55,733 nucleotides of DNA from Candidatus Latescibacterota bacterium (GCA_011772205.1 WVZY01000042.1:1-55733), one strand, 5' to 3'. Positions 1-55,733 are shown, numbered from the stretch's first letter. The notes: a model not told the origin generated them from the letters alone. Numbers and translations: made by a program.

Positions 1-42
1 AGGCACTGAGGAGTATGTTAAAATAACCGGAGGTTTGTCTCA

Positions 43-621
43 CTAGGTCCGTAATATCACAAGCGTTTCTAGTAAAAAATCCACCACAAGATAGCCGAGA
101 AACTCCTCTTCTCGCTGAAGCGGCAATGCGACATAGATGCTCGCATTGCCCGGATCTGCCTCGAATGGAGCAGACAGTACAATCAGGCCGTTCTGGAGTG
201 CTTCCTCCAGCGCCTGCCGATGCTCGGGATCCAACAGACTCTTGGGGATTTGGATGCTGCGAGGAATTACCCAGCCATGATCTTGACTTGTCTGAATCAA
301 TCTTACCGCGTGGAACCCAGGCAATTCCTCGATCAACACGAGAGCGAATCTCTCAAACCGCTGCCTGGAAAAATCCCGGGACTCGTGTGTTGACCAGCGC
401 CTGGCAAAAATGTTGGCTACTCTTAGATGCGACTCCATGAATACTTCGAGCCTGCGGGAAGCTTGAGCGCACACGTCTTCGGTATGCCTCGACAGCAGAG
501 AATGCTGATACTCAACCTGCTGTCTCCAGGCAAAAAAGGTCAAGGAGGCCATTGCTAAAAAGAGTGCAGTGCTTATCATCCAGTTTTTCATTGATTGCGT
601 AATCATTACTTTCTTACGCAT
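43..621 (-). CDS. membrane-anchored CHASE-like sensor protein, probably 3'-frameshifted
   Basis: The 192-residue product starts with one hydrophobic segment (about residues 14-30) followed by an extracytoplasmic region of about 150 residues. Its 'LEVFMESHLRVAN' helix and the later mixed alpha/beta part resemble the periplasmic CHASE-type sensor of histidine kinases and cyclases. No second membrane span and no signalling output domain follow. The frame closes with TAG-TGA at 40-45. Reading one base out of phase from about position 57 down to position 1 gives an uninterrupted continuation (DITDLVRQTSGYFNILLSA) that looks like natural protein, so a single-base deletion near 55-57 has probably cut off the rest of a larger sensor that runs off the window. 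Family assignment is by general pattern only. Confidence 0.6.
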   Translation of the reverse strand: MRKKVMITQSMKNWMISTALFLAMASLTFFAWRQQVEYQHSLLSRHTEDVCAQASRRLEVFMESHLRVANIFARRWSTHESRDFSRQRFERFALVLIEELPGFHAVRLIQTSQDHGWVIPRSIQIPKSLLDPEHRQALEEALQNGLIVLSAPFEADPGNASIYVALPLQREEEFLGYLVVDFLLETLVILRT

Positions 622-749
622 AATCTTACCTGATCACATTTATTTATACCACTTCTTCTGGTAACTTGTAGTGATTTTGTGAGGGAGATCAATTCGATTT
701 GAGCTTTTCACACCGCTCGATAAGTCAATTGCTTTCTCTGTTTGCGCGC

Positions 750-1023
750 TCAGATCGCAGCTAACGCCAGTTCAAGCCGTCTCCGAGCAAACAGCAAATC
801 GCCCAATCCTGCACCCAGCGTGGATGTCATGACTCCGCAGACTGGAACGACAATAATACGAAGGATGATCCTGATACAAGGTAAGCCATCGATCGAGACA
901 TTGAACCACATGACCGAGTCCAATACTCGTTACCATTGTCCTCCCAGGAAGGTTTTTCCAGATGATGAGTCCCAGGAGGATTATCCAGATACCGAGCCCA
1001 GAGAGGATTGGAGGGAGTAACAA
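750..1023 (-). pseudogene. possible small two-span membrane protein with an internal frameshift
   Basis: Downstream of the pyrophosphatase gene, a strong ribosome binding site (GGGGAGGGAG at 1034-1043 when read on the minus strand) lies about 9 bases before a TTG at 1021-1023. The first part reads LLPPILSGLGIWIILLGLIIW, a clear membrane span followed by K and R. The frame then becomes unconvincing, but the frame two bases away gives a second span (IRIILRIIVVPVCGVM) and a positively charged tail ending with TGA at 750-752. Joined near position 900 the two parts would make a protein of about 90 residues with two spans. I do not recognise a family. It may equally be chance. Confidence 0.28.
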
Positions 1024-1110
1024 AGCAAACAACTCCCTCCCCTTGCTCCTGAGAAGAGGGAGCGAACCGTTTCTATATGGCTCGTATTATTCGTAAGCCC
1101 GATCAGGCGA

Positions 1111-3096
1111 TCACAGCATCCTTGCAATCACCGGCGCAAACACGAGTGATACAACGGCCATGAGCTTTATAAGGATGTTCATCGAGGGGCCGGAAGTATC
1201 CTTGAACGGATCTCCAACGGTATCCCCTACAACGGCGGCCTTGTGGGCATCCGAACCTTTGCCCCCAAGATTTCCTTCCTCGATCCATTTTTTCCCGTTG
1301 TCCCAGGCGCCGCCGCCATTGGCCATGAACACGCCGAGTAGCACGCCCGTTGCTGTAGCTCCTGCGAGGAATCCCCCCAGCGCCTCAGGCCCCATGGCGA
1401 AGCCGACGATCAGGGGAGACGCGATGGCGAGAATACCCGGAGCAATCATCTCGCGAAGCGCTCCCTTGGTCACGATGTCGATACAAGTTTGGATCTCAGG
1501 GGATGCCGTCCCTTCGAGGAGCCCCTTGATCTCCCGGAACTGGCGGCGAATCTCCTGGACCATTTGATTCGCCGCACGACCCACCGCCTCCATGGTGAGC
1601 GCCGCGATGAAAAACGGCATCATTGCGCCCAGCATGAGGCCGATGATCGTGGTCGATTTCGTTAAGCTGATCGTTTGGAGGCCAACCGTGTTCTGGTATG
1701 CAGAGAAAAGCGCAAGAGCGGTGAGCGCGGCGCTTCCGATTGCAAAGCCCTTGCCCATCGCTGCTGTGGTGTTCCCGAGCGCATCGAGCTTGTCCGTGAT
1801 CTTACGGATCTCGGGACCGGCCCCGCTCATCTCGGCAATGCCGCCGGCATTGTCCGCGATGGGTCCATACGAGTCGGTGGACATCACGATGCCAATTGTG
1901 GAGAGCATCCCGACGCCCGAGAGAGCAATCCCATACAGCCCACTCATTTTGTAGGCGACGAAGATCGCAATACAGATCGTGATTACCGGCAGAATCGCGC
2001 TCTTGAATCCTACGGCAAGTCCCGTGATGACTGTTGTCGCCGGACCGGATTCCGAAGCCCTGGCGATAGTTTTGATCGGAGGCCCTGAGGTGAAGTATTC
2101 CGTCTCCAATCCGATGAGGACTCCGCAGAAAAGGCCGGCCAGGATCGCCCAGAATGCTCGCGTGTCGCCGATAAGGGAGTTCGTCGCTATGTACGATCCG
2201 ATGATAAATATGATACCGCTCACATAGGTCGCCGTGCGGAGGGCCGACTGCGGATTCATGCGTTTCAAAATGCCCATCGACCAGATGCCCAGCAGCGAAG
2301 CTATCAGGCCGATCGAGATGAGAACGAGTGGAAGCGCCATCTTTGGGATCGGATTCGCAAATGTGGCACCAATCGCAATGGTCGCCACTACCGAGCCCAC
2401 ATACGACTCGAACAGGTCAGCACCCATGCCCGCCGTATCCCCGACATTGTCGCCCACCAGGTCGGCGATCACGCCGGGATTTCTTGGATCATCTTCCGGG
2501 ATCCCCGCTTCTACTTTGCCCACCAGGTCCGCCCCCACATCGGCGCTTTTCGTATAGATGCCGCCACCCACACGGGCAAACAGCGCGATGCTCGACGCAC
2601 CCATCGCAAATCCATTGATCACCAGCGGCGCGTTTTGCGGATTATGTTTCGTGAAAAAGAAATAGATCGCGAGCCCCAGCACTCCCATTGACGCCACGCA
2701 CAATCCCATGACGGAGCCACCTTGGAAGGCGATTGCCAACGCACGGGGAGCTTCGCCGTCCTTCGCTCCCTGGCAGGCCCTTGGGCTCGTCCGAGTGGCC
2801 GCCTCCATGCCGAACCAGCCGGCAAGCATCGAACAAAGAGCCCCTGTAAGATAGGCGATGCCCGTCCAGATACTCAGAGCAAGACTCAAGGTAACGAAGA
2901 TCACCACCATGAAGATGGCGATGATCGAGTATTCGCGTTTCAAAAACACCATGGCGCCGAGATGGATCTTCTCGGCGATGTCGATCATCTTCTCGTTTCC
3001 CGCCGAGTAGCGTTTGATAGTGACGTATGTCAGCGCGGCAATGAGCAGACCGAACCCACCCAGCCACGGCATGATTGGGATCAACGTGTTGGACAT
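1111..3096 (-). CDS. hppA: membrane-bound ion-translocating pyrophosphatase, K+-dependent type
   Basis: This integral membrane enzyme hydrolyses pyrophosphate in the cytoplasm and pumps H+ or Na+ outward. The 661-residue length fits the family (about 660-770) with about 16 spans. The substrate-binding signatures are all present: DVGADLVGKVEAGIPEDDPR followed by GDNVGDTAGMGADLFESY near residues 180-235, and GDTVGDPFKDTSGPS near the C-terminus. At about residue 444 the sequence is GNTTAAMGKG; the first Ala after TT is the position whose Lys defines K+-independent enzymes, so this one should need K+. The K+-dependent class includes Na+ pumps and some H+ pumps, and the transported ion cannot be settled here. 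ATG start follows GGGAGGAGAGG. It appears monocistronic, with a promoter at 3193-3221 and a hairpin in the leader. Confidence 0.97.
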   Translation of the reverse strand: MSNTLIPIMPWLGGFGLLIAALTYVTIKRYSAGNEKMIDIAEKIHLGAMVFLKREYSIIAIFMVVIFVTLSLALSIWTGIAYLTGALCSMLAGWFGMEAATRTSPRACQGAKDGEAPRALAIAFQGGSVMGLCVASMGVLGLAIYFFFTKHNPQNAPLVINGFAMGASSIALFARVGGGIYTKSADVGADLVGKVEAGIPEDDPRNPGVIADLVGDNVGDTAGMGADLFESYVGSVVATIAIGATFANPIPKMALPLVLISIGLIASLLGIWSMGILKRMNPQSALRTATYVSGIIFIIGSYIATNSLIGDTRAFWAILAGLFCGVLIGLETEYFTSGPPIKTIARASESGPATTVITGLAVGFKSAILPVITICIAIFVAYKMSGLYGIALSGVGMLSTIGIVMSTDSYGPIADNAGGIAEMSGAGPEIRKITDKLDALGNTTAAMGKGFAIGSAALTALALFSAYQNTVGLQTISLTKSTTIIGLMLGAMMPFFIAALTMEAVGRAANQMVQEIRRQFREIKGLLEGTASPEIQTCIDIVTKGALREMIAPGILAIASPLIVGFAMGPEALGGFLAGATATGVLLGVFMANGGGAWDNGKKWIEEGNLGGKGSDAHKAAVVGDTVGDPFKDTSGPSMNILIKLMAVVSLVFAPVIARML

Positions 3097-3126
3097 GAAC
3101 CTCTCCTCCCTCGTTTAAAACAGTTC

Positions 3127-3176
3127 GGGGGCGCGCCGGTATCATGATCTGAGCGTGCAATAAAACGGCGCCCCCC
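3127..3176 (-). promoter_or_regulatory. GC-rich inverted repeat in the hppA leader
   Basis: GGGGGCGCGCCG (3127-3138) pairs with CGGCGCCCCCC (3166-3176), with a GC bulge and a loop of about 27 bases. In the hppA transcript this hairpin would lie between the predicted transcription start (about 3186) and the ribosome binding site, ending about 16 bases upstream of the purine-rich box. It could tune translation or mRNA stability. It matches no riboswitch class I know. Confidence 0.4.
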
Positions 3177-3192
3177 AAAATTATGGCGAAAA

Positions 3193-3221
3193 AGTTTAAG
3201 GAATGAATGATAAAGAGTCAA
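3193..3221 (-). promoter_or_regulatory. sigma70-type promoter for hppA
   Basis: On the minus strand TTGACT (3216-3221) and TAAACT (3193-3198) are separated by exactly 17 bases, a good match to the vegetative promoter pattern. It is placed about 100 bases before the hppA start and predicts a leader of about 90 bases. Confidence 0.5.
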
Positions 3222-3692
3222 GGACATAATCAGTTCGCTGCTTGGAGATATTTGTAACAACTCAAAGAATGTATAAACCATATTATGGAAGCGGCGCGAA
3301 TGCCGGTCTTGTTTGGCTGCATGAATCGCACAGTCACCTTCTATTGATTCCCTCCGAAAAGCTATAGGTTGGTCGGAACCTCTTCGAGTTTTGTTTCACA
3401 AATGAAGTCGGCCTTCTCGACCCGCAGCTTGCGAAACGGATCGAGACATCTCTCTACCAGTCTCCATCTCTCCGACACAATCCAATTGATCCTACCGGTT
3501 TCCGAGGGGGCTGTTCAAGTTGCAGCAAAATGGAGTTCGAGTTGTTCGAAGCGGATGAGTCATTCGAAGGCAAGGGGATAGCTCCGTTCAGCGGGTCGCG
3601 TGCAAGCTGCTAAACGATAACCAGATAGCGTGACAGTTTCGGCATAGATATTGCTTAAATATCAATAAAATCCATAAATTCGAGAAAAAGCC
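3222..3692. other. intergenic region between divergent hppA and the dsr-cluster regulator
   Basis: No convincing gene. A 70-codon plus-strand frame at 3369-3581 has low-complexity Ser/Arg-rich translation, no ribosome binding site and no family resemblance. The last 90 bases (about 3610-3692) are AT-rich, as expected upstream of the promoter for the regulator. Confidence 0.5.
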
Positions 3693-3720
3693 TTGACAAA
3701 GAATTTTCCGATCGTTTAAG
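3693..3720 (+). promoter_or_regulatory. putative promoter of the regulator gene
   Basis: A perfect -35 hexamer TTGACA (3693-3698) is followed after 16 bases by TTTAAG (3715-3720), a weak -10. A weak -10 behind a perfect -35 would suit an activated or regulated promoter. The start codon follows about 39 bases later. Confidence 0.4.
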
Positions 3721-3758
3721 CTAAAACCAGCAAAATATAGCGAGAGAGGAATAAATCA

Positions 3759-4550
3759 GTGATAACAGACGCCAAATTACTAACCACAGGTCAGGCGGCC
3801 AAGTACTGTTCGGTCACGCCAGATACGATATTGAAGTGGATTCGATCAGGATTTCTCCCGGCCCACAGGACGGCTGGGGGGCACCATCGGATTGATGTGC
3901 GCGACCTGGACCAGGTATTGCGCCCGATCTCCTTGCCCCAGATCTCCCCGATCAAAACGGTTCTCAAACCCACGCCCCGGCAGCGACCTTTTAAATACTG
4001 CTGGGAATTCAACGGCGAGGGGGAGCTTCTCGAAGAATGCCAAAACTGCGCCGTCTATCAGATGCGCGCTCAGCGCTGCTACGAGGTAGTCAGGCTGGCG
4101 CCGGAAGCCGGCCCGCTGAAGCTCTGCTGCGACAGCAGCTGCCAGGACTGCGATTATTACCGTGTGGTGCACAAGCAAGGCGTCAACGTGCTGGTCGTGA
4201 GTGACGATGGACAATTGACCGAGGCGCTGCAAAAACAGGCCGAGGAGCACGAATACAATATCGAATTCACGGATTGCGAATACGCGTGTTCTGCTGCGAT
4301 CAGCAGCTTCCGTCCGGACTTTGCCGTTGTGGATTGCTCGCTTGGGTCCCAATTGAGCCAAGAGATTTGCCACCACTTGAATCAGGACCCCCGGATTCCG
4401 TTCGTGCGTGTGGTGCTGGCCGCCAGCGAAGGCGAGTTCCCTACTTCTTGTGAGAAGGACATTTTTGCGCGAATCCAGAGGCCCTTTAGCGTGCAAGACA
4501 TCGCGGACTGTATTGAGGGGGCTTCGAAGAAGACCTCCAATGAAGAGTAG
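3759..4550 (+). CDS. HTH / cysteine-cluster / receiver regulator of the dsr-like cluster
   Basis: A 263-residue three-part regulator. Residues 7-55 form a MerR/excisionase-type winged helix ('TTGQAAKYCSVTPDTILKWI' then 'HRTAGGHHRI'). Residues 80-134 hold eight cysteines at 81, 94, 97, 107, 123, 124, 128 and 131, spaced like a metal or Fe-S ligand set. Residues 142-255 are a receiver-like domain: acidic pair D149/D150 and the phospho-acceptor position D192 are kept, but the usual C-terminal Lys-Pro is Arg241-Pro242, so phosphorylation may be weak or absent. The start is GTG, 8 bases after GAGAGAGGA. It lies immediately upstream of and co-directional with the DsrC/DsrM/DsrK genes, which suggests it controls them in response to thiol, sulfide or redox state. 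The domain reading is firm; the signal is inferred. Confidence 0.8.
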   Translation: MITDAKLLTTGQAAKYCSVTPDTILKWIRSGFLPAHRTAGGHHRIDVRDLDQVLRPISLPQISPIKTVLKPTPRQRPFKYCWEFNGEGELLEECQNCAVYQMRAQRCYEVVRLAPEAGPLKLCCDSSCQDCDYYRVVHKQGVNVLVVSDDGQLTEALQKQAEEHEYNIEFTDCEYACSAAISSFRPDFAVVDCSLGSQLSQEICHHLNQDPRIPFVRVVLAASEGEFPTSCEKDIFARIQRPFSVQDIADCIEGASKKTSNEE

Positions 4551-4567
4551 GAGTTGACAGGTCTGGT

Positions 4568-4581
4568 CGTGGTGAACCACG
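4568..4581. promoter_or_regulatory. perfect-arm inverted repeat between regulator and dsrC-like gene
   Basis: CGTGGT-GA-ACCACG is a 6-bp-arm palindrome lying in the 115-base gap between the regulator stop and the DsrC start, nine bases after a TTGACA at 4554-4559. It may be an operator for the HTH regulator just upstream, or a small RNA hairpin. I saw no second copy in front of the regulator itself. Confidence 0.35.
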
Positions 4582-4665
4582 TCCGCATCTAAAACGAATG
4601 GATTGCCGGTCGAACACTGGCGATTCAGCCAAATGATCGCCTTCCTTTCTAACCATGGAGGAAAA

Positions 4666-5007
4666 ATGGATACCGACCAGTCATCAGCAGACCTTTTAAC
4701 AGCAGGTAAGCTGACAGAAGAGGAGCTGGATAACGACGGGTTCCTGCAGGAACTGTCCACCTGGACTAGGGATAAGGCCGTTGAGCTGGCCGAAAGAAAC
4801 GATCTCGGCCCTCTGACCGAAGAGCATTGGAAGGTCATCGAGTATGTGCAGGAGTATTTCCTCAAGAACGGTCATGGTCCGCCCATTGTCAAGATCGGCA
4901 AAGCCGTTGGCATGACTTCCAAGCAAATCTGTACCTTGTTCCCATGTGGTGTGGCGCGTGGCGCGTACCGCCTCGCCGGATTGCCCAGGCCGGATGGCTG
5001 TCTCTGA
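4666..5007 (+). CDS. DsrC/TusE-family sulfur carrier with only the penultimate cysteine (CysA)
   Basis: DsrC-family proteins carry sulfur on C-terminal cysteines and are substrates of the DsrMK membrane complex. This 113-residue product has the family core: 'GFLQELSTWTRDKAVELA', then 'LTEEHWKVIEYVQEYF', then the C-terminal arm 'GAYRLAGLPRPDGCL'. The penultimate residue C112 is the reactive CysA. The position 11 residues earlier, CysB in true DsrC, is Tyr101, so the classical intramolecular disulfide cannot form. Extra cysteines C89 and C94 precede the arm. The ATG at 4666 is chosen over an in-frame upstream start at 4603 because GGAGGAAAA sits directly before it and homology begins there. Translation of the DsrM-like gene begins 35 bases downstream. 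Confidence 0.88.
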   Translation: MDTDQSSADLLTAGKLTEEELDNDGFLQELSTWTRDKAVELAERNDLGPLTEEHWKVIEYVQEYFLKNGHGPPIVKIGKAVGMTSKQICTLFPCGVARGAYRLAGLPRPDGCL

Positions 5008-5042
5008 GAATAATCGCTGGATCAAAGATCAGGAGGATAGAC

Positions 5043-5744
5043 TTGAGTACTTTCGCCTTCATTGTGGGCGGCATCCTGCCCGGTATAGCCGTTGTGATTT
5101 TTATAGTCGGTATGGTCTACCGTTTAAGTGTATGGCTCAAAATCCCTCAGCCCGGTAGAATGACGCTATTCCCCGCCAGCGAGGGAACCACTAAGGCGGT
5201 GGTGGCTGAAGCTTTATTCTTTCCGAGCCTCTTTCGCGGGGACAGGGTGCTGTGGACTTTCGCCTGGGTGTTTCACGCCACCCTGGCTTTGGTCGCCTTG
5301 GGGCACATCCGGGTCATCACTGGTTTCGTGGACCGAGTATTGATGGCCATGGGCATGTCAGCTGAAGGCATCGCTACCATGTCGGGCACCGTAGGCGGAA
5401 TCGCTGGTGTCATCTTATTCGCAACGGGCACGTTGTTGTTGATCCGCAGGCTGACCATGCAGCGAGTTCGAGAGATTTCTGGGCTGCCTGATTTCTTCGC
5501 TCTGCTGCTCCTGATTGCCATTATTTTCACCGGCGACATGATGCGCTTCGGAGCTCATTTCGAGCTGGAGCAAACAAGAATTTGGGCCAGATCGCTGGTA
5601 ACCTTCTCGCCGCAGATCCCTCAGCATGGCATGTTTCTCACGCACGCACTTTTGGCTTTGTTGCTGATCATGTACATCCCCTTCTCCAAGATTCTCCACT
5701 TCGGTGGCATCTTCTTCACCCAAAGCCTGATCAAGAGGAGATAA
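5043..5744 (+). CDS. dsrM: DsrM-like (NarI-type) diheme cytochrome b membrane subunit
   Basis: A 233-residue protein with five predicted spans (about residues 7-30, 70-92, 115-135, 150-165 and 195-215). Histidines H78 and H88 are 10 apart and H201 and H219 are 18 apart, the same spacings as the four heme-b ligands of NarI (56/66 and 187/205), so two b hemes are expected. The family passes electrons between menaquinol and the cytoplasmic Fe-S subunit DsrK, whose gene starts 2 bases after this stop. The start is taken as TTG at 5043: AGGAGG (5031-5036) is ideally spaced, and the first span begins right after. Upstream in-frame ATG starts lie inside the preceding gene and would add unlike sequence. 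Electron direction (to DsrC or from it) is not shown by the sequence. Confidence 0.9.
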   Translation: MSTFAFIVGGILPGIAVVIFIVGMVYRLSVWLKIPQPGRMTLFPASEGTTKAVVAEALFFPSLFRGDRVLWTFAWVFHATLALVALGHIRVITGFVDRVLMAMGMSAEGIATMSGTVGGIAGVILFATGTLLLIRRLTMQRVREISGLPDFFALLLLIAIIFTGDMMRFGAHFELEQTRIWARSLVTFSPQIPQHGMFLTHALLALLLIMYIPFSKILHFGGIFFTQSLIKRR

Positions 5745-5746
5745 TA

Positions 5747-7099
5747 ATGAGTCGTCGAAAAAAGGTGGAAGACGCTATTACCGCCATCAATCAAGGACCG
5801 AAAGTTCTCAAGCTTTATATGGAGATGTGCGCCAGGTGCGGAACCTGTGCCTCCCAATGCCCGGTTTACTATGCCAAGCCGGAGAAGGATATCAATCCCG
5901 TTATTCGGTCGGACCTCATTCGCGCAATTTATAAAAAGCTCAGCACAACTTCCGGCAAGCTAATGGGTGAATTGGTGGGCGCCCGCGATTTCAGCGAAGA
6001 CGATTTTGAGAAGTGGGCGGAAGACTTCTATGAGTGCACGGGCTGCCGCAGGTGCGCCACCTATTGCCCTTTCGGCATAGACAATTCGGTCATCACACGC
6101 AAAGGACGTGCGATCCTGCACGAGTTGGGACTGACGCCCGCGGTCATGCAGAGGGTAGTCGACATATCGCTCGAGACCGGTAACACAGACGGTGCTTCGC
6201 CAAAGGCATTCATGGCGGCCATCGAATTTCTCGAAGAGGAAATGAAAGAAGAGCACGGGATCGACATAAAGATCCCGGTCGATGTGGAAGGGGCCACATA
6301 CTTCTACGTACCGCCTTCCGGTGACGTGCTGGTCAATCCAGAGGCCACGACGGGTATCGCAAAGGTCTTCCATGTGCTCGGTATGGCTGATCAATGGACG
6401 ATGAGTTCCAAGTGCTTCGACGGCGCCAACTACGGGCTGTTCACCGGCGATGACGCGTCCATGAAGGCCGACAACAAGCTGTATGTAGACGAAGCCAAGC
6501 GTCTGGGCGCGAAAGTTATGCTGATGGGTGAATGCGGGCATGCCTACCGCATCATGAAGATGATGATGGAGCCCGCGAAATGGTGGGGAGATCTTCCTTT
6601 CGAGATTACCAACTGCTTGCAGTGGACAGCCATTCATATCAAGGCCGGCCGGCTCCAATTCGACAAAACCATGAATCCCATGCCGGTCACCTATCACGAT
6701 CCCTGCAATTTCGGTCGCTCTTGCGGCATCGTAGATGAACCGCGCATCATTCTCGAGGCTAGCTGCCTGGATTTCAGAGAGATGTATCCCAACCGCGGTG
6801 ACAACTGGTGCTGCGGTGGTGGCGGAGGCCTGTCGGCCATGGACACCATCCTTGATTTCCGGATGGAGATCACTGGCAAGAAAAAGATGGAGCAGATCCG
6901 GGCCACAGGTGCCAAATATGTCGCAGCGGCCTGCTCCAACTGCAAACGGCAACTGATCCAATTGATGGAGTATCACAATGAAGACATTGTCGTCGGCGGT
7001 GTGCACGACATGCTATCACGTGCTATCCTCATCAATGGCAAAGCAGCCCAACGCATTGACTACGAAAGCGGAGTTGCCGTAGAGAGCGAATCTGGATAA
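5747..7099 (+). CDS. dsrK: DsrK-like / HdrD-like iron-sulfur subunit
   Basis: This 450-residue cytoplasmic subunit carries two ferredoxin-type clusters, C28-x2-C31-x2-C34-x3-C38 ('CARCGTCASQCPVY') and C97-x2-C100-x2-C103-x3-C107 ('CTGCRRCATYCPFG'). A C-terminal CCG domain follows: HDPCNFGRSCG near residue 320, WCCGGGGG near 355 and CSNCKRQL near 396. In DsrK and HdrD this domain binds the special 4Fe-4S centre that reduces or oxidises a disulfide. Together with the DsrM-like subunit it should form a quinone/disulfide oxidoreductase acting on DsrC proteins encoded on both sides. ATG start follows AAGAGGAG. Length is somewhat below the roughly 550 residues of sulfate-reducer DsrK, as in other stand-alone DsrMK pairs. 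Confidence 0.92.
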   Translation: MSRRKKVEDAITAINQGPKVLKLYMEMCARCGTCASQCPVYYAKPEKDINPVIRSDLIRAIYKKLSTTSGKLMGELVGARDFSEDDFEKWAEDFYECTGCRRCATYCPFGIDNSVITRKGRAILHELGLTPAVMQRVVDISLETGNTDGASPKAFMAAIEFLEEEMKEEHGIDIKIPVDVEGATYFYVPPSGDVLVNPEATTGIAKVFHVLGMADQWTMSSKCFDGANYGLFTGDDASMKADNKLYVDEAKRLGAKVMLMGECGHAYRIMKMMMEPAKWWGDLPFEITNCLQWTAIHIKAGRLQFDKTMNPMPVTYHDPCNFGRSCGIVDEPRIILEASCLDFREMYPNRGDNWCCGGGGGLSAMDTILDFRMEITGKKKMEQIRATGAKYVAAACSNCKRQLIQLMEYHNEDIVVGGVHDMLSRAILINGKAAQRIDYESGVAVESESG

Positions 7100-7130
7100 T
7101 ATCTTTTCAAATTGAATATCCTTCGTGTCT

Positions 7131-7169
7131 CGCTGCGAAGCACGTGCCGTGGAGTTGCAGATCGCAGCG
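7131..7169. repeat. 8-bp inverted repeat between dsrK and the tandem dsrC
   Basis: CGCTGCGA (7131-7138) and TCGCAGCG (7162-7169) are perfect reverse complements with a 23-base loop, in the 88-base gap before the tandem DsrC gene. No T-run follows, so it is not a standard terminator. It may be an intercistronic RNA hairpin that sets the relative expression of the last gene. Confidence 0.4.
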
Positions 7170-7187
7170 TGAATTCATATAGAAAGT

Positions 7188-7847
7188 GTGGACATGGAAC
7201 CCAAGAGCATCGAATTCGGAGGCAAGGACTATACTCTCGATGAACATGGCTTTCTCGATCCGCCGGAGCAGTGGGACGAGACGTTCGCCGAGGGTATGGC
7301 CCGGATGCAGGGCATCTTCGATGGACTGACCGGCGAACATTGGAGCTTCATCCACTACCTCCGAAGGAAATTCTTGGAGGAGCATACGGTGCCCGTCGTT
7401 GTGCTGGCCTGTGCCGACAACAACATCAGGCTCAATAAACTCAAACAGCTGTTCCCCACTGGATACCACCGGGGTGCGTGCAGGATTGCCGGCATCAACT
7501 ACGAGTTCATGTACGAGAGCAATATCTGGCTGACCTACGAGAGCCATGGCGTACTTAGCCCCGAACAGAAATTGACACAAGCCGGCTTCCTTGAAGACTT
7601 CGAACAATGGGATGAGCGCTTCGCGCATCTTGTGGCGCGCGAATGGAACTTGACGCACGGATTGACAGACCGGCACTGGGAGGTCATCAACTACTTGCGG
7701 GATTTCTACCGCGTCCACAAGAACATTCCCACTGTCTATGAAACATGCCAAGCGAACCATCTCACTCTTGATGAGCTCCGCTCGTTGTTCCCCGCGGGTT
7801 ACCGGCGGGGGGCCTGCCGGGCCGCGGGACTGCCCTTTTTCGGCTGA
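7188..7847 (+). CDS. tandem (double) DsrC-like protein with only CysB in each half
   Basis: The 219-residue product contains two complete DsrC folds in tandem. Half one (about residues 8-109) has 'GFLDPPEQWDETFAEGMARM', 'LTGEHWSFIHYLRR' and 'GACRIAGI'. Half two (about residues 130-219) has 'GFLEDFEQWDERFAHLVA', 'LTDRHWEVINYLRD' and 'GACRAAGLPFFG'. CysB is present in both (C98 and C210). CysA, expected 11 residues later, is Tyr109 in half one and lies beyond the end of the protein in half two, which stops at residue 219. Internal cysteines C75 and C187 also occur. A GTG at 7188 and an ATG at 7194 are both possible starts; neither has a strong ribosome binding site. The pattern is the exact complement of the single DsrC upstream. 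Fold assignment is firm; function is inferred. Confidence 0.85.
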   Translation: MDMEPKSIEFGGKDYTLDEHGFLDPPEQWDETFAEGMARMQGIFDGLTGEHWSFIHYLRRKFLEEHTVPVVVLACADNNIRLNKLKQLFPTGYHRGACRIAGINYEFMYESNIWLTYESHGVLSPEQKLTQAGFLEDFEQWDERFAHLVAREWNLTHGLTDRHWEVINYLRDFYRVHKNIPTVYETCQANHLTLDELRSLFPAGYRRGACRAAGLPFFG

Positions 7848-8434
7848 GTCAGTAGAGAGTGGACGGATGTTGTATTCTTTTCTCCTTACTCACTTACCCC
7901 AGCACTGCACGCAAGCCTTTGTAGCCCGGACCTGAGCTGAACCTCATTAACTTCCATGTCCAAACAAGCCATCGAGGCGAAACAAATGCCTCCCACTTCA
8001 CTTCTGTTAAGCAGCTCAGTGATAAATCATATCTTGCGAGTGTGATCATCGGCTCTTGGCAATTATGGCCGGGATTCATCATATAAATGTTGTACGCGGC
8101 AAATCCTGCATACAGCCGAAAATCGATTCCAAGAATCGCCGGAGCTCCGTGAGGCACTTTGCAACGATCCTCGCCCACTAATGCTTTATCGAGCAAGTAC
8201 TTATCACGTATGCAGCCAAATCAGCAGAGCGATCCTCATGCCCATGAGAAGATTTATGTTGATTGCGTTTTTGCGACAATTTCGATATACTATTATTGTT
8301 AATTAAACGTGCAACGTTCAGCAGGCTGCGATTATCAACTGCATACGTGATCTTCAACTTTGCTCCCATAGCCTGCGGAACGATTTGGCGTACAGAGGTT
8401 CTCGGCGGTGACCAGCTAACAAGGAAGGTCCTAC
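7848..8434. other. intergenic region after the dsr-like cluster
   Basis: No well-supported gene. A minus-strand frame at 7894-8196 (100 codons, TTG start, no ribosome binding site) reads fairly naturally in its middle part but is unrecognised and is not called. GCAGGCT (8321-8327) and AGCCTGC (8370-8376) form a 7-bp inverted repeat upstream of the next gene. Confidence 0.4.
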
Positions 8435-10570
8435 TTGAGAAAACTCTTATTCGCCAGCTTGTTCCATGCAATTTGGATTCAACTCGCTTTCGCGTAGGTT
8501 CCGGCAGTTGGAATCTACACCGATCCAAGCGGTAGTAACTGCAATCCAGTCGATTACAGTCCTGGAGTTCTGAAAGCATATGTCGTCGTCAACTCCCTTG
8601 TTGGCGCAAGCGCCGTGCAATTCTCAGCGCCAAAACCCCAGTGCTTCGATGCGACTTATCTTGGCGACGAACTAGTTTTCCCACTAGCCATTGGCGATTC
8701 GCAAAACGGCATATCCATAGCCTTTGGTCACTGCTTTCCCTCACCAATTCACGTATTAACGATCGTTTACTATAGCAACGGCACCACGCCATCCTGTTGT
8801 TTTTATCCAATTTTGCCTGAACCCAATTCGGGCATTGTTGGATTCGTGGATTGCAACTCAGAGCTAATACCCGGTGAGGGCTTGGAACATGCAATAAACG
8901 GAAATATTAGCTGCTTTTGCCTCGTCAATCCGCCTCCAGAAGTACCTTCGAATCCGTCGCCTGCTGATGGATCTGTGAACAAGCCGGTTACCACGCAGCT
9001 TAGTTGGGAATCATCGGATCCAGAGAATGAACCGCTGACGTTTGATATCTATTTCGGCACCGACACGAATCCCCCCTTAATGGCCAGTGACCATTCACGA
9101 AACTGGTACGACCCCGGCATTCTAGAATTTTTCACCACATATTATTGGAAGATTGTGGCAAAGGATGACAAGTGGAACAAAACAGAAGGGCCCATTTGGA
9201 GCTTTAGAACGCAGTCGTCATCGTCATCACGGCTCATCGCGAGCTCCTTCTTCAATTATTGCGGGCTTGCATCTAACGATACCGTACGTATCGATCTCCT
9301 AATCGAAAACAGCATGATCCCAATCGATGCAGGGGGCGTTGACATTGCGTACGATTCCACGCTCCTCACGTTCCTGTCCTGCGAGCCCGGTAGCTTGACA
9401 GCCAACTGGCAACTTCTGGACTGCGCAGATCTGAGAACCCACGTCCGCGTGGGCGGATTCGACACCATCCCGATTCCCCCCGGAAGTGGCGGTTCGTTCG
9501 CTCGCCTGAACTTTCTCTCGGATTGCTGCAGCACCGATACAACGATGTCTGCATTGCTCTGTCCAGAGAATCCAACCGATGACTTCAAAACCCTTTGGAC
9601 GGTCTGCGGCGAGTTTCGATGCGAAGTGTACACAGCCGATGGAGATGCAAATGGTGATGGGAACGTCTCGCCTGGCGATGCTTTGTGTGCTTTTGAGGGG
9701 TATCTGAGCTTTCCGGATGCCCCAGCATCAGGCTGCGGCACCACGGGCTGGGACGTTCGGAGCGACGTTGATTGCAACGGGCAGATCACGCCCGGGGACG
9801 CGCTCTGCATATTCGAGCACTGGCTGGATGGCTCTTGTACCTTCTGTGGTCAGTCCCCCGCTGAACCTTCGCAGCCCCTCGCGGCCGGGCAAGCCAGCGT
9901 CTCGATCCGCGATATCCAGCTCGATGGCAGCGAAATCGCCGCAGTGGTCAGCGTTGCCAGTGTGCCCAATCTCGAAGCATTCGGCTTCGAAGTGATCTAC
10001 CCCGCCGACCGGCTCGACTACCTCGGCACTGCACGAACCGAGCTGACCAGAGACTTCGACCGCATCGGAAGCGCCGTGCTCGAAAACGGGAGGCTGCGCC
10101 TGGGCGGGTACAGCACGGAGCCGGTCACGGCCGCAGAGCAAACCGATCTCGCGGAGCTTCGGTTCAGGATGCTCTCCGAGGCTCTGGACGGCATGCTTGC
10201 CATACAGAGCTACGTCGACGACTTGCAGGGTGCCGAGGAGGTCACAGCGGACCTTGGTGGCGTCGGGACAAAACCCGTATTCAGCCAGTACGTCCTTTAC
10301 CAGAACTATCCCAATCCGTTCAACCCGAGTACAGAGATCCGGTATGAGATTCCCAATGGGGTGGTGAACATTCGGGTGAAGCTTTCGATTTTCAACATCG
10401 AGGGAAAGCCAATTCGGACGCTTGTGGATACCAAACAGGGTACGGGGGCGTATCGGGTTCATTGGGACGGGCGCAATCGGATGGGCGAAGACGTATCAAG
10501 TGGCGTTTACTTCCATGTCTTGCAGGCAGGTAACCGCAAGCTCGCACGTAAGCTCGTGTTGGTAAGATAG
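8435..10570 (+). CDS. secreted Fn3 / cohesin-like / dockerin / FlgD-like protein, interrupted by an amber codon
   Basis: A TTG at 8435 follows AGGAAGG (8422-8428) with 6 bases between, and encodes a signal peptide ending 'LAFA'. The next in-frame codon is TAG (8495-8497), after which the frame stays open for another 691 codons; the first in-frame ATG/GTG-type restart with any support is at 8615. Order of modules: an N-terminal cysteine-containing domain with 'VGIYTDPSG'; an Fn3-like module ('NPSPADGSVNKPVTTQLSW'); a cohesin-like beta-sandwich; a dockerin with two Ca-binding loops ('DGDANGDGNVSPGDAL' and 'DVDCNGQITPGDAL'); a second cohesin-like module; a C-terminal FlgD-like sorting domain ('YQNYPNPFNPSTEIRYEI'). 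The product should be exported and surface-bound. Because the downstream frame is intact, the stop is recent, a sequencing error or read through. Confidence 0.8.
8495..8497 (+). other. in-frame TAG codon right after the signal peptide
   Basis: The TAG lies at codon 21 of the gene starting at 8435, at the expected signal-peptidase site. A C-to-T change in CAG (Gln) would explain it. TAG ends other genes here (for example at 4548-4550 and 22682-22684), so a general reassignment of TAG is unlikely. Confidence 0.75.
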
Positions 10571-10585
10571 AAATTCAATAAACAG

Positions 10586-10615
10586 CAGGCCAAAAGAGCA
10601 CGCCAGACTGGCCTG
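10586..10615. terminator. hairpin between convergent genes, possible bidirectional terminator
   Basis: CAGGCCA (10586-10592) and TGGCCTG (10609-10615) are perfect complements with a 16-base loop, lying in the 55-base gap between two convergent stop codons. There is no T-run on either side, so rho-independent function is doubtful. Confidence 0.35.
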
Positions 10616-10625
10616 TAGGAATCGC

Positions 10626-11258
10626 TTACTTCCTCACTTCCGCGTTCGACACTACGAAGGTGAATACATACCGGTGCACCGTCTCCTCGATCTCAATCGG
10701 GATCAACACCTGGAATGTCTTCCCCATGCATTCGTTGACTTCTTCCTCCAACCTGTTACCCGTATTGAATACCGAGACAGTGGGAAACAACGGCTTCTCC
10801 TGCCATCTGGCATCGCTGTAATAGATATTGCCAGCAGGAAAGACATAATCCTTTATCGTCCCATTTCCATCAATGACGGTAGCCGGATGCGGCCCATCTA
10901 TATCCTCATAATCAATACTCGAGTGCTTCACTCTGTGGCGCTGTCCATTTTCATCCATGAATGCAGCTTCATCCCATACGATCTTGATCGCATTGCTCGT
11001 CTTGTTGGTCAGCTCGAATGAAATGCTCGTTGGGGTTGGCGTCCAAACGATCCGGACGACGTTATCATCATAATAAGATATATCCGGACCTTGTTCTTCG
11101 ACTTTTGTGATTTCGTGTTTGCCGTATTTTTCTGAAGCCTGCGCAGGTCTTTCAACTGCCGCCAGTCCGATATCATAATAAGCTCTGTATGCCGAACACC
11201 CACTCAGCAGTAATACGACAATCCACGTCGCAACCGCACGACTGACGCCAATTCTCAT
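10626..11258 (-). CDS. lipoprotein of unknown function
   Basis: The 210-residue product has a lipoprotein signal ending 'VLLLSGC', so Cys21 should be lipidated and the protein anchored in a membrane facing the periplasm. The mature part is rich in beta-type sequence ('TSISFELTNKTSNAIKIVWD', 'VHRYVFTFVVS'), which suggests an immunoglobulin-like sandwich. I do not recognise the family. It follows the beta-helix gene on the same strand by 20 bases, so the two are probably co-transcribed and may act together at the surface. Confidence 0.8.
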   Translation of the reverse strand: MRIGVSRAVATWIVVLLLSGCSAYRAYYDIGLAAVERPAQASEKYGKHEITKVEEQGPDISYYDDNVVRIVWTPTPTSISFELTNKTSNAIKIVWDEAAFMDENGQRHRVKHSSIDYEDIDGPHPATVIDGNGTIKDYVFPAGNIYYSDARWQEKPLFPTVSVFNTGNRLEEEVNECMGKTFQVLIPIEIEETVHRYVFTFVVSNAEVRK

Positions 11259-11278
11259 GATACTTCCCCCTTCTGGAT

Positions 11279-12448
11279 TTAGTAACGATACAGCGCTTTT
11301 ATCTCGCCCCAGGATTTATCCTTAACCGGAACGGAGCCGCAGCTCACCGGGTACGCTCCGATAAGCCCGCAAGAATCCCCATCCGGATGGTTTCCCGGCG
11401 CGCAGGGCGAGTCAGCCTGGAGATGACAAAAATGCGTTCCTTGCACGCCGCAGAATTGAGGATCGAGAAAAAAGTTGCCACCTGAATCAATAACCTCCGG
11501 AGGGAGGTCGTCGCCGCCGGCGTTGCCATATAGATCGCTGCATCCAAGATCGAGCGAACTCTCGGTTTCGATACCTAACGCGGCGCCTTGGCTGCTATGG
11601 GATACAATGCTGTTTTGAACTATTATCGTAGAGTATCGGAACAGACGAATCCCTCCCCCTACTGGGGAGCCGTTCTCAGTGATAGTGCAGTTTCTGATAG
11701 TAGAAGGAAAGATGTTCTCGCATTGGACGCCTCCCCCCTCCACACCGGCAGTATTCCCTAAAATTCCGCAGCCCTCAAGTGATATCGAGACGTTATAGCA
11801 GAAAATTCCTCCCCCCTTGCTCGAAGCGACGTTGTTCTCGAAGACACAGCCCACGAACGTCATCGTCGCGCTGCTGTTGATGAGGAACACTCCGCCGCCA
11901 TTTCTAGCCGTGTTCGAAACAAACCGGCAGTTCTCGAAGCGAACTCCGCTGACTCCGCCGAACCACACTCCGCCCCCATACAATGCGGAATTACCGGAGA
12001 AAATGCAGTTTCTGATAACCGGTGAGGAGAGATGCCCACCGAGGCCGCCTCCGGTGAAATTTCCTAATTCCGGGGCAACACCACCCGTTATCTTGAATCC
12101 GTCTATCGTGACATCGTTGTACGCCATCAAATTGATCACACGACCCTGCCCTTCGGAATCCAGAATCGTCGCTTCGGGGCCCGACTCGCTCCGCAATTCG
12201 AAACCGCTTCGATCCCTCCATAATAAGATCAATCCATAATCGCTCCCCGTTCCCTGATTCGTCCACGTATAGTGGCCCGCGGCGACAAGGACGACATCAC
12301 CCACTTCCGCCGAGTCGACACCCGCCTGGATTGTTGGAGCATCACCCGAGCCATCGGGCTTGATATACCAGGTCCGCGCGGAAGCCAAGGCAGTGGTAAC
12401 GGAGATAAAAACGAATGATGCGCAAAAAAACGATGTCAGCTGTTTCAA
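11279..12448 (-). CDS. secreted right-handed parallel beta-helix protein
   Basis: The start is TTG, 6 bases after GAGGAGG. The 389-residue product has a signal peptide ending 'ALASA', then 'WYIKPDGSGDAPTIQAGVDS', the usual beginning of Pel/NosD-type beta-helix proteins. Repeated turns of about 22-25 residues follow, with recurring 'GGGV', 'NC.F..N' patterns ('VIRNCIFSGNSALYGGGV', 'FENCRFVSNTARNGGGV'). Such proteins bind or cleave polysaccharides, but no catalytic residues are identifiable. A cysteine-containing C-terminal region follows. The last residues, 'SWGEIKALYR', are set apart from the helix and may be a short export tag. It heads an operon with the downstream lipoprotein. Confidence 0.85.
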   Translation of the reverse strand: MKQLTSFFCASFVFISVTTALASARTWYIKPDGSGDAPTIQAGVDSAEVGDVVLVAAGHYTWTNQGTGSDYGLILLWRDRSGFELRSESGPEATILDSEGQGRVINLMAYNDVTIDGFKITGGVAPELGNFTGGGLGGHLSSPVIRNCIFSGNSALYGGGVWFGGVSGVRFENCRFVSNTARNGGGVFLINSSATMTFVGCVFENNVASSKGGGIFCYNVSISLEGCGILGNTAGVEGGGVQCENIFPSTIRNCTITENGSPVGGGIRLFRYSTIIVQNSIVSHSSQGAALGIETESSLDLGCSDLYGNAGGDDLPPEVIDSGGNFFLDPQFCGVQGTHFCHLQADSPCAPGNHPDGDSCGLIGAYPVSCGSVPVKDKSWGEIKALYRY

Positions 12449-12740
12449 CAGTTACCTCCTCGGCCGGCAAAGGATGTTCGAGTACCTGATCTTATATGAC
12501 GCTTCTCGGAGCGGATTTCGAGTGGCGGGAAGGAGAACGTATGTGTTAAGGAATCCAATCCTTATATTTTCAGGGCAAAATGTGCGAATGGCGAACGCTT
12601 GCAGCTACTGGCTATAGAGCACCTTGAAATGCTTCTATGATACTAGGATAACGAATCTTGCGCCGTCCGGCAAGCTGAATCACCTGTGAATACTCACGAA
12701 TCCCCGGCGAGGGCAACCACAATGAGATAAATGTGTCAAG

Positions 12741-14420
12741 CTAAGGTGCCGAGTAGACAACACTCCCCCCAACAATCGTATAGATCACGCGAGCATTCAA
12801 TATTTCTTTCGGGGAGATTTCGAACAGATCTTTATCCAGAACCGTGAGGTCGGCGAGCTTGCCGACTTCGATCGAGCCCGTCTCTTTTTCGGCGAATGCG
12901 GCAAACGCAGCGTCTATCGTAAAGCCCCTCACAGCTTCCTCGATCGTCATTCGCTCGCCCGGATACCAGCCTCCCTCGGGCCACCCATCATGATCCTGAC
13001 GCGTAACCGCCGCATAAATTCCCCACAAGGGATTCACGCCTTCAACGGGAAAGTCCGATCCGCACGGAATTTTGCACCCGCTGTCCAAAAACTTTCGCCA
13101 CGCATAAGCGCCTTTTATCCGCTCCGGACCCAAGCGGTCTTCCGCCCAGTACATGTCAGATGTCGCGTGCGTCGGCTGCATCACCGGAATGATTCCAAGT
13201 TGTGCGGAGCGAGGAATATCCTCCAGAGACACCACCTGAGCATGCTCGACTCGCAAACGGTGATCGCCGCTGCGGTGTTCTTTCAACGCTCTCTCGTAGG
13301 CATCGAGAATGACTCGGTTCCCGGCATCGCCGATCGCATGGGTGCATACTTGAAAACCGGCATCGAGCGCCAGCCGCGACATCTCATAAAGAGAATCGGG
13401 TGCCGTCAAAATAAGACCTGTATTCCGCGGATCGTCGCTGTATGGCTCGAGCATGGCGGCGCCTCGGGATCCCAGAGCACCGTCCGCATACAATTTGACG
13501 GCCCGCAGGGAAACGTAGCCTCCGACAGGCGCAGAGGGTCCAAGCGCGAATCGCTCCTTGACAAAATCAATGGAATCGCCATCGGCCATGGCGTAGATCC
13601 GGAGAGAAAGCTGGCCGCTACCGTGAAGATTTTCATAGACCTGCAAGTCAGTCTTGTGGATGCCCGCATCATGCATGCCGACCATGCCGTATCTGTTGCA
13701 CTCGAGAATTGCAGCCTTCGCCCAAGCGGTTTTCTCATCAATCGTAGGCTCTGGAATGTGCGCTGTGATGAGATCCTTGGCGTCGTCGATGAAAACACCG
13801 GTGGGATCGCCGTTTTCATCCCGGATAATTCGCCCACCGGGCGGATCCTCCGTTTCTCGCGTGATGCCGTAGTGATCGAGCACCGTCTTATTGACCCATG
13901 CGGCATGTCCATCCACACGCCTCAGATAAACCAGGTTCTCCTCTGTACCGCTCAGGTCCCGCCATGTTGGAAACTCCTCGACCGGCCAATCGTTCTGATC
14001 CCATCCGCGCCCCCTGATCCAGCTTCCTTTTGGGACCGCTTGCTGCTTTTCCAACACCATCTTACGAATCTCTTCCGAAGAGCCGGTGCCCACAAAGTTG
14101 AGTTCAGCAAGAGACTTTCCCAAACTCATCAAGTGAGCATGAGCATCAACAAAACCGGGATAAGCGGTTTTTCCATCGAGGTTAATGACTATTGTGATCT
14201 CATCTTCGTACTTTCTGGCACCTTCACCCGAACCGACATAGACGATCCGGTCTCCTTGAATGGCGACCGCTTCAGCAATCGGGTTTTTAGGGTTCATCGT
14301 ATGGATGCGCCCGCCGGAAATAATAAGGTCTGCGTGAGGGATTCTTGCACAGCCGAAGCTAGAGATCTGGATCGCCATGAGGAGGGCAAGGCAGAGTCGT
14401 GACGGAAAATGCCGCTTCAT
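12741..14420 (-). CDS. exported amidohydrolase, YtcJ-like
   Basis: A metal-dependent amidohydrolase of the YtcJ branch (559 residues). A lipoprotein-like signal ends in 'SSFGC', so the enzyme should be membrane-anchored outside the cytoplasm, unusual for this family, which is mostly cytoplasmic. Family motifs are the N-terminal 'DLIISGGRIHTMNP', the metal-binding 'GFVDAHAHL' near residue 93, 'YADGALGSRGAAM', the His ligand in 'CTHAIGDAGNR', and the Asp in 'CGSDFPVEGVNP'. The substrate is unknown; the family hydrolyses amides, cyclic imides or carbamate-like bonds. GTG at 14423 is an alternative start one codon earlier; ATG at 14420 is better spaced from GAGGAG. It appears monocistronic. Confidence 0.92.
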   Translation of the reverse strand: MKRHFPSRLCLALLMAIQISSFGCARIPHADLIISGGRIHTMNPKNPIAEAVAIQGDRIVYVGSGEGARKYEDEITIVINLDGKTAYPGFVDAHAHLMSLGKSLAELNFVGTGSSEEIRKMVLEKQQAVPKGSWIRGRGWDQNDWPVEEFPTWRDLSGTEENLVYLRRVDGHAAWVNKTVLDHYGITRETEDPPGGRIIRDENGDPTGVFIDDAKDLITAHIPEPTIDEKTAWAKAAILECNRYGMVGMHDAGIHKTDLQVYENLHGSGQLSLRIYAMADGDSIDFVKERFALGPSAPVGGYVSLRAVKLYADGALGSRGAAMLEPYSDDPRNTGLILTAPDSLYEMSRLALDAGFQVCTHAIGDAGNRVILDAYERALKEHRSGDHRLRVEHAQVVSLEDIPRSAQLGIIPVMQPTHATSDMYWAEDRLGPERIKGAYAWRKFLDSGCKIPCGSDFPVEGVNPLWGIYAAVTRQDHDGWPEGGWYPGERMTIEEAVRGFTIDAAFAAFAEKETGSIEVGKLADLTVLDKDLFEISPKEILNARVIYTIVGGSVVYSAP

Positions 14421-14533
14421 CACACTATCTCCTCTTGAGTTTGTCGTGGTAACTCGCAGCCGACGAGGGCCTTTTCAAATTTATCCTGACAGGGAAAAAA
14501 TAACCGCGCGGAGCTACTGAATCGTCACGGCTT

Positions 14534-15901
14534 TTAATCGGTTCGCCTCACGACAACAATCGTAATGTCGTCCATCTGCTGTGCCTTATCGGTGTGCTCC
14601 CGCACGGCCTCGACGATCTTTTCGATCAAGCCGCTTGCGGATTCGCTGCGATGTTTCCTCACCAGATCAACGAGTTTTTGATCGCCGAACTGCTCATCCT
14701 CTTCGTTACCCGCTTCGGTGATTCCATCCGAGAAGATGACCAGAAGATCGCCTCTCTTCAAGGAAATCATTTCCTCCTCGAAGGGGAACTCACCCGACAC
14801 ACCGAGCACGAGGCCTCCGACGGCAAGGCGAACCGGTTCATCGGTGTCCGATAAAAGAATTGGATTTTCATGTCCCGCATTGCTGAAACAAAACCGATGC
14901 TCCTCTGCGTCCAGCACCCCATAGAAGAGAGTGGCGAATTTCTCGGGATCCGTACTCCGGAAGAGCAGTCGATTAGATCGGGTCAAGCACTCTCCTGCAG
15001 AAATGTCCAGCAGCGTTTGCCCCCTGAGCGTTGCTTGGAGATTCGCCATCAGGAGAGATGCGGGAAGCCCTTTCCCGGAAACGTCGCCGAGACACACGAC
15101 TAACTTGTTTTTGTCCACTTCCATGAAATCAAAGTAATCCCCTCCGACTTCCTGGGCAGGTATGCTCACTCCTGCGATGTCGTACCCAGGAACCTGAGGT
15201 GGATATTTGGGGAGCAGATCGATTTGTATCTGCCTTGCGAGTCGAATCTGTTCCTGAACAAGTGCGTATTCCTTTTCTTCTTCATAGAGGCGTGCGTTCT
15301 CGACCACTTGCGCGGATTGCGCAGCAATGATCCCCAGGAGGCGCTGGTCCGCTTCCGTAAACTGCGATTCGCCTTTTTTGTTATACACGGTAAGAACACC
15401 GATGAGCTCGGACTTGACCATCAGCGGCACGCAGATGAGCGAATGGATGGATTCCTCCCACTTCACTCCGCGAAACCGCTCGTCGTTTCGCGGATCGTTC
15501 GTGAGGAGTGGACGCTTATGAAGATGCATCCAACCAAGCAGGTTCTGGTTGAGATGAAACCTCTCATGAGCACTTGATGTCCTCATCGCCCGGACGAGGG
15601 TTTTCATTGCATCATCGGAATGTCGATCCACGAGCGTAATGACCGCCTGCGCTGCGTCCACGGCTCGAACGGACCGACGGACGATTTTCTCGATGATATC
15701 TTCCGAATCGAGCGATGCCCCGATCGCTCTCGCAAGGTCGTTTAGAATGGAAAGCTCCTCGAGCGCTCTCTTTAGCTGTTCGTTTTCCTCTTGGAGCGCC
15801 CGGATGTTCGCGGGGTCGACCGGGCCCTCGCGCCGTTCCGGCTCGCGCGGGCTCCGCGAAAAAACATTGGTTAGCGAAGATAAGATTTTTCCACCAGGCA
15901 A
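14534..15901 (-). CDS. GAF-domain SpoIIE/RsbU-type serine phosphatase
   Basis: A soluble 455-residue regulator with a short coiled coil (about residues 32-50), a GAF sensor (about 55-205) and a PP2C/SpoIIE catalytic domain (about 230-453). The coil between them holds 'QEQIRLARQIQIDLLP', the signature linker of RsbU-like phosphatases. Metal ligands are visible in 'EVGGDYFDFME', 'LGDVSGKGLPASLLMA', 'FSDGITEAGNEEDEQFG' and the terminal 'MDDITIVVV'. Such enzymes dephosphorylate STAS-domain anti-anti-sigma proteins; a STAS gene lies at 32863. The start is TTG, 7 bases after GGGAGG. The ligand of the GAF domain cannot be told. Confidence 0.93.
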   Translation of the reverse strand: MPGGKILSSLTNVFSRSPREPERREGPVDPANIRALQEENEQLKRALEELSILNDLARAIGASLDSEDIIEKIVRRSVRAVDAAQAVITLVDRHSDDAMKTLVRAMRTSSAHERFHLNQNLLGWMHLHKRPLLTNDPRNDERFRGVKWEESIHSLICVPLMVKSELIGVLTVYNKKGESQFTEADQRLLGIIAAQSAQVVENARLYEEEKEYALVQEQIRLARQIQIDLLPKYPPQVPGYDIAGVSIPAQEVGGDYFDFMEVDKNKLVVCLGDVSGKGLPASLLMANLQATLRGQTLLDISAGECLTRSNRLLFRSTDPEKFATLFYGVLDAEEHRFCFSNAGHENPILLSDTDEPVRLAVGGLVLGVSGEFPFEEEMISLKRGDLLVIFSDGITEAGNEEDEQFGDQKLVDLVRKHRSESASGLIEKIVEAVREHTDKAQQMDDITIVVVRRTD

Positions 15902-16129
15902 GGGTCGGCCTCCCTTAATGATGAGCTGGTAAAGGCCGCACGATGGGATCCGTCTTTCGGTGCCGCGCAGCCAGATAATCCTGATAGCAGTATCTATCGT
16001 AAATGCGGTAAAATCAAGCGAAACATCGGTCCCAAGTCAATTCTGGCCTTCAAAAATCCTCACGATCCGGTTACTCTGATCCTCGGAAGAATCAAGCACT
16101 CCACCCGATAACTGGAAGGGGGAGGTTCG

Positions 16130-16549
16130 ATGAAAACACAAACTAGCAGTCTGCGGGTATCAACGAGCAAACGGATTTGCATCACCAATGTGACCCATCT
16201 GATCGATGAAACCCTGGCGCAAACGAGTGTAGGAACTGGCATCTGCCTAGCCAGCGTACCACACACCACTTGCGGGCTTACGGTCAACGAATATGAATCC
16301 GGTCTGGTCAACGACATCGAACGGCTTGCCTCAGAGATGCTCGGACCGCTTGCGAAAGCAGGCGGTTTCCAGCACGACCGTGTGGACAACAATGCCCAAG
16401 CGCATCTGACTTCCGGCCTTTTAGGACGAAGCCTGTCGCTTCCCGTCCAGAACGGCCGGCTACATTTAGGAACCTGGCAGAGCGTATTTATTGTAGAGTG
16501 TGATGGGCCTCGAACCCGCACGTTGGATCTCCTGATAATGGGTGAATAG
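16130..16549 (+). CDS. YjbQ/UPF0047 family protein
   Basis: The 139-residue product matches the UPF0047 (YjbQ) family across its whole length. Marks are 'SVPHTTCGLTVNEYE' near residue 43, 'DNNAQAHLTSGLLG' near 87 and 'RLHLGTWQSVFIVECDGPR' near 110, with the conserved His, Asn-Glu and Trp of the putative metal site. Some members have weak thiamine-phosphate synthase activity, but the true cellular role is unresolved. ATG start follows GGGGGAGG. The gene stands alone between divergent and downstream units. Confidence 0.93.
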   Translation: MKTQTSSLRVSTSKRICITNVTHLIDETLAQTSVGTGICLASVPHTTCGLTVNEYESGLVNDIERLASEMLGPLAKAGGFQHDRVDNNAQAHLTSGLLGRSLSLPVQNGRLHLGTWQSVFIVECDGPRTRTLDLLIMGE

Positions 16550-16756
16550 GGGCGGATTTCAATTGTCACCATCCTATTATCTCCTTTAATATGAATTAAA
16601 TAGCTTCTCAGAATGTCGGCCGACGGACGTCATATGCCGTCCGCTCCACTATGGTGCTGGCGCGAATATTGCGTGATATCATTCACTTATGACCAAAAGG
16701 CGCTTTGCGCTCGTGCAAGCGGAGGATATTTTGCCAATTAGTGAGTGTTTACGGCC

Positions 16757-18814
16757 ATGAAGAGATTTTCCTGCATCGGGATCTTAATTTTAATAGGCGG
16801 TCTCGGGCTCTATTCGTGTCTTACGGATTCGCTATTCACCCCAGGCGGAATATCGGCTTATTTGCTCCTTATGGTGTTCCCCGGCGCCGCCCTCTACCTG
16901 CTCCTGGAAAAGCACCTTCGCCCGGTGGAACTCGCGCTCTCCGCCACCGTCCTGAGTCCCGTTCTGGCAGGTTCGGGCGCGGTGATCGCTTTGGCGTTCG
17001 GGCTTTCCGCAAGGGCGGCTCTGATCGTGCTGGCCTTGGCCTCGATCACCATAAGCGCCGTCTCGCTTGCGCGAAATGTCTCGCTCCAAGACCGCAGGGA
17101 AATCGACGGCCGCCAGGCGGTCACTCTCGCAGGGATCATTTTCTTGTTCTGCGTCCTTATCGGCTATCTCCCACTCAGCAACGAGTGGTGGCGCATACGC
17201 AGCGACGCCTGGTTCCACACGGCAGTCGTCGCCCAAATCGCCGATTACGGCGTGCCACCGGAGGATCCCTATTTTTATGGGCTTACTCTCCAATACATGT
17301 GGTTCTTCCACGCTCTGGTTCTGCTTCTTTCCCAAGCGATCCACGTGAGTGCGTTCACCGTGATGCCGCTTCTCAACATCCAGGCAATCATCGGATTCAG
17401 TCTGTCGACCCTTCTCATCTCGCTTCTGTTCAAAAAGCACTTCAAATACGGCACCTTGTCGATGATCACGGGCGTCCTAGGCCTCAACGCTTTTTTCTGG
17501 GTGTTTCTCCCAATAAAGCTCGGCCGCGCCTTTACGGGTGAGATTCGCGGCATGGCCGAAGTATCCCGTGTCTTATCGCTTAGCCCGCTCAATATAAAAA
17601 CGGTAAGGGAGTTCGTCCGCATTCATCAGAACCAGGAATTTTTTCTCGACAAATTCATCGTTTCGACCGCCCTGTCCACCGGATTGTGCCTCATGGCAGC
17701 TGCCTGGTATGGAGTCACCTCGAGCTTATCTCAAAAGCGCACCTCCATGATCGTCTTTGCTTTTCTAGCTTCCGTTGGGATGATGGCCTTCCACACCATC
17801 GTTGGATTTGTGACCATTGCAGGGCTTCTCGGCGGCCTCATTCTGTTCCAGTGGAAAGGCTTCGGAACTGAATCGGCTGACCGTAGACAGGCTCTCAAGC
17901 TCATTTTGGTGCTGCTGGCCGGCTTGATCGTGCTGTCCCCTTACCTCTATGTGGTGCTCCACGGCAAAGAATCCGAGCAGCTCCTCCCTTTCGGCATTTC
18001 CTTCGTGAAAATCGCCAGTATCGTGATTTCATGTGCTCTTGGTTTCTTTCTCGCCGCCTTCCAGCTGAAACGCCTGCTGGCCGAAAGAACTCCCGAAGCG
18101 CGTTTCCTGCTTCTCGCCACGCTTTCTATTGTGGTAGTCTGCTTAGCCATTAAGCTCCCTGCGCTGAACGCATACGACAAGTTTCCGTTTTTTATCTACT
18201 TTCCGTTGGGTGTGGTCGGAGGATGGACGCTGGCAGAGCTGCCGCTCCGGAGCGCGACGCGAGTCAGACGAGGAGCCGTCATGGCTCTTGTGCTGATCGT
18301 CCTCTTTCTTCCCTTGAACCTTATTCAAATGCTCGGTTACTTTGCCCAACCGGTTGAAGAAGTCGTCACTCCATGGGAGCAACAGATCGCCGCATGGGTT
18401 CGGGACAATACATCCAGGGATGCCGTCTTCATCGACAGCAACGACCGGGTTTTCCTTGTCGCCGCCGGTCCACGGCGCTATTACTGGGGTACGAAACAAT
18501 TCGCCTCCCAATGGGGCTACGACAAAGATGAAATGACGCGGCGACGCCGGCTCAGAGATAACCTGTATTCTGATGAGCCGCTGACCGATGAGACATTGCA
18601 TCAGCTCGGCGGAATCGATGAAGAGGTATATGTCATCGCGAGGGATGATGAAGGAACGGGTGGCTTTGAAAAATTATCACGCTACCCCGATCTTTTCCAG
18701 CAGCTGCACTCTGCAGGACCGATCACAGTGTTGAGGGTCGAAAGGGCTCGATGCCGGGAGGCGGCGAAAGGCGGATCGTGGCAGCCCAACTTTACAGAGG
18801 GAGAAGATTCGTGA
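16757..18814 (+). CDS. polytopic GT-C-like membrane glycosyltransferase
   Basis: A 685-residue membrane protein with about 12-13 spans in the first 540 residues and a soluble C-terminal part. In the first large external loop is 'RSDAWFHTAVVAQIADYG', followed by 'DPYFYGLTLQYMWFFHAL'. An acidic residue in this loop is typical of GT-C enzymes that use polyprenyl-phosphate sugars. The C-terminal region ('TSRDAVFIDSNDRVFLVAAG') resembles that of oligosaccharyl- and mannosyltransferase-like proteins. The following genes for a dolichol-phosphate-type GT2 and an AglD-like flippase fit a lipid-linked sugar pathway. GTG at 16745 is an alternative start; neither has a clear ribosome binding site. Exact family and sugar are not identified. 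Confidence 0.75.
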   Translation: MKRFSCIGILILIGGLGLYSCLTDSLFTPGGISAYLLLMVFPGAALYLLLEKHLRPVELALSATVLSPVLAGSGAVIALAFGLSARAALIVLALASITISAVSLARNVSLQDRREIDGRQAVTLAGIIFLFCVLIGYLPLSNEWWRIRSDAWFHTAVVAQIADYGVPPEDPYFYGLTLQYMWFFHALVLLLSQAIHVSAFTVMPLLNIQAIIGFSLSTLLISLLFKKHFKYGTLSMITGVLGLNAFFWVFLPIKLGRAFTGEIRGMAEVSRVLSLSPLNIKTVREFVRIHQNQEFFLDKFIVSTALSTGLCLMAAAWYGVTSSLSQKRTSMIVFAFLASVGMMAFHTIVGFVTIAGLLGGLILFQWKGFGTESADRRQALKLILVLLAGLIVLSPYLYVVLHGKESEQLLPFGISFVKIASIVISCALGFFLAAFQLKRLLAERTPEARFLLLATLSIVVVCLAIKLPALNAYDKFPFFIYFPLGVVGGWTLAELPLRSATRVRRGAVMALVLIVLFLPLNLIQMLGYFAQPVEEVVTPWEQQIAAWVRDNTSRDAVFIDSNDRVFLVAAGPRRYYWGTKQFASQWGYDKDEMTRRRRLRDNLYSDEPLTDETLHQLGGIDEEVYVIARDDEGTGGFEKLSRYPDLFQQLHSAGPITVLRVERARCREAAKGGSWQPNFTEGEDS

Positions 18815-19719
18815 CGTCTGATACATTGGCCAAAACGGAACACGAAGTGGACATCTCCGTAGTGCTGCCCGCATATAACGAGGCCGAAGCCATTTTGGGC
18901 ACCATCAAGGAAGTCGAGGCCGCCATCGAAAGTAGCCACCGACGGTACGAGCTGATCGTTGTGGATGATGGATCGACGGACGATACCTCAGCAGAGGCCC
19001 GCAAGAGCTCCGCGCGCGTCATCCGGCATTCGCGAAACAAAGGCTATGGAGCGGCGTTGAAAACGGGAACTCTTTCCTCTCGGGGAGATATCATCGTTTT
19101 CTTCGACGCGGACAATCAGTTCGAAGCACAGGATATCGAGCGGATGGTCGATGAGTTGGAAGATGCCGAGGCGACTCTCGGCAACAGAACCTCCGGATCG
19201 TACGCGCCGTTTTCCAGAAAGGGCGGCAAGAAGCTGCTCTCGTGGTTTGCCAATTATCTTGCCAAACAAAAAATTCCCGACCTCAACTGCGGCCTCAGAG
19301 CGATCCGGCGGGATGTGTTGATGCGATATCTCCACCTGCTCCCCAACGGATTCTCCGCTTCCACCACGACGACACTCGTGCTGTTGAAAGAAGGACACGA
19401 AGTGAAGTTCGTGCCGATTATCGTGAAAAAGCGTATCGGGAAAAGCACCGTTCGGCCTCTCCGAGACGGCATGGACACGGCACTCCTCGTGCTGCGTTTG
19501 ACAACTCTTCTCGACCCGTTCCGCGTATTCGGGCCGATGAGCATATTTCTCTTCGTTTCCGGTGTTGGCTGGGGACTCCGCTACATTATCATGAGGCGCG
19601 GTCTCTCCGTCCTCGCTTTGTTCCTTTTGGTTTCGGCCGTCATGATATTCTTCTTCGGCCTTCTGGCCGATCAGGTGGCTTCCCTGCGCAGGGAGCGCCG
19701 CTATTCGGACAAGAGGTAA
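18811..19719 (+). CDS. GT2 glycosyltransferase, polyprenyl-phosphate sugar synthase type
   Basis: The 302-residue product has a GT-A catalytic domain followed by two C-terminal membrane spans. Signatures are 'ISVVLPAYNEAEAILGTI', the 'VVDDGSTDDT' nucleotide-binding motif, the DxD site 'FFDADNQF' and 'LNCGLRAIRRDVL'. It should transfer a sugar from a nucleotide donor to undecaprenyl phosphate at the inner membrane, supplying GT-C enzymes such as the one encoded just upstream. The GTG at 18811 overlaps the upstream TGA in a GTGA arrangement, indicating translational coupling, and is preceded by AGAGGGAGAAG. The frame extends upstream to 18751, but that part lies within the previous gene and lacks homology. 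Confidence 0.9.
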   Translation: MTSDTLAKTEHEVDISVVLPAYNEAEAILGTIKEVEAAIESSHRRYELIVVDDGSTDDTSAEARKSSARVIRHSRNKGYGAALKTGTLSSRGDIIVFFDADNQFEAQDIERMVDELEDAEATLGNRTSGSYAPFSRKGGKKLLSWFANYLAKQKIPDLNCGLRAIRRDVLMRYLHLLPNGFSASTTTTLVLLKEGHEVKFVPIIVKKRIGKSTVRPLRDGMDTALLVLRLTTLLDPFRVFGPMSIFLFVSGVGWGLRYIIMRRGLSVLALFLLVSAVMIFFFGLLADQVASLRRERRYSDKR

Positions 19720-19773
19720 AACCAGTGGACCGCGCTTTATTCAATTTCTCCTTTTAATCTCCTTTTGTGACGC

Positions 19774-20742
19774 ATGAAACGCCGGCTCATCATCGGATCC
19801 ATTATCAGCCTGATATTTCTCTTCCTCGCAATTCGCGGCATCCGGTGGTCCGAGTTCGTGTCCGTTCTCGGAGACACCAGATACTGGATCCTCCTACCGG
19901 CCGCCGTCCTGACGATCATCGGGCACTACTTCAGGGCTTATCGATGGAAATTCATGCTGCTCCCTGTAAAGCGCATCGGGACGTGGAGCCTCTTCTCGGC
20001 AACGGTCATTGGACTGATGGCGAACAACCTCCTTCCTGCAAGGCTTGGCGAAATCGTTCGCGTGTTCGTAATCGGCAAGTCCGAGGCGATCAGCAAGAGC
20101 GCGTCCCTTGCCACGATCGTTTACGAGCGGGTCGTGGACGTTTTTGCGCTATTGGCGCTTCTCTGGTTAATGCTGCTGACGTCCACCGGTCCTGAATGGC
20201 TTCAAAGAAGCGGCCTGATCGTGCTGGGATTGAATGTTGCTCTGCTGTTTTTTCTTCTCTTCATGGAACGATACCGAGACAGCTCGGCCAAGCTGATGAA
20301 CTATGTTGCGCGTCCGCTTCCCGAATCCCTGCGCGCGAGGCTGGTCGGAACGCTCGAGAACTTTGCTCAAGGTCTCGGGTCGCTCAGGGACGGAAAAGTA
20401 TTGATACCGCTGGCTGCGGTCTCCGTTCTCGTTTGGCTCGCTCCGATCCTCCGCGCGTATCTCTGCTTCATCGCCATGGGTATCGACATACCCTTCATCG
20501 CAAGCATATCGATCATCGTCCTCGTGTCCCTCGGCTCGATGATCCCCTCCGCGCCCGGATACATCGGCACCACCCAGTACGCCTGCGTCCTGGCGATGGC
20601 CATCTATGGCGTGGGAAAAGGAGAGGCTCTCGCGTATTCTATATTGTTCCACGTGACGCAGCTCGTGCCGAACACGCTCGTAGGGCTGTATTTCCTGTGG
20701 CGTGCCGGGATGAAATTCGGGGACCTGTCGAAAAGGTATTGA
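19774..20742 (+). CDS. AglD/LPG-synthase-type (UPF0104) integral membrane protein
   Basis: A 322-residue protein with about eight spans of the lysylphosphatidylglycerol synthase transmembrane family (UPF0104, AglD-like). Characteristic stretches are 'LFSATVIGLMANNLLPARLG' near residue 74, with the polar Arg-Leu-Gly-Glu turn and 'YERVVDVFALLAL' soon after, and 'SMIPSAPGYIGTTQYACV' near residue 258. The C-terminal aminoacyl-transfer domain of MprF is absent. Relatives are thought to move or help move lipid-linked sugars. It ends the operon 54 bases after the GT2 gene, which supports a role in surface glycoconjugate synthesis. Confidence 0.88.
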   Translation: MKRRLIIGSIISLIFLFLAIRGIRWSEFVSVLGDTRYWILLPAAVLTIIGHYFRAYRWKFMLLPVKRIGTWSLFSATVIGLMANNLLPARLGEIVRVFVIGKSEAISKSASLATIVYERVVDVFALLALLWLMLLTSTGPEWLQRSGLIVLGLNVALLFFLLFMERYRDSSAKLMNYVARPLPESLRARLVGTLENFAQGLGSLRDGKVLIPLAAVSVLVWLAPILRAYLCFIAMGIDIPFIASISIIVLVSLGSMIPSAPGYIGTTQYACVLAMAIYGVGKGEALAYSILFHVTQLVPNTLVGLYFLWRAGMKFGDLSKRY

Positions 20743-20911
20743 TAAAGTGGCTCGACGTAGCGCCCGGAAGGACGCTCTGCAAATGTAATCCACTCATGGA
20801 CTTAAGAGATCAATTGAATCTCTGCTCCTCATCTGCTAGACTAATCTTTGCGAGCATATGGGGGAGTTGCTCGTGTCTCCCCATCTCTTTCAACCACCCC
20901 TGTGAATCAGA

Positions 20912-22684
20912 ATGGTGACCTTCCGGAGTCGTTATTCCTTTCTCAGACAACTTCCACTGCTGCTCTTCTGCATTTTCGCCTTTTTCATTGCTTCATGTGA
21001 GGAGCGTCCGATCGATGTGGCGCCGGAGACGGAATTTGGGACGTGGGAGCGCATTGATGGGCCATATCATGCGTACACTCATTTAACCGGCAGCTCCGAG
21101 TCAAACATTTATGGGATTGCAGGAAGGAATTTGATCTATTACAACGGATCCTCGTGGTCGGAGGTTGTCGGCCCCGAATCGTCTCAACTGAACGATGCAT
21201 GGATGGCTTCGAGCAGCGACATCTACATAAACAGCGGTAAGAAGGTATATCATTTTGACGGGATTATATGGACGACGCTGTACGAACACGTTGCCAGGTG
21301 GCTAAGATGCATCTGGGGATCATCCACATCCGACATCTACCTCACCGCCTACAAAGGGATCCTCCATTTCGACGGGGCATCTTGGGAATTGGATTCGTTG
21401 GATGTAGGTTCTTCCACGACCAGGATCTGGGGATCGAGCGCCTCGGACATCTTTGCCGTTGGCTACAATGGATTGATCCTTCACAACGATGGTACCGGAT
21501 GGACGGAGATGGATTCGCCAACCAATGCCTCTCTTTTTGAAATTTGGGGATCCTCGCACGACGATGTGTATGCTGCCGGGGTAACCGTCGTCCTGCATTT
21601 CGATGGACTCAACTGGTCTCACGTTTCTCCCACTCCGCCTGTAAGCTCCATCCGCGCATTATGGGGAACAGCGAATGACGATGTGTTCATTTCTCACGGG
21701 TTCGGGGAGATTCTCCACTTCAACGGTCAAGAATGGCAGGAAATGAACAGTAATACGAGTATGCCTTTGTATGGAATGTGGGGAGCTGCGCCCGATGACA
21801 TTTATGCCGTTGGATCGAACGAAAAAATCATCCATTTCGATGGAAACGAATGGTCGTCCATATCGGGCGGATTGCCACGCTATTCAGAGTTTGTATGTGG
21901 ATTGAATAGAAACAACATTTACCTTGGGAGTTCATCGGCAGTGTTTCGATACGACGGCTCTCATTTCGAAGAGCTGCCGAATGTGTTGGGGCGCTTGCAA
22001 TCCTTTGATGTATGGGGAACATCGCCGTCTCATTTAATCAGCGTGGGGGCTAATGGGAAGGTATTTCACTACGACGGCATTCGGTGGGACCGGGCGGATG
22101 TGCCGACGGATCGAACGTTGAGGGCGGTGTTCGGTGTGGGAGCCGACGCCGTCTGGGCGGTCGGCGACGGTAAGATGTGCATCTATTATGATGGAAACCA
22201 ATGGATCGCTCTTTATGAGGACATAGGAAGCAATGAAACGTTCAATGATGTGTGGGCGGCATCCCGGAACAGCGTATTTATCGTCGGATCGAGCGGCACT
22301 CTGGCCCGATTTGGCGGAGGGGTCTGGACGTTCTTCAACAGCGGCACGAATCAGAATCTGCAACGTGTTTGGGGGACATCACCGTCAAACGTCTATGCGG
22401 TGGGGGACGGGGGAGCCATACTTCACTTCAATGGCAGGAAGTGGGAGCCGATGACTTATCCGAACTATTCAAAAGCGTCCAGTTTTATCGCTATAAGCGG
22501 GACGGGACCAACCGATGTATTCGCCTTAAATGGCTTTGATATCTATCATTTCAACGGCACGGTGTGGTCCGCTGTTTCCAATACAGGCCTAGGCGATATC
22601 TTTGCGGATATATGGGCCTGTCCAACGGGCGAAGTATTCGCGACTACTGCTGGTACTCCCCCACTCTATATGTACAAACGGTAG
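20912..22684 (+). CDS. propeller-repeat lipoprotein A
   Basis: The 590-residue product has a lipoprotein signal ending 'FFIASC', then 'EERPIDVAPET'. The rest consists of about 14 repeats of about 40 residues on the pattern (I/V)WG(S/T)Sxx(D/N)(I/V)(Y/F)AVGxxGxILH(F/Y)(D/N)GxxW, for example 'IWGSSASDIFAVGYNG' and 'VWGTSPSNVYAVGDGG'. This should fold into one or two beta-propellers exposed on the outer surface or in the periplasm. A close paralogue follows 6 bases later and two barrel-like genes come after it, making a tight operon. A structural or binding role is likely; no catalytic motif is visible. Confidence 0.85.
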   Translation: MVTFRSRYSFLRQLPLLLFCIFAFFIASCEERPIDVAPETEFGTWERIDGPYHAYTHLTGSSESNIYGIAGRNLIYYNGSSWSEVVGPESSQLNDAWMASSSDIYINSGKKVYHFDGIIWTTLYEHVARWLRCIWGSSTSDIYLTAYKGILHFDGASWELDSLDVGSSTTRIWGSSASDIFAVGYNGLILHNDGTGWTEMDSPTNASLFEIWGSSHDDVYAAGVTVVLHFDGLNWSHVSPTPPVSSIRALWGTANDDVFISHGFGEILHFNGQEWQEMNSNTSMPLYGMWGAAPDDIYAVGSNEKIIHFDGNEWSSISGGLPRYSEFVCGLNRNNIYLGSSSAVFRYDGSHFEELPNVLGRLQSFDVWGTSPSHLISVGANGKVFHYDGIRWDRADVPTDRTLRAVFGVGADAVWAVGDGKMCIYYDGNQWIALYEDIGSNETFNDVWAASRNSVFIVGSSGTLARFGGGVWTFFNSGTNQNLQRVWGTSPSNVYAVGDGGAILHFNGRKWEPMTYPNYSKASSFIAISGTGPTDVFALNGFDIYHFNGTVWSAVSNTGLGDIFADIWACPTGEVFATTAGTPPLYMYKR

Positions 22685-22690
22685 CTTTTA

Positions 22691-24439
22691 ATGCGCGTAT
22701 TCGATGGCATCACAATGTTCTGGCTTCCCTTGGTGCTGGCACTCATCTCTGGCATCGCGGCTTGCGATCAGCGCCCACTCGATCTGGCCCCGGAGACCCC
22801 CTCACTGGAATGGCATACCATCGAAAAGTTCTCCTATCGAGCCATGCTCACCGATGTGTGGTGCAGCTCCGGGAATGATGTCTACGTCGGTTACCGCTAT
22901 GGCCTGCTCTATCACTTTGACGGCGTCGATTGGGAGGAGATATTGCTCGAAGGGCACGAAACGCTATACATCTTCGACATCTGGGGATCCGGTCCAAACG
23001 ATGTGTACGTCGCCGACGGCAAGCTCCATCATTTCGACGGCACCTCCTGGAGCGAATTACCCATTGCCGCCGTCGTTGTCGGAGGCACGGCGGCGGACGA
23101 TGTGTATGCAGCGGACAGCCGGTATGTTTACCATTTCAACGGCGTCGTTTGGGATATCCTGCACGACTTCAATGAACACAAAAGCCCTAAGGCCATATGG
23201 GCCGGCCCTGGTCCTTCACTCGTCCTCGTCAGATTGTACGACATCGTTCATTGGGATGGTGCCACATGGAGGGGCAGTGATCCTTCCGGCCGGTTTTGGG
23301 ATATATGGGGTATTTCCCCCAATGATCTCTACGTTGTGGGGCAAATCCTAGGAGTTCCTACCGAGGATCCTATTATCCTGCATTACGATGGAAGTGACTG
23401 GTCGCCCATGCCTGTTCCGGAAATGTCCGACAACTTGTATGGCGTCTGGGGCGCTTCATTCAATGATGTGTACGCCGTTGGATATAGGGGAACGATTCTT
23501 CACTATGACGGCTTTTCATGGTCGCTGGCAGAACCGGTGACAGCCAGCAGTCTGTTTGGAATTTACGGGAGCGGACCTTCTGATATTTACGCCGTTGGCG
23601 AAAACAAAAAGATCCTTCATTTCGACGGTTCGAACTGGACATCGGCATGGGAGGACAAACCAGTCTGCATAGAGGCAGCTTGGGCGGAATCGATATCGCG
23701 AATTGCCGGCTATTGTCGCAAGCGCAGCATTTATATCTATGATAACAACCAGTGGAGAGAATCATTTGCCGTCAAGCAATACGAGAGGGTCGAGGCGTTT
23801 GGCGGCACATCACTCGACAATCTCTACGCATCACTTTCCACTGGTTCCATCATACATTTTGATGGGACGATATGGTCGCTATCGGCTGATTCGCTCTCGG
23901 GAAGGCAACTTGCATTCTGGGCTGCATCCCAAAACGACATCTTCTCCGTGGGAACAGGATCGATTTATCACTACGACGGCACCGGCTGGAACGCCATGAT
24001 GGAGGGCGAACCATTCAGACTGCACTCGGTGTGGGGCAGTTCATCGGATAACGTCATTGCCGTCGGTGATGGGGGTAAAATCCTGCGATACAACGGCACT
24101 TCATGGAGCGGCATGAACAGCGGAATTACTCAAGCACTTTATGATGTGTGGGGAACTTCCAAGAACGACGTGTTCGCAGTGGGCCAAGCAGGGATCCTTC
24201 ACTACGACGGCATTGAGTGGTCGTCCCAGCCGGGCTACCGGTCCAGCGATCTCCGCATGATTGCCGGGCGCGCCCCCAATGATGTGATCGCCATCGGGTA
24301 CGGTGGTCTTTTACTGCACTTCAACGGGCTCATTTGGAACCATCAGGAGATAAACGAGCATCCCGTGGACATACTCAATGCACTAGACGGCTCACTCATT
24401 TTAGTATCGAGCAATCGAATTTCATATCTCGTGGAGTAG
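22691..24439 (+). CDS. propeller-repeat lipoprotein B, paralogue of A
   Basis: The 582-residue product begins with a lipoprotein signal ending 'SGIAAC' and continues 'DQRPLDLAPET', nearly the same as the start of its upstream neighbour. It has about 14 repeats of the same type ('VWGASFNDVYAVGYRG', 'IYGSGPSDIYAVGENK', 'VWGTSKNDVFAVGQAG'). Some middle repeats have drifted ('AWAESISRIAGYCRKR'). The pair arose by tandem gene duplication. Both neighbours lie within 6 bases, so it is surely co-transcribed. It is probably surface-exposed. Confidence 0.85.
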   Translation: MRVFDGITMFWLPLVLALISGIAACDQRPLDLAPETPSLEWHTIEKFSYRAMLTDVWCSSGNDVYVGYRYGLLYHFDGVDWEEILLEGHETLYIFDIWGSGPNDVYVADGKLHHFDGTSWSELPIAAVVVGGTAADDVYAADSRYVYHFNGVVWDILHDFNEHKSPKAIWAGPGPSLVLVRLYDIVHWDGATWRGSDPSGRFWDIWGISPNDLYVVGQILGVPTEDPIILHYDGSDWSPMPVPEMSDNLYGVWGASFNDVYAVGYRGTILHYDGFSWSLAEPVTASSLFGIYGSGPSDIYAVGENKKILHFDGSNWTSAWEDKPVCIEAAWAESISRIAGYCRKRSIYIYDNNQWRESFAVKQYERVEAFGGTSLDNLYASLSTGSIIHFDGTIWSLSADSLSGRQLAFWAASQNDIFSVGTGSIYHYDGTGWNAMMEGEPFRLHSVWGSSSDNVIAVGDGGKILRYNGTSWSGMNSGITQALYDVWGTSKNDVFAVGQAGILHYDGIEWSSQPGYRSSDLRMIAGRAPNDVIAIGYGGLLLHFNGLIWNHQEINEHPVDILNALDGSLILVSSNRISYLVE

Positions 24440-24445
24440 GTACCG

Positions 24446-25141
24446 ATGAAAACCTTTAAACTGATTGTCACACTTTTGATCGTTCTTGCCTTGTATACGA
24501 GTTCTGCGGCCAACGCTCAAATCTTGAGTTCGACCTTGAAGTCCGGCGAAGCAGAGCTCGGTTACATCCACAAGTGGTTCCACCGCGATATGGAACCCAA
24601 CCTTCCGACGGAAATGCGGTGGGAGGTCTCCACCCTGTTTGCCCGATATGGGGGCTTCGAATGGCTGACGCTGTCGGTTGAGGGAGCCATTTCTATTTTC
24701 GACCATGAGGATTTCCCTGGACTGAAATACAGGCGGTATGCGCTCGGAGGAGGCGTCGCAGCGAAACTCTATCAATACCGCCAATGGGCATTTGCCGGCT
24801 GCTTCCACTTCAACGAAGTGTGGGACCACGACCGATCGGCCAATCATTTCGACAAACGCACTCGTGGTGTGATCACCGGCCTCCAGATTATCCGATCATT
24901 CACATTTCGTAATCATGCTGCAGATGTGTGGATCGGTCCGATGTACGTCGATGATATCGGCGAAACCTATCCATGGGATTCGAACACTCCCATCAAAAAC
25001 GAGGCCTCAGATAACTTTGGAGTAGCAATGGGTGCCCACACCGTGTTCTTCAAGCATTTTGCCGGACTTTTCTACGTTGTGTACGCGAATTACTTTCAGG
25101 CGAGACTGGGAATCGCACTCCATCTGGGGGAAGGAAAATGA
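24446..25141 (+). CDS. secreted barrel-like protein A, probable outer membrane
   Basis: The 231-residue product has a signal peptide ending 'SSAANA', then alternating beta-strand sequence rich in Tyr, Trp and Phe ('LTLSVEGAISIFDHED', 'GVAAKLYQYRQWAFAGC'). This suggests a small outer-membrane beta-barrel. It shares its beginning ('ELGYIHKWFHRDME') with the next gene ('EVGAQVRWVHRDLE'), so the two are paralogues. Start ATG follows GGAGTAGG. It comes 6 bases after propeller lipoprotein B and overlaps the following gene by 4 bases. Family not recognised. Confidence 0.78.
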   Translation: MKTFKLIVTLLIVLALYTSSAANAQILSSTLKSGEAELGYIHKWFHRDMEPNLPTEMRWEVSTLFARYGGFEWLTLSVEGAISIFDHEDFPGLKYRRYALGGGVAAKLYQYRQWAFAGCFHFNEVWDHDRSANHFDKRTRGVITGLQIIRSFTFRNHAADVWIGPMYVDDIGETYPWDSNTPIKNEASDNFGVAMGAHTVFFKHFAGLFYVVYANYFQARLGIALHLGEGK

Positions 25142-25821
25142 TAAAAACAAGAATCGCAATTCTAATGACGATCTCGATCACCTTGCTCGTTCCAAGCTTG
25201 GCACCGGCTCAGGTTTTGGGGCCGTTACTTCCTCGAGGCACCGTTGAAGTCGGAGCCCAGGTTCGCTGGGTTCATCGAGATTTGGAAAATATCCGTAGCA
25301 CCATGGTGGTTGATCAATATGACTTCTCGCTCCCTGTGCGATACGGCGTCAGCAAGTATGCCACGCTTTCTGCGGAGCTGTTTTCCGCGGATGAGGGCTT
25401 TCATTCACTGGAGAGGGACTTGAGATACTACCTCATAGGAATCGGGCTTCATGCGCTGCTTTGGAAAAACGATGATTACATTCTCAGCGCCGGCGCTCAT
25501 TACACCGAATCGTTCATCAGGGATAAAACCGGGAGCTTCTTCGATCTGACGCACTTCTCCTCCACAACAATCCTCCAGCTCCAGCGATCCTTCCGCCGGC
25601 GCAAACTTGATATCACTGTATGGGGCGGCCCGCTGCTTTTCTATTATAATGTGAGACGAGAAGCGGGTAACAACTACTCGGAAGTCAGCTGGGGGACGAC
25701 GGACATATTTGGCGGTGCTTTAGGCTTGAATCTCCTGTTCCATGACCACTATCAGTTCTGCTACAACATTATATATGTCGACTATTACCAACCGCGCATC
25801 GGTTTTTCCTACCGCTTCTGA
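25138..25821 (+). CDS. secreted barrel-like protein B, paralogue of A
   Basis: The 227-residue product has a signal peptide ending 'SLAPAQ' and about ten predicted amphipathic strands. Its last residue is Phe in 'RIGFSYRF', the usual outer-membrane insertion signal of beta-barrel proteins. It overlaps the previous stop (ATGA) and has GGGGGAAGGAAA as ribosome binding site. Two paralogous lipoproteins followed by two paralogous barrels suggest two lipoprotein-barrel pairs or one four-part surface complex. Confidence 0.78.
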   Translation: MIKTRIAILMTISITLLVPSLAPAQVLGPLLPRGTVEVGAQVRWVHRDLENIRSTMVVDQYDFSLPVRYGVSKYATLSAELFSADEGFHSLERDLRYYLIGIGLHALLWKNDDYILSAGAHYTESFIRDKTGSFFDLTHFSSTTILQLQRSFRRRKLDITVWGGPLLFYYNVRREAGNNYSEVSWGTTDIFGGALGLNLLFHDHYQFCYNIIYVDYYQPRIGFSYRF

Positions 25822-25859
25822 TTAAAGGCAGCTAATTCATTTCATCGTTACTAGCGCCC

Positions 25860-27062
25860 CTACGCCAGCACCTTTTCTATCGCTCCGAGCATCCAGTCCA
25901 GCTCCCTTTCCTCTATCACGAGAGGCGGTGCGAACCGAATCGTTTGCCCGTGTGTGTCTTTCGCCAGAACGCCCAACTCTTTCAATCTCTCCGTGTACTT
26001 CCGTGCGTCACCCGCCGATTTCTTTATCTCGATGGCGTTGAGAAGGCCGACACCGCGAATCTCTTTGACCTTGTTGGTCTTGATCTTATGAAGCCCCTCG
26101 CGAAAACGCCTGCCCAGTTTTTCGGCTCGTTTGTCCAGCTTTTCCTCTATAAGGACGTCGAGGGACGCCATCCCTACGGCACAGGCGAGAGGATTGCCGC
26201 CGAACGTGCTGCCGTGCTCCCCCGGGCCGATAACGGACATGATATCCCTCGATGAAACGGCCGCCGACACCGGTACAACGCCTCCCCCAAGAGCCTTTCC
26301 CACCATGATGACATCCGGCTTTGCGTTTTCATGCATCCAGGCGAACATCTTTCCCGTTCGGCAGCAGCCAGTTTGAATTTCATCGAGCATAAACAGCACG
26401 TTGTGCTGCCGGCACACATCTCCGGCCGCCCTCATATACCCCTCGCTCGGGACTTTGACTCCCGCTTCCGCCTGTATCGGCTCGACGAGGAAGCCCACCG
26501 TGTTGTCCGTAATCGCGTTCTCGAGAGCGTCGATGTCGTTGTAGGGAATCACCTTGAAACCCGGAGTGAAAGGCCCGAAACCCACCCTCGTCACGGGATC
26601 GGTGGCAAAGCTAACGATCGTTGTCGTCCTTCCATGGAAGTTGTCTCTGCATACGATGATCTGTGCTTTGTTCTTGGGGACGCCTTTTTTTTCATATCCC
26701 CATTTCCTCGCGATTTTGACCGCTGTTTCCACCGCCTCTGCACCGGTGTTCATGGGCAGCGCCATCTCCAACTGCGTGACCTTCGTTAGCTTCTTGAGAA
26801 AAGGTCCCAGCATGTCGTTGTGAAACGCCCGGCTGGTGAGGGTCACCTTGTTCGCCTGATCTCTCAGGGCTTTGATGATTTTGGGGTGTCTGTGGCCCTG
26901 GTTGACGGCACTGTAAGAGGCGAGGCAGTCGAGATACTTCCTGCCCTCGGGATCCCACACCCAAACGCCTTTTGCCTTGCTGATCACGACAGGGATGGGG
27001 TGATAATTATGAGCCCCGTATTCGTTCTCGAGCGCTATATAGTACTTGGAGCCGCGGGCCAT
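25860..27062 (-). CDS. rocD: ornithine aminotransferase (class III PLP enzyme)
   Basis: The 400-residue enzyme transfers the delta-amino group of ornithine to 2-oxoglutarate, giving glutamate semialdehyde. RocD hallmarks are 'YGAHNYHPIPVV' near residue 15, 'YSAVNQGHRHPKI' near 50, 'NTGAEAVETAVK' near 103, 'MLDEIQTG' near 225 and the PLP lysine in 'VGKALGGGVVPVSA' near 252. Because it ends an operon for the saccharopine route of lysine breakdown, it may instead act on a related omega-amino substrate. The start at 27062 is preferred over 27068 because AGGAGG is only one base before the latter. The gap to the upstream stop is 2 bases. Confidence 0.92.
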   Translation of the reverse strand: MARGSKYYIALENEYGAHNYHPIPVVISKAKGVWVWDPEGRKYLDCLASYSAVNQGHRHPKIIKALRDQANKVTLTSRAFHNDMLGPFLKKLTKVTQLEMALPMNTGAEAVETAVKIARKWGYEKKGVPKNKAQIIVCRDNFHGRTTTIVSFATDPVTRVGFGPFTPGFKVIPYNDIDALENAITDNTVGFLVEPIQAEAGVKVPSEGYMRAAGDVCRQHNVLFMLDEIQTGCCRTGKMFAWMHENAKPDVIMVGKALGGGVVPVSAAVSSRDIMSVIGPGEHGSTFGGNPLACAVGMASLDVLIEEKLDKRAEKLGRRFREGLHKIKTNKVKEIRGVGLLNAIEIKKSAGDARKYTERLKELGVLAKDTHGQTIRFAPPLVIEERELDWMLGAIEKVLA

Positions 27063-27064
27063 CG

Positions 27065-28390
27065 TCATACCTCCTGGGTCCTCTCCTTGAAGATCACGTT
27101 GTAAGATTCCAATTCATCGAGGATGGGATTGTAGATCCCCGGTGAAATGGGAATATGCACCCCTGTTGCCGTGATCTTGTCGTACAAGATCATCTTAACG
27201 GCTATCGCAGCAGGCAGGCTCACCGTCCTCGCGATGGAGCTGTCCTCGCCGGGGATTCCATAATCCACCAGAGTGGACGTGATATATTCTCTCTTACTAT
27301 TTGCATATTCCGCGACAAACTCATGATGCATCACGATCATGTCCCGCTCGCTCTCTCGCAGCGGCATTTTCTCCAACGTGAGCACGTTCATGTAATCGAG
27401 CGGATTGTCTCTATCCTGGGGTAGCGGCTCGTCCCCGAAAAGACCAAGCCATTCCAACCGTTTGACAATCGCCGCATACACATCTATGCCGAGAAACTTG
27501 GCCGCAGCTTTATGGAGATTTTCTTCAGGAGCAGCGTTGATGAGATGCCTCGTCAGCTCGCCGTAGGTTTTACCCGCGAATCCTTTCGGAGGATTCTCGC
27601 TCAGCCAGCCGATGGCCACGATTTTCCTGAGCGTTTCGCACCAGCCCGTCATTCTGAAAGTGCCCCTGTAGACCGTGTGCGCATCTTTCAACCCGTAGAT
27701 TTCTTTATACGGAATGGAGTCTCTATTTGGATAGTTTTCGAACGCCCCCACTCCCGGGACATCCTGTATATAATAGTTTTCGAAAAGCTGCTCGCCGGGA
27801 ATATTCACCTCTTCCCCATTCTCCAACCACTTCGCCGCGTTCTTCGATGCAAGGAGAACGCCTCGCGGTGACCAGGAGAACTTGTATCCAAAGGGATTGT
27901 TGTTTGTCTCATGGGAAGGCAGGGCACCTGTGGTGGAACGGAAGCTCACTACTTTCCCGTTTTTCCTCTCCACATCATGTATGATCCTCATTGCGGACAT
28001 GTGATCGATTCCCGGATCGAGACCGCATTCGTTCAACAAGAGCACCCCTGCCTTCTTCGATGCGGCATCGAGATCTTGCATTGCTTCGCTGACGTAGGAT
28101 GTGGTAACCAAATGCTTCTTGTGTTTGATGCAGCGATTGGCAACCTTTACATGGTATTCGTACGGAAGCAAGCTCACGACCACATCCGAAGCCTTTATCT
28201 CCTCCTCCACCGCATTCATATCCTGAACGTTGAGGGATTTCGGCTCACCCTTTGGATGGCCGGCAATCATTCTCTCGGCCTTGCTAACGGTTCTCGTGGC
28301 AACCGTTAGATGAATATCGGGCTGATCCAGCAAATACCTAACCAGCGGCCTGGTTACCATCCCTGCTCCAAACACCACAACCTTTGCCAT
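27065..28390 (-). CDS. saccharopine dehydrogenase (glutamate-forming), LYS9-like
   Basis: The 441-residue enzyme oxidises saccharopine to 2-aminoadipate semialdehyde plus glutamate. An N-terminal Rossmann fold begins 'VVVFGAGMVTRPLVRYLL', and the family motif 'NECGLDPGIDHMSAM' follows near residue 122. The C-terminal part holds 'YRGTFRMTGWCETLRKI' and 'SSIARTVSLPAAIAVKM', both typical of this dehydrogenase. ATG start follows AGGAGG. It lies between the ketoglutarate reductase gene (35-base gap) and the aminotransferase gene, so lysine catabolism is carried by two separate proteins rather than the fused animal/plant form. Confidence 0.92.
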   Translation of the reverse strand: MAKVVVFGAGMVTRPLVRYLLDQPDIHLTVATRTVSKAERMIAGHPKGEPKSLNVQDMNAVEEEIKASDVVVSLLPYEYHVKVANRCIKHKKHLVTTSYVSEAMQDLDAASKKAGVLLLNECGLDPGIDHMSAMRIIHDVERKNGKVVSFRSTTGALPSHETNNNPFGYKFSWSPRGVLLASKNAAKWLENGEEVNIPGEQLFENYYIQDVPGVGAFENYPNRDSIPYKEIYGLKDAHTVYRGTFRMTGWCETLRKIVAIGWLSENPPKGFAGKTYGELTRHLINAAPEENLHKAAAKFLGIDVYAAIVKRLEWLGLFGDEPLPQDRDNPLDYMNVLTLEKMPLRESERDMIVMHHEFVAEYANSKREYITSTLVDYGIPGEDSSIARTVSLPAAIAVKMILYDKITATGVHIPISPGIYNPILDELESYNVIFKERTQEV

Positions 28391-28425
28391 GATGCAATAC
28401 CTCCTAGCTTCATTTGGACCGAGTG

Positions 28426-29727
28426 TCAGTCGAGGAAATCCGAAATGTATTCGTAATCGGGTGTCAATTTGCCCCGATGCAGAATGACGGCCCTTTTGAT
28501 TGCCTCCGGGAGATCCAATTTGCTGAACTCCACATTTTGATCAATTTTTGCGATGGCCGGGATGAACTCCTTCAAGACATTGCTGAAATAAATCGACGCG
28601 TCCTTCGGAAGTTCGGAAGGGAGAATATCGACTGCCATGATCACGGGTCCGTTTCCTTCCCAACCATCTATGATGGAATCGGTATCCGGATCGTAGACGT
28701 AAGTTGGACTGCCCGGATCGGTCGCTTTGACCGTGACCTCTATCGAGCCATCGATATCGCAGGTGATATCTCCAATCAGCTGCAGTTTGGTACCTTTCCA
28801 CCTGTTCTTGAGATAGTCTTTGGTTACCAGTCTTGGATATCTCTCATCCCAGTATATGCAATTCACCAGTACCGTGAGATAAGGCAGGTAGTTCTCGAAT
28901 ATGCCCGCATATTTCTCTGGATGGTCATAATAATCTTGGAGCGCAAAGACGCCATCAGACGCTTTCGGAACCACCATATCTTCTTCTTTGAATACTGTCT
29001 TGAAGATTGTGTTCTTCGCGCCATTCATGTCGGCAGATACAGCGTTGAGCTTGCTTGGATGGACCTCTTTTGTCGGGAGAATATCGAACATCTCCTGCGC
29101 CCCTTGGGAAACATGGCCATATCCGGCGAATCCAACAGTCAACGGGATGATCTCCTCGGGCAGTCCCTCCACCCGAATCCAGTGACCGATCACTTCGAGA
29201 ACCGATTTGATTTCGTCTATCGAACCATACTCATGAGGCGCTTTTAAAGCCAAGAAGGGGCTTTCGATGCCATTGCTCTCAAGTCGCCGACCGAATGCGA
29301 CGAGTGTTTCTATCATCCCGGCCACTCCCGCGTGCCAGCCGAAAAAGACCAGCCTTCTTCCCTTGTCGTCCACTACTTTCTCGTAGTCGATGAGCTGGCA
29401 TTCGAGTTCCATCATCTTTTTTAGCATGGGCATGTTGTGTTTTTGGCCTTTTATGGTGTGGGAGAAGAACACATAAGTTCCGCCCCTCCAAAAGAAAGTG
29501 GCTGGGATCTCTTTGACGGCGAATACAACAGGACACGAGGAAAGGTCTTCTTCGACGGCGGCTCCTGCCGCCACGTAATCCGCATCACCAAAGATCCGAA
29601 TCTCGGACGGTTGAATCAGGACCTCCACGCCCTCGTTTTTGAGCTCCCGCACATGGTCGGGAATTATCGGAACTCTCCGTTCCCAGATGCTCTTGTCCTC
29701 GCGTCTGATTCCAATACGAACCGCCAT
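28426..29727 (-). CDS. lysine-ketoglutarate reductase (saccharopine-forming), AlaDH/PNT-N type
   Basis: The 433-residue product matches the reductase half of animal and plant LKR/SDH. The N-terminal AlaDH/PNT-like domain starts 'VRIGIRREDKSIWERRVPII', and 'YVFFSHTIKGQKHNMPML' follows near residue 80. The Rossmann part contains 'VGFAGYGHVSQGAQEMFD'. It should condense lysine with 2-oxoglutarate and reduce the adduct to saccharopine. The ATG at 29727 is chosen over a frame extension to 29757 because GGAGG lies 9 bases upstream and homology begins there. It is the first gene of the lysine operon. Confidence 0.9.
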   Translation of the reverse strand: MAVRIGIRREDKSIWERRVPIIPDHVRELKNEGVEVLIQPSEIRIFGDADYVAAGAAVEEDLSSCPVVFAVKEIPATFFWRGGTYVFFSHTIKGQKHNMPMLKKMMELECQLIDYEKVVDDKGRRLVFFGWHAGVAGMIETLVAFGRRLESNGIESPFLALKAPHEYGSIDEIKSVLEVIGHWIRVEGLPEEIIPLTVGFAGYGHVSQGAQEMFDILPTKEVHPSKLNAVSADMNGAKNTIFKTVFKEEDMVVPKASDGVFALQDYYDHPEKYAGIFENYLPYLTVLVNCIYWDERYPRLVTKDYLKNRWKGTKLQLIGDITCDIDGSIEVTVKATDPGSPTYVYDPDTDSIIDGWEGNGPVIMAVDILPSELPKDASIYFSNVLKEFIPAIAKIDQNVEFSKLDLPEAIKRAVILHRGKLTPDYEYISDFLD

Positions 29728-29973
29728 GAAATCAGTCCTCCAAGCAGCTGAATTCAATCCCTCTATTATATGCGCGGATGCGGGGCTTTCGTTCGCTTAT
29801 TACAAGCGGACATCTTGTTCGCCGCGACCGGAGCCGGGATCCTTAGAAAAATATCGCCTGCCAGCCGCGGGTGATGATACCGGTGGGCTCGAGGCGAAGG
29901 CCATAACGTTAGCCGACATCACAGTGAGGTGTCAAGCGTGATCGGAGAGCTGAAACGACCACAGCGGCCGCAT

Positions 29974-32331
29974 CTATTGCTCTTTCACGTACCGAACAAT
30001 CGCCTTGAGGAGCCCTTCCCCGTTGAGCCCCCCTTCCTCCAATACCTTATGGGCCTTCCCGCTCCCCAAGTAGTGACCCTTCTGGAACGCGTGGACGGTC
30101 ATCAAACGGCCGCGTTTCGAAGGAATCCAGCGATACATCGTTGGCAGAGTAAAACCAGTGATTCCCATGGCCTCCTCTGCATGGGCCCTCGGGAAAATCC
30201 GATCCTGCTCTTCCTGCGGGAGCAAATCGAACAGTTCTGCGCTCGATACGTAATAGACGTTGAGTTCGATTCCCTCCTTTTTGAGCAACGGCAGCGTCTC
30301 TTCCACAAACGCGTAGCCAACTTCGCTGCCCTGAATAACGACCGTCCCGTCGCTTTTTCCCTCCGCTTTCTTGAGGAGGTAGACACCCGCTTTTGCATCT
30401 GTTGGTGGGGCAAGACCCAGTGCCTTGCGATCGATGATCGTTTCGTTCGGCCGCGTGACGAAGGGCGCGATAATCGCTGGTCGTTTGGCAAGAGCAGCAG
30501 ACATCAGCGTCCAGATTTCCTGGGGATCCCATGGGGTGAGTGTGATCATGGTGCTCCGTGGAAAATTCTCCTGAAGAAGCTGCAAAGCCTGTGGATCGGC
30601 ATGCGTTGGTCCGTCCTCACCCGTCTTGATACCGGCGTGCGCGCAAATGAGAACAAACGGCCGGTACGGGCCCTCGGCAATGGCCTGCCGGGCCTGGTTG
30701 CCGATCGCATGGAGGCGGGCTGCGATATGGCCCAGTGCCGCAATGAAGGCACCGTACGATGAACCGGCACCGATGTGATGCCCATAACTGGCGAGTCCTG
30801 AGAAAATCCCGGACATGGCGTCCTCACAGATTCCACCAGTCGCCAGAATCCTCGATCCCGGGTTACTGCCCGCGTTATAGTACCCTTCCGAGAAACCGTC
30901 GCCGGTCATGATGACGCTCGTCGAAGAGAGTAGATCCGCCGCGGCGGCTAATATGGCACCATCGCTGGCCTTGTTATAGTAATTGAGCACACGACCCAAT
31001 TCCGCTCTCAGCGTAGTAACATCCCCCGGGGCAAGTGTCAGCTCCTTCGGGATGGATTTCCCGTTCTTGGCGGCCAATTCGAACACGGCTTCCACCCGCG
31101 GAGCTTTTTCGCGAGGTTTGCGGTTTTGCTCGTTCAAACGATCACGCGCACTGACGAGTCTGCCGGCCAAATTGCCCACTGCCTCCCGACTCTCTTCCAA
31201 TGCTGCGCGCACAACCATCAGGCCGTCCCAGAAACACGCTTCCATCACATCTTCCTGTTTACCACCTTCGCAGCGCTGGCAGTCTGGCTCGCAGGTGGGA
31301 AGCATCCGTCCCGTCTTCTCCAATAGCGGCTGGACCGCTTCATAGAAGCCATCGGAACATAGTTTGTGTCCCGCGCCGTGAGACAATCTTCCCTCTATGC
31401 CGTACTGCCACCCTTTCGTGGTACGATAGACGATCGCCGTGGGCTGGCCGTTATCGATCGAGGCGGCCTTGCGCTGCGCGGCGACAATCTGCTGGAAGTC
31501 TCTGCCTTCGGGAACCAGAATGACGTTCCAATCGTGCAGATACGCGAACTCCATTGGACTCCATTGAACGTAATCGCCAGGTTGGTCGCCATCGCGGCAG
31601 ACCCGATTGGTATCGATCGACGCCTGGTTCCAGTCGATGTGCATGACGGCGTTTCCCAAAGACGCCGTGCCTGCGGCGGCCATCGCCTCGCTCACGCGTC
31701 CCGGCGTCATACCCCCTTCGCCTTCCACGATGTGGACGCGCGGCGCCCTATTTCCGTAGTAATCCATTGCACCAAACGCAAGCCCGAGTGAGCTGGCCAC
31801 ACCGACACCCGAAGCGCCCGTCGACAAGCGAAGGAAAGGCGTTGCCGGAGTCGGATGGCCGTCCAATGGCTTGGCTTTGTATTTATTGAAGAGGGGCGTC
31901 TTCGCCGTAGGATTTCGACGAAATCCCAGAAGATCTTCGAGACGGAGCTGATATCTATCTTCCCGGGCGAGAAGTTCTGGCGCGCCAATGCGCGCCACTT
32001 CGTTTCGTAGCGCCCACAGAGCGTAGAGGCCCAAAGCTTTGTGGCCTGCCGCATAGGAGATGAGATCCGCTTCGTCGCGATCGGGATTTGACAGGTCATA
32101 GTCCATTGCATCGAAGAGAATGCATGCGACAAATCGACCGGATGATATGGATCCCCCTGGATGACCGGACATGGGCACGTAGTTGTACATCAGCGCACAC
32201 AATGACCGGTAGATCGAGTCGAACTCTTCGAAATGCTGAACCTCTTCGTTAGTGAGCGGCGCACCTGCCGTCTTCATCTCCTCGCTAATGTCAATATAGA
32301 TTCCCCGCCTCGGTTGGAACGTGAATGCCAT
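29974..32331 (-). CDS. transketolase-like thiamine diphosphate enzyme, atypical
   Basis: A 785-residue protein with the transketolase plan: N-terminal ThDP-binding domain ('MSGHPGGSISSG' near residue 54), middle pyrimidine-binding domain and a C-terminal transketolase domain. It is longer than ordinary transketolase (about 660) and has a four-cysteine insert ('CEPDCQRC') near residue 345. The ThDP motif that is normally GDG followed by NN reads 'VEGEGG' near 202 and 'WNQAS' near 234, so the Mg-binding Asp is Glu. 'TGEDGPTHADPQAL' fits the second domain. The substrate is probably a sugar phosphate or 2-oxo acid, but the changed cofactor site leaves this open. ATG at 32331 has AAGGAG 6 bases upstream; TTG at 32349 is a weaker alternative. 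Confidence 0.82.
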   Translation of the reverse strand: MAFTFQPRRGIYIDISEEMKTAGAPLTNEEVQHFEEFDSIYRSLCALMYNYVPMSGHPGGSISSGRFVACILFDAMDYDLSNPDRDEADLISYAAGHKALGLYALWALRNEVARIGAPELLAREDRYQLRLEDLLGFRRNPTAKTPLFNKYKAKPLDGHPTPATPFLRLSTGASGVGVASSLGLAFGAMDYYGNRAPRVHIVEGEGGMTPGRVSEAMAAAGTASLGNAVMHIDWNQASIDTNRVCRDGDQPGDYVQWSPMEFAYLHDWNVILVPEGRDFQQIVAAQRKAASIDNGQPTAIVYRTTKGWQYGIEGRLSHGAGHKLCSDGFYEAVQPLLEKTGRMLPTCEPDCQRCEGGKQEDVMEACFWDGLMVVRAALEESREAVGNLAGRLVSARDRLNEQNRKPREKAPRVEAVFELAAKNGKSIPKELTLAPGDVTTLRAELGRVLNYYNKASDGAILAAAADLLSSTSVIMTGDGFSEGYYNAGSNPGSRILATGGICEDAMSGIFSGLASYGHHIGAGSSYGAFIAALGHIAARLHAIGNQARQAIAEGPYRPFVLICAHAGIKTGEDGPTHADPQALQLLQENFPRSTMITLTPWDPQEIWTLMSAALAKRPAIIAPFVTRPNETIIDRKALGLAPPTDAKAGVYLLKKAEGKSDGTVVIQGSEVGYAFVEETLPLLKKEGIELNVYYVSSAELFDLLPQEEQDRIFPRAHAEEAMGITGFTLPTMYRWIPSKRGRLMTVHAFQKGHYLGSGKAHKVLEEGGLNGEGLLKAIVRYVKEQ

Positions 32332-32391
32332 AGTGTGCTCCTTTTCCAATCGGTATGTCGTCCTTCACGTAAGTAAAAAACGCTCAAATCG

Positions 32392-32731
32392 CTACTTGCC
32401 CAGGAATGCCACCTCGATTCTTCGAGCCCCTTCCTGCGACCACACCACTTCGGTGGCCGTTGATTCAGTAGGTTTCTGTTTACCAAATAATTGGCGTTCA
32501 TTGACCTGTATCTGATGGGTGGGATGCAATATTATCCAATGAATCTCGTTGGAATGCAACAGTAACCCGATAATCTGCAGGCAGATTCTGCCGCACCGCA
32601 CGAATAGCAAGATGCTTTTGTTCTGCCCAGAGGTCAAGCTGAGACGTTCTTCGTGGATCACAAATAAAACGTTGGGACATGAGCCCGCTCAGTAGCGCCA
32701 CCCATATGCAAAATGCATAGAGTTGAATCAA
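32392..32731 (-). pseudogene. possible frameshifted small exported protein
   Basis: In the 531-base gap between the STAS and transketolase-like genes, a minus-strand frame from TTG 32731 reads as a signal or anchor segment ('LYAFCIWVALLSGLMS') then 'LPADYRVTVAFQRDSLDNIA'. It stops at 32498. One base out of phase the sequence continues 'VNERQLFGKQKPTESTATEV' to 'GARRIEVAFLGK' and a TAG at 32392-32394. The last stretch recalls the end of OmpA-like domains. No ribosome binding site is visible. It could be a decayed gene, an assembly error or chance. I see nothing else in 32332-32862. Confidence 0.25.
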
Positions 32732-32862
32732 AGGCGGGGATAGAACAGAAAAAGATGGGAGATTGTAGCTTAAATGATTATAATAGCTTATGAATTTTTT
32801 TCGTCGGTGTCGTTGGGCCCAAAATCGTGGTACAGATTCATAGATAGACGCTGCCCGCCCGA

Positions 32863-33222
32863 TTATTTAGTGACTTTAACGCTCTCCAGAGCCTCCTTTT
32901 CGCTTGATTTTATCATTAAAAAGCGATCCAGATTGAGGAGATTCACCACTCGCAACACGGGCTCAGATAGATTCACGAGTTGCAATGTTCCGTTAATTCG
33001 CGTGAACACCTGTGTCATAATCATGAGCGTTCCTGCGCCGATTGAGGCAATGAACGCCACATCCGTCATATCCACCACCAAGTGCTGGTAGTTTTCGATG
33101 CGTAAATTGACGCAAAAGTCTCGAAACTTCTGCGCGCCTTCCGACCCGAATCTTCCGCCAATACGGATCACGGCGATGGGGTGCTCTAATTTCGTTTCTT
33201 CCAGCCAGAATTGGTCGGTCAT
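32863..33222 (-). CDS. STAS-domain anti-sigma factor antagonist
   Basis: The 119-residue single-domain protein has the STAS fold: 'AVIRIGGRFGSEGAQKF', 'HLVVDMTDVAFIASIGAG' and 'LQLVNLSEPVLRVVNLLNLD'. The phosphorylatable Ser is kept (S60 in 'FIASIGAG'), although the preceding residue, usually Asp, is Ala. It should switch between phosphorylated and free forms in partner switching. It overlaps the end of the PP2C/ATPase gene by four bases (ATGA), so the phosphatase, the kinase-like ATPase domain and their likely target are made from one mRNA. Confidence 0.93.
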   Translation of the reverse strand: MTDQFWLEETKLEHPIAVIRIGGRFGSEGAQKFRDFCVNLRIENYQHLVVDMTDVAFIASIGAGTLMIMTQVFTRINGTLQLVNLSEPVLRVVNLLNLDRFLMIKSSEKEALESVKVTK

Positions 33223-35366
33223 TTTGGCTCCTCCCAGGCTTTCTCGCTCGCATTTGCCGAAAATTTGGCAATTGTCAAGTTGCCAACTTTCGTATTCGGA
33301 TAGAATTGGACATCATCCATCGTCTTGTATATCAAGCTCATTCCCAGCCCCCTGCCCATGAGGCGGGCTTGGAAGTAATCGGTATCGTCCTTGCGCCTAT
33401 CGGTCAGCCGAGGAGGCATTCCACGGTCACGAATCAAAAAATAACCTTGTTGCAATTGTTGTACCGATTCACCTGCCGGTCCCTTGGGTACCTGTGTCCC
33501 GGCAGGCGCTTCAGCTCCCTCGGCACGCGGTGGAACCCACCAAATATCAATTAGTTTCGTTGCATCGAACCGGTACCCATGCTCGGCGATGTTGGCGCAG
33601 ATTTCATAGAGACCGAGCTCCAGCACGCCCAAGTCACGATCGTCCAAGCGCTTAAGATCTTCGCAATTTCTTAGCCAAGTTTTGATGCCGTCCAGGGCCT
33701 CGAGGCGCGCAGGTACCGAAAGATGCTGGCTCCCAACCTCGCGATTTTCCCACAGATATGTGAGTAGATCGTTCTCTTTTGAAGAAGGAGCCAAACCTGA
33801 ATCCGATGGATACGTCACGGCATCAGGGGTACCTGTCCGGCAGATAACGAGAAGCGTCTTATCATCAGCGCTGGCCAGCGTCCCCTCCCAATTGCTCACG
33901 GATTCCAGTATACCATCGACAACGGTTTGGCAGCCCTGAAGCGCTAACTTCTCAACGGCTCTCCCCAATCGTTTGAAACCGTACTCCTCACCGGAAGCGC
34001 TCACTGCCTCGTTCAAACCGTCCGTAGTCAGCACAAGAACATCACCAGGACCAAAAGCCACAGAGTAGTCTTTGAGCGTGGTCTCGAGAACGTTATCGCG
34101 CATCAATCCCAGCGGGATCCCTTCGGTTCGTTGCGAATCAATCCGTTTAGAGGCCGCGCTGTAATGAATGATGGGGTTGTGCGCCGCGGAGGCGTACATG
34201 ATTTCTGATGTTCTTGGATCGAGGATGCCGTAAAAAATCGTTACGAACGTCCCGGGTTGCAGCGAATCAATGAGACCGTCTTCCAGCGCGACGAGGAGTG
34301 CGGACGGCAGCGCATAAGCATTGCGGAGCGTTCTTATCAAAACGGCCAGCATCGAAGCAACCAGGCAACCCGCCAAACCCTTGCCGGCGACATCGGCAAT
34401 AACCAAACCCGTACGGCCGTCCCTCAACGGAAAGATATCGAAATAGTCGCCGCCGACTTCGGCTGCAGCCCTTTGAGCACCGGCTACAACGAAACCACCC
34501 GTTTTGGCCGTCGCTTTCGGGAGAAGGGACTGCTGAATCTGGCGAGCCAGATCCATCTCATGATCGAGCCGCTCCTTCTCTACCAGTTCCACTTGAGCGG
34601 CTTTGAGTCTATCCGCCATATCATTGATGGACTGCGCCAGGACGCTCAATTCTGTCCTCGAAGACAGCTTCAACCGGCTATTGAGATCTCCCTTACCGAT
34701 CCGCTCGAGCCCTTCCCGGATCTTGGCAATCGGGCGCAACATTCCCGACATCAGTAGAGAGGTCAGTAGAATTGCCAACCCCAAAACGGGTAACAAAAAG
34801 ATCAGGAGCTTTCTTCTGGCCTCGATGATCGTCGCATCCACATAGCTTCTTTCCAATCCGACAATCGCTTTGCCAATCGTCTTCCCGTTTGGATGCAGGA
34901 TCGGGGCGTTGACGGCAAGGAGCTCGGTGTCTCCCATAAACGACTCGCCTTCGCGAAGTCCGATGTGAGGCTCGACTGATTGAAGCTCCATTCTTTCCGA
35001 GAAAGGCGTCCCCAGTTTGGCAGCGTCTGAGTGGCCTTGGATAATTCCTTCATGGTCCAACACATAAACCATGGCGAGGTCCGGACGCTCCGTTTTCATC
35101 TCCTTGACGATGGGATGCAGAGTGAGTTCCGGATAATCGCTCAAGAGGGCGCTCGAGCTGAGAAGTGCAAGATTTCTCGCCTCGAGCACCAAGCGTTGTT
35201 CGAGCTCGCGCATGAGTGCTCGTCTTGCATGCCGTTCGGCAACGCTCCCCGCCCCGATGATCGCGAACGTCACCATCGTCACCGCCACAGCTGTAACAAC
35301 GAAGCGCATGCCAATGACGCGATGCCGAGGCACCGAGGCGGACGTATTCTTCTTTCTTGCGTTCAT
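33219..35366 (-). CDS. membrane sensor with HAMP, SpoIIE phosphatase and RsbW-like ATPase domains
   Basis: The 715-residue product has a membrane span at about residues 20-40, a periplasmic sensor, a second span (about 185-205), a HAMP domain and a coiled coil. A PP2C/SpoIIE phosphatase follows ('EVGGDYFDIFPLRDGRTG' near 305, 'IADVAGKGLAGCLVA', 'TTDGLNEAVSASGEEYG', 'ASADDKTLLVI'). The C-terminus carries an anti-sigma-type HATPase: N box 'LELGLYEICANIAEHGY' near 582, 'IRDRG' and 'GRGLGMSLIY'. One protein therefore holds both opposing activities of a partner-switching module. ATG at 35366 follows AAGGA; a TTG at 35393 is a weaker alternative. It overlaps the STAS gene. Confidence 0.93.
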   Translation of the reverse strand: MNARKKNTSASVPRHRVIGMRFVVTAVAVTMVTFAIIGAGSVAERHARRALMRELEQRLVLEARNLALLSSSALLSDYPELTLHPIVKEMKTERPDLAMVYVLDHEGIIQGHSDAAKLGTPFSERMELQSVEPHIGLREGESFMGDTELLAVNAPILHPNGKTIGKAIVGLERSYVDATIIEARRKLLIFLLPVLGLAILLTSLLMSGMLRPIAKIREGLERIGKGDLNSRLKLSSRTELSVLAQSINDMADRLKAAQVELVEKERLDHEMDLARQIQQSLLPKATAKTGGFVVAGAQRAAAEVGGDYFDIFPLRDGRTGLVIADVAGKGLAGCLVASMLAVLIRTLRNAYALPSALLVALEDGLIDSLQPGTFVTIFYGILDPRTSEIMYASAAHNPIIHYSAASKRIDSQRTEGIPLGLMRDNVLETTLKDYSVAFGPGDVLVLTTDGLNEAVSASGEEYGFKRLGRAVEKLALQGCQTVVDGILESVSNWEGTLASADDKTLLVICRTGTPDAVTYPSDSGLAPSSKENDLLTYLWENREVGSQHLSVPARLEALDGIKTWLRNCEDLKRLDDRDLGVLELGLYEICANIAEHGYRFDATKLIDIWWVPPRAEGAEAPAGTQVPKGPAGESVQQLQQGYFLIRDRGMPPRLTDRRKDDTDYFQARLMGRGLGMSLIYKTMDDVQFYPNTKVGNLTIAKFSANASEKAWEEPK

Positions 35367-35412
35367 ACGATCCTTTTTATAATTCAGCCGCAATAGCGCT
35401 TATACGTCTACC

Positions 35413-37449
35413 TCACTTCCCGAGGATTTCTCGAGTTCGTGCCATTTGCTCTCTGGCACGAGAGAGATAACCCATTGTTCGCTTGTCCGCTGGATCCACG
35501 CGCAGCGCACTTTCCCACAACTCAACGGCTTGATCGAGCTTACCATCCGCGAAATATTCCATGCCTCTCCTGAGATACTCCCGTTTGAGATGATCGGCTA
35601 CGCGTTCATGATTTGGATCCACTGCCCACACGAGCTCCCAATACTTGACAGCCTCGTGCGCGCGCCCATCCTCCATCGCTTTCATGCCTTGCTGATACAA
35701 GTGGCGAATCTCACGTTTCTGTTCATCCGTGATTGGCCGAGTACCGGAACCGCCCGACGATATACTCCCCTGAGTCCTCCCATCACCGCCTTGAGTGGAA
35801 ATCCCGGTCGCGCGTTGCTGTCTCTTGACCTCGGAGAGTTGTGCTTTGATCCGGCGGAAGTCGCGGGCATTGGGGCCGAGCTTCTCCACGCCATCTAGCA
35901 GGGATTGCGCTTCGTCCAAGTGGCCCCATTCGATCATTCGTTCCGCCTGCTCGAGAAGATCGGTCGTCCTCTGATCGATGGCTTGCAGCGTTCTTTCATG
36001 CATTGCCGCCGCCTCCTGATCATCGGGAGCGAGCCGTAAAATGGCAGCGAATTGATCCCTCGCACGCGTTAGGTCGTGAGCGCTGAACGCGTCCAACGCG
36101 GCGGCGAATCTCTGGCGTATCGTTTCCGATCGAGCTGCCAACCGGTCACTTTCATCACGGCACCGCTCGAGTCCAGTGATTGCAGCGGAATCCCGAGGCA
36201 ACACGGCGAGGGCCCGCGAATAGCTCAACATGGCCGCCGCAAAGTCTCCCTGGCCTTCGAGCTTCTCTCCCAGCCCCCGCAGGCAGATTCCCTTCTGTCT
36301 CAATGCATCTTCATGGTCCGGATCGAGTGCCGTCACTACCGTGATCAGTTCCAATGCCTCATCGAACTCACCTTCACGTTTCGCCCGGTCAGCCTCTGCC
36401 AGCAGCTGACGAACGCGCTCCCTTTGCTGCTCTTCGAACGCCTGCGCCAATTTGGACTGCAGCGCGTTTTCCTGAGCTTCAACGGCCGCCAGCCGGCTCT
36501 CATCGACCGCAGCCCCAAAGGTGAACGTCGCACCGAACCTGTGAACGTTATCGATGGGATTGTCCTCGATCGTATATTCGAATGACATCCCTCTCCATCG
36601 AATTCCTGTGCCTGCAGTAAAAGTTCCGTCATTAATACCCGTTCTCAGGCAGAGAAGGGGGTGAACGTTCAGTTCAACACCGGCATGAACCCGTGCATTC
36701 ATGCCATCAGTTTTTTCCACATCGAAAGCGGCCAGCAGCGACCGGCCACTCCAGATCGGGAGCCAATAAGAGGTACCGAACCGAACTCCCGTCGGATCTG
36801 TAACCCGGTCGTCCGTAAGTCGAATCGAAGGCTTCAAGACGTTTCTCACAGCAAGCGCCAGGGAAAACCGATCGGCGGCGCTGGTGCTGATATTCAGCGC
36901 CGCCAGGGGACGCACGATGAGCCCGACATCCAATCCCAAGCCACTATCACCGAATCCGGCCAAGCCCTGGTGCTGCAGCTTGATGGCGCCGCCTATGCTC
37001 CACGCATTACCCACTCGCCGACCGTATCCGATGGACAGCTCGGTTTCATTATCTGACAGCCCGCCTTCCAGGAGTATGTTGCGATCATCCCGGCGCTCGA
37101 TCCCGCCCACTCCAAAGTGCCGGAATGTGATCGATGCCGCTCCCCAGCGCCAGCTCGGAATCACAAACGACCCGTACTGTTCATCGATCCCAAGTCCGTA
37201 ATAGCTGGTGTGAGATGCTTGAAATTCGCTCCTTTCGACCCAGCCCAATCCGCCTGGATTCCACAGCACTGCGCTTGCATCGTTGGCCACCGCCCCGTAC
37301 GCACCGCCGAGCCCCAACGCTCGAATACCCGCTCCGGTGGCGAACACCGATCGCCCGCCGCCGTCGTCTTCGGCATGAACCCTACCGGCGAAAACAAGCG
37401 ATGCCGCAACGGCGCAAAAGAGGATTATTTCATTGAAACGCTTTTTCAT
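35413..37449 (-). CDS. PorV/UPF0164-like outer-membrane barrel fused to TPR repeats
   Basis: The 678-residue product has a signal peptide ending 'GRVHA'. An N-terminal barrel (about residues 30-325) follows, with the PorV/UPF0164 opening 'AGIRALGLGGAYGAVANDAS' and 'AVLWNPGGLGWV'. A charged coiled coil (about 330-370) comes next, and then two sets of TPR-like repeats (about 360-440 and 590-670) separated by a linker rich in Gly, Ser and Gln. The barrel should sit in the outer membrane with the repeats in the periplasm. PorV acts in type IX secretion as a carrier for substrates with C-terminal sorting domains; the next gene encodes a giant protein with a FlgD-like C-terminus. That link is inference. 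Confidence 0.85.
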   Translation of the reverse strand: MKKRFNEIILFCAVAASLVFAGRVHAEDDGGGRSVFATGAGIRALGLGGAYGAVANDASAVLWNPGGLGWVERSEFQASHTSYYGLGIDEQYGSFVIPSWRWGAASITFRHFGVGGIERRDDRNILLEGGLSDNETELSIGYGRRVGNAWSIGGAIKLQHQGLAGFGDSGLGLDVGLIVRPLAALNISTSAADRFSLALAVRNVLKPSIRLTDDRVTDPTGVRFGTSYWLPIWSGRSLLAAFDVEKTDGMNARVHAGVELNVHPLLCLRTGINDGTFTAGTGIRWRGMSFEYTIEDNPIDNVHRFGATFTFGAAVDESRLAAVEAQENALQSKLAQAFEEQQRERVRQLLAEADRAKREGEFDEALELITVVTALDPDHEDALRQKGICLRGLGEKLEGQGDFAAAMLSYSRALAVLPRDSAAITGLERCRDESDRLAARSETIRQRFAAALDAFSAHDLTRARDQFAAILRLAPDDQEAAAMHERTLQAIDQRTTDLLEQAERMIEWGHLDEAQSLLDGVEKLGPNARDFRRIKAQLSEVKRQQRATGISTQGGDGRTQGSISSGGSGTRPITDEQKREIRHLYQQGMKAMEDGRAHEAVKYWELVWAVDPNHERVADHLKREYLRRGMEYFADGKLDQAVELWESALRVDPADKRTMGYLSRAREQMARTREILGK

Positions 37450-37574
37450 CGATCTATCGCTATCCTCTTCAACAAACGTTCGAAAGCACCATCTACTTGG
37501 TCCGCTTGTTTACCGAACCACTGGCACCTCTCTCGGCGAAAGTCCGACACCGGCTATCGGTGCAGCCCACTTTT

Positions 37575-40500
37575 TCAACGAACTACCGCCACTTTTCTCA
37601 GCTTGCGGTCGCCGCCGCCATCCGTATAACGCACAACGAGCTCAGCCAGATAAACACCATTTACTACGACGACGCCGCGATCGTTCCGTCCGTCCCATTG
37701 ATCATCCTGGTAGAGTCCCGCCGGTCGCCTTGTTCCCTTCCGAATCGTCGTGACGGCCTCTCCCCGAGCCGTCCAGATCCTGAGAGCGACTTCCGCATCC
37801 TTTGCCAGGTAGTACACGAACGTCGTTGGCTCGCGGCCCGCAGCAAAAGGATTGGGAAAATTCGAGTAACTGCCCGATAAATCTTGTTGGCTGAAATTGC
37901 CCGCTTCAGTCCAAAGGGGAAACCGCTGGCCGGTTTTGGACTCTATACGCACTTGAAATAGAGCGCTGCTCGGCTGGTCGACACCGACATCGCTCGAGTC
38001 GACACCCACACGGAAGTTTTCAACTCCGATGGTATCTTGGAGATCCATGGAGATCTGAATGTCCATCAATACGCCTGCTTGTAAGACCAGAGGCGATGCA
38101 AAAGGGACATATGCCGTCGCGGAATCCCTGGACAGCGTGGCGCTCTCTCCCAGCAGGCTGACGCCGTTGTGAGCGGTAATCTTTCTCGTGACGGCACCGA
38201 TTGGAACGCTCGAGAACTGCTTGTCCGCCGCTCGAAGGACCAGATAATCCACGGTGATCATTCCGGAACCCGCAGAAGCAGTATTGACCACAGAAAGCTC
38301 GGCCACCCGAAGACCCGCCGTACCTTTCACCAGGGCGGCCGGCATATCGCTCGACAGGCCGACCACCAATTCGGTCGCAGGCGGGAGCAGTTGGGTAAGC
38401 CCCGAAGTCACGGGAAGCGCCCAGCCGACTTCGGGTGCGATGACCACACTCGCATCGATGTTCGCATCGACAGCACGAATACCGCTGCTCTCCACTATAA
38501 GCTCGAGAAACGTGAGAGGGGCGCTTGCAGACACGTCGATCCGAACTTCCAGCGTGTCGGTTTCGCCCGGCTCCAGCAGCAGACCAGGGAGCGGTACGTC
38601 GATTCGATTTCCAATCGCGGGGAGATTGGTGACGTCCGCAATCTCCGCCCCACTCTCGAAGACGCGGAGACGCTCGATATAAGTTGCCGGTACGAGCGGA
38701 TTGCGCAGCTCGTTCTGACACAGCACAGCGATCTCATCCAGGCGGATCCTCCCAACACCGGGAGGTGAAGGATGCCGGCAAGCAATGGTAAATGCGGTTA
38801 CATCGGACTCTCCTACATTCACTATCTGAGGAAACGCCGGCGCGCCGCGAACTGCCAGGCTTTCTGCTGGAGCTTCGATAATCACATCGGCACCTTCGAT
38901 CGGCTGGCTCTGATAGATCACTGGAACAGCTGCACCGCTGTTGGCATCCCTCGCGTCGAAGTACGTTGAATCGGCCAAGCGCAGCCGACAGGCCCCCATG
39001 ACAGCATTTTCTGCAATATCAGCCGCTACGGTTAGCAGCATCGGCATATTGACTTCAACTTCAGCAAGCGGAGAGAGCGCCAGCGTGAGGAGCGTACTAT
39101 CCTGAGAACCCAGGTGCCGGTCAGCATAAACAATGGATTGCCCGGTGACGATGAGGCGATCGAAAATTTGAGATGGATTCGATATGGGGATTCCGTTTGT
39201 ATCAACGAGGCCGACGGCAAATCCAGTGATGGCAACGTCCGTCGTGAGTCCGCTGATGCCCGCATTGTCCAGCTGGACCGTGAGCAAAGGGACATCCAGC
39301 TGGCCACGGCCCAGTCGCTGCGGCACGTTTCCGGTAGCCTGGACATCCAGTTCGGTCGGCGGTGCGACGAGACGGCCCAAACCGGAGGCAATAGGATAAG
39401 AACCCTCCTGCAAACGTACTACTGCGGGAGCGCCGCTGATGGCATCCTCCGCAACAATCCAGGTGCTATCGGTGATCACTACCCGAAATTCCGGAACGAC
39501 GGTAGCCGCTAATATGTCCATTCTCAGGCCCAGCGTGACGGGTTCGAGTGGTGCAACGGTCACCGGCGTTGCCAGCGTCAGATCCACCTCGGAGCCCGAG
39601 GTTTCCAGAACCGTTTTGGCCAGGTAGGTGTTGTTGCCCTCGCTGACGATGACCCGTGACAAGAGATCCGCGGGAATAATGCCTCCCGCCTGACCATCTT
39701 CCAAACGAATCCTGAGGCTCCGCAGTCTCGCGCTCGATGCGTCGGGATTCTCCGGGACGAAAAACGTTAAACTCAACGGGACGACGTCGCGCTGCCCTTG
39801 GCTGATCATGAATGGCATACTTTCGGTGGCGAAAAGCGTGACTTCGCCGGCTTCCAGAAATACTTGATGAAGGTTCGAAGCTGCTTCCAGCGACGTTCGA
39901 GGCAGACCGCTTATTGCTCCCGTGCCCTGAGCATATCCCTCCCACTGCATGGAACCCGCTCCATTAGCGATGTAGATCCATGTAATGGTATCCGTGGCAG
40001 CTGAGGCGAGATCGAAGGCGGCGGGCTGCGGCCCAGCCGAAAGATTGAATCCCGCACTGCCCTGCAGCGTGAGCGCCGAAGGTGAGATGGCGTTGATTTG
40101 CTCCATGCCCACATTTCTCACGATCATTTGCACGCTTACGGTTTGTCCGACCGTGCTTACCGCCGGGCTCACATCCAGCGCGACCAACAGAGGATTCGAA
40201 CTCAGGAGCATTGCTTCCGAGTTCTCCACTGGTCCATCTATAGGGCCATCGTTTCCCGATTCGACTTCGATTCCATCATCCGGAAGGGCAAATCGGATTG
40301 TTACTGAATCCGCCGGTGCGCCCGATACCGTCAGTCCTACAAACAGCCGCGCACCCGCGCTGGCAAGCGTCTCACTGAGGAGCACGCTCTTCCACGACCC
40401 GCCCGAATACACGAGCGGAGAAATCTCAACATCGTCCCCACCGCCTCCAGAGAAAGCCCCATCCCCGCCGTCTCGCCACAGGCGCAGATCACCGATGTCC

Positions 40501-43500
40501 GATGGACCGGCCGTTCCAAGATTGATCACCTCGAAACCGCGCAGTATGTCATCCGCGTAACCGTTGCGGGGCACGATCAAATCCAGTGCGAGAACCGGAC
40601 CGTCTCCAGGCGCGAGCGTTGAAGCGAGCACATCGAAGCAAGCAATTTGCGAGGCGAGCATCCCATCGATGGTTAGCTCCGCATTCGAACTCAGTGGCCA
40701 AGCTGCGACAACATTCGTCTGATCCGCGAAGTCCACGTCAAGGATCCCGCCGATTCTCACCGCGATAATGTCTCCGTCTGCTGCCCCGCCAAGAGAGATA
40801 CCCGCGGTGATGAATGCGTGCCGGGACGTTCCGGCCGGCAGGTTCCACGCAATCCCGGTAAAGGTTGCCTTTCCAGAATTGAAGAATGTGAATCCAACCA
40901 CAGGATCCGTGACGACGTCGTCGAGAACTCCGTTGTCGTTGCCGTCAATCCTGAGCTTCAGGAGTTGGATCTCTCCGTCCAAATCTGCTTGACTCGCTGT
41001 GTTCTGAGTCTGCGTATCGTTATCGATTGCCAAGCCAGTGATTTGCTTTTCAATCGAATAATTGTTCGTTGCAATGAGCTGGAGCAGCAGCACGTCTTGC
41101 TGACCTGGAATAACGGTTGCGGAAGATAAGAGCGCGGCGGTGAGAATGACACTTTCGCTGGAACTGATGGATTGCGCGAAGGGATTCGCCACCGCTACAT
41201 CAATCGGTCCGTCATTACCGCTCTCCATTCCGATAGCCACATCGGGAACAGCCGGTACGCACAACCGAATCGTGCGACCTTCCGCTGCCATCTGCGCGAT
41301 ATTCACCGTCGCGAACACCCGGAGACCGCTCGTGGGAACATAGACGGATAAACCGGTGATCTCCCATCGAGACCCTGTGTAAGAAAAACTTCCGAGCAAT
41401 GAATCCGCACTCGGATTGAAGATCGAGTCTCCGTCGTCCACCCAGGCTTCCATCATCTGGATGTCGGCAGCATTCAGCGCCGTACCGAGGTTCGTGACGT
41501 TGAGCTTATTCAGCGTATCCGGCTCATATCCATTGGGAGGCAGAACCAGGTCCAAGGCGAGATTGCGATTGGAATCTGTTGGAAACACCGAAGCCCCAAC
41601 GGGATCGAGCGAAATTTGTTGAGCAACCATGCCGTCGACGGGAAACACATCGGCTGGATTGAGCGGCCAAGCCGCCAGCAGCTGAACGGGTGAAGCGAAT
41701 GCTATAGCTGTCGAATCCGCGAGCATCAGGTCGAGCTGATCACCGTCCCGCGCCACAAGAGAAGCGCCGCCTGAGACGATCAGGTTCAATGTATCCCCTG
41801 CTGGAATCGCCGCTTCGAGACTGTCGAACGTTGCCCGTCCCAAGGAGAACGTCCCAGTCGGCGGTCCGCCTCCGCCGGGAAGGAGGTCGGCACCGCTTGC
41901 TTCGGTGAGCGTCAGTAACGACCAGTCGGAGTCCAGCTCCGCTTGGCTGCCCTGTCCCAACGTTGTATTGGAAAAGGTAATCGAGACCAGCGTATCCGCC
42001 GAGGTGCCGCTATTGACCAACTTAATGAGAAACACAGGTTCCGGCGGCGAACCTGGATTCACGGTAAGTCCCCATACACGCCTGGCGGTTGCAGCGATGA
42101 CGCCCACGCCTTGATCTACATCGATTGCAATGGTATCGCTGTCCACAAGCGGGCCTCCGCTACCTGTGTAGCCCTGATCGTTTGTATCGACTTGGAGAGA
42201 GGCCGGTCCAACATATCCGGGGATTGGATCGAACATCAACCCATCAAGCGCATTGTTAATGTCGGTGATCGTACCGTTGAAGGTCATGGCGGGATCCAAA
42301 GAACCGTCACCTGCTGAAAAAGAAAGACCGCTGCTTCCCGCTAGAGTGAGTACTCCGTTAGCGGCCGTGAGCGTCACTTCAACTGGGTTGCTGCTTGCAT
42401 CGACGTCGGCTACAGAGATCGAGTTCCCGTTAGCCGTCGAGAACGCCAGAGGGACGTCCTCAGTCGTCACCTGCGCAGCAGGCACACTATTGACGGGGGC
42501 ATCATTCACTGCATTCACGGTGATTGCTGCAACGGCCACGTTTGAGCTATCAGAGCCATCAAAGGCTCGATATGTGAACATGTCCGAACCGTTGAAATTT
42601 GCATCCGGGGCATAGGTGAAGGAACCTTGAGGATTGAGCATGAACGATGCAGAATTTGACGGGCCACTTACAAGCACTGATGTGAGCGGATCGTCATCGG
42701 CATCCGTATCATTGACCAGGACACCTTCGGATGCACCGATGGCCAGCAAACCATCCTCGTCAACTTCGTACATCGCAAGGCCGGCTTTATGGAGGCGTTG
42801 GATCTGCGAATCACTGAGCGCATGCGCAAAAACAGCAACTTCATCGATCAAGCCATCGAAAGGTCGACTCGTCGGAACCGTAGGATTGTTGCCGATCCAG
42901 ATAGGCACACCATTATTCACATCAACGGCGCCGGACTTTGCTAAGCTGTCTACCTGAACCCCATCCAGATACAGCCTCATCATTGAGCCCTCGTAAGTAA
43001 GAGCCGCGAAATGATACTGCCCGGTCGACAAGGCACCTCTCGATGCAGTCCACGCAGCAGTGCTGCCACCCGTTTTGAGGAGAGCGCGGAGTCGCTTCTC
43101 CCCTGATACATCATCTGTGCCAAGCATCCAGTAGTGACTATCGATAGCGGTATCTGTCGTTTTGGATATAATCCGCGCCTGGGGGATGCCAAAGTCATCC
43201 GCATTGAACCATCCGAGCAAAGTGATGCCCGTCCCATTCACATCGAACGTTCCGACTTCTACATAGTCGTCGACACCGTCGAAACGCGCAGCAGTGTTGG
43301 TATCCGCCCTTATCGCACCGCCCTCTCCCAAAGTGGGACCATTGTATGTCCCATTGTTTGAACCCAATTCGTCGATGGCAGTCGGCCCAACGGTCTCGCC
43401 CAGGCGCCAGTACGACACCGGCCTGAGGGCCATCACCAGCTCGCTGTAACCAGGATCGTCCGCTGCTACTGGCGGATCGCTCACGGCAATGACGGTAACA

Positions 43501-45857
43501 ATGAGGGTGTCGTCCGCGAAGAGTGTTCCCGAGTCGTCTGCCCTGATCACGATCTGAGCGCTGCCGTTCGACTCGGGAGCAAAGCTCAGATCCAGGGCAC
43601 TGTCCGCATCGATCGCAGCAATAACGAGAGCGGGATTGGAGTTACTCTCGACACTGAAAGAGAGCGCGCTGCCATCTTCGATATCCGCGAAGACAGCGTT
43701 GAGATCACGATAATTATCTATAGCTGGGTTGTCTTCGTTGACAGTGGTATCCGGAATGGCGCCAGCTACAGGTGCAAATGCGGCGAGAACGTGCGAAAGG
43801 CGGTTGGAAGCTCCATCCGTTGTCCAGCCCAGTGTTTCTGCGCCTGCCGTTACCTTTTCTTTGGTGCTCCCCGCCACGCCGCTGCTCGATCCGATCAGAT
43901 CGAAATGCTCCGCCTGTCCAGCATCGGGCGTGAGCGAGACCGCATTACCGGATCCCGCACAGTCAAAAATCCACGCCCAATCGGTTAGCGTTGTGAGGCT
44001 CGTTTGAATCCTGGTGCTGCCCGTCTCCCCGTCGTCGTTGAAGGCCGTAGCTTCTGGAGCTTGCTGAGCGGCACGGCTCACCGAAATCGCACCGGCCTTG
44101 ACGTCATCCGGGCTGCCTTCAACACTGATCGAAACCGTGTATGTGCCGGGCGGTGGAAGGCTGCTTTCCAATTGATACCATATTTCATCATTCTGGTAGC
44201 GGCCGAACCCAACTCCATGTGCGACAGCCCTGGTGAGAGATACTCCATTGTAAGTGACCCCCAGAACGTCATCATCTGATGTTGTCGATCCCTCCACTCC
44301 GATGCCGACGACGAGAAGGCGATTTGAACCGCCGCCAATTGCATGACTGAACGCGAGTGGAGTGCTGACGCTGGTGGAACCGGTAGCGTTATCGAGGATA
44401 ATTGTTGTGGCCACCATCGGCGTATCGTTTACGGCATTGGCAGTGACGACGAACGTATCTTCCACGAAAAGGCCCCCGATATCCGTGGCCCGGATCACTA
44501 TAGTTGCACTCCCGTATGCATTCGGTCCAAAGCTCAAATCCAAAGCGCTGTCTGCATCGATCGTGGCCGCAATCACAGCGGGATTGGAATTGCTCATTAC
44601 ACTGAAGGAGAGCGCGCCACCCTGCTCCGGATCGGCGAAGACGGCATTGAGGTCACAGTAATTATCAATAGGCGGGTTGTCTTCATCGACGGTGGTGTCA
44701 GGTATGGCACTGGCCAGCGAAGGACCCTCGTTTACTGTGATAGTGACTGTTGCGATATTCGAAGTGCCGCTCGCATCGCTTGCTTGATATGTGAATGTGT
44801 CGGTGCCAGTGAAATCGAGAAGCGGAGTGTATGCGAAGGACCCGTCCGAATTGAGTGAGAATGACGATGCGCTCGACGGGCCACCATCCAGCAAGGTCCA
44901 CAAGGAATCGCTTTCTACATCGAAATCATTGATCAGCACACCGTCGATCGACGCAATGACAAGGGAGCTGTTTTTGTTGAGAGTGTAGTATTGCCGGGCA
45001 GCTGCATAGAGATCTTGAACTTGCCCGGCGGTGAGCTCGGTGTCGAAGATCGCAACTTCATCGATGGTGCCGTCGAAGTAGTCCTGCAATGGCAATACGG
45101 AGCCCGAAGAAGAAATCCTAGTGCTGGCGCCAATGGCAATCGGCTCAAAGTTCCCCGCCCCACCCGAAGACGTTGCCAATCCGCCGGTGTATGGATCAGT
45201 GTCAGCGAGTCGTCCGTCAGTATAGAGCCGCATCCCCCCCGCACCAAATGTGAACACGACGTTATGCCACGTACCAGGACTTACAAAGTTCGGCGACTGC
45301 ACGAAATGATCGCCGGTTGTGCTCTGAAGGCGCACGCGAACCGCACCAGAGAACGTTACCCACATGCTGAGATGCCCACCTGTTACATAACCGAAGGCGT
45401 CTTTCGAGAATATATATTGGGTATTGCCGAGCGCATCGACGTTGAACCACAGATGAACACTTGCGCTGTCGATCAAATAATCCGGTGAGTGAGGTATTTC
45501 GACGTAGTCGACAAAGCCGTCGAATTGCACACAACCGTCGGAATCGCCTCTAATCGCTCCCGCCTGCCCAGGGCTCAGGCCATTGTAGGTCCCATTGTTG
45601 GCACTGGGCCCCACGTCGGCGGCGACCAAGCCGCTGGTTTCACCCAAGCGCCAATGGGACAGCACACTCAGCCCGGCAATTTCTGCAAGGAAGTCTCCTG
45701 GATCGTCAGTCGCAATAGGAAGGGCCGCCAAAACAGTTCCCGAAATCACGAGACATACTGCTGCGATGACGATGTCAAGAACAAGAATCGAGCGAAATGG
45801 CGCTCGCCTGCCAGACGCGGTTTCGCGTGGACCTATCTGAAGCCTAACGAGATTCAT
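37575..45857 (-). CDS. giant secreted multidomain protein: LamG, cadherin-like repeats, beta-sandwich repeats, FlgD-like C-terminus
   Basis: A 2760-residue exported protein. A long basic signal sequence (about 45 residues) ends 'LAALPIA'. LamG/concanavalin-like modules lie at about residues 55-290 and 805-1025 ('FDGFVDYVEIPHS', 'FDGVDDYVEVG'; 'DGTIDEVAIFD', 'DGLIDEVAVFA'). Between and after them are cadherin/Ig-like tandem repeats ('FTYTPDANFNGSD' type, 'VNAVNDAPV'), including two near-copies beginning 'EDNP.IDNY.DLNAVFAD'. From about 1280 to 2680 come repeated beta-sandwich modules with 'ESGNDGPID' recurring three times. The last 75 residues are FlgD-like ('YSNFPNPFAAGREPTTFVYY'). It is probably a surface adhesin or glycan-binding protein. 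The ribosome binding site is weak (GAGGCGG about 16 bases upstream). Confidence 0.9.
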   Translation of the reverse strand: MNLVRLQIGPRETASGRRAPFRSILVLDIVIAAVCLVISGTVLAALPIATDDPGDFLAEIAGLSVLSHWRLGETSGLVAADVGPSANNGTYNGLSPGQAGAIRGDSDGCVQFDGFVDYVEIPHSPDYLIDSASVHLWFNVDALGNTQYIFSKDAFGYVTGGHLSMWVTFSGAVRVRLQSTTGDHFVQSPNFVSPGTWHNVVFTFGAGGMRLYTDGRLADTDPYTGGLATSSGGAGNFEPIAIGASTRISSSGSVLPLQDYFDGTIDEVAIFDTELTAGQVQDLYAAARQYYTLNKNSSLVIASIDGVLINDFDVESDSLWTLLDGGPSSASSFSLNSDGSFAYTPLLDFTGTDTFTYQASDASGTSNIATVTITVNEGPSLASAIPDTTVDEDNPPIDNYCDLNAVFADPEQGGALSFSVMSNSNPAVIAATIDADSALDLSFGPNAYGSATIVIRATDIGGLFVEDTFVVTANAVNDTPMVATTIILDNATGSTSVSTPLAFSHAIGGGSNRLLVVGIGVEGSTTSDDDVLGVTYNGVSLTRAVAHGVGFGRYQNDEIWYQLESSLPPPGTYTVSISVEGSPDDVKAGAISVSRAAQQAPEATAFNDDGETGSTRIQTSLTTLTDWAWIFDCAGSGNAVSLTPDAGQAEHFDLIGSSSGVAGSTKEKVTAGAETLGWTTDGASNRLSHVLAAFAPVAGAIPDTTVNEDNPAIDNYRDLNAVFADIEDGSALSFSVESNSNPALVIAAIDADSALDLSFAPESNGSAQIVIRADDSGTLFADDTLIVTVIAVSDPPVAADDPGYSELVMALRPVSYWRLGETVGPTAIDELGSNNGTYNGPTLGEGGAIRADTNTAARFDGVDDYVEVGTFDVNGTGITLLGWFNADDFGIPQARIISKTTDTAIDSHYWMLGTDDVSGEKRLRALLKTGGSTAAWTASRGALSTGQYHFAALTYEGSMMRLYLDGVQVDSLAKSGAVDVNNGVPIWIGNNPTVPTSRPFDGLIDEVAVFAHALSDSQIQRLHKAGLAMYEVDEDGLLAIGASEGVLVNDTDADDDPLTSVLVSGPSNSASFMLNPQGSFTYAPDANFNGSDMFTYRAFDGSDSSNVAVAAITVNAVNDAPVNSVPAAQVTTEDVPLAFSTANGNSISVADVDASSNPVEVTLTAANGVLTLAGSSGLSFSAGDGSLDPAMTFNGTITDINNALDGLMFDPIPGYVGPASLQVDTNDQGYTGSGGPLVDSDTIAIDVDQGVGVIAATARRVWGLTVNPGSPPEPVFLIKLVNSGTSADTLVSITFSNTTLGQGSQAELDSDWSLLTLTEASGADLLPGGGGPPTGTFSLGRATFDSLEAAIPAGDTLNLIVSGGASLVARDGDQLDLMLADSTAIAFASPVQLLAAWPLNPADVFPVDGMVAQQISLDPVGASVFPTDSNRNLALDLVLPPNGYEPDTLNKLNVTNLGTALNAADIQMMEAWVDDGDSIFNPSADSLLGSFSYTGSRWEITGLSVYVPTSGLRVFATVNIAQMAAEGRTIRLCVPAVPDVAIGMESGNDGPIDVAVANPFAQSISSSESVILTAALLSSATVIPGQQDVLLLQLIATNNYSIEKQITGLAIDNDTQTQNTASQADLDGEIQLLKLRIDGNDNGVLDDVVTDPVVGFTFFNSGKATFTGIAWNLPAGTSRHAFITAGISLGGAADGDIIAVRIGGILDVDFADQTNVVAAWPLSSNAELTIDGMLASQIACFDVLASTLAPGDGPVLALDLIVPRNGYADDILRGFEVINLGTAGPSDIGDLRLWRDGGDGAFSGGGGDDVEISPLVYSGGSWKSVLLSETLASAGARLFVGLTVSGAPADSVTIRFALPDDGIEVESGNDGPIDGPVENSEAMLLSSNPLLVALDVSPAVSTVGQTVSVQMIVRNVGMEQINAISPSALTLQGSAGFNLSAGPQPAAFDLASAATDTITWIYIANGAGSMQWEGYAQGTGAISGLPRTSLEAASNLHQVFLEAGEVTLFATESMPFMISQGQRDVVPLSLTFFVPENPDASSARLRSLRIRLEDGQAGGIIPADLLSRVIVSEGNNTYLAKTVLETSGSEVDLTLATPVTVAPLEPVTLGLRMDILAATVVPEFRVVITDSTWIVAEDAISGAPAVVRLQEGSYPIASGLGRLVAPPTELDVQATGNVPQRLGRGQLDVPLLTVQLDNAGISGLTTDVAITGFAVGLVDTNGIPISNPSQIFDRLIVTGQSIVYADRHLGSQDSTLLTLALSPLAEVEVNMPMLLTVAADIAENAVMGACRLRLADSTYFDARDANSGAAVPVIYQSQPIEGADVIIEAPAESLAVRGAPAFPQIVNVGESDVTAFTIACRHPSPPGVGRIRLDEIAVLCQNELRNPLVPATYIERLRVFESGAEIADVTNLPAIGNRIDVPLPGLLLEPGETDTLEVRIDVSASAPLTFLELIVESSGIRAVDANIDASVVIAPEVGWALPVTSGLTQLLPPATELVVGLSSDMPAALVKGTAGLRVAELSVVNTASAGSGMITVDYLVLRAADKQFSSVPIGAVTRKITAHNGVSLLGESATLSRDSATAYVPFASPLVLQAGVLMDIQISMDLQDTIGVENFRVGVDSSDVGVDQPSSALFQVRIESKTGQRFPLWTEAGNFSQQDLSGSYSNFPNPFAAGREPTTFVYYLAKDAEVALRIWTARGEAVTTIRKGTRRPAGLYQDDQWDGRNDRGVVVVNGVYLAELVVRYTDGGGDRKLRKVAVVR
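43470..44730 (-). repeat. duplicated cadherin-like module pair inside the giant gene
   Basis: Two stretches of about 300 bases (near 44400-44730 and 43470-43760) encode almost the same module: 'EDNPPIDNYCDLNAVFAD' and 'EDNPAIDNYRDLNAVFAD', each followed by 'SFSV.SNSNPA' and 'IDADSALDLSF'. They are separated by an unrelated sandwich domain of about 200 residues, so the pair arose by internal duplication. Confidence 0.75.
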
Positions 45858-46223
45858 TGTAAAGGTGTTACCGCCTCGGGGTCTCTCAGGTCCCGAATTC
45901 GCAAGCTATATGCCACTCACCCGGCTCCGTTCGGACAGACTGATGTCAAACGGCCTGGGCGATGCATGAGCTCTCAAAGCACTTTAATAGGTGCATATAA
46001 TGCCTTGTTAAAAATATAGATATAAAACTTATGGATTCCTGGCCCGCACCACCCAACATCCGGGTTGAGCCCCAGAGTTCTCCGCTTCCCAGCAAGAATC
46101 CATTGACGGTGTTGCCTTATGCAACGAAAGAGGAGACGAGCTTCATGTCATTTTTTTATCGAGGAGGGGAGAGGATGCGAGAAGCCGCAAGGTATGGAAG
46201 GCTCGTGAATGCGATCTCAACGA
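45858..46223. other. intergenic leader of the giant gene
   Basis: No gene is called. A plus-strand frame here (46031-46426) overlaps the Clp1-like gene and reads as low-complexity sequence. The AT-rich stretch at about 45985-46025 contains a possible minus-strand promoter (TTAACA, 16-17 bases, TATTAA). If used, it gives a leader of about 120 bases. I looked for a cyclic-di-GMP riboswitch pattern and did not find one. Confidence 0.4.
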
Positions 46224-47126
46224 TCACAGCTCTTCCCCGGAGCGATGATCCACACGCAACGAGCCAAACTGCACCGAAGCAATCTGGTTACGATCGAAAG
46301 GCGGCGCATGGATCCATAAACGGGATTCGTGCATTTCGACCTTCTCCAACACGCCGATCGCAACCGCAAAGCCCTTCCGGTCGCACAGTGCAACCAGGCA
46401 ATGATCCCAGCTTTGCGGGTTCTTGAGAGCCGGGATCATACCATGGAGACCCATACCCTCGAGGGGAAGCATCTGGCGCTTCGCGTTCTTGAAGTATCGC
46501 TTGAACTTTTGCTGTCTGTACGCGCGGCGCTCAGTCCGGCTTCGGCGGATGACCTCCTCGGAGATCGGCAACCGGTGGAGACGCGGTTTATTGCGGCGGG
46601 TGAAGGTTGCCAGGAGCGGTTCCATTTCATCGATCTGCTGAAGGGCTACCAGGTGATCCGGTTCGAGCAGGTCCAACGTTTGATAGAAGAACTCCCTGCC
46701 GGCGGCAGTAACAGGATACCCACAGGAGTCGAATACAATCTTCTGCGCGCCTTCTTCGAAGGCCCGTTCGGAAAGCCGTTTCATTGAAGTCAGCGCCTGC
46801 AGAAAATGCCCGGAAGGCGTGTTCGACCCAATGAAACGCATCGCCAGTGGAACCTCGCTCTTCCTAGGTTCCCAGGCCAGTGCAAGGGTTGCCGGAGGGC
46901 CCAGGATGGACTGCCCCGGATCGCAGTCGATCGCGGCGGTGGAAAAGCGCACTGCGAAATGCTCTCCAAGGAACCGGCACAGGGTTGATTTCCCTGAATC
47001 CACGGGACCAGCAACAAACACACTTCTCCAGGACCGGTCCTTCTCCAAATGAGACAACAAATCCCGCCAGAAACAATCGATTCGAATCACCTGGCCGTTA
47101 TGTGTTCGATGCGTTTCTCCAACCAT
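46224..47126 (-). CDS. Clp1/Grc3-like P-loop polynucleotide kinase
   Basis: The 300-residue product has a Walker A motif 'GPVDSGKST' at residues 40-48 and the family signature 'AIDCDPGQSILGPPATLAL' at about 65-84. This matches the 'D.DPGQ....P' of Clp1/Grc3 polynucleotide 5'-hydroxyl kinases, which phosphorylate RNA 5' ends. 'IVFDSCGYP' near residue 150 fits the Walker B region, where such proteins have 'D..G'. The C-terminal domain is shorter than in the eukaryotic proteins and similar to archaeal and bacterial members. Its start lies 40 bases inside the upstream metalloprotease gene, indicating coupling. Substrate in this organism is unknown. Confidence 0.85.
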   Translation of the reverse strand: MVGETHRTHNGQVIRIDCFWRDLLSHLEKDRSWRSVFVAGPVDSGKSTLCRFLGEHFAVRFSTAAIDCDPGQSILGPPATLALAWEPRKSEVPLAMRFIGSNTPSGHFLQALTSMKRLSERAFEEGAQKIVFDSCGYPVTAAGREFFYQTLDLLEPDHLVALQQIDEMEPLLATFTRRNKPRLHRLPISEEVIRRSRTERRAYRQQKFKRYFKNAKRQMLPLEGMGLHGMIPALKNPQSWDHCLVALCDRKGFAVAIGVLEKVEMHESRLWIHAPPFDRNQIASVQFGSLRVDHRSGEEL

Positions 47127-48031
47127 TTTGATTCATCGTTAAAGCTTACCGCCTCGCTGAAGTCTTTGAGGCGGCGGTATCGGTCCACAATGTCAAAACC
47201 TACGCTATCGTGAAGCTTTCGAAAGTCCACCGGGCATAAATGCAAAGGACGTGCGTCGCTTTCAGCAAGATGGTTCGAGCCGTTCATCAGGCAGTGGAAG
47301 AAGACACAATGCCGGATACCAAACATATGAGCCATCTCATGGGCCAGAACTTTGCAGCTCCGACGGAGCACGAGCTTCCCGGCATCCAAAGCTTTTTCAC
47401 CATAGAACCGGGGATCGTATCTGGCGAAACTATAAACGCCAACGCGGTCCATTAAGGATGCCTCCCCGAAAACGAAGTTCCATGATGGATCGGGATAAAG
47501 GTCGCGCATGGTGATCCCGAGGAGACAGTACGCGTCATCAGGTAGCCGGAGCTTGAGATGCGCTAAGATGTCAACGGTCAGCAGCTGCGTTTGCCCTGTG
47601 TGAGGATTTGCCCTCGATGTGATGTTGCTGCTATCCAGGCTGCCAATGGGAAGGACCTCTACCTCCATTGCGAAAAAAGCCTCGGCGAACTGCTCCAGTT
47701 TTTCAAGCGAGGGAGCTTCGCCCGGTTGAAACTTCTCTAACGGCTGTAGATATATTTTGTTCCGAACGGCATCCGGCTTGTTTGGTTTGAGTCGTAGGAA
47801 CTCCTCGAATGTCTGTCCCGGCTCCGGATGGTTCGCCAGCCAATCATGTGGACCAGGCTTCGGGAGTGGCTGAAAATCATGTCCAGGCTCCAGAGCACGC
47901 CGAAGCATCCGGGAGAGACCGGTGGTTTCTCCAATTGCGCGGATGCGCTCCGCCTCACTTCGCTGTGTTGGACTCATGACCGTATCACCCACAAGCAGCA
48001 GCATGAGGGCCAATAAGCTGACTAATATCAT
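47087..48031 (-). CDS. archaemetzincin-family zinc metalloprotease, membrane-anchored
   Basis: The 314-residue product has an N-terminal span ('ILVSLLALMLLLVGDTVM') and a C-terminal archaemetzincin domain. The zinc site is 'HEMAHMFGIRHCVFFHCLMN' near residue 229: three His ligands, the catalytic Glu, and the two family Cys. The following 'LHLCPVD' has Asp where the family usually has the fourth Cys of a second zinc site, so that structural zinc may be bound differently. Earlier 'CLLGITMRDLYPDPSWNFVFG' also fits. ATG at 48031 is chosen because it starts the span and has GAGG upstream; a GTG at 48091 would add a hydrophilic leader. It is co-transcribed with the Clp1-like gene. Confidence 0.88.
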   Translation of the reverse strand: MILVSLLALMLLLVGDTVMSPTQRSEAERIRAIGETTGLSRMLRRALEPGHDFQPLPKPGPHDWLANHPEPGQTFEEFLRLKPNKPDAVRNKIYLQPLEKFQPGEAPSLEKLEQFAEAFFAMEVEVLPIGSLDSSNITSRANPHTGQTQLLTVDILAHLKLRLPDDAYCLLGITMRDLYPDPSWNFVFGEASLMDRVGVYSFARYDPRFYGEKALDAGKLVLRRSCKVLAHEMAHMFGIRHCVFFHCLMNGSNHLAESDARPLHLCPVDFRKLHDSVGFDIVDRYRRLKDFSEAVSFNDESKWLEKRIEHITAR

Positions 48032-48479
48032 ACCACCTCGGCTATCGTTCGAACATCCACTCATGCGGGATGAGGCGCTCCAAGTAGTCACGAAGATCCG
48101 GGGGCAGCAGCTCGAGTCCTACCTGATACGATGCGTTCATCCAGCCGAATCCCTCTTTTGAACTGCAAGCGAACTCCGTTCTAATCATACCACATTCGGC
48201 AAAGACTATATGAGTCCGGTTCACCACCTCAAATTATTCCAGGAATCGCTTGAATCTCTATTTATCCACAATCCAAAAATACAAAAGAACATCTGCTTGT
48301 GCTCCGCGCCTCGTCAGGATATGCTCCTGGCTAATTGTGGCTGGAGTACGGCGCCCCTTGATGCGCATCGGATCCTTGGAACCGAGTCTGATGCGCTATT
48401 CGAACAAGCGGGAGGGCAGTGCTGGAGTGTCGCGGCGCTCGAGGCGCCAATAGCCTGCGAGGCAAACCCAGGAGAAGAG

Positions 48480-49937
48480 ATGAGCGAAAACGATCATTCA
48501 GAGAGCACTTCCTCTGAGGAAAAGGAATCCAAGGGCATCCCGAATCCTTTCGCTGAGCTGGCCAGCTCTTTCAGGGCCCTGAAAGGCGCTCCGATCGGAT
48601 TCTGGTATACGAACTTCGCCTACTGGCTGGATGGGATTTCCTACTTCGGAATGCTGACGCTGCTTGCGATGTTCTTTCACGATGTGGCAGGCTTGTCCGA
48701 CTCTACCGGACACAAGCTGGTGTCCATCTACACGGGACTCATAACTGGATTCATGCTGATTTTTGGCCCGGTTTCCGACAAACTGGGCGTGCGCCGCTCC
48801 TTGATCATTTCAGCGCTTCTATACATCATCGGACGCTCCGTTCTACCGCTGGTTCCCAGCTTCCTGCTCCCCGGATCTATCTCAATGATCCTGATCTGCC
48901 TGGTTGCTCTCGTAGTTGCGGCTGCAGGAAATGGTTTCATGCAGCCCTCGTGCTATGCCGGCGTTAGGAAATTCAGTGATGAGAAGACCGCAGCTATGGG
49001 CTACGGCCTGCTCTACGCCGGAATGAACCTCGGTATCGTCATCATTGGGATTATCTCCCCTCGGATCCGGACGGGGATTCATATTGGGAGTTTGGACTTC
49101 GACGGCTTCGGCATCGTCGGGGTGTTCTGGTTCTGTGTATTTGTCAATGTCCTCATGCTCTTGGGGCTCATCTTCCTGTTCACGAACAAAATAGAACGAG
49201 AAAGCGAACAAGCCAGTGCTGGAAGCACCGAAAAAGTGGAAGAGCCGGCACGTGAAGACCGGCAATCTTCCAAGAATCCTCTGCGCGCAATCGCCGATTG
49301 GTTCAAAGGAGCCCCAATATCAGACGGCAGATTCATGTTCTTCATCTTCGTCCTCATGCCCGTGCAAACGCTTTTCGCATATCAATGGTTGGTCCTGCCC
49401 CAGTATGTGACCCGTGCATACTCGCAAATCGTGGCCGATAACATGGAGAGCATCGTCAATATTGCCAATCCATTGATCATCGTTCTGGGGGTCCCTGTGA
49501 TCACCGCGCTGACCAGGAAGGTTCCCGTCTACCGGATGATGATCATTGGCTCGCTCGTATCCGCGCTGCCCACGTTCTTTTTCTGCCTCGGGCCGAAATT
49601 CCACCTTCTCATGTCCTATATCATTCTGTTTTCGCTGGGCGAGGCAATGTGGCAGCCGCGCTTCCTCCAGTTCGCCGCAGAGCTGGCCCCAAAGGGCAAG
49701 ACCGGAGCATACATCGCCTACGCCAATATTCCCTGGTTCATGATCAAAGCCCTGGCCGGCTTGTACACCGGCAAGCTGATGGAGAGCTACTGCCCTGCTG
49801 GCGGACCGTTCAACACAGAAACCATGTGGTTGATTTACGGATTCATTGCCGTTACGAGTCCTGTGGGCTTGGTACTGGGCAGCAGATGGGTAGAAAAAGG
49901 GCTAAAAGTAAGGAGCGAAAGAGCGGTTGAGGCGTGA
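48480..49937 (+). CDS. MFS transporter, POT/PTR-like
   Basis: The 485-residue membrane protein has about 12 spans. The N-terminal half carries 'GFWYTNFAYWLDGISYFGM' and the loop 'GPVSDKLGVRRSLII', the MFS loop 2-3 signature. A charged cytoplasmic loop (about residues 240-275) lies between the halves. The long loops and the large residue set resemble oligopeptide/POT-type carriers, but the conserved E-x-x-E-R motif of that family is not seen, so the substrate is unclear. The ATG at 48480 follows AGGAGAAGAG directly; an upstream in-frame start at 48210 would add 90 residues of unlike sequence. Confidence 0.88.
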   Translation: MSENDHSESTSSEEKESKGIPNPFAELASSFRALKGAPIGFWYTNFAYWLDGISYFGMLTLLAMFFHDVAGLSDSTGHKLVSIYTGLITGFMLIFGPVSDKLGVRRSLIISALLYIIGRSVLPLVPSFLLPGSISMILICLVALVVAAAGNGFMQPSCYAGVRKFSDEKTAAMGYGLLYAGMNLGIVIIGIISPRIRTGIHIGSLDFDGFGIVGVFWFCVFVNVLMLLGLIFLFTNKIERESEQASAGSTEKVEEPAREDRQSSKNPLRAIADWFKGAPISDGRFMFFIFVLMPVQTLFAYQWLVLPQYVTRAYSQIVADNMESIVNIANPLIIVLGVPVITALTRKVPVYRMMIIGSLVSALPTFFFCLGPKFHLLMSYIILFSLGEAMWQPRFLQFAAELAPKGKTGAYIAYANIPWFMIKALAGLYTGKLMESYCPAGGPFNTETMWLIYGFIAVTSPVGLVLGSRWVEKGLKVRSERAVEA

Positions 49938-50368
49938 TTGAGAGGAGCCTTCTAAGGCATCGGCTGTGATTGAACGGGACCAGCCGTCTTCACATACAAC
50001 TTCATCATATCGGCATAACTGCATATCATATAATAAAATACAATAATAGGCGACTATATGGTAGCGTGCATCATCGTGCGAAAACCAAGGGTGGGATCGA
50101 ATCAAGAAGCCTTGATCAATCTCTCAAAATATTGAAACCAAACTTCCGCTCGAAACGTCTTATAATTAAAGACCCTGGAGTCGACAAAGGAAGTTCTTTT
50201 GATATTGACAGAACTCTTTTCGAACGCGATCTTTACCATGATACTGGGCACTGTCGGCATATGGGAGCAGCATCACGAGTATCCATCAGCTAATCGTCGG
50301 CAGCCCTTTCACGCGTTTCCTCAACACAGACACTTCCTTCCACCGAGCCCCACAGTATGGAGGAGATT
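49938..50368. other. intergenic region
   Basis: No gene is called. The first part is AT-rich; TTGACA occurs at 50205-50210 but without a clear -10 at the right distance. A plus-strand frame at 49970-50293 reads as low-probability sequence and lacks a ribosome binding site. Confidence 0.4.
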
Positions 50369-50980
50369 ATGAAATCCGGTCCATCATTACGATCTGGCTC
50401 GCTCCCGGCACCGGCGGGGCCGTTGAAGATCGTCGGAAGCGCTTTTATCGGGTTGATTGTGCTGATGCTGTGGTTTGGGCTGGCGGCTGGCCATTCTTCC
50501 TCTCTCGGAACCGAACCGACCAAGGACACCGGCGAATCAAACGACATCGAGGCTGTGAAGAGCGGATCCACCGAAGATAAGGCAGAGGTCGAAACGGTAA
50601 CGATGTCCATTTGTGTCGAAAAAGGCGGAGCAATTGATCTGAAACTGCCTAATCGCGATGTGACGATCGAGAAATGGAATGGCAAAGACGTCCTTCTCGT
50701 TGTTGAGAAAACCAAGTACGCCGGCGAAAAATCCAGCGGAAGTTCCCCTGCTGAGCCGCTTGACATCCAGGTCACGCGCAAAGGGAAGGATGTTCGCATC
50801 GAGGCAATGGGAGGAGCGGGCTGGGATCAGTGCGGTATGGATGTGTCGTTTCGCGTCATGCTCCCCGACAGACTTTATGAGGAACCGGGGACTTTTCACA
50901 AAAGTTACAGCATGACGAGGCTCACGTCAACGTTGTGGCGATTGCTCCCCAAGGAAGCGATCAAGCTGTTGCTGCAGTAG
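50369..50980 (+). CDS. membrane-anchored beta-structured protein, DUF4097-like start
   Basis: The 203-residue product has one span ('IVGSAFIGLIVLMLWFGLAA' near residue 23) and an outward domain. 'GAIDLKLPNRDVTIEKWNGK' followed by 'DVRIEAMGGAGWDQCGMDVS' and 'FRVMLPDR' is the beginning pattern of DUF4097-type right-handed beta proteins, in which such strands repeat many times. Here the pattern stops after about three strands and the last 35 residues look unlike the rest, so the gene may be truncated by a frameshift near 50880. ATG at 50369 has GGAGGAG 3-5 bases upstream; an earlier ATG at 50357 overlaps this site. Function unknown. Confidence 0.7.
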   Translation: MKSGPSLRSGSLPAPAGPLKIVGSAFIGLIVLMLWFGLAAGHSSSLGTEPTKDTGESNDIEAVKSGSTEDKAEVETVTMSICVEKGGAIDLKLPNRDVTIEKWNGKDVLLVVEKTKYAGEKSSGSSPAEPLDIQVTRKGKDVRIEAMGGAGWDQCGMDVSFRVMLPDRLYEEPGTFHKSYSMTRLTSTLWRLLPKEAIKLLLQ

Positions 50981-51248
50981 CTTCCCTGCTCCACAACGAA
51001 GCATCCTTCATATTTCTCCTTACTTAGAGTTCTTTCGCGCTTTAGTGCGGTCTTCTTGTTTCTCCATCGAATCACACCGCCATCTGATTCAATCAATTAG
51101 AGCCCATTTGGGAAGTCAGCCGCTCGGCAATCTGAACTGTGGCAACTCATTACCATCCCTTGACATACGAACCAATTTCCTGTAGCCTTATAGGACTAAA
51201 ATCACAAGTTACAGCAATGGTGCAGTCATTCGAGTTCAAATAAGGGCC

Positions 51249-52241
51249 ATGGAAATCAAGCCGATATCCCTCGAGGAATGGGCCGGTTTTATTGAAAATC
51301 GCCCTGAGAGCAGTGTGTTTGAATCTCCCAAATACTTCAAGCCTTTCGACCTCGACGAGAACAGGCTCTTTTTAGCCGGCGGATTTGCCGATAACAAATT
51401 GAAGCTTGTTTTCGTCGGCAGCCTCCAGCGCAAGTTTCGTCTGAATCTATGCCTGAGTTTGCCTACTTTTTCCTTCGGGAAGGCGCCTTTGATCAACTCC
51501 AACCAAGAAGCTATCAATTTCAATGAAGTCGTCGAACAGATGGATTCTTTCCTGAAGAAGAGCAAAATAGTTGAGGTCATTGGCTACACAGACAATGAAA
51601 ACGTCGCCAAGGAATTGAGCAATAAGGATTTCAGGATAGAGGAAAATACTGTTGCATTTATCGATCTGAATAAGGAAATGGATACACTATTCGCCGCTCT
51701 TAAATCGCCAAACAGGCGTGCAATAAAGAAAGCCACTAAAAGTGGAGTGGAAGCGAGAAAGGAGGAATCCGAAGGTATTTTACCCGAGATTTTTGACCTG
51801 CTGCGAGATAACGCCGAAACAAGGGGTTACTCTATATTTGATCAGAAGAATTTTATAAAGAGAATTAGCAGCTATATGAGAGAAGGTATGTGCGATCTTT
51901 GGACGGCAAGAAAAAATGAAGAAATCCTCTCTTGCTTGATCACGTATCACGATAAAGCCGATGTATACGCCGTGTTTGGCGCAAGTATCAAATCAGCGCA
52001 GCAACTGAGACCTAATAATTTGCTGCACTGGAAAGCATTGGATTATTATAAGAATCATGGGTATAAGAAATACTACATGGGTTTCATAAAGAGCTACGAA
52101 CCCTTTGGAAAAGAAATCACAGGATATGGGGAGTTCAAGCTCAAATTCAGGCCGGAATTGGTCCCCCATTACAGATATATGAAAATTTATAAAAAGAAGA
52201 CACATTTGCTGAGCCGTGTCTTGGACAAGGTTAAAAAGTAA
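51249..52241 (+). CDS. FemAB/GNAT-fold acyl- or aminoacyl-transferase-like protein
   Basis: The 330-residue product looks like FemAB-type or BioF2-like transferases: an N-terminal GNAT half, then 'ALKSPNRRAIKKATKSGVEA' near residue 150, the substrate-binding helix typical of this fold, and a second half with 'ISSYMREGMCDLWTARKN' and 'NNLLHWKALDYYKNHGYKKY' near 255. Relatives attach amino acids or acyl groups to peptidoglycan or other acceptors. The gene is visibly richer in A and T, with more Lys codons AAA/AAG and Asn, than its neighbours, which hints at recent acquisition. No mobile element is seen nearby. Ribosome binding site weak. Confidence 0.75.
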   Translation: MEIKPISLEEWAGFIENRPESSVFESPKYFKPFDLDENRLFLAGGFADNKLKLVFVGSLQRKFRLNLCLSLPTFSFGKAPLINSNQEAINFNEVVEQMDSFLKKSKIVEVIGYTDNENVAKELSNKDFRIEENTVAFIDLNKEMDTLFAALKSPNRRAIKKATKSGVEARKEESEGILPEIFDLLRDNAETRGYSIFDQKNFIKRISSYMREGMCDLWTARKNEEILSCLITYHDKADVYAVFGASIKSAQQLRPNNLLHWKALDYYKNHGYKKYYMGFIKSYEPFGKEITGYGEFKLKFRPELVPHYRYMKIYKKKTHLLSRVLDKVKK

Positions 52242-52463
52242 TTCCACCAAATAGAACTATAGCTGAAAGCCTACGCCTCGCTTGGCTACCCAGACAAGAA
52301 ATCCTTTTTTGGATGCAGAGATAGGCACTCCGGGGGTATCTCCAGCGTTCTTAATCCTCAAGCCCGAACGCTTTCCCCATTCCGGAGAACCGCTTGTGTC
52401 GGCTCATCCATAAAGGATGAGGATTACAGCTTCTATCCGCCATCAAATCGGTGAGCTTCTGGC

Positions 52464-52823
52464 TCAACCTTCAACATCGATCTCCGGGGGCGGATTCGAA
52501 CCTCCTGCGTATACGTTATCCGGGGTGATAAAAACCGCATAGTAATGCGGGGGGGAAACACGATTACCTCGCTGTATCGTCTGAATCGCGTCACTTACCA
52601 CTGTCAACTCCACAAAGCTGCCCGGCTCAAGGATCTTATACTCAACATCCGTACCTGCAGGATCCTGAAAGAGAGCCGGCGGGAATTGGAGATGCATTGT
52701 TTTCCCAGTCGTGTTATCAAATCTTATCTGCTTTCCCCGTATCATCCGCACATTGGGCTGGTCTACCTTCCATTTGTCATCCACGCGAATTACACCCACC
52801 GTCGATCTTTCCTGAGCTTCCAT
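52464..52823 (-). CDS. small cupredoxin-fold-like protein without copper ligands
   Basis: The 119-residue product has no signal peptide and consists mostly of beta-strands ('TVGVIRVDDKWKVDQPNVRM', 'GKQIRFDNTTGKTMHLQFPP', 'YYAVFITPDNVYAGGSNPPP'). The layout resembles a cupredoxin-like sandwich, but it has no Cys, so a normal type-1 copper site is excluded. ATG at 52823 follows AAGGAGG; the frame extends upstream to 52889 without other start support. It follows the Ser/Thr kinase gene on the same strand by 97 bases and may be a target or partner of that kinase. Family not recognised with certainty. Confidence 0.6.
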   Translation of the reverse strand: MEAQERSTVGVIRVDDKWKVDQPNVRMIRGKQIRFDNTTGKTMHLQFPPALFQDPAGTDVEYKILEPGSFVELTVVSDAIQTIQRGNRVSPPHYYAVFITPDNVYAGGSNPPPEIDVEG

Positions 52824-52920
52824 CGTTAGCCTCCTTGCTTCTTGGCTTTTTGCTACACCATTTAAGTCCTTAATTGCTGATATGAACACTCACCCCCTTT
52901 CTACGTGTCACGCTCTGGAT

Positions 52921-55476
52921 CTAGTCTGCATCACGCCTGCTTTGCAGCAACTGCTGATAGCGCTCTTCCTTCCGCAGTTCACGCAGCCACGGGTCGCCCT
53001 CTATTTCTTTCTGCGGATACCCGGCCTCCAGGGCTTTTTCTATCCATTCCAGGGCTTTCTCGCGTTCGCCCAATTGTTCATAAGTGTGGCCGGTAAAATA
53101 CATCACATTCATATCATCGGGGCTCATCGCCAATGCTTGTTCTGCTAGCTCCATTGCTTTAGCGTTCTCCCCGATCACTGCATAATATCCGGCAAGACTG
53201 GCTACGGCTCGAGAATTGCGCGGGTTTATCTCTACCTGCTTTTCGGCTAATTTTATGGCGTGTCGATAGATATCGTACGCTTCATTCCGCCTGTTCGGTA
53301 TCCAGTAGTACGCATTGGCCAGGTTGAGCCAGGTTCTATAGTTCGTATCGTTTAGCTCCAAGGCTTTCTTGGCCATCGATGCAGCTTTAGCGTAGTTCTC
53401 TTGGATGTAGTAAATCACTGCCAGGTTCGAGTAGGCGCGATAGTACTTCGGATCGATCGCGATCGTTCGCTCGAACATCTTCCCGGCTTCCTCCCAGCGT
53501 TCTTGAGCGTAGTACGCCGCACCCAGGTGATTGTAACCCTTGCTGTTATCGGGTGTGAGGGCTACGACCTTGCCGAATTGTACAATGGCATCATCATATC
53601 GGCCGCGGCCGTAGTAAAAGAGTCCCAGGGCGTCGTACCCTGCCCAGTAATCCGGCTTCATACTGATGGCTTTCTGATAGGTCGATTCCGCCTCTGCGAA
53701 CCTCTTCAGACCGTCGTAAGCCCTGCCTAAGCCGAGACAGGCGTCGTTGCTAGCCGGATCCAGCGCGAGCGCTCGCTGGAATTCTCGAATCGCCCTCTCG
53801 TACTCGCCGGTTTCCCTGTAAATCAGGCCCAGAGTTACATGCACGGGCGCCAGAGAGTCACTCAGTTGAATGGCACGTTCGCTGTTCTCCACTGCGTACT
53901 CCACCCATTTATCATCTTTCGAATCGCGAAACTTCCGCAAGTAAGCTTCTCCCAATCCGGCATAAGCTAGCGTATAGAGGGAATCATGCTCGAGGGCCCG
54001 TTCGAACAAGCCAATTGCATGGTCGAGGTTTTGCTCCTCCTGGTAGCGCTGGAGATACCCGCGGCCCTGCAGGTAGAAATTGAGTGCTTCCGACACAGGC
54101 GTTTCTCCCGCAGCCAGTATCTGTTGTGCTTGCGGAACCAACTCTACATTCAGCATGTTCGCTGCAATAACGACCGTTTCGTCCTGAAAAGCAGATATGT
54201 TCGTTATCCGATGGTCAATCATCTCGGAAGCCAGTACTCGCAGTATCCTCGTATCAACCTTGATCAAATCCAAGGTTAGTCGGTAACTATCACCGAAACG
54301 TTGCAAGCTTCCGGCAATAATTAAATTGACCCCGAACCCTCGTCTAGCCTCTCGGGGGCTGGTGATCCCACTTTCGTACACCTCGCTGGAGGGAATAACC
54401 GATAGCAATTCGTGGAATTGTTCCAGCTGAGTGAGTTTACTGGTCAGCGTGTACATCATACCGTAAATAAGAGCTCCATTGATCTCCTCGCTGCCCACGT
54501 TTTTAAAAGGAAGCACTGCCAGACTTTTCTGGTCGGGTAAAGGGGGAGGAATCATCCGCCACACTATTATCGCGATCAACACGACGGCCAACGGGATGGC
54601 CGGCTTGCGGTAACGACGCATAACGCGTAGCAGAGCAATGACCCAACCAGGGATGGGTGACGCGCCGCCTATCACGCGCTTCAGATCCTTCTGCAAATCG
54701 ATGACGTCCTGGTATCTACTGTCCACATCCTTTTGCAGCGCTTTGTCAACGACCTGCTGCACTCCTTCCGTAATATCGTTCCCGTATTTCGTCATCGGTT
54801 CCGGATCTCTGTTCATGATCCCGTATAATACCGCTGCGTCATGATCTCCATCGAATGGGACGTGGCCCGTTAGGAGCTCGTACAGAACAACGCCCAACGA
54901 AAAAATATCGGATCGCGCATCGACCTCATCACCCCTCGCCTGCTCCGGTGACATGTAGAAAAGCGTTCCCGGAACTTTGCCGTTTTTGGTGATTCGCGTG
55001 CTGCCTGCAAGTTTTGCCAGGCCGAAATCAACGATCTTTACCCGGCCCTCTTCGGTCACTATGAGATTTGCAGGTTTGATATCCCTATGAACAATTCCAT
55101 GTTTGTGTGCTGCGGCCAATCCTTCAGCAACCTCACTCACGATATCAACAGCTTCTTTCAAAGACACCGGCCCGCGTTCAATTTTCTTGTTTAGGGTCTC
55201 ACCCGAGTAATGGGCCATGCAGATGAACATCTGGCCATCTTGGGTCTCATCAATGTCATGGATGTTGCAGATGTTTTGGTGGTCGAGAGCCGAGGCGGCC
55301 CGCGCTTCCACGATGAAACGCTTTTTTGCATCCTCATCGCTGGTCAATTCCGAGGGCAGGAACTTGAGGGCGACAGTACGATTGAGTTTCGTGTCATGGG
55401 CCTTGTAGACAACACCCATTCCCCCGCCGCCGAGCTTTTCGGTGATTTTGTAGTGGGATACGGTTCGGCCGATCAT
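52921..55476 (-). CDS. membrane Ser/Thr protein kinase with FlgO-like and TPR domains
   Basis: An 851-residue receptor-type kinase. The catalytic domain (about residues 10-270) has the glycine loop 'LGGGGMGVVYKAHD', 'VALKFLP' with the ATP-binding Lys, 'HGIVHRDIKPANLIV' and 'IVDFGLAKL', so it should be active. One span follows near 288-305 ('AIPLAVVLIAIIVWRM'). Then comes a FlgO-like domain ('KSLAVLPFKNVGSEEINGAL') to about 450, and about 10 TPR repeats to the end ('ALDPASNDACLGLGRAYDGL', 'AIDPKYYRAYSNLAVIYYIQ'). The external TPR part probably binds a peptide or protein and controls kinase activity. The ATG at 55476 has AGCCGCATG context with a weak ribosome binding site. Confidence 0.95.
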   Translation of the reverse strand: MIGRTVSHYKITEKLGGGGMGVVYKAHDTKLNRTVALKFLPSELTSDEDAKKRFIVEARAASALDHQNICNIHDIDETQDGQMFICMAHYSGETLNKKIERGPVSLKEAVDIVSEVAEGLAAAHKHGIVHRDIKPANLIVTEEGRVKIVDFGLAKLAGSTRITKNGKVPGTLFYMSPEQARGDEVDARSDIFSLGVVLYELLTGHVPFDGDHDAAVLYGIMNRDPEPMTKYGNDITEGVQQVVDKALQKDVDSRYQDVIDLQKDLKRVIGGASPIPGWVIALLRVMRRYRKPAIPLAVVLIAIIVWRMIPPPLPDQKSLAVLPFKNVGSEEINGALIYGMMYTLTSKLTQLEQFHELLSVIPSSEVYESGITSPREARRGFGVNLIIAGSLQRFGDSYRLTLDLIKVDTRILRVLASEMIDHRITNISAFQDETVVIAANMLNVELVPQAQQILAAGETPVSEALNFYLQGRGYLQRYQEEQNLDHAIGLFERALEHDSLYTLAYAGLGEAYLRKFRDSKDDKWVEYAVENSERAIQLSDSLAPVHVTLGLIYRETGEYERAIREFQRALALDPASNDACLGLGRAYDGLKRFAEAESTYQKAISMKPDYWAGYDALGLFYYGRGRYDDAIVQFGKVVALTPDNSKGYNHLGAAYYAQERWEEAGKMFERTIAIDPKYYRAYSNLAVIYYIQENYAKAASMAKKALELNDTNYRTWLNLANAYYWIPNRRNEAYDIYRHAIKLAEKQVEINPRNSRAVASLAGYYAVIGENAKAMELAEQALAMSPDDMNVMYFTGHTYEQLGEREKALEWIEKALEAGYPQKEIEGDPWLRELRKEERYQQLLQSRRDAD

Positions 55477-55733
55477 GCGGCTCCCGGAGAATAGTGCTCA
55501 AGGGTGATCAGGTGAATTCCTTCAAGATGCAGACCTGCTAATCAATATGATACCAAGCACTTAACTTTTAGTCAAAATAAATTCACGTCAGCGATAGAGA
55601 ATATCCTGCAGCTGATCCTTGTGATGCAATCACCAGCTACTTGGATGATTATGAATAAAAGCCGAAAAACTAGAACATATTGAAGCGGCTGGACCCTCCA
55701 TTTATCGTGGGTTGCTCAGGAGGTACCTGAGCA

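Follow-up and report, generated by a model that had tools for sequence, protein, structure and literature searches.

The two-cysteine arm of DsrC is seen as the switch at the centre of dissimilatory sulfur metabolism. How might such a switch work when no DsrC-like protein of a locus carries both of its cysteines? The locus that raises this question lies in a 55,733-nucleotide stretch of DNA from a Candidatus Latescibacterota bacterium (the window, meaning the whole stretch analysed). It encodes a single-domain DsrC-like protein (S) and a tandem DsrC-like protein (T) on either side of a DsrMK-like pair. The original prediction was that S and T had lost complementary cysteines and that their thiols worked in trans, as a split disulfide relay. 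Our preferred reading, to which we give a probability of about 0.42, is that the locus may encode an accessory DsrMK module whose carrier, S, has been re-plumbed and would close its disulfide internally, with T as a partner or sensor.

Layout of the cluster and its DsrMK-like pair

The genes lie on the plus strand in the order regulator, S, dsrM-like, dsrK-like and T, and the coordinates and reading frames first given for S and T were confirmed. The features of the locus are as follows:

3759..4550, plus strand: regulator with an HTH_17/MerR-type domain, a Cys-rich middle and a receiver-like C-terminus (Pfam HTH_17, 9e-12)
4666..5007, plus strand: S, single-domain DsrC-like protein, 113 aa (PF04358, 91 bits, E 7e-26)
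4930..4932, plus strand: codon of S Cys89, a new invariant Cys (10/10 S sequences)
4945..4947, plus strand: codon of S Cys94, a new invariant Cys in LFPCG (10/10 S sequences)
4966..4968, plus strand: codon of S Tyr101, at the CysB position, invariant
4999..5001, plus strand: codon of S Cys112 (CysA), invariant
5043..5744, plus strand: DsrM-like haem b membrane subunit, 233 aa, TTG start (NF038037, Nitrate_red_gam)
5747..7099, plus strand: DsrK-like Fe-S/CCG subunit, 450 aa (NF045796, CCG domain)
7188..7847, plus strand: T, tandem DsrC-like protein, 219 aa, GTG start, with an ATG at 7194 possible (PF04358 twice, 142 bits)
7410..7412, plus strand: codon of T Cys75, the helix Cys of half 1 (8/8 tandems with S, 3/3 without S)
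7479..7481, plus strand: codon of T Cys98, CysB of half 1 (11/11 tandems)
7485..7541, plus strand: T linker AGIN(Y/F/H)xFM...NxWxTYE, which replaces the CysA arm of half 1, conserved
7746..7748, plus strand: codon of T Cys187, the helix Cys of half 2 (7/8 tandems with S; Ile in G076)
7815..7817, plus strand: codon of T Cys210, CysB of half 2 (8/8 with S; Val in the 3 without S)

The pair encoded between S and T is a divergent, DsrMK-like one. DsrM and DsrK are its best matches, yet both subunits fall under the equivalog cut-offs (105 bits against 300 for NF038037 in the DsrM-like protein, which also matches Nitrate_red_gam at 67 bits; 342 bits against 400 for NF045796 in the DsrK-like protein). 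Four histidines, spaced HxxxxxxxxxH and H(17)H, are kept in the DsrM-like protein, in nine orthologues and in the canonical DsrM of the same genome, and the DsrK-like protein conserves a complete CCG motif (CNxGRSC...CCGGG...CSNC). It also ends with a terminal CxxC, which the standard DsrK of the same genome lacks. The haem b histidines and CCG motif suggest a pair able to deliver electrons to a disulfide; its role would be the one proposed for standard DsrMK, namely electron transfer between quinone and a disulfide or trisulfide on a protein.

DsrMK is homologous to HdrDE of methanogens, the CoM-S-S-CoB reductase. The DsrK-like protein of the window has a complete CCG motif, but the substrate of the window pair would be protein thiols, and a mixed protein disulfide is putative. 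HmcEF and TmcBC offer a further comparison, in that an HmcEF-like pair adjoins T in two genomes (G081 and G082), whereas the pair of the window scores best as DsrM and DsrK. No T-like protein is known from Hmc or Tmc systems.

The regulator contains a cysteine-rich stretch (CWE...C..C...C...C...C..C), and C81, C94, C97, C107, C124, C128 and C131 are invariant in 12 aligned sequences; its Response_reg match (6e-5) lies below the cut-off. A related regulator gene stands upstream of S in 10/10 loci.

The genome of the window also holds an ordinary Dsr pathway. Its contig C73 encodes a canonical two-cysteine DsrC, DsrAB and a DsrK above the cut-off, and by our reading of the genes this DsrC adjoins Apr/Qmo-like genes. 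All eight genomes with both S and T have a two-cysteine DsrC, as do 12/13 carriers overall; in G1241, a search for one found only S and a TusE-type protein. The DsrA profile finds a match in 12/13 carriers, over the cut-off in 11, being weak in G076 and without a match in the 65%-complete G077. Because the carriers have this ordinary pathway as well, S and T are accessory paralogues.

Cysteines kept, lost and gained in S and T

Both proteins belong to the DsrC superfamily by profile and by fold. TIGR03342 scores above its cut-off for each, and T consists of two DsrC domains in one chain (PF04358, E 1e-41 over two stretches). Foldseek searches with AF2 models returned DsrC folds for T (pLDDT 83.0, pTM 0.51) and for S (pLDDT 82.8, the end of the arm at low confidence), with 3or2_C and 2v4j_C the best matches of S.

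In a characterised DsrC, sulfur binds to CysA, and the proposed role of CysB is to resolve it by forming a disulfide (PMC3397948). Beside canonical DsrC (DsvC) and its DsrMK(JOP), the locus has the same fold and DsrM/DsrK-like neighbours. The canonical DsrC proteins of the carriers have three conserved cysteines, namely a helix Cys, CysB and CysA, and of these S retains only the penultimate CysA and T only the helix Cys and CysB. Unlike canonical DsrC, neither S nor T, nor any orthologue of either, has CysA and CysB together in one C-terminal arm.

For S, the original reading that it keeps only CysA was right about C112, the penultimate residue, and about Y101 at the CysB position, but overlooked C89 and C94. 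These two cysteines form the motif I-C-x-x-F-P-C-G, invariant in 10/10 orthologues, and their equivalents are absent from every other DsrC relative examined; the position of C89 is Tyr or Phe in canonical DsrC. Equivalents of C89, C94, Y101 and C112 are present in all S sequences, which contain no further Cys except for one in G076 (n=10). C89 and C94 could also have another role, for example in metal binding.

For T, the reading that each half keeps only CysB held for C98 and C210, for Y109 in place of CysA in half 1 and for the arm of half 2, which a stop cuts off before any CysA; it missed C75 and C187, which match the helix Cys (LCKxTG) of canonical DsrC in carrier genomes. CysA is missing from both halves in 11/11 tandem sequences. 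CysB of half 1 is kept in 11/11, and that of half 2 is found in the 8 genomes with S and missing in the 3 without S. Invariant residues of the linker are A101, G102, I103, N104, F107, M108, N112, W114, T116, Y117 and E118. The short C-terminus could in principle have come from a frameshift in the assembly. This is excluded by the shared ending of the orthologues, since 7/8 finish in AGLPF plus two residues and the eighth, in G081, has a different, Cys-free tail.

The complementary loss first proposed is thus borne out: the canonical cysteines are partitioned between T and S, and T with two CysB always occurs together with S (8/8). Such a partition invites the trans model, which we consider possible but on balance doubtful, where C112 of S and C98 or C210 of T would form a mixed disulfide or trisulfide that the HdrD-like DsrK reduces. 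The exact split of the ancestral DsrC cysteines and the loss of the second CysB from the tandems of S-less genomes argue for it, and the extra invariant cysteines that S carries of its own argue against it. The pairing of one T with two S that was first suggested is speculative.

The loss of CysB from S also recalls TusE of the tRNA 2-thiouridine sulfur relay, which likewise has CysA without CysB. Relatives of this CysA-only type are common, and CysB occurs in organisms with DsrAB, whereas organisms lacking DsrAB almost always have Ala, Ser or Thr at that position (PMC3397948). S falls outside this rule, having a Tyr in genomes that encode DsrAB. S scores 51.5 bits with the TusE equivalog NF008562 (cut-off 191), and it differs from TusE in Tyr101, in C89 and C94, and in its dsrMK neighbourhood and DsrAB-bearing carriers, so that a plain TusE is ruled out. 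A rather unlikely reading, that S is a TusE-like persulfide carrier and T a regulatory sulfur or thiol sensor for the neighbouring regulators with no shared disulfide, would draw on the abundance of such relatives, but a Tyr in place of the Ala, Ser or Thr of TusE, and two cysteines foreign to it, count against it.

The RspA proteins of the DsrC superfamily have reportedly been proposed as regulatory. S and T resemble them in lying near regulator genes and in lacking a full Cys pair; however, RspA is said not to need conserved Cys, whereas S and T keep theirs.

Distribution, conservation and gene neighbourhoods

Our searches covered up to 400 genomes per phylum, with phyla such as Desulfobacterota outside their scope. 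A scan of genome contigs, which required exact 8-residue matches, missed several carriers that were found later. The resulting ortholog sets comprise S from ten genomes and tandems from eleven, with 13 carriers overall, largely draft genomes in which absences are weak. The carriers of S and T are uncultured bacteria. T with two CysB was found in eight genomes of four phylum groups, and it is rare in each: 4/80 genomes in the phylum of the window, all of its own family, 2/395 in the phylum of the Gemmatimonadota record, 1/379 in that of the Myxococcota record, and 1/295 in that of the Elusimicrobia record, the sole case in that sample. These named records are MAGs, whose titles may reflect binning. 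When the Gemmatimonadota sample was searched with S, S-level scores came solely from its two T-bearing genomes. S was also found in 2/396 genomes of the phylum centred on the Aminicenantes record, a sample that contains three T-like tandems in genomes other than the S carriers. IMG/VR scans for S or T found no viral carriage.

Could S and T simply be degenerate paralogues whose cysteines were lost by drift? Each does lack an arm Cys of ordinary DsrC, but we consider this reading very improbable. Ten S and 11 tandem sequences, drawn from several phylum groups, share the same cysteine pattern, which is more than chance would produce, and new cysteines were gained and retained in S. Furthermore, dN for S and T is 0.12-0.30 and dS is 1.2 or higher, in most cases close to saturation; the low dN relative to dS shows that both are maintained under purifying selection and rules out pseudogenes. 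In an 81-sequence tree, S forms one clade (100/100) and one branch (100/99) has every tandem half on the same side of it. S and the tandems may thus each have a single origin, with few columns and long branches limiting any finer reading.

The order regulator-S-dsrM-dsrK is found in 9/10 S loci, a count that includes a dsrK cut by a contig end (G1315) and one cut by masked sequence (G076). The location of T is more varied. It lies directly after dsrK in G000, G077 and G080, after an Rrf2 gene that follows dsrK in G075 and, in pieces, in G076, and divergent from S with a regulator of its own in G281 and G082. T adjoins dsrMK in most loci, which favours the trans model; its place beside the different, HmcEF-like pair in G081 and G082 counts against it. 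The split dsrK of G076 might have offered a natural case of S parted from T, but it was dropped because each end passes into a masked run of N.

S and tandem proteins also occur apart. No T was detected with S in G1315 and G1241, S-only genomes of unstated completeness, and the G1315 contig stops inside dsrK, where T would come next. Conversely, G1481, G1156 and G1264 have a T-like tandem without S, in which half 2 has no CysB. Both situations count against the trans model and weaken a strict one-to-one dependence of S and T, with the caveat that absences from draft genomes are weak. Together with the cysteines that S carries of its own, they tell against an obligatory two-partner relay.

The same neighbourhoods bear on the carrier-and-sensor reading. 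A Cys-rich HTH regulator precedes S at all ten loci, and at most of its loci T has a regulator of this kind or an Rrf2 gene close by. In G1241, regulator and S overlap by 4 bases and dsrMK is not adjacent. Two of the three tandems without S adjoin an Rrf2 gene, and the G1156 tandem, one of these two, forms the C-terminus of a cysteine desulfurase. Each of these points fits a carrier and a sensor; the tie of S to dsrMK in 9/10 loci does not.

Possible routes to the disulfide

How, then, would the module work? In our preferred reading, C112 of S, on its flexible arm, would offer sulfur or a disulfide to DsrK. The disulfide would most likely be closed internally, between C112 and C94 or C89, because CysB is now Tyr and C94 and C89 are newly near in sequence. 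T, which has no CysA arm, would then serve the same redox circuit as a thiol partner or a sensor/adaptor; it would not supply an indispensable half of the catalytic disulfide.

We rate this self-contained route somewhat higher than the trans route with T, in view of the strict conservation of C89 and C94, the looser linkage of T, the existence of S without T, and a regulator-S-dsrM-dsrK core that is conserved in 9/10 loci while the location of T varies. On the other side stand the presence of S in 8/8 genomes with a two-CysB T and the fact that T keeps what S has lost, and the trans model gains from both. In its strongest form, S and T would be a split DsrC unit joined as a protein heterodisulfide, reduced or oxidised by a dedicated DsrMK and so a counterpart of the CoM/CoB heterodisulfide; we consider this unlikely.

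No account of a tandem DsrC, or of one of the S type, was found in the open-access literature we searched, which leaves out most subscription papers. The presence of a cysteine-shared DsrC pair beside a spare DsrMK copy suggests a new version of sulfur chemistry. A conserved system with split cysteines, new cysteines and its own DsrMK would show that the DsrC switch can be rebuilt. Such a natural variant could also be used to ask which thiols are required by DsrK, and whether a disulfide joining two separate proteins can be a substrate for an Hdr-type site.

Regulator and single-domain DsrC

The single-domain DsrC-like protein S is preceded by a gene of one regulator family in all ten S loci, one per genome, and the same family also stands upstream of the tandem DsrC-like protein T in some cases. 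Its members combine an HTH_17 domain, a cysteine-rich CWE-type middle and a receiver-like end, with seven cysteines of the middle invariant in the regulator alignment (A6).

Window 3759-4550: regulator of this family
Window 1111-3096 (-): long ORF, by reading alone like a membrane-bound ion-pumping pyrophosphatase

In G1241, the regulator gene shares four bases with the S gene (L169:1468-1471), an arrangement that suggests translational coupling of the two without dsrMK. The second DsrC seen in this genome is solely a TusE-type copy, despite the presence of DsrA.

DsrMK-like genes

The dsrK of G076 looks divided between two distant sites (L062 and L063); since both ends abut masked N runs, this split is probably an effect of assembly or masking. 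The window's own genome carries an additional M/K-like pair (L067:11039-13138, on contig C73, which bears the canonical Dsr genes), with no DsrC gene seen next to it; the pair resembles the HmcEF-like pair adjoining T in L007.

Proteins associated with the tandem DsrC

Adjoining T is a CCG protein of HmcF/DsrK-like type whose C-terminus carries a response-regulator receiver domain (L007:7913-9691; L006:4218-5933). Pfam detects this domain in L007, and the match in L006 covers that stretch as well. In G1156, where S was not found, a cysteine desulfurase (TIGR01977, over cut-off) and a tandem DsrC form one fused protein (L172:742-2610). An Rrf2 gene precedes the fusion gene, and a Fer4/NrfD protein and a molybdopterin oxidoreductase, with thiosulfate reductase PhsA among its top NCBIfam matches, come after.
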